Below the pieces are notes generated by a model. It was not told the origin of the DNA. It saw only the letters and a program-made list of their open reading frames with translations, and did not search any database. From Marmoricola sp. (GTDB lineage Bacteria > Actinomycetota > Actinomycetes > Propionibacteriales > Nocardioidaceae), in assembly GCA_025965315.1 (NCBI GenBank), contig JAOPXD010000092.1, forward strand, positions 1-34,728: DNA of 34,728 nucleotides. The letters are read 5' to 3'. The first letter of the stretch is position 1. Each line of letters begins with the position of its first letter. The translations under genes and the position numbers were made by a program. Positions 1 through 34,728 of this stretch are shown piece by piece.

Positions 1-36
1 AGGTCACCGGGTGGGTAACGTGTCCCTCGCTGTCTG

Positions 37-125
37 GGAGGCGTCGCCTAGCCCGGTTTATGGCGCCCGCCTGCTAAGCGGGTTCAGGTTAATCCCTGTC
101 GGGGGTTCAAATCCCCCCGCCTCCG
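37..125 (+). tRNA. tRNA-Ser (anticodon GCT)
   Basis: A class II tRNA cloverleaf is visible. The acceptor stem GGAGGCG (37-43) pairs with CGCCTCC (118-124), with G125 as discriminator. The anticodon stem CCCGC/GCGGG encloses the loop CTGCTAA, giving anticodon GCT. A long variable arm and a T-arm GGGGG-TTCAAAT-CCCCC follow. The long variable arm and the anticodon together identify serine (AGC/AGT codons). No CCA is encoded directly after the discriminator. Confidence 0.97.
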
Positions 126-132
126 CCCAGAC

Positions 133-166
133 AAGGACCCCGCTCAGGACACTGGGCGGGGTTCTT
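133..166 (+). terminator. Hairpin terminator after tRNA-Ser
   Basis: An 11-bp stem, AAGGACCCCGC (133-143) against GCGGGGTTCTT (156-166) with one G-T wobble, has a 12-nt loop and lies 7 nt after the tRNA. No long U-tract follows, as is common in actinobacteria. It most likely ends the tRNA-Ser transcript. Confidence 0.75.
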
Positions 167-324
167 GCTTGCCCAGGTCGGGCGCTGTCCGATTGCACGA
201 ACCTGCAGGAAGGTGCACTGCACGTTCATGAGGTAACTGGTCTACTTCCCGCGCGACCGGTGCTCCGAGAGGATAGGGACATCCGGTCGCAACCCCTGAG
301 CGACCGGGCAACGGAGGCCCACCG

Positions 325-474
325 ATGAGCAAGCTCAAGTTCCTGGCCCGCTTCGCGGCGGCCGCGATCCTCGCCACCGGAGTTTTCGCGGCCTCCGCAC
401 CCGCAGACGCAGCAGCGACACACACCAGCCACCACCCCGTCGTCAAACCACTTGACACCGGCTGGGGCTCCTGA
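325..474 (+). CDS. Small secreted pre-peptide (49 aa), candidate signalling peptide
   Basis: This short gene is below usual ORF cut-offs. It starts at ATG 325 with a good ribosome binding site, ACGGAGG, at 311-317. The 49-residue product has a basic N-region (MSKLKFLAR), an Ala-rich hydrophobic stretch at about residues 10-24 and an alanine-rich c-region containing APADAA, which together look like a Sec signal peptide. Cleavage near residue 30 would release a tail of about 19 residues, ATHTSHHPVVKPLDTGWGS. The gene runs convergently into a LuxR/TrmB-like regulator gene and the two share a perfect terminator hairpin. I do not recognise a named family. A secreted peptide signal sensed directly or indirectly by the neighbouring regulator is an inference from the arrangement; a small cell-surface or antimicrobial peptide is the alternative. 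The coding call itself rests on the RBS, the signal-peptide pattern and the terminator. Confidence 0.7.
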   Translation: MSKLKFLARFAAAAILATGVFAASAPADAAATHTSHHPVVKPLDTGWGS

Positions 475-547
475 GGACCCGGGACGCACGCGACGGTCGT
501 AAACCCCCCTGATCGAACGTCGCAGGCCGCGAGGCCCGTCCCGTGAT

Positions 548-581
548 CAAGAGCGGAGAGAACCCCCACTCTCCGCTCTTG
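548..581. terminator. Bidirectional terminator between peptide and regulator genes
   Basis: The arms CAAGAGCGGAGAG (548-560) and CTCTCCGCTCTTG (569-581) are a perfect 13-bp inverted repeat around an 8-nt loop. The hairpin lies between two convergent stop codons (472-474 and 592-594). It ends in CTTG on one side and, read from the other strand, in CTTGATC, so it can serve both genes. Confidence 0.9.
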
Positions 582-591
582 TCATGCCCGG

Positions 592-1602
592 CTACTGCTC
601 GGGAGCACGCTCCCGGACGCGATCCCGGAGCTCCTGCTGTGCGATCGCGTGCCCGAGCTGGAAGCGCGTCTCGACGCCGTACTCGGCCTTGAGGGACGCG
701 ATGTAGCCGGCGTAGGTCCGCGTGCTGACCCCCACCCGCTTCGCGCTGGCGTTGTCGCTGTGACCCTCGACGAGCATCCGCACCGTCATGTTGTGGACGT
801 CGTCGGCGATCTCCCGCTCGGTCGCGGACGCGCGGTCGGTGAAGACCCGGGCCCGCTCCCAGAAGCGCTCGAAGATGTCGGCGATGTACGCGACCAGGCT
901 GGCGTCGTGGATCACGATCGCCACGTGGCTGCCCTCGAGCCCCGGGACGATCGCCAGGCGGCGGTCGACCACGATCAACCGGTTGAAGAACTCGTCGAGC
1001 GTGCGCACCTCGGCGCCGGCCCGGGTGACCTGGTCGACGTACTCACGGGTGACCACGCTGCGGCGGGCCGAGTGCTGGTACAGCGTGCGCATCTTGACCC
1101 CGCGGGCGAGCGCCCGGGTGTCCCGCTCGACCGCGGAGTCGAGGATCGACGCCGAGCGAGCGCCATCGGGTTGCGCGGTGAGCAGCTCCTCGGCGGCGTC
1201 GCCGACGGCAGCGGTCAGGAAGCGGTTGATGTTCGGCAGCCCGCGCAGCTCCACGATCGGAAGGTCCGCGGGCGCGGTACGTCGGAAGGCGAGCCCGAGC
1301 TCAGCGAACGTGGTCGCCCAGCCGGTGGACTCGGCAAGCAGCTCGGCTGCACGCCGGCCCATCGGGGCGACCACCCGGGACTGGACGATCGCCGGGTCCA
1401 CGGGGAGGTACCTGTTCGTGGTCGGGTCCAGCGCGAGGAGCCCGAGGTCGAGAAGGAAGGCGAACGAGGCGTGGTCCGCCCCGCCCGTGGCGATCCGCCG
1501 GTCGTCGTGCGCGATCGACCCTTCGACCACCACCTTCTGGTAGAGGTCGCCGGCTTCGTTCTGCAGCAGCTCACGCTGGGTTGCATCGAATTCGGGGATC
1601 AC
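592..1602 (-). CDS. LuxR/TrmB-like HTH transcriptional regulator
   Basis: A cytoplasmic DNA-binding regulator of about 336 residues. The N-terminal ~90 residues resemble a winged-helix, TrmB-like region. The middle (about 130-255) resembles the regulatory domain that TrmB-type proteins share with phospholipase D folds: it contains RRSVVTREYVDQV and then RTLDEFFNRLIVVDRR. The C-terminal segment (about 264-323) looks like a LuxR-type HTH, with the recognition helix in AKRVGVSTRTYAGYIASLKA. A longer reading frame runs upstream to 1776, but it would enter tRNA-Arg. I therefore choose GTG 1602, which lies 7 nt after a CATAAT -10 box with no ribosome binding site, so the mRNA is probably leaderless. 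The gene is convergent with the small secreted peptide gene. The regulator class is fairly clear; its target and ligand are unknown. Confidence 0.85.
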   Translation of the reverse strand: MIPEFDATQRELLQNEAGDLYQKVVVEGSIAHDDRRIATGGADHASFAFLLDLGLLALDPTTNRYLPVDPAIVQSRVVAPMGRRAAELLAESTGWATTFAELGLAFRRTAPADLPIVELRGLPNINRFLTAAVGDAAEELLTAQPDGARSASILDSAVERDTRALARGVKMRTLYQHSARRSVVTREYVDQVTRAGAEVRTLDEFFNRLIVVDRRLAIVPGLEGSHVAIVIHDASLVAYIADIFERFWERARVFTDRASATEREIADDVHNMTVRMLVEGHSDNASAKRVGVSTRTYAGYIASLKAEYGVETRFQLGHAIAQQELRDRVRERAPEQ

Positions 1603-1640
1603 CTGTCCGATTATGCAGAAAAGTGCAGGCAGGCCGCACC
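1603..1640 (-). promoter_or_regulatory. Leaderless promoter of the HTH regulator
   Basis: On the minus strand a -10 hexamer CATAAT (plus-strand ATTATG, 1610-1615) is followed by 7 nt and then the GTG start at 1602. No Shine-Dalgarno sequence is present. The -35 side (around TGCGGC, 17 bp upstream) is poor. Confidence 0.5.
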
Positions 1641-1749
1641 CCCGAGGCGATCCGACCCGCAGTGCGCGTCGCCCGGAAGCAGGGCTCGATTCGAACCAAC
1701 CGACGAGGTCGGCTAACATGTGCCAGTCCTCCAGCACTGCTGCGGACGC

Positions 1750-1825
1750 GCGGCTGTAGCTCAACGGATAGAGCATCTGACTACGGATCAGAAGGTTCGG
1801 GGTTCGAATCCCTGCAGCCGCACCA
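1750..1825 (+). tRNA. tRNA-Arg (anticodon ACG), CCA encoded
   Basis: The acceptor stem GCGGCTG (1750-1756) pairs with CAGCCGC (1815-1821), discriminator A1822, and CCA is encoded at 1823-1825. The anticodon stem TCTGA/TCAGA encloses loop CTACGGA, giving ACG (Arg, CGN codons). The T-loop is GTTCGAATC. An IS element begins at the very next base, so the natural downstream flank of this tRNA has been replaced. Confidence 0.97.
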
Positions 1826-1850
1826 TGTGATCTCTCAAGAGATACCGGAC
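1826..1850 (+). repeat. Left terminal inverted repeat of the IS481-like element
   Basis: It begins TGTGATCTCTCAAGAGATAC and ends CGGAC. It pairs with the reverse complement of 2930-2954 and even better with the inner unit at 2907-2929, which reads TGATCTCTCAAGACATCC before CGGAC. It starts directly after the CCA of tRNA-Arg. Confidence 0.8.
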
Positions 1851-1880
1851 AACCCGAACCCTTATCTGGGTTCGGGTTGT
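1849..1880. terminator. Perfect hairpin inside the IS left end
   Basis: The arms ACAACCCGAACCC (1849-1861) and GGGTTCGGGTTGT (1868-1880) are a perfect 13-bp inverted repeat with a 6-nt loop. On the plus strand it is followed by TTGGTTTT, so it could stop read-through from tRNA-Arg. On the minus strand the former transposase stop codon lies in the loop. Blocking outside transcription into an IS is a common role for such hairpins; that role is inferred here. Confidence 0.7.
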
Positions 1881-2863
1881 TTGGTTTTCGGTGCTGGGCC
1901 GGGTGGTCGGCCGAGGGGCTGGAAGTCGCGGTCAGGGTCGATGGTGAGTTCGCGGAGGAGCTCGCCGGTGGCGGAGTTGATGATGCGGACGTGGTGGTCG
2001 TCGATGATCTTCAGGACTGGGGTTCGGCGGTTCTCGGTGCCGAGTCCGATGTGGTGCAGGGCGGCCGTTGAGACGCAGGGTGAGCTTGCCGTCTTTGTCG
2101 ATGATGTCGTGCAGGACTCGGTAGTGGATCTCGGTGCTGCGGTCGGTTCCTGGCGTTGCTCTTGGCCGCGTGCCGTAGGCGGTTGCCGGGGTTGCCCGGT
2201 GCGGCGGTGATCGGTGCGGGCGGGTGTGGTTGTAGTCGTCAACGGAACCGGTCGATCAAGCCCTGGAGCTCGTCGATCGTGGTCGGTTGGTCGGGTTGGG
2301 CTCGGAGCCATTTCTTCATCGTTCGTTGGAATCTTTCGACCTTTCCGCAGGTGGTCGGGTGGTTGGGGCGGGAGTTCTTCTGGATGATGTCGAGGCGCCT
2401 GAGTTCGGACTCGAGGCCGTTGCGGCCGCCGCGGCCTCCGGAGAACCGGGTGGTGTGAACCAGTCCGTTGTCGGTCAGGACTGAGGCTGGGTAACCGTGC
2501 TGGGCAGCGGTTTCGCGGAAGGTGGTCAGCACGATCGGGCCGCTGATGCGGTGGTGGGCGCTGATGTGGAGGGCGTAGCGGGCGTGGTCGTCGAGCCAGG
2601 TGATGGTCTCGGGGCGGGTGTCGAGACCGGACTCGACCAGTTGTTTGCGGAGCAGCACGATCAGGGCCACGGTCTGGTGGCTGATCGCGGTGGGTGAGGT
2701 CTTCGGGCGCCGTGACTTCGGCTCGAAGGCTGCATCGCCTTCGGCCCGGTAGCGGGCTAGGAGCTCGTAGACCCGCGATCTCGATACGCCGTAGGTGACG
2801 ACGACGTCTGCGACGGTGCGGCTTCGATTCGACTGCGGTGATGACTAGGCGGGCCTTCGACAT
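1862..2863 (-). pseudogene. IS481-family transposase, frameshifted and internally deleted
   Basis: Family-typical segments can be followed through three frames. They are MSKARLVITAV at the start (2863), then TVADVVVTYGVSRSRVYELL and AFEPKSRRPKTSPTAI (about 2830-2680), then TWLDDHARYALHISAHHRI, VLTDNG and NSRPNHPTTCGKVERFQRT (2610-2290) from the rve integrase core, then DDYNHTRPHR, and finally LHHIGLG and NSATGELLRELT near the C-terminus. Breaks lie near 2825 (frameshift), 2608 (RPETI joined directly to TWLDDH, losing some tens of codons between the HTH region and the catalytic core, probably including its first acidic residue region), 2240 (frameshift with a stop) and about 2058 (frameshift). 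It cannot make an active transposase. Confidence 0.9.
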
Positions 2864-2929
2864 GGGCCCGAGGATCGCGGGAGGTGTAGGTACACCTGGA
2901 TCAGGGGTCCGGGATGTCTTGAGAGATCA

Positions 2930-2954
2930 GTCCGGGATGTCCCGACGGATCACA
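2930..2954 (-). repeat. Right terminal inverted repeat of the IS481-like element
   Basis: The minus strand reads TGTGATCCGTCGGGACATCC and ends CGGAC. It is preceded by a second unit with the same GTCCGGGATGTC start (2907-2929), giving a tandem double end. Confidence 0.75.
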
Positions 2955-2964
2955 CCTGCAGCCG
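2955..2964 (+). repeat. 10-bp copy of tRNA-Arg 3' segment at IS right flank
   Basis: CCTGCAGCCG directly abuts the right end of the IS. The same ten bases occur at 1811-1820, in the T-stem and acceptor 3' strand of tRNA-Arg, 5 bp before the left end. It could be a remnant of an attachment site or of a longer target duplication. Ten bases are too few to be sure. Confidence 0.4.
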
Positions 2965-2993
2965 GGTGACGAGCATTGCGGACGCTCCGGGCG

Positions 2994-3443
2994 TCACATC
3001 GAGGCAGCGGTCCATCCAGATTCGAGGTCTCCCCGCATGTGAACCTTGATCACCTTGGCCGTGAACAAGGGAGATGTCCCTGTCGTATCCACCACGTCGT
3101 CGTACGTGCCCCAGCCGATGTTCGAAGTTGCGCCGCGTCCGACGAACAGGAAGGTAGATCTCAGTGCCACCAGCCGACCTTCGATACCAAGTATCCGAGG
3201 GCTCATCGCGAAGTGCCGCTTTTCAGACGGGTCTGCCTCGAACGTGGCAGCGAAGTGATCTCTGATGGCCGCCTGCCCAGCGACCATCCCACGCTGCGTG
3301 GTGAAGGTCGCTCCAGCTGCGAACAGGGCGGCGATCAGGGCAGGATCCTGGTTGTCGACCCTTTCTGCGTACACCTGCAAGAGCTCACGTGCTGCTTCGG
3401 TGTCCTCGAGCCGCTGGAGGCGGGCCTGGATCGAGGTCGTCAA
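2994..3443 (-). CDS. SnoaL-like (NTF2-fold) protein
   Basis: A protein of 149 residues with the cone-shaped SnoaL/NTF2-like pattern: an N-terminal helix (LQRLEDTEAARELLQVYAER), the motif ALFAAGATFTTQRGMVAGQ and a beta-rich C-terminal half ending near FTAKVIKVHMRGDLESGWTA. The family includes small isomerases, hydratases, lyases and ring-hydroxylase beta subunits, so the reaction cannot be assigned. The start is TTG 3443, which overlaps the stop of the upstream alcohol dehydrogenase (TTGA). No better start exists before residue 50, so translation is probably coupled. It is the last gene of a two-gene unit. A weak inverted repeat, GTGACG (2966-2971) and CGTCAC (2992-2997), spans its stop. Confidence 0.8.
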   Translation of the reverse strand: MTTSIQARLQRLEDTEAARELLQVYAERVDNQDPALIAALFAAGATFTTQRGMVAGQAAIRDHFAATFEADPSEKRHFAMSPRILGIEGRLVALRSTFLFVGRGATSNIGWGTYDDVVDTTGTSPLFTAKVIKVHMRGDLESGWTAASM

Positions 3444-4519
3444 AATGTCAGGACCGTTCTGGCGCCGGTCGGGTTGTTCAGCTGGGTGAGGGCTTCGTTC
3501 ACCCTGCCGAGGGACATCGTCTCGCTCAGCAGCGGATCAAGCTGCAGCCGTCCGTCGAGGTAGAGCCGGCAGTAGAGCGGGATGTCGATGCGGGGCCTGG
3601 TGGAGCCCATCTTGGTGCCTTGGAGCTTCTTCTCCAGCAGTAGTTGCACGGCTGGGATCGTTACCTTCATCTCCGGTCGTGGCACTCCGACAACGGTCGC
3701 GGTGCCCATCGTGTCGAGCATCGCGAAGGCCTGCTCGATGGTTGACTCGATGCCCACCACTTCGATCGCGTGGTCGACACCGGTCCCGGTGAGTTCCAGG
3801 ACCGCCTGCACCGGATCGACCTCGGACGCGTTGACGGCGTCGGTTGCGCCCATCAGTCGGGCGAGCTCGAGCTTCTCCGGAATGCGGTCGATGGCGATGA
3901 TCCGGGCAGCGCCCACGAGTCGAGCGCCCTGGATGGCGTTGAGGCCGACACCACCGCAGCCGATGATCGCCACGGTCTGGCCAGCAGTCACCTTGGCCGC
4001 GTGGCGTACTGCTCCGAGGCCGGTGATCCCGGCGCAACCGAGAAGTGCGGCCATCTCGAACGGCATCTCGTCCGGAATCTTCACCAGGGTGCGCTCGTGC
4101 ACGAGCAATTCCTCGGCGAATCCGCCGAGGCCGACGAACGGTTCCACTGCTCTGCCCCCCTGGCTGAGCCGAGGGGCCATACCGGTCGGTCGCGACCGAC
4201 CCTTGTTCTCGCAGTGGTGCAGCTCGCCCCGCATGCACCAGCGGCAGTACCCGCAAAAGGATGACGCCGTGGTCGAGACGTGATCGCCGACGCTGACGTA
4301 GGACACGTCGCTGCCGACGGCCTCCACGACTCCGGACACCTCATGCCCGAGCAATAGCGGCAGGGGCAGGGCGTTGGCTCCCAGCTGCATGGTTCGGTCC
4401 GTGTGACAGACGCCGGACGCAACTGCCCGGATGAGGACCTCGTTCGGCGCCGGATCGGCGACCTGGACGTCCTCGATGACGAGATCAGCACCGAACTCGT
4501 GCAGAACAGCGGCTTTCAT
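3440..4519 (-). CDS. Zinc-dependent alcohol dehydrogenase, MDR superfamily
   Basis: A 359-residue medium-chain dehydrogenase that oxidises an alcohol to an aldehyde or ketone with NAD(P)+. Catalytic-zinc ligands are C38 (GVCHTD), H59-E60 (GHE) and C162. The structural-zinc loop is complete, with C89, C92, C95 and C103. The Rossmann motif GCGGVG is at 187-192, followed by AIDR (NAD preference likely). The start at ATG 4519 has GAGGAG 8-9 nt upstream. The gene is divergent from the catabolic operon beginning at 4623 and is followed by a SnoaL-like gene with overlapping ends. It probably oxidises a hydroxylated pathway intermediate or the primary substrate. Zn-ADH class is certain; the substrate is unknown. 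Confidence 0.93.
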   Translation of the reverse strand: MKAAVLHEFGADLVIEDVQVADPAPNEVLIRAVASGVCHTDRTMQLGANALPLPLLLGHEVSGVVEAVGSDVSYVSVGDHVSTTASSFCGYCRWCMRGELHHCENKGRSRPTGMAPRLSQGGRAVEPFVGLGGFAEELLVHERTLVKIPDEMPFEMAALLGCAGITGLGAVRHAAKVTAGQTVAIIGCGGVGLNAIQGARLVGAARIIAIDRIPEKLELARLMGATDAVNASEVDPVQAVLELTGTGVDHAIEVVGIESTIEQAFAMLDTMGTATVVGVPRPEMKVTIPAVQLLLEKKLQGTKMGSTRPRIDIPLYCRLYLDGRLQLDPLLSETMSLGRVNEALTQLNNPTGARTVLTF

Positions 4520-4562
4520 CCTGGCTCTCCTCGAAATGCTTGAAGTGTGACCGATCGTACCG

Positions 4563-4597
4563 TAGATTGCTGATCATCAACACCATAGATTCTGATC
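4563..4597. promoter_or_regulatory. Direct repeat in divergent ADH/crotonase promoter region
   Basis: TAGATTGCTGATC (4563-4575) and TAGATTCTGATC (4586-4597) are near-identical direct repeats, 23 bp apart start to start (about two helical turns). They lie in the 103-bp gap between divergent genes starting at 4519 and 4623. A small palindrome, TGATNATCA, sits between them. They are a candidate operator for a regulator not yet assigned. Confidence 0.5.
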
Positions 4598-4622
4598 TTT
4601 GATAGGCGTCTGAAAGGAAACG

Positions 4623-5420
4623 ATGGCAGCCATCGAGGTGGAGCACCGGGGCTCGGCCGTCTGGATCACGCTCAACCGACCTGAGCGGCGCAACGCCTAC
4701 GACCTTTCCATGGCACGCGACATGGTCGTTGCGCTGGAGGGTGCGGCCGAGGCTGACGCTGTCGTGATCACGGGTGCTGGCGGGTCGTTCTGCGCAGGCG
4801 GATCACTCGACCAACTGGGCACGCCGGATCCCGAACAGCTCAGATCCCTCTTCACCACCTCGTTGAGACTTGTCGACGCGATCCGATCGTGCCCGCGCCC
4901 GGTGATCGCAGCGGTGGACGGCCCTGCAGCCGGAGGCGGCAACGAGCTGGTCGTGGCGTGCGACTTTGCCATCGCAACGCAGCGTTCGACCTTCGGGCAG
5001 ACCGGGCCGAAGGTCGGGTCAGCGCCCGTGCTCGGCGCGACCAACGTCCTGTCCGTCCAGATCGGTGAGAAGCGTGCCAAGGAGATGGCCATGCTGTGTC
5101 GCCGGTACTCCGCGGAGCAGGCCCTGGCCGTGGGCCTGATCAATGAGGTGGTTCCGAACGGCGGACTGGATGAGGCTGTCGGTCGTTGGCTCGGGGAGAT
5201 TCACCAGCTGAGCCCTCGCTACCTCGAGATTGCGAAGATCAGCTCGAACCAGTGGTGGAACCAGTCCAAGGACAACATGAATGCCGGACTCGGGATGCTC
5301 ATCCAGGCGATCGGCAGTGAAGACATGGTCGAGGGCGCGACCGCGTTCCTCGAGAAGCGTCCACCAGATTTTCGCGGCGCGCGTAGCGCCGCGGACCCCG
5401 ACGAAGAGGCACAACCGTGA
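4623..5420 (+). CDS. Crotonase-family enzyme of the BadI/MenB type
   Basis: A 265-residue enoyl-CoA hydratase/isomerase superfamily protein. The CoA-binding oxyanion segments GAGGSFCAGG and DGPAAGGGNELV are present. The second classical hydratase glutamate is absent: where hydratases have FGxPE, this protein has FGQTGPKVGSAP (124-135). That motif is typical of MenB (naphthoyl-CoA synthase) and BadI (2-ketocyclohexanecarboxyl-CoA hydrolase), enzymes that make or break a C-C bond next to a keto group. The tail FLEKRPPDFR also fits that group. In this catabolic setting a hydrolytic ring-opening or retro-Claisen role is more likely than menaquinone synthesis. The gene starts at ATG 4623 with GAAAGGA upstream, and its stop overlaps the next gene's GTG (GTGA). 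Confidence 0.85.
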   Translation: MAAIEVEHRGSAVWITLNRPERRNAYDLSMARDMVVALEGAAEADAVVITGAGGSFCAGGSLDQLGTPDPEQLRSLFTTSLRLVDAIRSCPRPVIAAVDGPAAGGGNELVVACDFAIATQRSTFGQTGPKVGSAPVLGATNVLSVQIGEKRAKEMAMLCRRYSAEQALAVGLINEVVPNGGLDEAVGRWLGEIHQLSPRYLEIAKISSNQWWNQSKDNMNAGLGMLIQAIGSEDMVEGATAFLEKRPPDFRGARSAADPDEEAQP

Positions 5421-7081
5421 GCTTTCAGTATTACCGCGACCTGCATCCGACCTTCGCCGATCGTCGAGAATGGTCGCTCCCGTCCGTCCTGCGCCATCAC
5501 GCGTCCCAGCGACCTGATGCGGTGTGGCTGGACGCTCCCGAGGAAGGACGTACGTGGACCTTCGCCGAGATGCTGTCCGCTGCTGAGCAGGTCGGACGTA
5601 GCCTTCTCGCCGCGGGCGCTGATCCAGGTGATCGGGTGGTCCTGGTTGCGGGGAACTCCTCGCAGTTCGTCCGTACCTGGCTCGGCGCCGCAGTCGGCGG
5701 CCTCGTGGAAGTGCCGATCAACACCGCTTACGAGCGGGACTTCCTGGCTCACCAGGTGAGCACTGTCGAGGCCACACTGGCTGTCGTCGACGACGTCTTC
5801 GCCGCACGGTTCGTCGACATCGCCGACGCCGCCAAGAGCATTCGCAAGTTCTGGGTCATTGACACCGGGCACCTCGAGCCCGCACTCGCGACGCTCCGCT
5901 CTGCGGGCTGGGATGCAGCGCCGTGGGACGAGTTGGACGACCGCTCGAACGCTGATCCGGCGCTGGAGCTTCCAGTCGTGGCCCCTCAGGACCTGGCTTC
6001 CGTCCTCTTCACCTCCGGTACGACGGGGCCGAGCAAGGGTGTCGCGATGCCGCACGCCCAGATGTACTTCTTTGCCGACGAGTGCGTCTCCTTGGTGCGC
6101 CTGACATCCGAAGACGCCTGGATGTCGGTCACGCCGTTGTTCCACGGCAACGCTCAGTTCATGGCGGCCTACCCGACTCTGGTTGCCGGCGCCCGCTTCG
6201 TGATGCGTAGCAAGTTCTCAGCCAGTCGCTGGATCGACCAGATCCGGGAGAGCAAGGTGACAGTCACGAACTTCATCGGGGTGATGATGGACTTCGTCTG
6301 GAAGCAGGACCCCAGGAGCGACGATGCGGACAATCCGCTCCGCTGCGTCTTCGCGGCTCCGACCGCATCCTCGATCGTCGCTCCGATGCGGGACCGCTTC
6401 GGCATCGAGGCGTTCGTGGAGGTCTTCGGGCTCACCGAGACCTCGGCGCCGATCATCTCGCCGTACGGGGTCGAACGACCTGCCGGAGCAGCAGGGCTTG
6501 CCGCGGACGAATGGTTCGACGTCGCCCTGGTAGATCCTGAGACCGACGAAGAGGTTGCTGTCGGTGAGATCGGCGAGCTGGTGATCCGCTCGAAGGTCCC
6601 GTTCATCTCCAGCATGGGGTACTACAACATGCCTCAGCAGACGGTCGAGGCGTGGCGAAATCTCTGGTTCCACACCGGCGATGCGCTGAGGCGCGACGAG
6701 GATGGCTGGTTCTACTTCGTCGACCGGTTCAAGGACGCACTGCGTCGCCGGGGCGAGAACATCAGCTCCTACGAGATCGAGACCTCGATCTTGAGCCACC
6801 CGGCGATCGTGGAGTGTGCAGTGATCGCGGTTCCGGCCGACACCGAGGCGGGCGAGGACGAGGTGATGGCGTACGTCGTGGCCAACCCGGAAACGGCGGC
6901 TCCGAGCGCCGACGACGTCTGGCTCTGGTGCGATGTCCGGATCCCCGGGTTTGCCGTTCCACGCTTCCTGCGCTTCGTCACCGATCTCCCCAAGACCCCT
7001 TCGCAGCGGGTCCAGAAGGCCAAGCTCCGTGCCCTCGGCGTCACCGAGGACACCTACGACCGCGTTCCCGCCAACGTCTGA
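5417..7081 (+). CDS. AMP-forming acyl-CoA synthetase (CaiC/AliA-like)
   Basis: A 554-residue adenylate-forming ligase that activates a carboxylic acid to its CoA thioester. The core motifs are present: TSGTTGPSKG (199-208), GLTET (338-342), HTGD (419-422), DRFKD (436-440) and RRGENISSYEIE just after. In the C-terminal lid motif the usual GK lysine is replaced: the sequence is LPKTPSQRVQKAKLR, with R531 at the expected lysine position and lysines at 526 and 534. The GTG start at 5417 overlaps the upstream crotonase stop, so translation is coupled. The family resembles carnitine- and alicyclic-acid-CoA ligases. It is likely the entry ligase for a cyclic or branched acid; the substrate is an inference. 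Confidence 0.92.
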   Translation: MSFQYYRDLHPTFADRREWSLPSVLRHHASQRPDAVWLDAPEEGRTWTFAEMLSAAEQVGRSLLAAGADPGDRVVLVAGNSSQFVRTWLGAAVGGLVEVPINTAYERDFLAHQVSTVEATLAVVDDVFAARFVDIADAAKSIRKFWVIDTGHLEPALATLRSAGWDAAPWDELDDRSNADPALELPVVAPQDLASVLFTSGTTGPSKGVAMPHAQMYFFADECVSLVRLTSEDAWMSVTPLFHGNAQFMAAYPTLVAGARFVMRSKFSASRWIDQIRESKVTVTNFIGVMMDFVWKQDPRSDDADNPLRCVFAAPTASSIVAPMRDRFGIEAFVEVFGLTETSAPIISPYGVERPAGAAGLAADEWFDVALVDPETDEEVAVGEIGELVIRSKVPFISSMGYYNMPQQTVEAWRNLWFHTGDALRRDEDGWFYFVDRFKDALRRRGENISSYEIETSILSHPAIVECAVIAVPADTEAGEDEVMAYVVANPETAAPSADDVWLWCDVRIPGFAVPRFLRFVTDLPKTPSQRVQKAKLRALGVTEDTYDRVPANV

Positions 7082-7089
7082 GGTAGCAC

Positions 7090-7974
7090 ATGCACCCGTA
7101 CCGCTCGATCCTGTTCGTACCCGCCCACAAGCCGGACTGGGCACACAAGGCCCTGGCCACCGGAGCCGACTGCATCGTGCTCGATCTCGAGGATTCAGTC
7201 CCGGCCGACCTCAAGGAGTCGAGCAGGAAGCTGGTCTCCGAGACCTTGCCGGCACTGCGGGCCGCACGACCCGAGGTTGGTCTCTTCGTTCGTCCCAACG
7301 CCCTGGCGACGAAGCTCGCCGGTGCCGATCTCGAAGCAGTCGTGTGCGCAGAGCTCGATGGGCTCTTCGTCCCGAAGGTCAAAGATGCCAGTGACGTCTT
7401 GCGGTGGGACACGCTGATCGACTGGTTCGAGGCCCGTAACGGTGCAACGGGCCTCGAGATGATCATTCCTGTCGAGATGGTGGAGGCGATCACCAATTGC
7501 TTCGAGATCGCGGCTGCATCGCCGCGCGTCGGGGCGATGATCGGTCCGACGTCCGAGCATGCAGACATCGCTCGAGCAGTGGGGTACCGCCAGTCTGTCG
7601 GTGGGAGCGAGACGCTGTACCTCCGCAGCCGGATCCTGCTCGCGTGCCGGCAGTTCGGACTGCACGCGATCACAGGGCTGTGGGAAGACTTGGGCGACCT
7701 CGACGGCCTCCGGACGTTCGCCGACTACGGACTCCAGCTCGGCTTCCGGGGCGAGATCGTGATCCATCCGTCGCACGTCGCCGTCGTCAACGAGGTCTTC
7801 ACGCCCTCGGACGAGGAAGTGGCCTATCACGAGGACCTGGTCGCGACGGTCGATGCGGCAGTAGCAGTCGGCGACGGTGCTGTGCGGTTCCGCGGGCAGC
7901 ACGTCGATCTCGCCCATGCCGACAAGGCTCGGGACTGGCTCGCGCACGCGCGACTGGTGCGAGGCGACCGCTGA
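7090..7974 (+). CDS. HpcH/HpaI/CitE-family CoA-ester lyase
   Basis: A 294-residue TIM-barrel lyase of the citrate lyase beta / malyl-CoA lyase family, which makes or splits 3-hydroxyacyl-CoA C-C bonds with Mg2+. Visible motifs are LFVPAHKPDW, LDLEDSVP (31-38), VRPN (67-70), a probable Mg ligand E129 in PVEMVEA and a second, D159, in SEHAD, then GEIVIHPSHV near the C-terminus. The RBS GAGGT precedes ATG 7090. It is the third gene of the 4623-9773 operon. Cleavage of a hydroxyacyl-CoA made after ring opening is a reasonable role. Some family members act instead as thioesterases or have unknown activity, so the exact reaction is not assigned. Confidence 0.88.
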   Translation: MHPYRSILFVPAHKPDWAHKALATGADCIVLDLEDSVPADLKESSRKLVSETLPALRAARPEVGLFVRPNALATKLAGADLEAVVCAELDGLFVPKVKDASDVLRWDTLIDWFEARNGATGLEMIIPVEMVEAITNCFEIAAASPRVGAMIGPTSEHADIARAVGYRQSVGGSETLYLRSRILLACRQFGLHAITGLWEDLGDLDGLRTFADYGLQLGFRGEIVIHPSHVAVVNEVFTPSDEEVAYHEDLVATVDAAVAVGDGAVRFRGQHVDLAHADKARDWLAHARLVRGDR

Positions 7975-7977
7975 CGG

Positions 7978-9033
7978 ATGCGCGCACTTCTGTTCGACGG
8001 CGCCTCGCTCTCAATGGTGGACCGGCCTGATCCGCATCCGGGCCCGGGCCAAGCGGTGGTCGCCGTGCTCGGTGCCGGTCTGTGCCACTCGGACCTGACT
8101 GTCATGCGCCGTCCCGGCGACGCGCACCCCTTTGCACTCCCGATCGTCCTGGGTCATGAGCTCGCCGGCACCGTGGTCGAGATCGCACACGACGTCTCCT
8201 CAGTGCGCGTGGGCGATGTTGTCGCCGGGTACGGGCCGCGCGGTTGCCGGATCTGCCGCAGGTGTGTCTCCGGCGCGATGAACTACTGCAGGCAGAGACC
8301 GCCCGGGTTGTTCCCGCCGGGACTTGGTTCGGACGGTGCTCTCGCTGAGTACGTCGTTGTCGACGCGGACTCACTGGCGGATACGGGAGGCATCGATCCG
8401 CTCCAGGCGGCTGCACTCACTGATGCGGGTCTGACCGCGCAGCATGCGATTGGCAGAGCACTCGCCGGACGAGCGGTGCCGAACGTGTTGACGGTGGTGG
8501 TCATCGGGATCGGCGGACTGGGACACGTCGCCGTACAGCTGTTGGTGCGCCTCGGTATCGGGCAGGTCCTGGCCGTCGACGTCAGCGCGGAAAAGCTCAC
8601 TCTGGCCGCTGATCTCGGCGCCACCCACGTCCTCCTTGCGGGGCAGGCTGTCGAAGCCGTGCGTGAGCTGACCTCCGGCCTCGGTGCGGACGCCGTCCTC
8701 GACTTCGTTGCCTCGGAAACGACGTTGGTCCAGGCCGCCCGCATGGTGGCGATCGACGGCGTCATCTCGGTGGTCGGCGTGGGCAGTGGCCGGCTGCCCG
8801 TCGCGATGCACAGCGTGCCATTGGGAACTCGGGTGGACGTGCCCTTCTGGGGCTCTCGGCCCGAGCTGGACCAGGTGCTGGCGATCGCACGGACCGGCGG
8901 GTTGCGAGTCGACGTCACTGCTTTCGCACTCGACCAGGCGTCTGCGGCATACGAGCTCCTGGACCGCGGCGCGGTGCGGGGGCGAGCAGTCGTGCGCCCG
9001 GACAGGTCAACGATCGACGGACCTCCGGCATGA
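7978..9033 (+). CDS. Zinc-dependent alcohol dehydrogenase, MDR superfamily
   Basis: A 351-residue MDR protein. Zinc ligands are C36 (GLCHSD) and H60-E61 (GHE); the structural loop has C90, C93, C96 and C104. The position often held by a third catalytic cysteine is D149 (LTDAGLTA), as in several secondary-alcohol or hydroxyacyl-CoA dehydrogenases of this superfamily. The Rossmann motif GIGGLG is at 177-182 with AVDVS following. It starts 3 nt after the lyase stop and overlaps the next SDR gene by ATGA. It differs clearly from the alcohol dehydrogenase at 3440-4519, so the locus has two MDR steps. The substrate is not known. Confidence 0.92.
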   Translation: MRALLFDGASLSMVDRPDPHPGPGQAVVAVLGAGLCHSDLTVMRRPGDAHPFALPIVLGHELAGTVVEIAHDVSSVRVGDVVAGYGPRGCRICRRCVSGAMNYCRQRPPGLFPPGLGSDGALAEYVVVDADSLADTGGIDPLQAAALTDAGLTAQHAIGRALAGRAVPNVLTVVVIGIGGLGHVAVQLLVRLGIGQVLAVDVSAEKLTLAADLGATHVLLAGQAVEAVRELTSGLGADAVLDFVASETTLVQAARMVAIDGVISVVGVGSGRLPVAMHSVPLGTRVDVPFWGSRPELDQVLAIARTGGLRVDVTAFALDQASAAYELLDRGAVRGRAVVRPDRSTIDGPPA

Positions 9034-9773
9034 CCGGCGACGTGGCGATCGTGACCGGCGCGGGCCGGGGGATCGGCGCCGCGTGCGCCGTCCGGCTGGC
9101 GGCGTCACACGACGTCGTGGTCGTCGCCGACCTCGAGCTCGCAGGTCTGGCGGACGTGGTCCGGACCGTCCGGGATGCAGGTGCGATCGCGGTACCGGTA
9201 GCAATGGATGTCCGGGACGAATCTCAGGTCGTCGCGGCCATGAGGCTGGCCGGACGCAGCGGGCGGCTGAGATCGGCCGTGAACAGTGCCGGCATCGGCG
9301 GGCCATCAGAACTGATCGGCGACTACCCGTTGGACGGGTGGCAGTCCGTGACCGACGTGAACCTGACCGGGGTCTTCCTCTGTGTCCGCGAGCAGGTCTC
9401 CCTGATGGTGGCTGCAGGCGGCGGAAGCATCGTCAATGTCTCCTCTGTCCTTGGTCAGGCAGCAGCCGCATTGGCTCCTGCGTACACCGCGGCCAAGCAC
9501 GGGGTCGAAGGTCTGACCAAGAGCGCGGCCCTGGGCTATGCCGAGTACGGGGTCCGGGTGAACGCGGTAGCGCCGGGATACGTCGATACCGATCTGTTGC
9601 GCTCCAGGCGGACGCAGCAGGAGCGGACCGACCTTGCTGGACGACATCCGGTGAACCGGCTCGGCACCGTCGACGAGGTCGCTGCCGTCGTCGCTTTCCT
9701 GCTCTCCCCGGATGCGTCTTTCGTGACTGGATCGTGCTACCGCGTCGACGGCGGCTATCTCACTCAGGGCTGA
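9030..9773 (+). CDS. Short-chain dehydrogenase/reductase
   Basis: A 247-residue classical SDR. The cofactor motif TGAGRGIG is at 9-16, NSAG at 85-88 (the first N of the usual NNAG is kept), N111 is present, the catalytic serine is S138/S139 and YxxxK is Y152-K156. D34 after beta-2 favours NAD(H). The ATG overlaps the preceding alcohol dehydrogenase stop (ATGA). It ends the first plus-strand operon. A 3-hydroxyacyl-CoA or BadH-like 2-hydroxycyclohexane-carboxyl-CoA dehydrogenase role would fit the BadI-like crotonase at the start of the same operon, but this is inference. Confidence 0.9.
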   Translation: MTGDVAIVTGAGRGIGAACAVRLAASHDVVVVADLELAGLADVVRTVRDAGAIAVPVAMDVRDESQVVAAMRLAGRSGRLRSAVNSAGIGGPSELIGDYPLDGWQSVTDVNLTGVFLCVREQVSLMVAAGGGSIVNVSSVLGQAAAALAPAYTAAKHGVEGLTKSAALGYAEYGVRVNAVAPGYVDTDLLRSRRTQQERTDLAGRHPVNRLGTVDEVAAVVAFLLSPDASFVTGSCYRVDGGYLTQG

Positions 9774-9792
9774 GTTGATCGCTCCGCGGCCC

Positions 9793-9832
9793 TTGCGAAG
9801 TCAGTGGCATCGAACTAGTATCCATGAATATC
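9793..9832 (+). promoter_or_regulatory. Promoter of the LLM-ALDH-ACAD operon with a CCATGAATATC site
   Basis: A -35 box TTGCGA (9793-9798), a 17-bp spacer and a -10 box TAGTAT (9816-9821) are visible. Immediately downstream is CCATGAATATC (9822-9832); TATCCATGAATA is an imperfect 12-bp palindrome. The layout CTAGTATYCAT is shared with the promoter of the BVMO operon (minus strand, 27550-27540). The position over the start site suggests repressor binding. Confidence 0.6.
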
Positions 9833-9860
9833 AATAGCATTAACTCGAAGGGATAGTCCG

Positions 9861-10868
9861 GTGCTCAAGTTCGGTCTGGCGATCATGAACGACTTCCCGA
9901 CCGACGTCGTCGCAGCCGATCGGGTAGCAGCGATGCGGGAGCAAGTCAGGGCCGCGGCATCGTCGGGGATCTCGTCGATCTGGATGCTCCAGCACTACCT
10001 GGGCGGGATGCCGACCCTGCAACCGATCCCGACGCTGGCAGCGCTCGCCGCCGACTCGGGGGACATGACGCTCGGCACCAACATGTTCATCCTCCCTCTC
10101 CGTCACCCGGTCGAGGTGGCAGAGGAGTTCGCGACGCTCGATCACCTCTCGGGCGGGCGTGCTGTCGCTGGTTTCGGGATGGGCTACCGGGAGAACGAGT
10201 TCGAGTCGTTCGGCGTCGCGATGTCGGACCGGGTCGGCCGTTTCGAGGAAAGCATCACGATGATCCGCTCCCTGTGGTCGGGCGAGTCCGTCAGCCAGAC
10301 CGGAGAGTTCTTCCACGTCGAGGACCAGAGGATCAGCCTGAAGCCGGTGCAACCCGGCGGACCACCGGTCTGGATCGGTGCCGGGCCTCACAAGGCAGGA
10401 GCGCTGCGGGCTGCTCGGCTCGGCGACGCCTGGATCATTCCTCCGCACGTGGCTGCCGAGAAGCTCGCTGTCGTCCTGGGGCACTACCGCGGGGAGCGGG
10501 AACGGCTCGGGAAACCGAGCAGCGATCTGGTCGTACGCCGTGAACTGGTCCTTGACCACGACCGCGAGCGTGCCAGGGCGATCGGCCTCCAGGCACGGAA
10601 CGAGCTCACCGCGCAGTACGCCGTCTACAACGCCCCTCAGCAGGGCGAGGCCTACAAGCACCTCCAGACGCAGGAGGCGGCGACCGAAGTCGCCGACGCC
10701 TCCTACCTCTTCACCGATCCCGCGGGCGCGATCACGGCGCTCAGGGAGCTGGAAGCCCAGGGCCTGACCCACGTCATCCTGCGGATGCAGTGGTACGGGC
10801 TGGCCCAGGAGCAGGTGCTGGCGACACTGGAGATGTTCCGCGACGAGGTTCTGCCCGCCCTGCGATGA
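9861..10868 (+). CDS. LLM-class flavin-dependent oxidoreductase
   Basis: A 335-residue luciferase-like TIM-barrel protein that uses F420 or FMN. The family pattern is visible: an N-terminal strand KFGLAIMNDF, LGTNMFILPLRHPVEVAEEF, ATLDHLSGGRAVAGFGMGYR, a middle EFFHVED and PPVWIGAGPHKAGALRAARLGD. The start is GTG 9861 with GAAGGGA 7 nt upstream. It is first in the operon that continues with an aldehyde dehydrogenase and an acyl-CoA dehydrogenase. It could be a monooxygenase on the substrate or an F420-dependent dehydrogenase; sequence alone does not decide. Confidence 0.9.
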   Translation: MLKFGLAIMNDFPTDVVAADRVAAMREQVRAAASSGISSIWMLQHYLGGMPTLQPIPTLAALAADSGDMTLGTNMFILPLRHPVEVAEEFATLDHLSGGRAVAGFGMGYRENEFESFGVAMSDRVGRFEESITMIRSLWSGESVSQTGEFFHVEDQRISLKPVQPGGPPVWIGAGPHKAGALRAARLGDAWIIPPHVAAEKLAVVLGHYRGERERLGKPSSDLVVRRELVLDHDRERARAIGLQARNELTAQYAVYNAPQQGEAYKHLQTQEAATEVADASYLFTDPAGAITALRELEAQGLTHVILRMQWYGLAQEQVLATLEMFRDEVLPALR

Positions 10869-10912
10869 CGCAGTGACGACCCAGCGATGACACCGAGACG
10901 GAAAGAGGAACG

Positions 10913-12394
10913 ATGAGTCCGACAGTCGAGATCCCCCGAGACCTCAGCGAACGTGAGCGGCTCTTCATCGGCGGCGAATGGGTCGGATCGCAGGGTGGCG
11001 AGCTGATCGAGGTGCTGAACCCGGCCAACCAGCAGACTGTGGGACACGCGGTCCTCGGGTCCGCGGCCGATCTGGACCGTGCTGTGAGTGCCGCCAGGAC
11101 GTCCTTCGACGACGGTCGCTGGCGCGACCTGTCCGGCAAGGAGCGCGCAGACGTGATGCGGGCCGCAGCAGACATCCTGGAGAGCAGGGCCCCGGAGATC
11201 GCTGTGCTGCTGACCGCTGAGCTCGGATGTCCGCTGTGGTTCAGCGAACGTGCCCACGTCCCGAACCCGATCAGGCACACGCGGTACTACGCCGACCTCG
11301 CCGAGAACTACGAGCTGGACGAGGTCCGGACCGATGCGAACGGTGGGCGCAGCCTCGTCGCCCGGGAGCCTGTCGGAGTAGTGGGCGCGATCACTCCCTG
11401 GAACGGTCCCTTGAGCTCACCGAGCCTGAAGATCACGCCGGCGCTGGCTGCGGGTTGCTCCGTCGTCCTCAAGCCGCCGGCCCAGACTCCCCTGACGGCG
11501 TACGCCTTCGCGGACGCATTCATGGAGGCGGGCCTACCTCCCGGTGTCCTCAGCATCGTCCCGGCGGACCGGGATGCCGGACAGCGCCTGGTCGACCACC
11601 CTGATGTCGACAAGCTGGCGTTCACCGGCAGCACCACCGTCGGCAAGATGATCATGAGGTCGGCGGCAGACCGTATCGCCCGGGTGACGCTCGAGCTCGG
11701 CGGGAAGTCCGCAGCGATCGTCCTCGACGACGCCGACCCGGAACATGTCGTGAGAACCATCCTGCCGATGGCACTCACGGTGAACGGACAGCTCTGCATC
11801 GCTCAGACCCGGGTACTCGTTCCGCGGGCTCGTCAGGTCGAGTACATCGACGCACTGGCTGATGCCATGCGTGCGCAGAAGATCGGGAACCCGATGGCTC
11901 CCGAAACCATGATCGGTCCGCTCGTGAGTGCCGCCCAGCACCGTCGGGTGACGGACTACGTCGAGCTTGCGCGGCAGGAGGGTGCCCGCGTCGTGACAGG
12001 CGGAGAACGACTCACCCTGCCTCCGGAGCTCGCGAATGGTTGGTACGTACCCCCGACGCTGCTGGCTGACGTCGACAACTCGATGCGGATCGCTCAGGAA
12101 GAGATCTTCGGGCCGGTGATCGCAGTGATCCCCTACGACACCGAAGGCGATGCGATCGCGATCGCCAACGACTCGCCGTACGGACTCTCGGGGTCGGTGT
12201 GGAGCGCGGATGAGGACCGGGCACTTGCGGTCGCGCGCCGCATTCGCACCGGAATGGTGAGCCTGAACGGTCGACCACAGGCCTACGGGACTCCCTTCGG
12301 CGGCTACAAGCAGTCCGGTATCGGTCGCGAGATGGGTCCCGAGGGCTACCAGGCCTACCTCGAGACGAAGTCGATCGCGCTCGGCGCTTCTTGA
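10913..12394 (+). CDS. NAD(P)+-dependent aldehyde dehydrogenase
   Basis: A 493-residue ALDH superfamily enzyme. The substrate-channel motif ITPWNGP, cofactor motif FTGSTTVGK, general base E261 (LELGGKSAAIV) and nucleophile C295 (NGQLCIAQ) are all present, as is EEIFGPVIAVI near the C-terminal half. An RBS (GAAAGAGGAAC) precedes ATG 10913. Lying between a flavin oxidoreductase and an acyl-CoA dehydrogenase, it most likely oxidises an aldehyde from ring or side-chain oxidation to the acid that is then CoA-activated. Confidence 0.94.
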   Translation: MSPTVEIPRDLSERERLFIGGEWVGSQGGELIEVLNPANQQTVGHAVLGSAADLDRAVSAARTSFDDGRWRDLSGKERADVMRAAADILESRAPEIAVLLTAELGCPLWFSERAHVPNPIRHTRYYADLAENYELDEVRTDANGGRSLVAREPVGVVGAITPWNGPLSSPSLKITPALAAGCSVVLKPPAQTPLTAYAFADAFMEAGLPPGVLSIVPADRDAGQRLVDHPDVDKLAFTGSTTVGKMIMRSAADRIARVTLELGGKSAAIVLDDADPEHVVRTILPMALTVNGQLCIAQTRVLVPRARQVEYIDALADAMRAQKIGNPMAPETMIGPLVSAAQHRRVTDYVELARQEGARVVTGGERLTLPPELANGWYVPPTLLADVDNSMRIAQEEIFGPVIAVIPYDTEGDAIAIANDSPYGLSGSVWSADEDRALAVARRIRTGMVSLNGRPQAYGTPFGGYKQSGIGREMGPEGYQAYLETKSIALGAS

Positions 12395-12434
12395 CCATCC
12401 ACCCAGTTACCACTCGACCAGACACGAGGAACCC

Positions 12435-13601
12435 ATGGACTTCAGCCAGGACCAGACCCACGAGGACATCCGCCAGGCGGTGCGGACCATGTGCAAGGCC
12501 TTCCCGGATGAGTACTGGTCCGAGCACGACGAGTCGCACGTCTTCCCCTGGGAGTTCTACAACGCCGTCGCCGAGGCAGGATGGCTCGGGCTGACCGTTC
12601 CGGAGGAGTACGGCGGGGGAGGGCTCGGCGTCACCGAAGCAGCGATCGTCGAGCAGGAGATCTCCGCATCCGGGGCCGGCATGGGCGGCTGCAGTGCCGT
12701 TCACATCGGGATCTTCGGCTTCGAGCCGATCATCAACCACGGGAGCGAGGACCTGAAGGCCCGTTTCCTGCCGCGGGTCGTCACCGGAGAGCTGCACACC
12801 TCCTTCGCAGTCACCGAACCTGATGCTGGCACGGACACCACCAACATCAAGACCTTCGCCACCAAGGTGGACGGAGGGTGGTCGATCACCGGCAAGAAGG
12901 TCTGGATCACCAAGGCGCAGGAAGCCGAGCGGATGCTGCTGCTGGCCCGCACCAGCCCTCGCGTGCCCGGTGCCAAGCGCACCGAGGGCATCACGCTCTT
13001 CTTCGCCGAGATGGATCGCGACAAGGTGACCATCCGGCCGATCCCGAAGATGGGCCGCAACGCCGTCGACACGAACGAGCTCTTCATCGACGATCTCTTC
13101 GTGGCCGACGAGGACGTCGTCGGTGAAGTGGGCAAGGGCTTTCGTACCATCATCGGCGGATTGAACGCGGAGCGTGTCATCTCCGCCAATGCGGCTATCG
13201 GTCTCGGCCGGGCAGCGCTGCGGCGAGGCGTCCAGTACGCCAACGAGCGGATCGTCTTCGATCGCCCGATCGGCCAGAACCAGGGGATCTCGTTCCAGCT
13301 TGCTGAGGCAAAGATCCGCCTCGAGGCCGCGGACACCCTCCTCCAGAAGGCCGCGTGGATGGTCGACCAGGGCCTGCCTTGCGGCGCGGAGGCGAACTAT
13401 GCCAAATGGCTCTCGGCCGAAGCAGGGTTCTACGCCGCAGACGTCGCCCTCCAGGTCCATGGTGGATTCGGCTACGGCCGCGAGTTCCACGTGGAGCGCT
13501 ATTTCCGCGAAGCACGCCTGATGAGGATCGCTCCGATCAGCCAGGAGATGGTCCTCAGCTATGTCGCCGAGCACGTGCTCGGGCTGCCCCGCGGCTACTG
13601 A
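12435..13601 (+). CDS. Acyl-CoA dehydrogenase family flavoprotein, atypical active site
   Basis: A 388-residue FAD enzyme of the acyl-CoA dehydrogenase fold. The family motifs FAVTEPDAGTDTTNIKT, KKVWITKAQEA, NAAIGLGRAALRRGVQYA, FDRPIGQNQGISFQLAEA and VHGGFGYGREFHVERYFREA are present. The usual catalytic YEGT(x)E segment is replaced by IAPISQEM (365-372), so A366 stands where the C-terminal catalytic glutamate normally is. Such members either use another residue as base or catalyse something else. RBS GAGGA precedes ATG 12435. It is third in its operon and is followed by a MaoC hydratase, which fits a dehydrogenation-hydration pair. Confidence 0.9.
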   Translation: MDFSQDQTHEDIRQAVRTMCKAFPDEYWSEHDESHVFPWEFYNAVAEAGWLGLTVPEEYGGGGLGVTEAAIVEQEISASGAGMGGCSAVHIGIFGFEPIINHGSEDLKARFLPRVVTGELHTSFAVTEPDAGTDTTNIKTFATKVDGGWSITGKKVWITKAQEAERMLLLARTSPRVPGAKRTEGITLFFAEMDRDKVTIRPIPKMGRNAVDTNELFIDDLFVADEDVVGEVGKGFRTIIGGLNAERVISANAAIGLGRAALRRGVQYANERIVFDRPIGQNQGISFQLAEAKIRLEAADTLLQKAAWMVDQGLPCGAEANYAKWLSAEAGFYAADVALQVHGGFGYGREFHVERYFREARLMRIAPISQEMVLSYVAEHVLGLPRGY

Positions 13602-13635
13602 CCCAACTCGTGATCAGCAACTGAAAGGTATGACG

Positions 13636-14106
13636 ATGAGAGGCCTCTACTTCGAGGAGTTCGAGGTGGGACGCGTCTACAAGCATGCGTTCCGGCGGAC
13701 CGTGACCGAGATGGACAACGTGTTGTTCACATCGCTGACGATGAACGTGGCACCGATCCACCTCGACCACGAGTACGCGAAGACCACCATCCACGGCAGG
13801 CCGCTGTTCAACAGCCTGTTCACGCTCGCCCTGATCGGAGCTTTCCACGTGCCCGAGCTCACCATGGGCACGACGCTGGGAAACCTGGGGTACGAAAACG
13901 TGAAGTTCCCGGCCCCGGTCTTCCACGGCGACACCCTTCGAGGAGAGACGACCATCGTGGACAAGCGCGAGTCGAAGAGTCGCACCGACTCGGGGATCGT
14001 GTGGTTCGAGCACCGCGGTTACAACCAGGACGACCAGCTGATCCTGATCTGCAAGCGAGCAGGGCTGATGGAAACCATTCCCGCAACCGGCATTCCGGAG
14101 GACTGA
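13636..14106 (+). CDS. MaoC-type (R)-specific enoyl-CoA hydratase
   Basis: A single hot-dog-fold protein of 156 residues that hydrates a 2-enoyl-CoA. The hydratase motif APIHLDHEYAKTT followed by GRPLFNSLFTLALI is near residues 36-62, preceded by FRRTVTEMDNVLF. The start is taken as ATG 13636 (MRGLYFEEF), 7 nt after GAAAGG; the frame is open 25 codons further upstream but without an RBS. It lies between an acyl-CoA dehydrogenase and a SnoaL-like gene, with one base separating it from the latter. It adds an (R)-hydratase route beside the crotonases of the locus. Confidence 0.88.
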   Translation: MRGLYFEEFEVGRVYKHAFRRTVTEMDNVLFTSLTMNVAPIHLDHEYAKTTIHGRPLFNSLFTLALIGAFHVPELTMGTTLGNLGYENVKFPAPVFHGDTLRGETTIVDKRESKSRTDSGIVWFEHRGYNQDDQLILICKRAGLMETIPATGIPED

Positions 14107-14107
14107 C

Positions 14108-14722
14108 ATGAGCTCGACCGAGTCCGTAACCGCTCCGACGCCGGCAGAGCTGGCCTCGTTGGCGTTGGTGCTGCGGGTGGGCGACCGCATGCTCGTCGAA
14201 GGTTCCGCGCCCGATGACGACCAGGTGCTCATCATGGGCAGCACCCGCGTCGACGCCGACGGCCGTCAGTCGCACGCGGTGGTCGAGCGCCTGGTCGAGC
14301 TGCCCGCGCCGCTCGACCACACCTTCCCGCTCGGGGGGCCGACGACCCCGGAAGCCGGTGAGTCGATCGTCATCAACTACTTCGACCTCCTCGAGGCTGG
14401 TCACGCCGAGCAAGCGGCCTCCTGCTTCTCCGTGGACGCGGTCTACAGCACCCCGCCACCTGCTGGGGGTCACGTTCGAGGTCTGGTGATCGGGCGCGAG
14501 AACATCCACGCTGCTTTCGTCGCTCGCGGAGTCAACGACGCACGTCATCACGTGGAAGCAACCGCCACCGATGGGGCCGGACGGTTCATGATCGACGGTT
14601 GGGTCTCGGGGATCGCGGAGAGCGGCGGCAGCTTCGTCTCGAGCTTCTGGGTGGACGAGGACGGGCTCATCTGTCGCTACGCGGCTATCTTGAAGGTGCC
14701 CCGCGTGGGAGCCACCGCCTAG
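14108..14722 (+). CDS. SnoaL-like protein with an N-terminal extension
   Basis: A 204-residue protein. Residues from about 80 on fit the SnoaL/NTF2 fold: INYFDLLEAGHAEQAASCFS, VDAVYSTPP, IHAAFVARGVNDARHH and a C-terminal strand pair around SFWVDEDGLICRY. The first ~75 residues (VLRVGDRMLVEGSAPDDD and HAVVERLVELPAPLD) form an extra segment I do not recognise. It begins one base after the MaoC stop and precedes a cupin gene. SnoaL-like proteins in catabolic loci often isomerise or hydrate unstable intermediates; no specific reaction can be given. Confidence 0.8.
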   Translation: MSSTESVTAPTPAELASLALVLRVGDRMLVEGSAPDDDQVLIMGSTRVDADGRQSHAVVERLVELPAPLDHTFPLGGPTTPEAGESIVINYFDLLEAGHAEQAASCFSVDAVYSTPPPAGGHVRGLVIGRENIHAAFVARGVNDARHHVEATATDGAGRFMIDGWVSGIAESGGSFVSSFWVDEDGLICRYAAILKVPRVGATA

Positions 14723-14733
14723 AGGAGCACAGT

Positions 14734-15210
14734 GTGAAGAGGGTCATCACCGGAGAGCGCTACGGGACGAGCTACCTCGCGCACGTCGGTGAGGTGGAGC
14801 CGGTGGTCAGCCACGGTTTCGAGATGCGGTTGATGTGGGGTCAAGATGCGCTTCCCCTGCAACTGCCCACCACGGCGGAGTCTCCTTCGCACGACGGCCA
14901 GTTCTTCCCGCCGTCGGACGGCGTGCGGATGACGCTCATCCACTTCCTGCCGGATGGCCAGGGCTCAGGCGGCGACGCTCTCGGCGCGATCGTCGAGTCG
15001 GACGGCTTCCACCGCACTGACAGCCAGGACGTCGGCTGGCTGATCTCGGGTGAGCTGGGGATCGAGCTCGAGGACGGCTCGGTCACCTGGCTCGAGCCGG
15101 GAGACCTCATCGTGCAGAACGGCACCCGCCATCGGTGGCGCAACCGGAACTCCGACCCGGCCGTCGCGGGCTTCGTGACGCTCGGCGCTGTGCGGGCGTT
15201 GGGAGACTGA
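14734..15210 (+). CDS. Cupin-domain protein
   Basis: A 158-residue protein with a conserved beta-barrel cupin core toward the C-terminus: DVGWLISGELGIELEDG, then WLEPGDLIVQNGTRHRWRN, which matches the two cupin motifs, with at least one histidine for metal. The start is GTG 14734 with AGAGGAG 6 nt upstream; an in-frame upstream extension to 14599 would overlap the SnoaL-like gene and lacks an RBS. Cupins include dioxygenases, isomerases and sensors. It closes the 9861-15210 operon and its substrate is unknown. Confidence 0.8.
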   Translation: MKRVITGERYGTSYLAHVGEVEPVVSHGFEMRLMWGQDALPLQLPTTAESPSHDGQFFPPSDGVRMTLIHFLPDGQGSGGDALGAIVESDGFHRTDSQDVGWLISGELGIELEDGSVTWLEPGDLIVQNGTRHRWRNRNSDPAVAGFVTLGAVRALGD

Positions 15211-15266
15211 TCTGAACCTGGAAGCTTGGCCGATCCCCGAGACCTTCCGCGTTGCGGGGGTTCAGA
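15211..15266. terminator. Inverted repeat between convergent operons
   Basis: TCTGAACC (15211-15218) and GGTTCAGA (15259-15266) are perfect 8-bp arms around a 40-nt interior that itself has a CCCC/GGGG pairing. The repeat sits exactly between the cupin stop and the convergent SDR stop, so a shared terminator is likely but structurally imperfect. Confidence 0.45.
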
Positions 15267-16029
15267 CGAGGTGGAGCCCGCCGTCGATGACGAGTACGTT
15301 GCCCGAGAAGTACGACGAGGAATCCGAAGCGAGGAAGACGACCAGTCCCTGGATGTCCTCAGGCAGCCCTTGGCGACCGAGCGGAACCTGCGAGATGAAG
15401 CGCTCGCGAAGATCCGGACGGGACTTCACCATGGCAGCCATCTTGGTGTCCATCGACCCGGGGCAGATCACGTTGGCGCGGATGCCACGACCACCGTGCG
15501 TGGTGGTCAGGCAGCGGGTCATCGCGACGACGCCACCTTTGGCCGCCGAGTAGGCGGTGGTCGTCGATCCGAGGACAGGTCCGGCGATAGAGCCGGTGTT
15601 GATCACCGAAGCGCCTTCAGGCCGGTCGACCATCATCGGCAGGGCGTACTTCGTGCACAGGAACGTGCCGGTGAGGTTGATCCCGATGATGTGCTGCCAC
15701 ATGTCGAACTCGAGCTCGTCCGGGGGCGCGTCGCCTCGGCCGGTGAACGAGACGCCTGCGTTGTTGTGCAGGACCTCGATGTGGCCGAATCGCTCGCGGA
15801 TCGTCGCGAATGCCTGCACCACCTCCGTCTGGTCGGAGACGTCGCAGCGTAGAGCCAGGCCAGGGGTCGGCAGAGCATCGGTCACTGCCTGGGCACCGTC
15901 GAGGCTGATGTCGAGCAGGACGACGGTCGCGCCGTGCTCGGACAGAGCCCGCGCTGAAGCCGCTCCGAGGCCGTCTGCGGCGCCTGTCACCACGGCTACC
16001 TTGCCGGTCAGGTCGAATCGCTGGGTCAT
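15262..16029 (-). CDS. Short-chain dehydrogenase/reductase
   Basis: A 255-residue classical SDR: TGAADGLG near residue 15, LLDIS after beta-2 (NAD preference), NNAG near 90, and YSAAK with the preceding TGSIAG serine. The start at ATG 16029 has GGAGGAG upstream. It is the last gene of the minus-strand unit thiolase - SDR - crotonase - SDR. It probably oxidises a hydroxy or hydroxyacyl-CoA intermediate. Confidence 0.9.
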   Translation of the reverse strand: MTQRFDLTGKVAVVTGAADGLGAASARALSEHGATVVLLDISLDGAQAVTDALPTPGLALRCDVSDQTEVVQAFATIRERFGHIEVLHNNAGVSFTGRGDAPPDELEFDMWQHIIGINLTGTFLCTKYALPMMVDRPEGASVINTGSIAGPVLGSTTTAYSAAKGGVVAMTRCLTTTHGGRGIRANVICPGSMDTKMAAMVKSRPDLRERFISQVPLGRQGLPEDIQGLVVFLASDSSSYFSGNVLVIDGGLHLV

Positions 16030-16095
16030 GTGATCTGTCTCCTCCTGTGGATGTTCCTGCGCTGGGGTGGGCGCTGATGGGCCGTGGTCATTCGG

Positions 16096-16860
16096 TCAGG
16101 CGTTGACCCAGACCGGCTCCCGCTTCTCGACGAAGGCAGCCGCGCCTTCTCGGGCGTCGGCTGACTTCCGGATCGGGTCGACGTACCCCTCCTGGCGGGC
16201 GAACTTCTCAGCGAGCGGCCAGTCGGACGAGTCGACGAGGACTCGCTTGGACGCAACGAGCGCCAGCGGAGCGTTGGCTGCGATCTCGGCAGCAAGAGCG
16301 CGCGCCTCGGGCAGAGCTTGGCCGGGCGGCGTCAGCCGGTTCACCAGATGTACCGCTGCGGCCTCGGGCGCGGGCCACATCCGACCGGTGAGGACCAGGT
16401 CCATCGCGAGGTGGTACGGGATCCGGTGCTGGAGGCGCAGGAGACCGCCGGCCGCTGCCGTCAGGCCCCGCTTCACCTCGGGTAGGCCGAATACCGCAGC
16501 TTCCGAGGCGACGACGAGGTCGCAGGACAGGACGATCTCGAACCCCCCAGCCAGTGCATATCCCTCGACAGCCGCGATCAGAGGCTTGCGCGGAGGTTGC
16601 TTCACGAGCCCGGCGAAACCACGGCCCTCGACGACCGGAATCTCGCCCCGGGCGAATCCCTTGAGGTCCATCCCGGCGCAGAAGGTGCCGCCCGCACCGG
16701 TGATGATGCCCACGCTCAGGTCGTCGCGGTGATCGAGCATCTCGAGTGCCGCAGCGATCTCCTGGGCCATGCCCAAAGACATGGCGTTGCGGGCCTGGGG
16801 CCTGTTCATCAGCAGGACGAGGACACGACCGTTCTCCTCCACGACGAGTTCGCTGCCCAT
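16096..16860 (-). CDS. Enoyl-CoA hydratase, crotonase family
   Basis: A 254-residue crotonase with both catalytic glutamates in place: E108 (AGGFEIVLSCDL) and E128 (FGLPEVKRG). The oxyanion segment GAGGTFCAGMD is at about 55-65. It hydrates a trans-2-enoyl-CoA to the (S)-3-hydroxyacyl-CoA and should be a conventional hydratase, unlike the BadI/MenB-type paralogue at 4623. Its ATG overlaps the stop of the upstream SDR (TGATG), and the 3-hydroxyacyl-CoA dehydrogenase and thiolase lie directly upstream, making a complete beta-oxidation set. Confidence 0.92.
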   Translation of the reverse strand: MGSELVVEENGRVLVLLMNRPQARNAMSLGMAQEIAAALEMLDHRDDLSVGIITGAGGTFCAGMDLKGFARGEIPVVEGRGFAGLVKQPPRKPLIAAVEGYALAGGFEIVLSCDLVVASEAAVFGLPEVKRGLTAAAGGLLRLQHRIPYHLAMDLVLTGRMWPAPEAAAVHLVNRLTPPGQALPEARALAAEIAANAPLALVASKRVLVDSSDWPLAEKFARQEGYVDPIRKSADAREGAAAFVEKREPVWVNA

Positions 16861-17618
16861 CAGCGTGGTGCCATCCGCAGAGCACCGTCTAGCCTGATCG
16901 TCTCGCCGTTGAGCATCTTGTTCTCGACGATCTGCAGCGCGAGGGACGCAAACTCGTCGGGCTGACCCAAGCGGTTCGGATGGGGCGTCCTTGCTCCAAG
17001 GTCGTCCCGGATCTGCTGCGAGAAGCGCGCCAGGATCGGGGTGTCGAACGAGCCAGGAGCGATCGTGCTCACCCGGATCAGCTTGGTGGCGAGGTCGCGG
17101 GCGGCAACCAGGGTCATCCCCACGACGCCGGCCTTCGCGGACGCGTAGGGGATCTGGCCGATCTGGCCCTCCCAGGCCGCGACGGATGCCGTGAGCACGC
17201 AGACGCCGCGCTCCTCGTCGACGATGTCGTTGCGGGCCATCCGGGTCGCGGCGAGGCGGAGCACGTTGAAGGTGCCGACCAGGTTGATCCGGATCAGCTG
17301 ATCGTAGAGCTCCAGCGATCCGGGGTTACCGTCCCGGTCGACGAGTCGCACCGTGCCGCCCTTGCCGGCGCAGTGCACCAGCACCCGCAGCGGTGCCATC
17401 GACTCCGCGACGTCGAGCGCCGCGCCGACCGCCTCCGGATCGGTGACGTCAGCCTGGTAGAACACCCCGTTGATCTCGCTGGCGAAGTTCGTCCCCAGCT
17501 CCTCGTTCAGGTCGAGGACGACGACACGCGCTCCCGCCAGTGCCAAGCGTCTGGCTGTCGCCGCACCGAGTCCGGACGCGCCGCCGGTGACGAGCGCTGA
17601 GGCTCCGTTGAGATCCAT
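16860..17618 (-). CDS. 3-Hydroxyacyl-CoA dehydrogenase, type II (HSD10-like SDR)
   Basis: A 252-residue SDR. The start at ATG 17618 has GGAGGAG close upstream; the frame extends further but without support. Cofactor motif [11 protein letters not shown] is near residue 12, VLDLN follows beta-2, and the active-site stretch [20 protein letters not shown] is the signature of the human HSD10 / type II 3-hydroxyacyl-CoA dehydrogenase group. It oxidises (S)-3-hydroxyacyl-CoA to 3-ketoacyl-CoA with NAD+, between the hydratase downstream and the thiolase upstream in the same unit. Confidence 0.9.
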
Positions 17619-17641
17619 GATTCTCCTCCGATGAGGAGCGG

Positions 17642-18835
17642 TCAGAGCCGCTCGATGATGGTCGCGTTGGCCATGCCGCCGGCCTCGCACATGAGCTGGA
17701 GTCCGAACTGCTGGTCGTTGTCCTCGAGCGCGTGCAGCATGGTGGTCATCAGGCGGGTGCCGGACGAACCGAGGGCGTGGCCGAGCGCGATGGCGCCGCC
17801 GCGTGGGTTGAGCCGCTCGGGGTCGATGTCGAACTCGGCGAGCCAGGCGAGAGGAACCGGGGCGAACGCTTCGTTCAGCTCTACGTGGTCCAGGTCCGAG
17901 AGCGCCAGACCGGACGACGCGAGGACCTTGTGAGTGGCAGGAATGGGTCCCGTCAGCATCAGTAATGGGTCGTCACCGACGACGCTCATCGAATGGATCC
18001 GGGCTCGCGGTTTCAGGCCGAGTTCGGAGCAACGCTGTGCCGACATCAGCAGCAGGGCGCTGGACCCGTCGACGATCTGGGAAGAGTTGCCCGCGGTGAT
18101 GCTCCAGTCGATCTCAGGGAAACGCGCCGTCAGCTCAGGGGTCTCGAAGACTGCCTTGAGCGCTCCCAGCTTCTCGGTCGTGCTCCCGGCGCGGATCGTC
18201 TCGTCCCGATTGAAAGATCCCCCCGGGGTCTCGATCGCGATGATCTCGCGGTCGAACGCGCCGTTGGCCTGAGCGAGACCGGCGCGGTCGTGGGAGCGCA
18301 CGGACAGCTCGTCGAGCTCGGCCCGGGAGAGCTTCCAGCGCGCTGCGACCAGCTCCGCCGCGACGCCTTGGGAGACGAGGCCGGGTGCGAACCGCTCGGC
18401 TACTCGAGAGCCGTACGGGTCTGCGCCCATTCGGGCTGAACCCATCACCACCCTGCTCATCGACTCGACGCCGCCTGCCACCGCGATGTCGTAGGCGCCT
18501 GCGCGGATGCCCTGCGCGGCGAAGTGAACGGCCTGCTGGGACGAGCCGCACTTGCGGTCGATCGTGGTCGACGGCACGTGTGCTGGAAATCCTGCACCCA
18601 ACCACGCCATCCGACCTGGAGTCGCCGACTGTTCGCCGACCTGCGACACGCATCCGATCAGTACGTCGTCCACGGCGCCCGGCTGAACCTCGGGGGTGCG
18701 CTCGAGCAAGACCTGGAGGGTCTGGGAGAGCAGATCTACTGGATGGACCTCGGCAAGTGCCCCGCCGGCACGACCGCGGCCACTGGCAGTGCGGACGGCA
18801 TCGACGATCACAACATCGGAGGGAGAGAGGGTCAC
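17642..18835 (-). CDS. Acetyl-CoA acetyltransferase / 3-ketoacyl-CoA thiolase
   Basis: A 397-residue thiolase that cleaves 3-ketoacyl-CoA with CoA. The nucleophile is C96 (DRKCGSSQQAVHFA). The other catalytic motifs are NEAFAPVPLAW, GGAIALGHALGSSG (His) and the C-terminal CEAGGMANATI (Cys). The start is GTG 18835. No ribosome binding site is visible, and a plausible -10 GATAAG lies 8 nt upstream, so a leaderless mRNA is possible. It is first in a minus-strand beta-oxidation unit and divergent from an acyl-CoA dehydrogenase operon. Confidence 0.93.
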   Translation of the reverse strand: MTLSPSDVVIVDAVRTASGRGRAGGALAEVHPVDLLSQTLQVLLERTPEVQPGAVDDVLIGCVSQVGEQSATPGRMAWLGAGFPAHVPSTTIDRKCGSSQQAVHFAAQGIRAGAYDIAVAGGVESMSRVVMGSARMGADPYGSRVAERFAPGLVSQGVAAELVAARWKLSRAELDELSVRSHDRAGLAQANGAFDREIIAIETPGGSFNRDETIRAGSTTEKLGALKAVFETPELTARFPEIDWSITAGNSSQIVDGSSALLLMSAQRCSELGLKPRARIHSMSVVGDDPLLMLTGPIPATHKVLASSGLALSDLDHVELNEAFAPVPLAWLAEFDIDPERLNPRGGAIALGHALGSSGTRLMTTMLHALEDNDQQFGLQLMCEAGGMANATIIERL

Positions 18836-18970
18836 TCGTATTGCTTATCATGATATGCATCTGAATGTCCACGCTCTCGGGCTGGAACTCTGAGATCCAT
18901 TCGCATGAATACCTTGACGTCGACCACTAGCTAAATCTAGGATAATGATTACAACTGTGGAGGTGATGGC
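18836..18970. promoter_or_regulatory. Divergent promoter region: thiolase (-) / acyl-CoA dehydrogenase (+)
   Basis: Plus strand: -35 TTGACG (18914-18919), an 18-bp spacer and -10 TAGGAT (18938-18943), then GGAGGTGA before ATG 18971. CATGAATA (18904-18911) sits just upstream of this -35 and matches the half-site seen at 9823-9830. Minus strand: TGGACA, 16 bp, GATAAG, then the GTG after 8 nt. An AT-rich palindromic patch around ATCATGATATGCAT (18848-18861) overlaps the thiolase promoter. Confidence 0.5.
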
Positions 18971-20128
18971 ATGACCGAGGTCGACGACTTCGCAGAAGCT
19001 CGTGCGCTCGCGGCCCGGGTGGCGGCCGATGTGTACGCGCCCCTGGCTGAGCAGTACGACGTCAACCGGACGGCGGTCACGCTCGAGCAGCGCAAGCAGC
19101 TCGGGGCGCTGGGATTCTTGGGTATCGCCCACCCCGAGCGGTTCGGTGGGTCGGGCGCCCCCCTAGCGGAGGCATTGGCGGTCATCGAGGAGTTCGGGAA
19201 GGTGTGCCGGCCGGCGGCGTTCCAGATCTTCGAGGCCAACACCGGCCCGGCGCAGGCAATCACCCACCTGGCGACCGAGGAACAGCGTGAGCGCTGGCTG
19301 CCCGACATCATCACCGGCGAGCGGACGATGGCTGTGGCCATCTCAGAGCCGGACGCCGGGTCGGCTGCGACGGACATGCGGACGTCGGCGAAGAGCAGTG
19401 GTACCGGGTACGTGATCAACGGCAGCAAGCGGTGGATCTCGAACGGCGGCGAGGCTGACCACTACCTCGTCTATTGCCGGCTCTCGGACGCACCCGGCGC
19501 GCAGGGGATCGGCGCGATCGTGGTCGACAAGGGAACGCCTGGCTTCAGCTTCGGGGCTGGGGAGCGGCTGATGGGTTTTCGGGGGATCCCATCGGCCGAT
19601 CTGTACTTCGACAACGTCGAGGTTCCGGCCGAGAACCTGGTCGTTCCCGCCGGCGACTTCAACAAGCTGTTCGGCGTCTTCTCCATCGAACGGCTGGGCA
19701 ACACCACGATGAGTGTTGCCATCGGGCAGGCTGCGCTGGACCGCACCCTGAAGTACGTCGAAGAACGCGAGCAGTTCGGGAAGCCGCTGATCGAGTTCCA
19801 GAGCGTTCAGGTGATGGTGGCGGACATGATCCTGCAGGTCGAGGCGGCCAGGCTGCTCCGCGATCGTGCCGCCGCGGGTGTCTGCATCGGTGATCTGCCG
19901 AACTCGCTGCACGTGTCGATCGCCAAGTGCACTGCCAACGAGATGGCCAAACGGGTCACCGATCTCGCCATGCAGCTGCACGGCGGGAACGGCTACACCG
20001 AGGAGTACGGGATCGAGCGCCTGCACCGCGACGCGCACGGATGGGCGATCGCTGGGGGTACGCCGACGATGCAGCGCACGCGGATCGTCTCCGAGGTTCT
20101 CGGGCGCCGATTCGACCAGCGCCGCTGA
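18971..20128 (+). CDS. Acyl-CoA dehydrogenase family protein lacking the C-terminal glutamate
   Basis: A 385-residue ACAD-fold flavoprotein: MAVAISEPDAGSAATDMRT, GSKRWISNGGEADHYLV, FGKPLIEFQSVQVMVADM and MQLHGGNGYTEEYGIERLHRDA are typical. The normal catalytic E-G-T is G362-G363-T364 (AIAGGTPTMQR), so the usual base is missing. Its immediate neighbour downstream is a second ACAD that keeps the glutamate. Paired genes of this kind encode alpha2-beta2 acyl-CoA dehydrogenases in mycobacterial steroid catabolism, and this pair may do the same. Strong RBS GGAGGTGA before ATG 18971. Confidence 0.9.
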   Translation: MTEVDDFAEARALAARVAADVYAPLAEQYDVNRTAVTLEQRKQLGALGFLGIAHPERFGGSGAPLAEALAVIEEFGKVCRPAAFQIFEANTGPAQAITHLATEEQRERWLPDIITGERTMAVAISEPDAGSAATDMRTSAKSSGTGYVINGSKRWISNGGEADHYLVYCRLSDAPGAQGIGAIVVDKGTPGFSFGAGERLMGFRGIPSADLYFDNVEVPAENLVVPAGDFNKLFGVFSIERLGNTTMSVAIGQAALDRTLKYVEEREQFGKPLIEFQSVQVMVADMILQVEAARLLRDRAAAGVCIGDLPNSLHVSIAKCTANEMAKRVTDLAMQLHGGNGYTEEYGIERLHRDAHGWAIAGGTPTMQRTRIVSEVLGRRFDQRR

Positions 20129-20195
20129 GGCTGCCACGCCGCACCACACGTCACACTGAGTCGTCTGCGATCGCGCAGTCATGGAGGATGAGGAC

Positions 20196-21323
20196 ATGTT
20201 CGACCTGAGCCCGGAGCATCGCAAGCTGCAGGAGATCGCTCGCGCCGTAGCGGCGGCCGTCGAGCCGTACGCCGACGAAGCGGACGAGTGCGTCGGCGTA
20301 CACCCCGGGGTGCTGGCCGAGCTGAAGGCAAGCGGACTGGCGCGACACGTGGTCACGACGCAGTACGGCGGACACAGCGAGATCCTCGACCCGCTCTCGA
20401 TCGCCGTGGTCCGCGAAGCACTGATGTACTCCTCGGCACACCTCGACTCGATGTTCGGGATGCAGGGCGTCGGCAGCTACTCCCTCTCCGTGGGCGGTTC
20501 GGAGGCCCTCAAGCAGGAATGGCTTCCCCGCGTCGCCGCGCTTGACGCGATCGCGGCCCTGGCCCTGACCGAACCGGATGTCGGATCGGACCTGCGAGCA
20601 GTCACCACCACCCTCGAGCAGGACGGTGACGAGCTCGTCATCAACGGCCGGAAGTCGTTCATCACCAACGGCGGTGCAGCGGCGTTCTACAACGTCCTGG
20701 CCCGTGAGGGTGAGGGTTGGTCGATGGTTTTGATCCCCGCGGACACCGCTGGTCTGACGATCGAGCGAGGCGCCGACCTCATCGCGCCGCACATCCTCGG
20801 CGAGCTCACGTTCGCCGATGTCCGGGTCCCGCTGAGTCATCGACTCGGGCAACCGGGCAAGGCATTCTCTCTGATGCTGCAGACCCTGGCGGTCTTCCGG
20901 GTGACTGTCGCGGCATCCGCGGTCGGACTCGCCCAGGCAGCTCTCGACGAGTCGCTCAGACATGCTCAGACCCGACAGCAGTTCGGAAAGCCGCTGATCG
21001 AGATCGGAGCGGTCTCCCAGTCGCTGGCACTGTCGTGGACCGAGGTGGAGGCTGCGCGTGCATTCGTCTACCGTGCCGCCGCGTTGGCACAGTCCGACCC
21101 TCTCGGTCACCTGGACTACTCGTCGATGGCCAAGGTCAGCGCGACCGAAGCGGCCGGTCGGATCGTCGACCGGTCCCTGCAGACGATGGGCCGCTTCGGG
21201 CTGGTCCGCGGATCGAAGATCGAGCGCCTCTACCGCAACGCCCGTCCGCTACGGGTTTACGAGGGTGCCACCGAGGTGCTGCTCGACTCTCTGGCGCGAC
21301 GGTTGGCCAAGGGCGCTCGCTGA
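20196..21323 (+). CDS. Acyl-CoA dehydrogenase with intact catalytic glutamate
   Basis: A 375-residue FAD acyl-CoA dehydrogenase. Motifs are ALALTEPDVGSDLRAV, GRKSFITNGGAAAFYNV, RQQFGKPLIEIGAVSQSL and the catalytic RVYEGATEV with E356. ATG 20196 is chosen because GGAGG (20183-20187) lies 8 nt upstream; the ATG at 20181 has no RBS. It lies 67 bp after a sister ACAD that lacks the glutamate and overlaps the following SDR (TGATG). It dehydrogenates an acyl-CoA at the alpha-beta position, perhaps as the catalytic half of a heteromer. Confidence 0.91.
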   Translation: MFDLSPEHRKLQEIARAVAAAVEPYADEADECVGVHPGVLAELKASGLARHVVTTQYGGHSEILDPLSIAVVREALMYSSAHLDSMFGMQGVGSYSLSVGGSEALKQEWLPRVAALDAIAALALTEPDVGSDLRAVTTTLEQDGDELVINGRKSFITNGGAAAFYNVLAREGEGWSMVLIPADTAGLTIERGADLIAPHILGELTFADVRVPLSHRLGQPGKAFSLMLQTLAVFRVTVAASAVGLAQAALDESLRHAQTRQQFGKPLIEIGAVSQSLALSWTEVEAARAFVYRAAALAQSDPLGHLDYSSMAKVSATEAAGRIVDRSLQTMGRFGLVRGSKIERLYRNARPLRVYEGATEVLLDSLARRLAKGAR

Positions 21324-22072
21324 TGGACCTGCAACTTCGAGACACGGTCGTGCTCGTCACCGGCGCCAGCCGCGGGCTCGGTGCTGCGATGGCGCTCGCG
21401 CTGGCCGCCGAAGGAGCTCACGTCGTCGCGACCGCTCGATCGACGGCGAGCTTGGCAGCCGTAGCGGCCCAGGGTGGTGGTCGGATCTCGGTCATCGCGG
21501 CCGATATGGCCGACGACAGCTCGGTGGTAGCTCTGGTGCCCGAGGTGCTTGCACGGCACGGTCGCATCGACGGCCTGATCAACAATGCCGGGATCGCGCC
21601 GGCCGGGAAGTTCGTGGACCAGGATCCGCAGATCTGGAAGGACGCGCTCCAGGTCAACGTGGTGGCGCCGATGATGCTGGCTCAGGCCGCCGGCGCCGTG
21701 ATGATTGCGCAGGGCGGCGGCCGGATCGTCAACATCGCCTCCACGACCGGCGTACGCGGCAAGCCCTACCTGGTGGGGTACTCGACGTCCAAGGGGGCGG
21801 TGGTCCGGATGACCGAGGCGCTCGCGGCCGAGTGGGCGGCCAAGAACGTCCAGGTCAACTGCATCGCACCAGGCGCCTTCATCACCGAGGCGCAGAAAGC
21901 AGTGACTGACTCACCGGAACTGTTGGCGAAGCGGATCGCGAAGATCCCGGCCGGACGCATGGCTGATCCATCCGAGATCGTGCCCCTTGCCTGTCTGCTC
22001 GTCTCGCCGCTCTCGTCCTTCACCTCCGGCGCGATCTTCGTGGTCGACGGTGGAGAGTCGGGCAAGCTGTGA
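21323..22072 (+). CDS. Short-chain dehydrogenase/reductase
   Basis: A 249-residue classical SDR beginning MDLQLRDTVVLVTGASRGLG. TGASRGLG is at about 13-20, NNAG near 85, N near 108 and YSTSK with a preceding IASTTG serine. ATARS after beta-2 suggests NADP(H). The open frame extends far upstream through the ACAD gene, but the true start is ATG 21323, overlapping the ACAD stop as TGATG. Its end overlaps the next gene by GTGA. Substrate unknown. Confidence 0.9.
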   Translation: MDLQLRDTVVLVTGASRGLGAAMALALAAEGAHVVATARSTASLAAVAAQGGGRISVIAADMADDSSVVALVPEVLARHGRIDGLINNAGIAPAGKFVDQDPQIWKDALQVNVVAPMMLAQAAGAVMIAQGGGRIVNIASTTGVRGKPYLVGYSTSKGAVVRMTEALAAEWAAKNVQVNCIAPGAFITEAQKAVTDSPELLAKRIAKIPAGRMADPSEIVPLACLLVSPLSSFTSGAIFVVDGGESGKL

Positions 22073-22872
22073 TCATCGATGCCCACGCCCACGTGTGGCC
22101 CGACCAGATCGCCGGGCCGGCACTGACCGCCAATCCAGTCCCCGGGTTGGTGGCCCGGGGTGACGGCACGGTCGGTGGCCTTGCTGCCGACATGGCGGCC
22201 AGCGGCGTCGCCCTGAGCTGTTGCCTCGGGATCGCCAACCAGGCCAGGCAGGTGGACCGGGTCAATGAATTCGTGGCGGGTCTCACGACCGAGAATCGCT
22301 TCGGTTTCGGCACCGTGCACGTCGACCTGTCGGTCGAGGACAACATGGCGAGCCTGAACCGGCACGGCGTGACGGCAGTGAAGCTGCACCCGTTGTTCCA
22401 GGACTTCGGGTTGGACGATCCGCGGCTGTGGGCGATCCTCGACGCCTTCGGCAGCGACATCGCCGTCATCACCCACGTCGGAGCCGGAGGTGACGCCCGC
22501 ACCAACAGCCTGTCGAGTCCGCGCATGATCGCCGACATCGCCAAGCAGTTCCCCGCGCTGCGCCTGATGGCCTGCCACTTCGGCGGCTACAAGATCCTCG
22601 ACGATGCCGAGGAGATGCTTGCTGGTGCCGACGTCGTGCTGGAGACTTCGTGGCCACCCAGCCTGAAGACGTTGCGTCCGGAACGGGTACGACGACTGAT
22701 CCAGAAGCACGGCGCGGAACGCGTCGTGTTCGGGTCGGACTGGCCGATGACGAGTCCCGCGGAGGAGATCGCGGCCATCGAGGCGCTCGGACTCAGCGAC
22801 AGCGACACGAAGTCCGTGCTCGGCGGCACTGTCGCGCGGGTGCTGGGCATCGAATCGCCCTGGGCGCGCTGA
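22069..22872 (+). CDS. Amidohydrolase-2 family metal-dependent hydrolase or decarboxylase
   Basis: A 267-residue TIM-barrel amidohydrolase of the ACMSD/gamma-resorcylate decarboxylase group. The metal motif is H6-A-H8 at the N-terminus. AVKLHPLFQDF, VITHVGAGGD and MACHFGG supply further histidines, and D224 in VVFGSDWP is the conserved C-terminal aspartate. GTG 22069 overlaps the SDR stop. In such a locus it could hydrolyse a lactone or C-C bond or decarboxylate a beta-keto acid. It is the last gene of the 18971-22872 operon and is convergent with the GntR gene 25 bp away. Confidence 0.85.
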   Translation: MIIDAHAHVWPDQIAGPALTANPVPGLVARGDGTVGGLAADMAASGVALSCCLGIANQARQVDRVNEFVAGLTTENRFGFGTVHVDLSVEDNMASLNRHGVTAVKLHPLFQDFGLDDPRLWAILDAFGSDIAVITHVGAGGDARTNSLSSPRMIADIAKQFPALRLMACHFGGYKILDDAEEMLAGADVVLETSWPPSLKTLRPERVRRLIQKHGAERVVFGSDWPMTSPAEEIAAIEALGLSDSDTKSVLGGTVARVLGIESPWAR

Positions 22873-22897
22873 ACGCCTCTTCCGCTCGCTGCCTCGC

Positions 22898-23638
22898 TCA
22901 GAGGCCGTTGGTCCAGGTGATCGGAGCGGCAAGCACGTCCGGGAACTTCTTCTCGGCGTACTTGAGGTACTGCTCGATGTGATCAGACATCGCGCCGGCC
23001 GACGCCGTTGTGTCACGCGACGCGATTGCCTCGTAGATGTTGAGATGCGCCTTGTGGACCGCGGTCCTGCGCACCTCTGGGTAGTCGATGCCGATCGCCG
23101 AGCCGTCCAGGATCCCGAGCAGCGCGTCGACGAGGTAGCCGAACATCGCATTGCCCGATCCACGTGCGATCACGTCGTGGAACCGCTTGTTCTCCTCCAG
23201 GAAGATCGACTGATCGTCGAGGTGGGTTCCCATCGTGTCGACGCTTGCACGGAGATCCAAGAGCTGTACGTCGCTCATCCGCTCCGCGGCGAGCTGGGCC
23301 ATCATCGGCTCGAGACCGCCGCGCGCCTCGGCGATGGTCCGAAAAGGCGCGTGAGAGAACTGCAGAAGCAGCGTCAGTGAGGTCGCGAGACTCGTGGCAT
23401 CCGGCTGTTCGACCACCGGTCCACCGCCGGGTCCGGGCTTGAGGGAGATGACGCCCTGGAGCTCCAGGAAACGCAGGGACTCGCGGAGCGTGCCACGGCC
23501 GACTGCGTACTCCTCGAGCATCAGCCTCTCGGGCGGAAGGCGATCACCTACGGTGTGACCCCGACGGGTGATGTCGGCAACGATGCGCTGAGCGAGCAGC
23601 ATCGCGGTCTTCTGGGGGCGCAGGGGCGGTGAACTCAC
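22898..23638 (-). CDS. GntR-family regulator, FadR-type (FCD domain)
   Basis: A 246-residue DNA-binding regulator. An N-terminal winged helix is at about 10-75 (GDRLPPERLMLEEYAVGRGTLRESL, split here by family convention into helix 2 and the recognition helix). It is followed by an all-alpha FCD ligand domain with ENKRFHDVIA and DHIEQYLKY carrying metal-type His residues. The start GTG 23638 has GGAGAG about 6 nt upstream; the long N-terminal extension to 23833 lies inside the upstream hydrolase gene. It is the last gene of the BVMO - CoA-transferase - hydrolase operon and the only regulator inside the catabolic locus, so it is the best candidate to control it in response to an acid or acyl-CoA. 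Confidence 0.9.
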   Translation of the reverse strand: MSSPPLRPQKTAMLLAQRIVADITRRGHTVGDRLPPERLMLEEYAVGRGTLRESLRFLELQGVISLKPGPGGGPVVEQPDATSLATSLTLLLQFSHAPFRTIAEARGGLEPMMAQLAAERMSDVQLLDLRASVDTMGTHLDDQSIFLEENKRFHDVIARGSGNAMFGYLVDALLGILDGSAIGIDYPEVRRTAVHKAHLNIYEAIASRDTTASAGAMSDHIEQYLKYAEKKFPDVLAAPITWTNGL

Positions 23639-23651
23639 GTGGTCTCTCCGT

Positions 23652-24668
23652 TCACTCGGCGACATCGCGGATAAGGCCAGCAGGTGCATCATATTCATGG
23701 TTAGCCGCCGCTGGGTCGGAACCCGGCATTGAGCTCGCCACCGATTCCGATACCAGGCGCGCCACCCCGGCGACGATCTCGTCCCGAGCGGACCGGGCGC
23801 CAGCTGACGCTCCGGTGAAGCGCAGGAATCCATGGCACATCGTCGGGAGCGTCATGTGCCGCACCGGGACCGATACCGACGTCAGGGCGTCAGCGTATGC
23901 AACGGCCTCGTCACGCAAAGGGTCATTGGCAGCGATCGCGATGAGCGTGCTCGGCGCGCCGGCCGACGACGGTGCTCGCAACGGACTGACCAATGGGTCG
24001 TTCCGCAGCTGGAGGGGTGCGTAGCGGTCGAAGAACCAGACCATGTCAGCCCGACCGATCGGGAACCCGTCGGCCTGCTCGACGTACGACGGCCTTGCGA
24101 AGTCGTGGTCGAGGACCGGATAGATCAAGAGCTGGAAGACCGGGCGCGGTCCGTCCTGTCCGTGGAGCAGGAGCGTGCATGCGGCAGCGAGGTTGCCGCC
24201 TGCACTGTCACCGCCGACGGCGACGGCGCTCGACCACGGCTGTGCGGCTGCCCACCGAGTCGCGGTCTCCATGTCCTCGAGAGCAGCGGGGTAGGGGTGC
24301 TCGGGAGACAGCCGGTAGTCGACGCTCACGACGGTGCAGCCGGCTTCGGCGGCAATGAAGCGGCACAGCTCGTCGGAGTACTCCAGATCGCCGGTGACCC
24401 AACCGCCACCGTGCGCGTAGACGAGCGTGACGCCGTTCGTGTCGTCGGTGGAGTAGACGCGGACGCGGACCTGTCGGTCGTTGTACATGGCCACGCGGTC
24501 TTCTACGGTGACGTCGAGCGGCCCGCCGGAGGCGAGACGGTCGCCGGCGGTCACGCGTTCACGTACCTCGACCGGGGACATGCTGATCATGGCGGCCGAC
24601 CCGCGAGCCGCGACGGCTGCACGAAGCGCTTGCAGGTCCTCGTCCAGGACGTACGTCGGGTCAGCCAC
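23652..24668 (-). CDS. Alpha/beta hydrolase, hormone-sensitive lipase (type IV) family
   Basis: An esterase of about 338 residues. The oxyanion motif YAHGGGWVTG is present with H86-GGG, the nucleophile motif GGDSAGG carries S155, an acid in IAANDPLRDE and a histidine in TMCHGFLRF complete the triad. The start GTG 24668 overlaps the end of the CoA-transferase gene; the frame upstream to 24770 is not supported. Sitting in one operon with a Baeyer-Villiger monooxygenase, it probably hydrolyses the ester or lactone that the monooxygenase makes. Confidence 0.91.
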   Translation of the reverse strand: MADPTYVLDEDLQALRAAVAARGSAAMISMSPVEVRERVTAGDRLASGGPLDVTVEDRVAMYNDRQVRVRVYSTDDTNGVTLVYAHGGGWVTGDLEYSDELCRFIAAEAGCTVVSVDYRLSPEHPYPAALEDMETATRWAAAQPWSSAVAVGGDSAGGNLAAACTLLLHGQDGPRPVFQLLIYPVLDHDFARPSYVEQADGFPIGRADMVWFFDRYAPLQLRNDPLVSPLRAPSSAGAPSTLIAIAANDPLRDEAVAYADALTSVSVPVRHMTLPTMCHGFLRFTGASAGARSARDEIVAGVARLVSESVASSMPGSDPAAANHEYDAPAGLIRDVAE

Positions 24669-25863
24669 TGATGACCGCGGAGGCAGCGAGCTCGGCGAGA
24701 CGCTCGGCCGCGATGCCGAGCTCATCGCCGAGAACCTCGGCGGTGTGCTCGCCCACCGACGGGACACCATCGTAGGTCGGACCGTCGTAGTCCTGCAGGT
24801 GCAGGATCGGTCCGGGCATCATGACCGGGCCGAGAACCGTGTTGGCCAGCTCGACAAGGGTCCGCTCGGCGAAGTGCGGATCGGAGACGATGTCACTGCT
24901 GTCGTTGACCGCGGCCGCGACGACCTCGAACCGGTCCAGGATCGCGAGTACCTCGTCGCGAGGGCGGGACCCGACCCAATCGATCACGATCTGCTGGAGG
25001 ACTGCGTTGTTGGTCATCCTCGCCGTGTTCGTTGCGTAGCGCTCGTCCGTCTTCAGGTCGCTGCGCTCCATCGCGTCGAAGAGTCGCATCGCGATGCCCT
25101 GGTTCGAGGCGGCGATCGCCAACCAGCCACCGTCACCTGCTTCGTAGATCCCCCGAGGTGACGCAGCGCCCGAAGTGTTCCCGTGCCGCTTCATGATCTC
25201 GCCGGTGGACGTGTAGTTGATGAGGGCGTCGCCGAGGATGAACATCAGCGGCTCGTAGAGGGCAATGTCGACCTCGGACCCCAGACCGGTGACCTCTCGG
25301 CGGAACAGCGCCATCGAGGTGCCGAAGGCGGCGGCTATTCCAGCAATCGAGTCGGCAAAGCCGAACGGCGGTGATGTGGGTGGCGTATGCGGCCAGCCGT
25401 TCAGGAAGGCGTATCCGCTCGCCGTCTCCGCGACCGTTCCAAAGCCCGGGCGCTCACGGTAGGGACCGGTCTGGCCGAACCCGCTCACCCGAGTCATCAC
25501 GAGGCCGGAATGTTTTTGGGCAAGATCCTTGAAGGACATCCCCCAGGCCTCCATACGGCCGGGCCGGAAGTTCTCGATGACGACGTCAGCACCATGGATG
25601 AGCTGGTTCACAATCGCCCGACCGTCCTCCTGGCGCATGTCGATCCCGACCGAGCGCTTGCCTGAGTTGAGGCGCGCGAAACCCATGGCCATCCCCTCAT
25701 GAGCCGGTTGCCACTGGCGTGCGAAGTCACCCTGAGCCGGGTCCTCGACCTTGATGACGTCGGCCCCGAAGTCGCGAAGCATGCGGCCCGCGGTCGGGGC
25801 GGCATACATGGATCCGAGCTCGATCACGCGGATGCCGGCGAGGGGAGCGGTGCTGGAGGTCAT
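24661..25863 (-). CDS. CaiB/BaiF family CoA-transferase (class III)
   Basis: A 400-residue formyl-CoA-transferase-like protein that moves CoA between carboxylic acids without ATP. Typical features are IRVIELGSMYAAPTAGRMLRD, FGADVIKVEDP, NSGKRSVGIDM, IENFRPGRMEAWG and the catalytic aspartate D171 in FADSIAG. The start is ATG 25863, 33 bp after the BVMO stop. It gives the pathway a second CoA-loading route beside the acyl-CoA synthetase at 5417. The donor and acceptor acids are unknown. Confidence 0.93.
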   Translation of the reverse strand: MTSSTAPLAGIRVIELGSMYAAPTAGRMLRDFGADVIKVEDPAQGDFARQWQPAHEGMAMGFARLNSGKRSVGIDMRQEDGRAIVNQLIHGADVVIENFRPGRMEAWGMSFKDLAQKHSGLVMTRVSGFGQTGPYRERPGFGTVAETASGYAFLNGWPHTPPTSPPFGFADSIAGIAAAFGTSMALFRREVTGLGSEVDIALYEPLMFILGDALINYTSTGEIMKRHGNTSGAASPRGIYEAGDGGWLAIAASNQGIAMRLFDAMERSDLKTDERYATNTARMTNNAVLQQIVIDWVGSRPRDEVLAILDRFEVVAAAVNDSSDIVSDPHFAERTLVELANTVLGPVMMPGPILHLQDYDGPTYDGVPSVGEHTAEVLGDELGIAAERLAELAASAVISG

Positions 25864-25896
25864 GAGCAGCCTGTCTTCTTGGGTGGCCAGGTGAGT

Positions 25897-27531
<1,635 letters not shown>

Positions 27532-27532
27532 T

Positions 27533-27573
27533 CAATGCATATGAATACTAGCATTGAGTGACCGCCGTCACAA
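27533..27573 (-). promoter_or_regulatory. BVMO promoter overlapped by CAATGC-N12-GCATTG operator
   Basis: On the minus strand, -35 TTGTGA (27573-27568), a 17-bp spacer and -10 TAGTAT (27550-27545) are visible, with the start expected near 27538. A 6-bp inverted repeat CAATGC (27533-27538) / GCATTG (27551-27556) surrounds the -10 box. The spacer also holds GTGAC-N4-GTCAC (27558-27571). The -10 plus downstream bases CTAGTATTCAT match the promoter at 9815-9825. This arrangement suits a repressor, possibly the GntR protein of the same operon. Confidence 0.65.
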
Positions 27574-27581
27574 GGTGCGGT

Positions 27582-27635
27582 TGAAGCAACTCGCTTCACC
27601 AAATGGTTGACATCCATACAGATCATGCGCATCAT
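27582..27635 (+). promoter_or_regulatory. Promoter and inverted repeat upstream of the ABC importer
   Basis: TTGACA (27607-27612) is followed 17 bp later by CATCAT (27630-27635), a fair -10. Just upstream of the -35 is an inverted repeat TGAAGC (27582-27587) / GCTTCA (27593-27598) with a 5-bp spacer. The leader to ATG 27710 is about 70 nt. The remainder of the gap holds nothing else I can support. Confidence 0.5.
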
Positions 27636-27709
27636 TAGCCGAGTCAGTGACCCACGCCACATACTCACCCGTACGCGGCGAACCATCACCTCTAGGGATG
27701 TGAACCCGG

Positions 27710-29254
27710 ATGTCGCACGAAAGCGCTTTGGCCGTCAGCGGCATCTCCAAGACGTTCGCAGGGCAACCGGCGCTTCGTGAGGTCTCGATGTCGGTGGCGA
27801 AAGGCTCCGTCCACGCGCTTGTCGGCCAGAACGGCTGCGGCAAGTCGACCTTGATCAAGATCTTGGCCGGGGTTGTGGACCCGGATGCCGGCGGAGGCAT
27901 CGCAGTAACGGGCGTCTCGCTGGCGCCAGGCTCGCCGACCGCTTCTGACCGCCTCGGGCTGAGATTCGTGCACCAAGACCTTGGTCTGGTCTCGTCTCTC
28001 GACGTCGTTGACAACCTTGCGCTAGGAGTGGGTTACCCCCGTCGTCGCACAGGCACGATCAACTGGCGGGCCGCCCGCGAATCGGCGCGAGATTCGCTCA
28101 CGCGTCTGGGCTATTCGATCGACGTCTCGCGTCCGGTCTCGGAGCTGACCATCAGCGAGCGCACGGCGGTGGCCGTTGCCCGTGCGCTGGACCCGACCCG
28201 GAGCGCGCCAACCGTGCTCGTGCTCGACGAGCCGACCGCGAACCTGCCCCGTTCGGAGTCTCAGAAGCTTTTTGCGCTTATCCGCGCCGTGCGAGATGAA
28301 GGTGTCAGCGTGCTCTTGGTCACCCATCACATTGATGAGGTGTTCGATATTGCTGACCACGTCACCGTGCTACGCGACGGCCGGTGGGTGAGTACGGACA
28401 GGATCGAGGACCTGACTCATGACCGGCTCGTAGCAAGGATGATCGGGCGCGCTGTCGAAGGACGAGGACGACTTGTAGAGGCCGGTTCCAAATCTGACGG
28501 GGCAATCGTGCTTGACGTGCAGAACCTTTCGACCACGGTGCTGCGTGGCATCAGCCTGGCGGTGCGCAAGGGCGAGGTCGTCGGCATCGCCGGCCTGACG
28601 GGGTCGGGGCGGGAGCAACTCGGTCCGGCTCTGTTCGGAGCAATACAGCGCCAAGGCTCGGTAGCCGTTCTCGGCACGAAGCTGGCGGCACACGATCCGC
28701 ACGCGGCTGTTGCTGCCGGCATGGCACTCGTGCCTGCCGAGCGCCATGCGAACGCCCTCTTCCTTGATGCCACAGTGGCGACGAACGTAACTGCGGTCGG
28801 GACGGAGCGCTTCACCCGGTTCGGCCTCGTCGCCGCGGGGCGGGAAAGCGCCGATGTCGACGACTGGATCAGGCGTCTCGGTGTGAACCCGCCGGACGGC
28901 AAACGACCGATCGCGACGTTGTCGGGCGGCAACCAGCAGAAGGTCGTTCTGGCGCGCTGGCTTCGTAACGGTCCCACCATCCTGATTCTCGACGACCCCA
29001 CGCAGGGCGTGGATGTCGGGGCCAAGGCTGAGATTCACCAGCTTGTGGCCAGCGCCGCGGCCCAAGGCGCGGCAGTGCTCGTCATCTCCACCGATCACGA
29101 AGAACTCACCTCCTTGTGCCATCGCGTGGAGGTTCTGGTTCGCGGTCACCTCAGCGCCAGCCTGCCTGGTCATGAGTTGAGCGATTCCGTCATCACCGCG
29201 GCGACGCTGGCAGCCGCATCCTCTGTATCCGCACGAGTGGGAGAACCCGCATGA
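27710..29254 (+). CDS. ABC importer ATP-binding protein, two-domain (RbsA-like)
   Basis: A 514-residue protein with two fused nucleotide-binding domains, as in RbsA/XylG/MglA. Domain 1 has Walker A GQNGCGKST (39-47), a degenerate signature ELTISERTAVAVARAL and Walker B LDEPT (172-176). Domain 2 has the family-typical weak Walker A GLTGSGREQ, signature LSGGNQQK (404-411) and LDDPTQGVDVG, with D429 where the catalytic glutamate is normal. It powers uptake together with the permease, whose ATG overlaps this stop (ATGA). The family mostly moves sugars, but members in catabolic loci take up other small molecules. Confidence 0.93.
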   Translation: MSHESALAVSGISKTFAGQPALREVSMSVAKGSVHALVGQNGCGKSTLIKILAGVVDPDAGGGIAVTGVSLAPGSPTASDRLGLRFVHQDLGLVSSLDVVDNLALGVGYPRRRTGTINWRAARESARDSLTRLGYSIDVSRPVSELTISERTAVAVARALDPTRSAPTVLVLDEPTANLPRSESQKLFALIRAVRDEGVSVLLVTHHIDEVFDIADHVTVLRDGRWVSTDRIEDLTHDRLVARMIGRAVEGRGRLVEAGSKSDGAIVLDVQNLSTTVLRGISLAVRKGEVVGIAGLTGSGREQLGPALFGAIQRQGSVAVLGTKLAAHDPHAAVAAGMALVPAERHANALFLDATVATNVTAVGTERFTRFGLVAAGRESADVDDWIRRLGVNPPDGKRPIATLSGGNQQKVVLARWLRNGPTILILDDPTQGVDVGAKAEIHQLVASAAAQGAAVLVISTDHEELTSLCHRVEVLVRGHLSASLPGHELSDSVITAATLAAASSVSARVGEPA

Positions 29255-30297
29255 CCATCAGCGACAAGACCGCCGAGGCGGCTACCTCCCGCTCGACCGC
29301 GCCGAACGGATCAGCTGCGGGCGCCCGGGCCAGCCGGCGACGCATCGGATTCGGATTCAACAAGTTCAGCGGCCTCTACCTCTGGGCGATCGTGATCGTG
29401 TTCTTCGCCATTCGTCTCCCGCAGACGTTCGGAACTACGCAAAACTTCAAGATCATGGCCGGAGACCAGGCCATTACCGCCATGGTTGCCCTTGCCCTCA
29501 TTCTTCCTGTCGCGGCCGGGGTCTTCGACCTGTCCGTCGCGGCCAACGTCGGCTTCTGCGTCTGCGTCGTTACCCGGCTCCAGATGCACGGCATGAGCGC
29601 GCCGATAGCAATCCTGATGACGCTGTTCGCTGGCGCCCTCGTCGGAGTTGTCAACGGGTTCGTCGTCGTCCGACTCGAGGTCGACAGCTTCATCGCCACC
29701 CTCGGCATGAGCAGCATCCTGGCCGCTGGGGCGTACTGGATCACCGGTGGCCAGCAGCTGGTCGGGGGTGTGTCGCAGAAGTTCCTGAACCTTGGGCAGA
29801 ACACGCTGTGGGGGATCTCCTACCCGTTCTACTACATGCTGGTGCTCTCGCTCGTCCTCTACATCATCGTCGAGCACACGCCGGTCGGTCGGTATCTGTT
29901 CGCGGTTGGCGGCAACATGCAGGCGGCTCGCCTTACCGGTCTGCGCGTCGATCGTGTCCGGGCGGGTGCGCTGATCTGTTCGTCGGCACTGGCCGGACTC
30001 GTCGGCGTCATCCTCGCGGCGAGCCTCGGATCGGCCTCCCAGGACGTCGGGCCGCCGTACCTGCTGGCAGCCTTTTCAGCGGTCTTCCTCGGCACTACTC
30101 AGATCCGGCCAGGTCGGGCGAACGTTGTCGGAACGCTGATCGCCGTCTATCTCCTCGCGACCGGCGTCAAAGGTCTCCAGCTGTCCGGCGCGCCGGTCTG
30201 GGTCAACGGCCTGTTCAACGGCGTCGCCCTGATCTTCGCGGTTGCACTTGCAGCTCGAGGCGCCCGCCGACAACGGGCCTCCAACGCAGCGGCGTAG
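29251..30297 (+). CDS. ABC importer permease (RbsC-like, BPD_transp_2 family)
   Basis: A 348-residue integral membrane protein with about ten hydrophobic segments. The family sequence VVNGFVVVRLEVDSFIATLG and the later GRYLFAVGGNMQAARLTGLR (cytoplasmic coupling loop to the ATPase) are present. The first ~35 residues are polar and cytoplasmic. It overlaps the ATPase gene by ATGA and precedes the substrate-binding lipoprotein. One permease gene suggests a homodimeric channel. Confidence 0.93.
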   Translation: MTISDKTAEAATSRSTAPNGSAAGARASRRRIGFGFNKFSGLYLWAIVIVFFAIRLPQTFGTTQNFKIMAGDQAITAMVALALILPVAAGVFDLSVAANVGFCVCVVTRLQMHGMSAPIAILMTLFAGALVGVVNGFVVVRLEVDSFIATLGMSSILAAGAYWITGGQQLVGGVSQKFLNLGQNTLWGISYPFYYMLVLSLVLYIIVEHTPVGRYLFAVGGNMQAARLTGLRVDRVRAGALICSSALAGLVGVILAASLGSASQDVGPPYLLAAFSAVFLGTTQIRPGRANVVGTLIAVYLLATGVKGLQLSGAPVWVNGLFNGVALIFAVALAARGARRQRASNAAA

Positions 30298-30387
30298 ACC
30301 GAGCGAGCCGCGGCCGTACCACCCAAAGTTCTCGGAGAGCAGCACCAGGCAAGTCAGATCAACTGACAACATCTATGAGGAGTAACA

Positions 30388-31515
30388 GTGCAGAAATCCA
30401 TGAAACTCACCTGTGTGGGAGTTGCTCTGGCGACCGCCTTGACCGCCTGCGGCGGAACGGCAACCGCGGGCAAGAGCAGCGCAAAGGCAGATCCGGCGAA
30501 GCTCGCCGATGCGAAGACGTTGGTGGCGAGCAGCCTGAAGAACCCAGACTCCATCGGGATCACCAACCCGCTCTCGAAGACGCCCACGGCGGGAAAGACG
30601 ATCATCGTCGTCGGTACCCCTTCGCCGGTGGCAGAGCTCAAGGATATCGCCTTCGCGGACGCCATCAAGAAGTTCGGATGGACCTCCAAGCGCCTGGTCG
30701 TCGGGGCTGGCCCCGAGGATGAAGCCAAGACGATCTCGCAAGCGGTGGCCCTCAAACCGGACGCCATCCTGTTCTCCGGCGCTGCCCCCTCCACGTTGGC
30801 CAAGCCACTCGCGGAGGCCAAGGCTGCGGGCATCCCGGTCCTCGCTGAGACGGTGACCGAGGCCAAGAGCGGCCCCATCTTCGACGCATCGATCGACGGC
30901 CCCGTGTTTGAGCAGTACGCCGGAAAGCTCATGGCGGACTACGTTGCCGTGAAGTCAGGTCCGAACACGAACGTAGCGGTCGTCAACCTGCCGGTGTTCA
31001 ACGTGCTGACCATCTACACCAAGGCATTCACCAAGGAGTTGAGCTCGGTCTGCCCCAGTTGCAAGGTCACCAAGCTGGACCAGCAGCTCAGCGACGTGGG
31101 CACGAACACGCCGTCGAGTGTTGTCAGTGCGCTGCAGCGGGACCCCAGCATCAAGTGGGTCATCTACAGCGTCGGTGACCTCTCTACCGGTGTCGACACG
31201 GCAGTCAAGGCGGCTGGTATCAAGGTGAGTGTCGGTGGTGGTGGCGCCAATGCAGCGAACCTCGCAGCCCTCAAGGCGGGGACGGAGCAGGCTTGGACTG
31301 GTCTCTCGACACCGATCCTCGGCTACCGCGACGCCGACATGATGGCGCGCTACTTCAACGGCGACCCTCTGACCCCGGGTGGCGACGCACTCCTGCTTCC
31401 GACCCAGATCATGACGCCGGCCACCATCGGTGGCGTTGCGCTCACGTCTGCTGGTAACTACCTGGGCGATGCCGGGTACGAGCAACAGTTCGAGAAGCTG
31501 TGGGGTCTCAGCTGA
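30388..31515 (+). CDS. Periplasmic-binding-protein-like lipoprotein of the ABC importer
   Basis: A 375-residue solute-binding lipoprotein. A lipoprotein signal ends in the lipobox LTAC with C21. The mature part resembles the type I (ribose/galactose) binding fold: KTIIVVGTPSPVAELKDIAF, ISQAVALKPDAILFSGAAPS, AAGIPVLAETV and IKWVIYSVGDLSTGVDTAVKAAG. GTG 30388 has GAGGAGT 7 nt upstream. It captures the substrate at the cell surface for the RbsA/RbsC-like pair just upstream. The ligand is unknown; the genomic setting points to a precursor of the catabolic pathway rather than a sugar. Confidence 0.92.
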   Translation: MQKSMKLTCVGVALATALTACGGTATAGKSSAKADPAKLADAKTLVASSLKNPDSIGITNPLSKTPTAGKTIIVVGTPSPVAELKDIAFADAIKKFGWTSKRLVVGAGPEDEAKTISQAVALKPDAILFSGAAPSTLAKPLAEAKAAGIPVLAETVTEAKSGPIFDASIDGPVFEQYAGKLMADYVAVKSGPNTNVAVVNLPVFNVLTIYTKAFTKELSSVCPSCKVTKLDQQLSDVGTNTPSSVVSALQRDPSIKWVIYSVGDLSTGVDTAVKAAGIKVSVGGGGANAANLAALKAGTEQAWTGLSTPILGYRDADMMARYFNGDPLTPGGDALLLPTQIMTPATIGGVALTSAGNYLGDAGYEQQFEKLWGLS

Positions 31516-31539
31516 CCCACCGGACCACCGTAGAGCCGA

Positions 31540-31626
31540 CCTCGCTGACAGAACAGAACATGGACCTCCTCCCTAGGCATCCTTCATGGTTGCGCCGGGG
31601 ACCATGTCTAGATCCTGTCAGCGAGG
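31540..31626. repeat. Long imperfect inverted repeat after the ABC operon
   Basis: CCTCGCTGACAG (31540-31551) and CTGTCAGCGAGG (31615-31626) are perfect 12-bp arms, and a nested pair ACATGG (31558-31563) / CCATGT (31602-31607) keeps the symmetry. Outside the arms GCCGA and TCGGC can add pairs. It starts 24 bp after the transporter stop. It may be an extended terminator or RNA structure; no flanking target duplication supports a MITE. The other bases between 31516 and 31774 hold no gene I can support. Confidence 0.6.
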
Positions 31627-31774
31627 CTTCGGCAGTGAACGACCAAGAGCTTGTTCGCATGGGTGCACGGACCGGGAGCAACGTGTCCACGTCGTACGAG
31701 ATCGAAGACACCGCCACGGCCCAAACCCAGCGGGAAACTGCAGGGCGGTCCCGGGGCCGACTACGCTGCCACAG

Positions 31775-32275
31775 GTGGACACCACGACGGTCGCGCTCGT
31801 CGCCGGCGGGATCGGCGTCGTCGGCACCTTGGCCGGAGTCGCCTTCACGCAGTGGCGCTCGGACGTCCGGGAACGTCACCGCAGCGAGGTCGAGCAACGT
31901 CGCGAGCAGAACGCACTCCTGCTCGACCATCGCAGGACCACCTACGTGGCTGTGATCCGGGAGTACCACCGCTGGAAGGACGCTCCCGATCGCCCGGGCC
32001 CGCCGCTTGATCCGAGTGACGACCTGATGGCGGACTTCTGGCACCTCCTCGCGGAGGTTGACCTCTACGGCAGCCGACGCGCGGCCAAGGCAGCGAGTGA
32101 GCTGTACTTCGCTCTCCACGACCTGCTGTACGGAAGCGGCTCGGAGGCCACGTCGCAGGATGCTCTTGACCGGTTCAGCGAGTTCCTCGACGCGGCGCGC
32201 ACGGACTTCGGCATTGCTCCTGACGAGACAGCGCCTCACCCCGGAGAGCCCAGCACCACGGACGGCGCGGACTGA
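31775..32275 (+). CDS. Membrane-anchored protein of unknown function
   Basis: A predicted 166-residue protein. It begins at GTG 31775 with an N-terminal membrane span (about residues 4-24: TVALVAGGIGVVGTLAGVAF), then a charged helical stretch (DVRERHRSEVEQRREQNALL) and a mostly helical cytoplasmic domain ending in an acidic tail. A -10 box TACGCT (31762-31767) lies 7 nt before the GTG with no RBS, so it is probably leaderless. A longer in-frame extension to 31586 would run through the inverted repeat and looks non-coding. I do not recognise the family; similar anchor-plus-helix proteins are common in actinobacteria. Confidence 0.65.
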   Translation: MDTTTVALVAGGIGVVGTLAGVAFTQWRSDVRERHRSEVEQRREQNALLLDHRRTTYVAVIREYHRWKDAPDRPGPPLDPSDDLMADFWHLLAEVDLYGSRRAAKAASELYFALHDLLYGSGSEATSQDALDRFSEFLDAARTDFGIAPDETAPHPGEPSTTDGAD

Positions 32276-32287
32276 TCGAGCTGGCTG

Positions 32288-32956
32288 CTAGCGGGCGTCC
32301 AGCACCTGTGGCGGAAGCACGCCTGCGAGTGCGGCGCGGACGGTGTCCCTGAACAGGCGCTCCTCGGCGACAGCCGCTGACGCCCTGGAAAGCGCCGACA
32401 ACGTCGGGTAGGCGTCGTCGTCGACAGCGACCCGCCGGTGCTCGTCCCCGGGGTCACCGAGGGCGAGGTCGCTCTCGGTGCTGGCGACGACGACGGCAAG
32501 GACGACCCTGAAGGCGACCAGGAGCAGCGGGCCGCTCAGGCCGGTCTTCCCGAGCTCGACGGCGAGCAGCTCGCCCAGCCGCAGCGCAGCGGGGGCATCG
32601 GTACGCCGGGTCAGGGTGAGGCGGGCAGCGTGCGGGTGCCGCCGCATTGTTCTCCACGCCGAGACGCAGAGCTCCTCGATGACTGCGACCGGGTCGCCGG
32701 CGACGGCTGGTGCGTCGATCTCGGCGAAGACCGCGTCGACGACGAGCGTCTCAAGGTCAGCCCGGTCCCGGACGTGCCGGTACAGGGTCATCGGCCCGGT
32801 GCCCAGCTCGTCGGCCACCTTCCGCATCGTCAACGCATCCAGGCCGCGTTCGTCGACGAGCCGCAGCGCGATGCTCTGCACCTGGGACCTGCTGAACTTC
32901 GGGGGCCTGCCCACCAGCCCTCCATCCCTCGCACCAGTCGGTTGCTCGCAGGTCAT
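32288..32956 (-). CDS. TetR/AcrR-family transcriptional repressor
   Basis: A repressor of about 222 residues. The N-terminal HTH is clear: FSRSQVQSIALRLVDERG, ALTMRKVADELGTGPMTLYR, HVRDRADLETLV. The rest is a helical ligand-binding and dimerisation domain. The start at ATG 32956 has GGAGG 7 nt upstream. It is divergent from an alpha/beta hydrolase whose promoter carries a clear palindromic operator (33021-33041), so it most likely represses that gene pair and perhaps itself. The inducer is unknown. Confidence 0.92.
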   Translation of the reverse strand: MTCEQPTGARDGGLVGRPPKFSRSQVQSIALRLVDERGLDALTMRKVADELGTGPMTLYRHVRDRADLETLVVDAVFAEIDAPAVAGDPVAVIEELCVSAWRTMRRHPHAARLTLTRRTDAPAALRLGELLAVELGKTGLSGPLLLVAFRVVLAVVVASTESDLALGDPGDEHRRVAVDDDAYPTLSALSRASAAVAEERLFRDTVRAALAGVLPPQVLDAR

Positions 32957-32994
32957 CGTCGCACCTCCGGGGTGGGTCCCGGCGGGGGCATGCC

Positions 32995-33041
32995 TTGACA
33001 CCGGAGAAGTGGAAGCCTAGTTTGCGTACATAATACGCAAA
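32995..33041 (+). promoter_or_regulatory. Promoter with overlapping TetR-type operator
   Basis: -35 TTGACA (32995-33000), a 17-bp spacer and -10 TAGTTT (33018-33023) form a strong promoter. The operator TTTGCGTA (33021-33028) - CATAA - TACGCAAA (33034-33041) is a perfect 8-bp inverted repeat covering the end of the -10 box, the expected start site and the bases just before GGAG and ATG 33051. Binding there would block initiation. Confidence 0.85.
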
Positions 33042-33050
33042 GGAGTCTGG

Positions 33051-33950
33051 ATGACCCACCACCGCACGTGCCGGAACGACTTCACCGTCGAGGGAACTCG
33101 CTGTGCCGCCTGGTTGACGTTGCCCTCCGGGCAGGGCCCGTTCCCGGCGGTCGTGCTCGTTCACGGGCTGGGCGCGAACCACACGATGAAGCTGGACCAG
33201 TACGAGCAGCACTTCGCCGGGGCCGGGATCGCCGTACTCGCGTTCGACTTCCGGCATCTCGGCGAGTCCGACGGCGAGCCGCGCCAGCGCGTGTCAATGC
33301 GCCGTCACCGACGTGACGTGCACGCCGCGCTCGATCACCTGCGCGCCCACCCGGACATCGACCGCACCAGGGTGGGCCTGTGGGGCACGAGCCTCGGTGC
33401 GATGCACGTGGTCAGGGTCGCCGCGGAACGACCGGACCTGGCTGCCGCCGTCGTCCAGTGCCCGATCGTCTTCGGTCCCGGCGCGGCAGCGGCGTCCGGC
33501 CTGGTGCCCGTCCTCCAGCTGGCACCGGTGATCCTCACCGACGCGGGGCGCGCCGCCCTCGGGATGTCCCGTCGCTACGTCAAGATCGTCGGCGAACCGG
33601 GAGACCGGGCGATCGTGGGAGCACCCGGGGCCAAGGACGGTTGGGACTCGACGGTCTCGCCGGGCGGCTCGTTCGTCAACGAGATCACCGCCGCCAGTGC
33701 GCTCGGCCTGGTGACCACGACCGCCACCCGGCACGCACGGCGGGTGCGCGCGCCGCTCCTGGTGTGCGTCTCGGACAACGAAGGGCTGATGAGCCCCCGG
33801 CACGCGATCACGGTCGCCGATCGTGCACCGCGAGGCGAGCGCAGGCACTACCCGCTCGACCACTTCGAGGTCTACCACCCACCGGCACTCGCCTCGTTGC
33901 TCGCCGATCAGACGGCCTTCCTGAGCAGGCACCTCCGTGTCGGCGCGTGA
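33051..33950 (+). CDS. Alpha/beta hydrolase (dienelactone-hydrolase/S9-like)
   Basis: A 299-residue alpha/beta hydrolase. HGLGANHTMKLDQY holds the oxyanion loop, FDFRHLGESDG follows, the nucleophile elbow is GTSLGA (serine near 117), an acid lies in CVSDNEGLMSP and the histidine in DHFEVYHPP. It likely hydrolyses a small ester, peptide or lactone in the cytoplasm. It starts at ATG 33051 behind GGAG and a TetR-controlled promoter, and its 3' end overlaps the MDMPI-family gene by 14 nt, so both are co-expressed. Confidence 0.88.
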   Translation: MTHHRTCRNDFTVEGTRCAAWLTLPSGQGPFPAVVLVHGLGANHTMKLDQYEQHFAGAGIAVLAFDFRHLGESDGEPRQRVSMRRHRRDVHAALDHLRAHPDIDRTRVGLWGTSLGAMHVVRVAAERPDLAAAVVQCPIVFGPGAAAASGLVPVLQLAPVILTDAGRAALGMSRRYVKIVGEPGDRAIVGAPGAKDGWDSTVSPGGSFVNEITAASALGLVTTTATRHARRVRAPLLVCVSDNEGLMSPRHAITVADRAPRGERRHYPLDHFEVYHPPALASLLADQTAFLSRHLRVGA

Positions 33951-34611
33951 CCGGCTCCGTGCCAACGACGCGCGGTTCGTCGAGCGCGCACGCGGACTCA
34001 CCGACGTCGAGTGGCGCAGGCCCAGCCTGTGCACGGGCTGGTCGAACGTCGACGTGCTCGCTCACCTCGTCGGGGGGTGCAGCATCCCCACGACGACCCT
34101 GGTCGGGCACGTTCTTCGGCATCGCTCCTTCGACCGCGCGAACGACTCCGTGACCCACGACCTGGCCCGGTCGTCGAGCCCGGGCGCCCTTCTCGACAGG
34201 TACGAACACCTGGTCAGCAACCCCGAAGGAATCGGGCGGCTGTTCCCCAGCGCGCTCCTGGTCGGCGACCACGTCCTCCACGAGATCGACATCCTGCTCG
34301 CGCTGGAGGTCGAGCCGGAGATCGGGCGTGACGCCTTGATCGCGGTGCTGGACACCGAGGTCACCGTTCCGAATCCGTTCGTGCCCGCCCGGCGTACGGC
34401 GAAGGGCCTTCGGCTGGTGGCGTCCGACCTGTCCTGGTCGACCGGACCCGCCGACGGGCCGGTCGTGGAGGGGCCCGGCTGGGCAGTGGCATCCGTGCTC
34501 GCGAACCGACCGCGTGCGTTGGACCGCCTCGCCGGCTCGGGGGTGACGGTCCTCGCCGACCGCCTCGCGCGGAACGGGCACCCGCAACCGCCGCGTTCCC
34601 GCACCAGATAG
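33937..34611 (+). CDS. Maleylpyruvate-isomerase-family (MDMPI/DinB-like) mycothiol-dependent protein
   Basis: A 224-residue protein with the DinB-like four-helix bundle: an N-terminal helix DRLRANDARFVERARGL, the motif CTGWSNVDVLAHLVGG with a metal-type histidine, and VGDHVLHEIDI carrying the other histidines. A C-terminal domain typical of the actinobacterial maleylpyruvate isomerase family follows. Members use mycothiol or have unknown roles. It starts at GTG 33937 inside the hydrolase gene end, indicating translational coupling. Specific isomerase activity is not shown by sequence. Confidence 0.82.
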   Translation: MSARDRLRANDARFVERARGLTDVEWRRPSLCTGWSNVDVLAHLVGGCSIPTTTLVGHVLRHRSFDRANDSVTHDLARSSSPGALLDRYEHLVSNPEGIGRLFPSALLVGDHVLHEIDILLALEVEPEIGRDALIAVLDTEVTVPNPFVPARRTAKGLRLVASDLSWSTGPADGPVVEGPGWAVASVLANRPRALDRLAGSGVTVLADRLARNGHPQPPRSRTR

Positions 34612-34629
34612 TCTAGGAAGCCACTAGAC
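34611..34629. promoter_or_regulatory. GTCTAG-N7-CTAGAC palindrome upstream of alcohol dehydrogenase
   Basis: Perfect 6-bp arms GTCTAG (34611-34616) and CTAGAC (34624-34629) with 7-bp spacing lie directly between the MDMPI-family stop and the next gene start at 34650. AATTAT (34630-34635) right after could be a -10 box. Operator use is more likely than termination because the stem is short and AT-rich sequence follows. Confidence 0.5.
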
Positions 34630-34649
34630 AATTATCGAGGGGAACTCCC

Positions 34650-34728
34650 GTGGTCACTGCCCGTGCGTACGCCGCCGACTCCGCTACCAGCCCGCTGGTC
34701 CCGACGACGATCGAGCGGCGCGAGGTCG
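34650..34728 (+). CDS. NAD(P)-dependent alcohol dehydrogenase, N-terminus only (cut by window edge)
   Basis: GTG 34650 follows GAGGGGAA and opens a frame running to the window end, with residues such as VTARAYAADSATSPLVPTTI and then ERREV. This start matches the N-terminus of the actinobacterial cinnamyl/YahK-type NAD(P)-dependent zinc alcohol dehydrogenases. Only 26 codons are present, so no zinc ligands can be checked. Confidence 0.7.
   Translation, partial: MVTARAYAADSATSPLVPTTIERREV

What the first reader, a model, noticed from the sequence alone, without database searches (positions are those of the whole stretch)
325..1602. Candidate peptide-signalling module: secreted short peptide convergent with a LuxR/TrmB-like regulator
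Seen: a 49-codon gene with a strong RBS, a signal-peptide-like N-terminus and a short tail ending PLDTGWGS. It faces a 336-aa HTH regulator, with a perfect 13-bp shared terminator between them. The pair sits alone between tRNA-Ser and tRNA-Arg. Inference: the exported tail (or a processed form) is a cell-cell signal linked to the regulator. Peptide-regulator pairs are well known in Firmicutes but poorly described in actinobacteria. This is the best candidate here for an undescribed system.
Basis: partly seen in the sequence, partly recalled or inferred. Interest (0 to 1): 0.72.

Follow-up and report, generated by a model that had tools for sequence, protein, structure and literature searches.

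The report
Actinobacterial DxxW peptide signalling system
A tiny exported peptide and the gene switch beside it look like the two halves of a previously unrecognised bacterial communication system, seen in Nocardioides and Streptomyces relatives, that probably turns on its own signal and secreted protein-digesting enzymes.

Summary
A Sec-type 49-aa peptide ORF (325-474 +) faces a TrmB/PLD-fold regulator with a LuxR-type HTH (592-1602 -). A small secreted ORF with a D-x-x-W core lies convergent to it in 22 of 22 same-genus loci and 77 of 80 named Nocardioidaceae loci (overlapping sets); a strict detector gives 73 of 78, against 0-1 of 71-78 in other windows and 2 of 390 shuffles. Streptomyces-type homologues carry it divergently, with one to seven DxxW copies, in 14 of 15 loci. 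A dyad operator lies about 104 nt before the peptide gene. Of 46 other exact sites, 16 precede metalloprotease genes and 21 lie at one conserved intergenic locus. In 16 of 18 Streptomyces-type genomes a related site occurs once, beside the regulator. Best reading: an autoinducing peptide system: export, trimming, re-import, sensing by the TrmB-like domain, activation of peptide and protease genes. Signal activity is inferred, not shown. Nine literature searches found no description. It works like RRNPP systems but is not one.

The parts
37..127 (+). tRNA-Ser(GCU), left neighbour; beside the pair in 19 of 22 same-genus loci
   Evidence: ARAGORN, Rfam
204..230 (+). operator TGCAGGAAGGTGCACTGCACGTTCATG (TGCA-N6-TGCA-N-TGCA-N6-TG), centre 107 nt before the peptide start codon; the only exact copy found in this 90.5% complete genome
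   Evidence: spacing median 103.5 nt over 60 loci
313..317 (+). GGAGG ribosome-binding site of the peptide gene
   Evidence: sequence
325..474 (+). 49-aa precursor peptide: Sec-type signal peptide (about residues 1-29/31, by eye), variable linker, DTGWG motif
   Evidence: conservation
454..468 (+). DTGWG, the conserved D-x-x-W core (residues 44-48)
   Evidence: comparison
548..581 (.). perfect 13-bp inverted repeat, probably a shared bidirectional terminator
   Evidence: no U tract, not listed by the scan
592..1602 (-). regulator, 336 aa: wHTH + long helix + PLD-like sensor domain (TrmB fold) + C-terminal LuxR-type HTH
   Evidence: AF2 model, Foldseek (TrmBL2 5bpd E 1.3e-14), profile hit to 5box E 4e-5; weak Pfam TbsP_N/PLDc_2, below cut-off
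1614..1627 (.). half-operator TGCAGAAAAGTGCA 12-25 nt before the regulator start codon (possible autoregulation)
   Evidence: exact TGCA-N6-TGCA near the regulator start in the window, L005 and L015 only of the 22 same-genus loci; degenerate forms in several close relatives (by eye)
1750..1825 (+). tRNA-Arg(ACG), right neighbour

Best explanation
The pair is a one-component peptide signalling (autoinduction) system. Shown by sequence comparison: a small precursor with a Sec-type signal peptide carries one to seven D-x-x-W units; it stays next to a TrmB-fold/LuxR-HTH regulator in both convergent and divergent arrangements; a dyad operator lies about 104 nt before the precursor gene and, in Nocardioides, before metalloprotease genes with signal-peptide-like starts. 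Inferred: signal peptidase and extracellular proteases release a short DxxW peptide; an oligopeptide permease re-imports it; it binds the PLD-like (TrmB sensor-like) domain; the liganded regulator binds the TGCA operator as an oligomer and activates the precursor gene (positive feedback) and the proteases, with a structured RNA as a further possible target.
For: Linkage: 22 of 22, 77 of 80, 14 of 15 Streptomyces-type loci, 13 of 14 loci reached through the operator that turned out to hold the regulator; chance background 2 hits in 515,934 bases of control loci. Linkage survives a change of gene orientation (convergent in Nocardioidaceae, divergent in Streptomyces-type). The DxxW core is kept and is repeated up to 7 times, with synonymous codon turnover at T/S and x (ACC/ACT/ACG, AGC/TCC). 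Operator: 61 of 73 genomes with the orthologue have an exact site, 10 of 76 without (Fisher 5e-19; counts read, test); over 294 genomes the pattern matches in 193 and the reversed control in 15. In 16 of 18 Streptomyces-type genomes a related site occurs exactly once, 94-150 nt before a regulator match. Targets: of 46 exact non-peptide sites 16 precede metalloproteases. Fold: TrmB/TrmBL2 and PLD. DxxW-linked regulators group together on a quick tree: 40 rows, 2 changes, shuffled mean 19.6.
Against: No expression, secretion, processing, binding or phenotype data. No importer was looked for. Two named loci with full flanks lack a recognisable peptide (L143, L156), as does one Streptomyces-type locus (L281). 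G012 and G019 of the window's genus show no regulator (G012 is 75% complete). Within the genus the tRNA-Ser neighbourhood is shared, so those 22 loci are not independent. A search with the peptide sequence itself is convincing beside the regulator only in close relatives; beyond them recognition rests on motif and position. In the window's own genome no second exact operator was found. The largest target class (21 of 46) is an intergenic site whose product is unknown, and 8 of 46 fit no class. 12 of 73 genomes with the orthologue have no exact site. In one search all Nocardioidaceae rows were labelled DxxW, including L156, which lacks it.
Confidence: 0.8

Rival explanations
1. The peptide is an output, not a signal: a small secreted effector (bacteriocin-like, surface-active or metal-binding) that the regulator merely controls together with proteases, while the regulator senses another ligand.
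For: The operator before the precursor gene would look the same; TrmB is known for binding sugars (established knowledge; fold match); the CGGYC-type tails of some mature peptides could bind metal.
Against: Neighbourhood kept across orientation changes; conservation centred on four residues, repeated up to 7 times with variable spacers, as in multi-copy pheromone precursors (recalled); in 16 of 18 Streptomyces-type genomes the only site found is at the peptide's own promoter, as autoinduction predicts.
Confidence: 0.12
2. The peptide is a signal but acts through another receptor (for example a membrane sensor), and the neighbouring regulator only controls its production.
For: The regulator has no obvious membrane segment (model) and import of the peptide is unproven.
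Against: Nothing between the two tRNAs of the window matches a sensor family (other loci were not searched for kinases); the regulator has its own sensor-like domain.
Confidence: 0.06
3. The peptide is an inhibitor or chaperone of the co-regulated metalloproteases.
For: M4, M6 and matrixin/astacin-like protease genes have the same operator.
Against: In the Streptomyces-type genomes no second site was found; four-residue repeats are too small for a folded inhibitor.
Confidence: 0.02

Closest known systems
RRNPP systems (NprR-NprX, PlcR-PapR, Rgg-SHP; Bacillota)
   Same: Small exported precursor next to a cytosolic regulator, inferred re-import and autoinduction; control of secreted proteases (recalled: NprA is an M4 protease, InhA an M6 protease)
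   Different: Receptor is TrmB/PLD fold + LuxR-type HTH, not TPR; DxxW ligand, often in tandem copies; Actinomycetota; different operator. PMC10075063 (passages read) calls the signals of Actinomycetota typically small molecules made by enzymes; PMC4748050 (passages read) says in general terms that signalling there is by modified peptides and gamma-butyrolactones, in the passages seen without naming such a system
TrmB / TrmBL2 archaeal regulators (PDB 5bpd, 3qph, 2f5t)
   Same: wHTH + coiled coil + PLD-like domain by fold and profile
   Different: Extra C-terminal LuxR-type HTH; linked to a secreted peptide; TrmB binds sugars (established knowledge)
LuxR regulators of Actinobacteria (census PMC3466318, passages read)
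   Same: LuxR-type C-terminal HTH
   Different: No REC or autoinducer-binding domain found; the word TrmB does not occur in that paper's main text
Multi-copy pheromone precursors such as yeast alpha-factor (recalled)
   Same: Tandem short repeats with variable spacers behind a signal peptide
   Different: Unrelated organism, receptor and processing

Membership tests
RRNPP quorum sensing | Receptor with TPR domain | tested here: not met
   AF2 model and the 50 Foldseek rows shown give TrmB and PLD folds; no TPR in Pfam at E up to 1
RRNPP quorum sensing | Small exported precursor adjacent to the receptor | tested here: met
   (export inferred from signal-peptide-like N-termini)
RRNPP quorum sensing | Mature peptide re-imported and bound by the receptor | not testable with these tools
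   needs genetics and binding assays
agr-type (cyclic peptide, AgrB, histidine kinase) | AgrB-like maturase and sensor kinase in the locus | tested here: not met
   Pfam on the regulator, the peptide and ten further ORFs between or across the tRNAs gives no such family; the rest of the genome was not searched
LuxR/AHL quorum sensing | Autoinducer-binding domain plus GerE HTH | tested here: not met
   No autoinducer-binding domain; GerE only weak, below cut-off, in a Streptomyces-type homologue
TrmB superfamily regulators | wHTH followed by PLD-like sensor domain | tested here: met
   Foldseek TrmBL2 E 1.3e-14, TrmB 3qph 2.2e-8; profile 4e-5
Gamma-butyrolactone systems (AfsA/ArpA) | TetR-type receptor and AfsA synthase | tested here: not met
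   Fold and Pfam of the regulator differ; no such family among the ORFs of the locus

The most novel reading that the evidence does not exclude
A large family of ribosomally made peptide pheromones exists across Actinomycetota: D-x-x-W units (Nocardioidaceae, Streptomyces) and, beside more distant regulator paralogues, C-x(2-4)-CW and FQW-type units, each read by a TrmB/PLD-LuxR receptor. It controls secreted proteases and a structured RNA in Nocardioides and probably neighbouring biosynthetic clusters in Streptomyces.
Probability: 0.55. Interest if true: 0.95.

Novelty: categorically new. Interest (0 to 1): 0.88.

Why it matters
Signalling in actinomycetes is described mainly through enzyme-made small molecules (PMC10075063, passage); a conserved, gene-encoded peptide language with its receptor and operator would make cell-cell communication in Streptomyces and relatives directly testable with synthetic peptides. 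It could also offer simple peptide inducers for silent antibiotic clusters: on a Streptomyces globosus plasmid a DTGWG x3 precursor and the regulator sit beside MbtH and NRPS genes. The receptor would be, as far as searched, a first peptide-sensing member of the TrmB/PLD fold. The logic (peptide autoinduction of proteases) is known from Bacillota; the ligand, receptor family, operator and phylum are not those of any family tested here, which is why I mark the family, not the logic, as new.

Tried and rejected
Spurious ORF: rejected. Ordinary annotated family: Pfam and NCBIfam give no family for the peptide (NCBIfam SPIN at E 0.058 with 13.8 bits against a cut-off of 45 is noise), for two Streptomyces-type precursors in NCBIfam or four in Pfam. 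Already described: nine full-text searches listed no paper on such a system in the rows shown (one search listed 25 of 870, 30 of 45, 15 of 56, 20 of 71, 15 of 16); only open-licence PMC papers are held, so most subscription papers and preprints are not covered. Three papers were read as passages only. tblastn of one Streptomyces-type precursor against plasmids found nothing at E 0.01; the regulator search found 114 records, and 3 of the 6 regions fetched have a DxxW-type precursor annotated 'hypothetical protein'. First scripts missed peptides overlapping over-long regulator ORFs (L277, L282); one search corrected this. Pfam gave no family for the L235/L242-type secreted protein; it resembles an S53 peptidase by eye only and is not counted among the 16 proteases. 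Only 4 of the 8 matrixin/astacin-like genes were run through Pfam, the others were assigned by tblastn. A 21-row RNA alignment (A4) aligned poorly; covariation was computed on 12 of the 21 loci (A5).

Selection. The 46 exact non-peptide sites are 17 of the 18 (one in G028 not fetched), the 3 same-genus extras, and 26 of 40 sites that I picked from the printed, incomplete list (the other 14 lay by the regulator). The 11 one-mismatch loci were picked by eye and are biased. The pattern requires W, so 75 of 75 W is by construction. The Streptomyces-type operator was derived from loci of six genomes that are among the 18 searched. L269-L281 are the 13 best non-Nocardioidaceae matches; L282 and L283 were added because they hold clusters. 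The genus set and the named set share genomes.

Full report
Observation. The peptide has a Sec-type N-terminus by eye (KLKFLARF, hydrophobic core, APADA) and ends PLDTGWGS.

Conservation in the genus. 22 of 24 same-genus genomes hold the regulator. In 22 of 22 loci a small ORF with a hydrophobic leader is convergent with it and carries DTGW, DTAW or DSGW (found by searching for that motif); some have two or three copies (KKDSGW x3 in L013; KDTGWGKSDIAHKTDTGWG in L016). The linker between leader and motif varies in length and sequence. The tRNA-Ser neighbourhood is kept in 19 of 22, so these loci share one ancestry.

Wider Nocardioidaceae. A profile search of named genomes kept the best 80 of 145 loci, all Marmoricola/Nocardioides/Nocardioidaceae. 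A script found the peptide in 72; hand inspection of the rest added L096, L099, L123, L146 and L153, giving 77 of 80. Of these 74 have D-[T/S/I]-x-W; L129 has DYQW, L152 DLTW and L123 ATSW. L094 has only 425 nt of flank; L143 and L156 have none that I recognise. In many Nocardioides the motif follows the AxA site directly (APAHA-DTSWG...). Control windows and shuffles give almost nothing.

Streptomyces-type genomes and beyond. A class-wide search gave hits in 56 of 296 genomes (11 of 114 genera): 16 Nocardioidaceae, 27 of one genus code (g59, 5.8-11 Mb, up to seven matches a genome) and 13 others. Of 15 loci (L269-L283; 13 best matches plus two clusters) 14 have an adjacent, mostly divergent precursor with a hydrophobic leader: 5x DSGW, 7x DVGW, 7x DSGWT, 5x DPGW/DPSW and others, one with a single copy. 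On named plasmids such precursors are annotated 'hypothetical protein': S. globosus WP_114059216.1, three DTGWGAP units, beside MbtH and NRPS genes; Streptomyces sp. NBC_00467 WP_327687178.1, ending GDSAWG, near beta-methylarginine genes; NBC_00048 WP_328930589.1, ending DTSWGG. More distant regulators (20 loci, L249-L268) have other tryptophan-ended candidates in 7: four Kribbella-like loci (my inference from order and genome size) and L255 with C-x(2-4)-CW, L258 with GGFQW twice, L256 ending DWGWE. Of five further class loci (L284-L288) only L286 has a weak candidate. The quick tree puts the DxxW-linked regulators together.

Operator. Upstream of the peptide genes lies TGCA-N6-TGCA-N-TGCA-N6-TG(CA), a dyad, centred a median 103.5 nt before the start codon (IQR 100-108, 60 loci); in the window the distance is 107 nt. 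Exact matches are rare and follow the regulator: 61 of 73 genomes with it, 10 of 76 without. In 294 family genomes the pattern matches in 193 and the reversed control in 15. In Streptomyces-type genomes a related element, TGCAGGAACATGATGCA, occurs once (up to one mismatch) in 16 of 18 genomes, 94-150 nt before a regulator match, with no control match.

Targets. Of 46 exact sites away from the peptide promoter, 16 precede metalloprotease genes (8 matrixin/astacin-like, 7 M4 thermolysin-type, 1 M6 InhA), 1 an unassigned secreted protein, 21 lie between a HAD hydrolase or proS and a ferritin-like (DUF4439-type, name recalled) gene pair, and 8 are other. In 15 of the 16 the estimated start codon is 94-229 nt from the site centre; in L339 the start is unsure. 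Twelve genomes, most chosen for having such sites, hold 35 M4 genes; 12 of these have a site (up to one mismatch) 0.58-0.80 kb before the catalytic-domain match. The shared spacing suggests activation from a fixed position; repression is not excluded.

Structured RNA. In 18 of the 21 intergenic loci a stretch with TCTCGGGA lies between the operator and, or at the end of, the ferritin-like gene; in the folds it is mostly the loop region of a long hairpin. In L236 and L237 it overlaps the end of the ferritin-like reading frame, so coding is an alternative there. RNAalifold on 12 loci predicts 33 pairs, 13 with changes on both sides; 5 of the 33 (2 of the 13) are the half-operator itself, and the covariation term is only -0.99 of -43.89 kcal/mol. 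A C-rich-loop hairpin is seen in single-sequence folds only. Rfam has no match there in the five of these loci scanned. This may be an operator-controlled small RNA; it is not needed for the main conclusion.

Receptor. AF2 (pLDDT 83.1, pTM 0.56, so domain arrangement is unsure) gives wHTH, a long helix, a PLD-like domain and a C-terminal HTH. Foldseek ranks TrmBL2, TrmB and PLD enzymes first; the profile also finds TrmBL2. The conserved stretch FFNRLIVVDRR resembles a PLD motif with its catalytic His and Lys replaced (by eye, recalled motif), consistent with a binding rather than an enzymatic role.

Judgement. Linkage across orientation changes, conservation and tandem repetition of four residues, a self-controlling operator, a sensor-domain regulator and protease targets together fit a peptide autoinduction system best. 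What is missing is any experiment. It works like RRNPP systems but fails their defining receptor test, and no described family was found in the searches made.

Noticed in passing
centre of L222, L224, L225, L228, L230, L236, L237, L305, L309, L319, L322, L323, L325, L330, L333, L337, L342, L343: Candidate structured RNA (hairpin with UCUCGGGA) beside an exact operator, between HAD/proS and ferritin-like genes; weak covariation on 12 loci, and no Rfam match in five intergenic loci scanned.
   Followed up: partly
L328:3685-3975: An exact operator lies 29 nt from the start of an ORF for another small secreted repeat peptide (four LENEPV-type units), possibly a second peptide in the circuit.
   Followed up: no
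L255, L258, L259-L262: Distant regulator paralogues have small secreted ORFs ending in or near C-x(2-4)-CW or FQW; candidate further peptide classes.
   Followed up: partly
L349:1864-2127, L346:3956-4090, L350:3919-4122: Named Streptomyces plasmids carry DTGWG x3, DSAWG and DTSWGG precursors annotated hypothetical, the first beside NRPS and the second near beta-methylarginine genes.
   Followed up: partly
window 1862-2863: Overlapping ORFs in several frames that look by eye like a broken DDE transposase right after tRNA-Arg.
   Followed up: no
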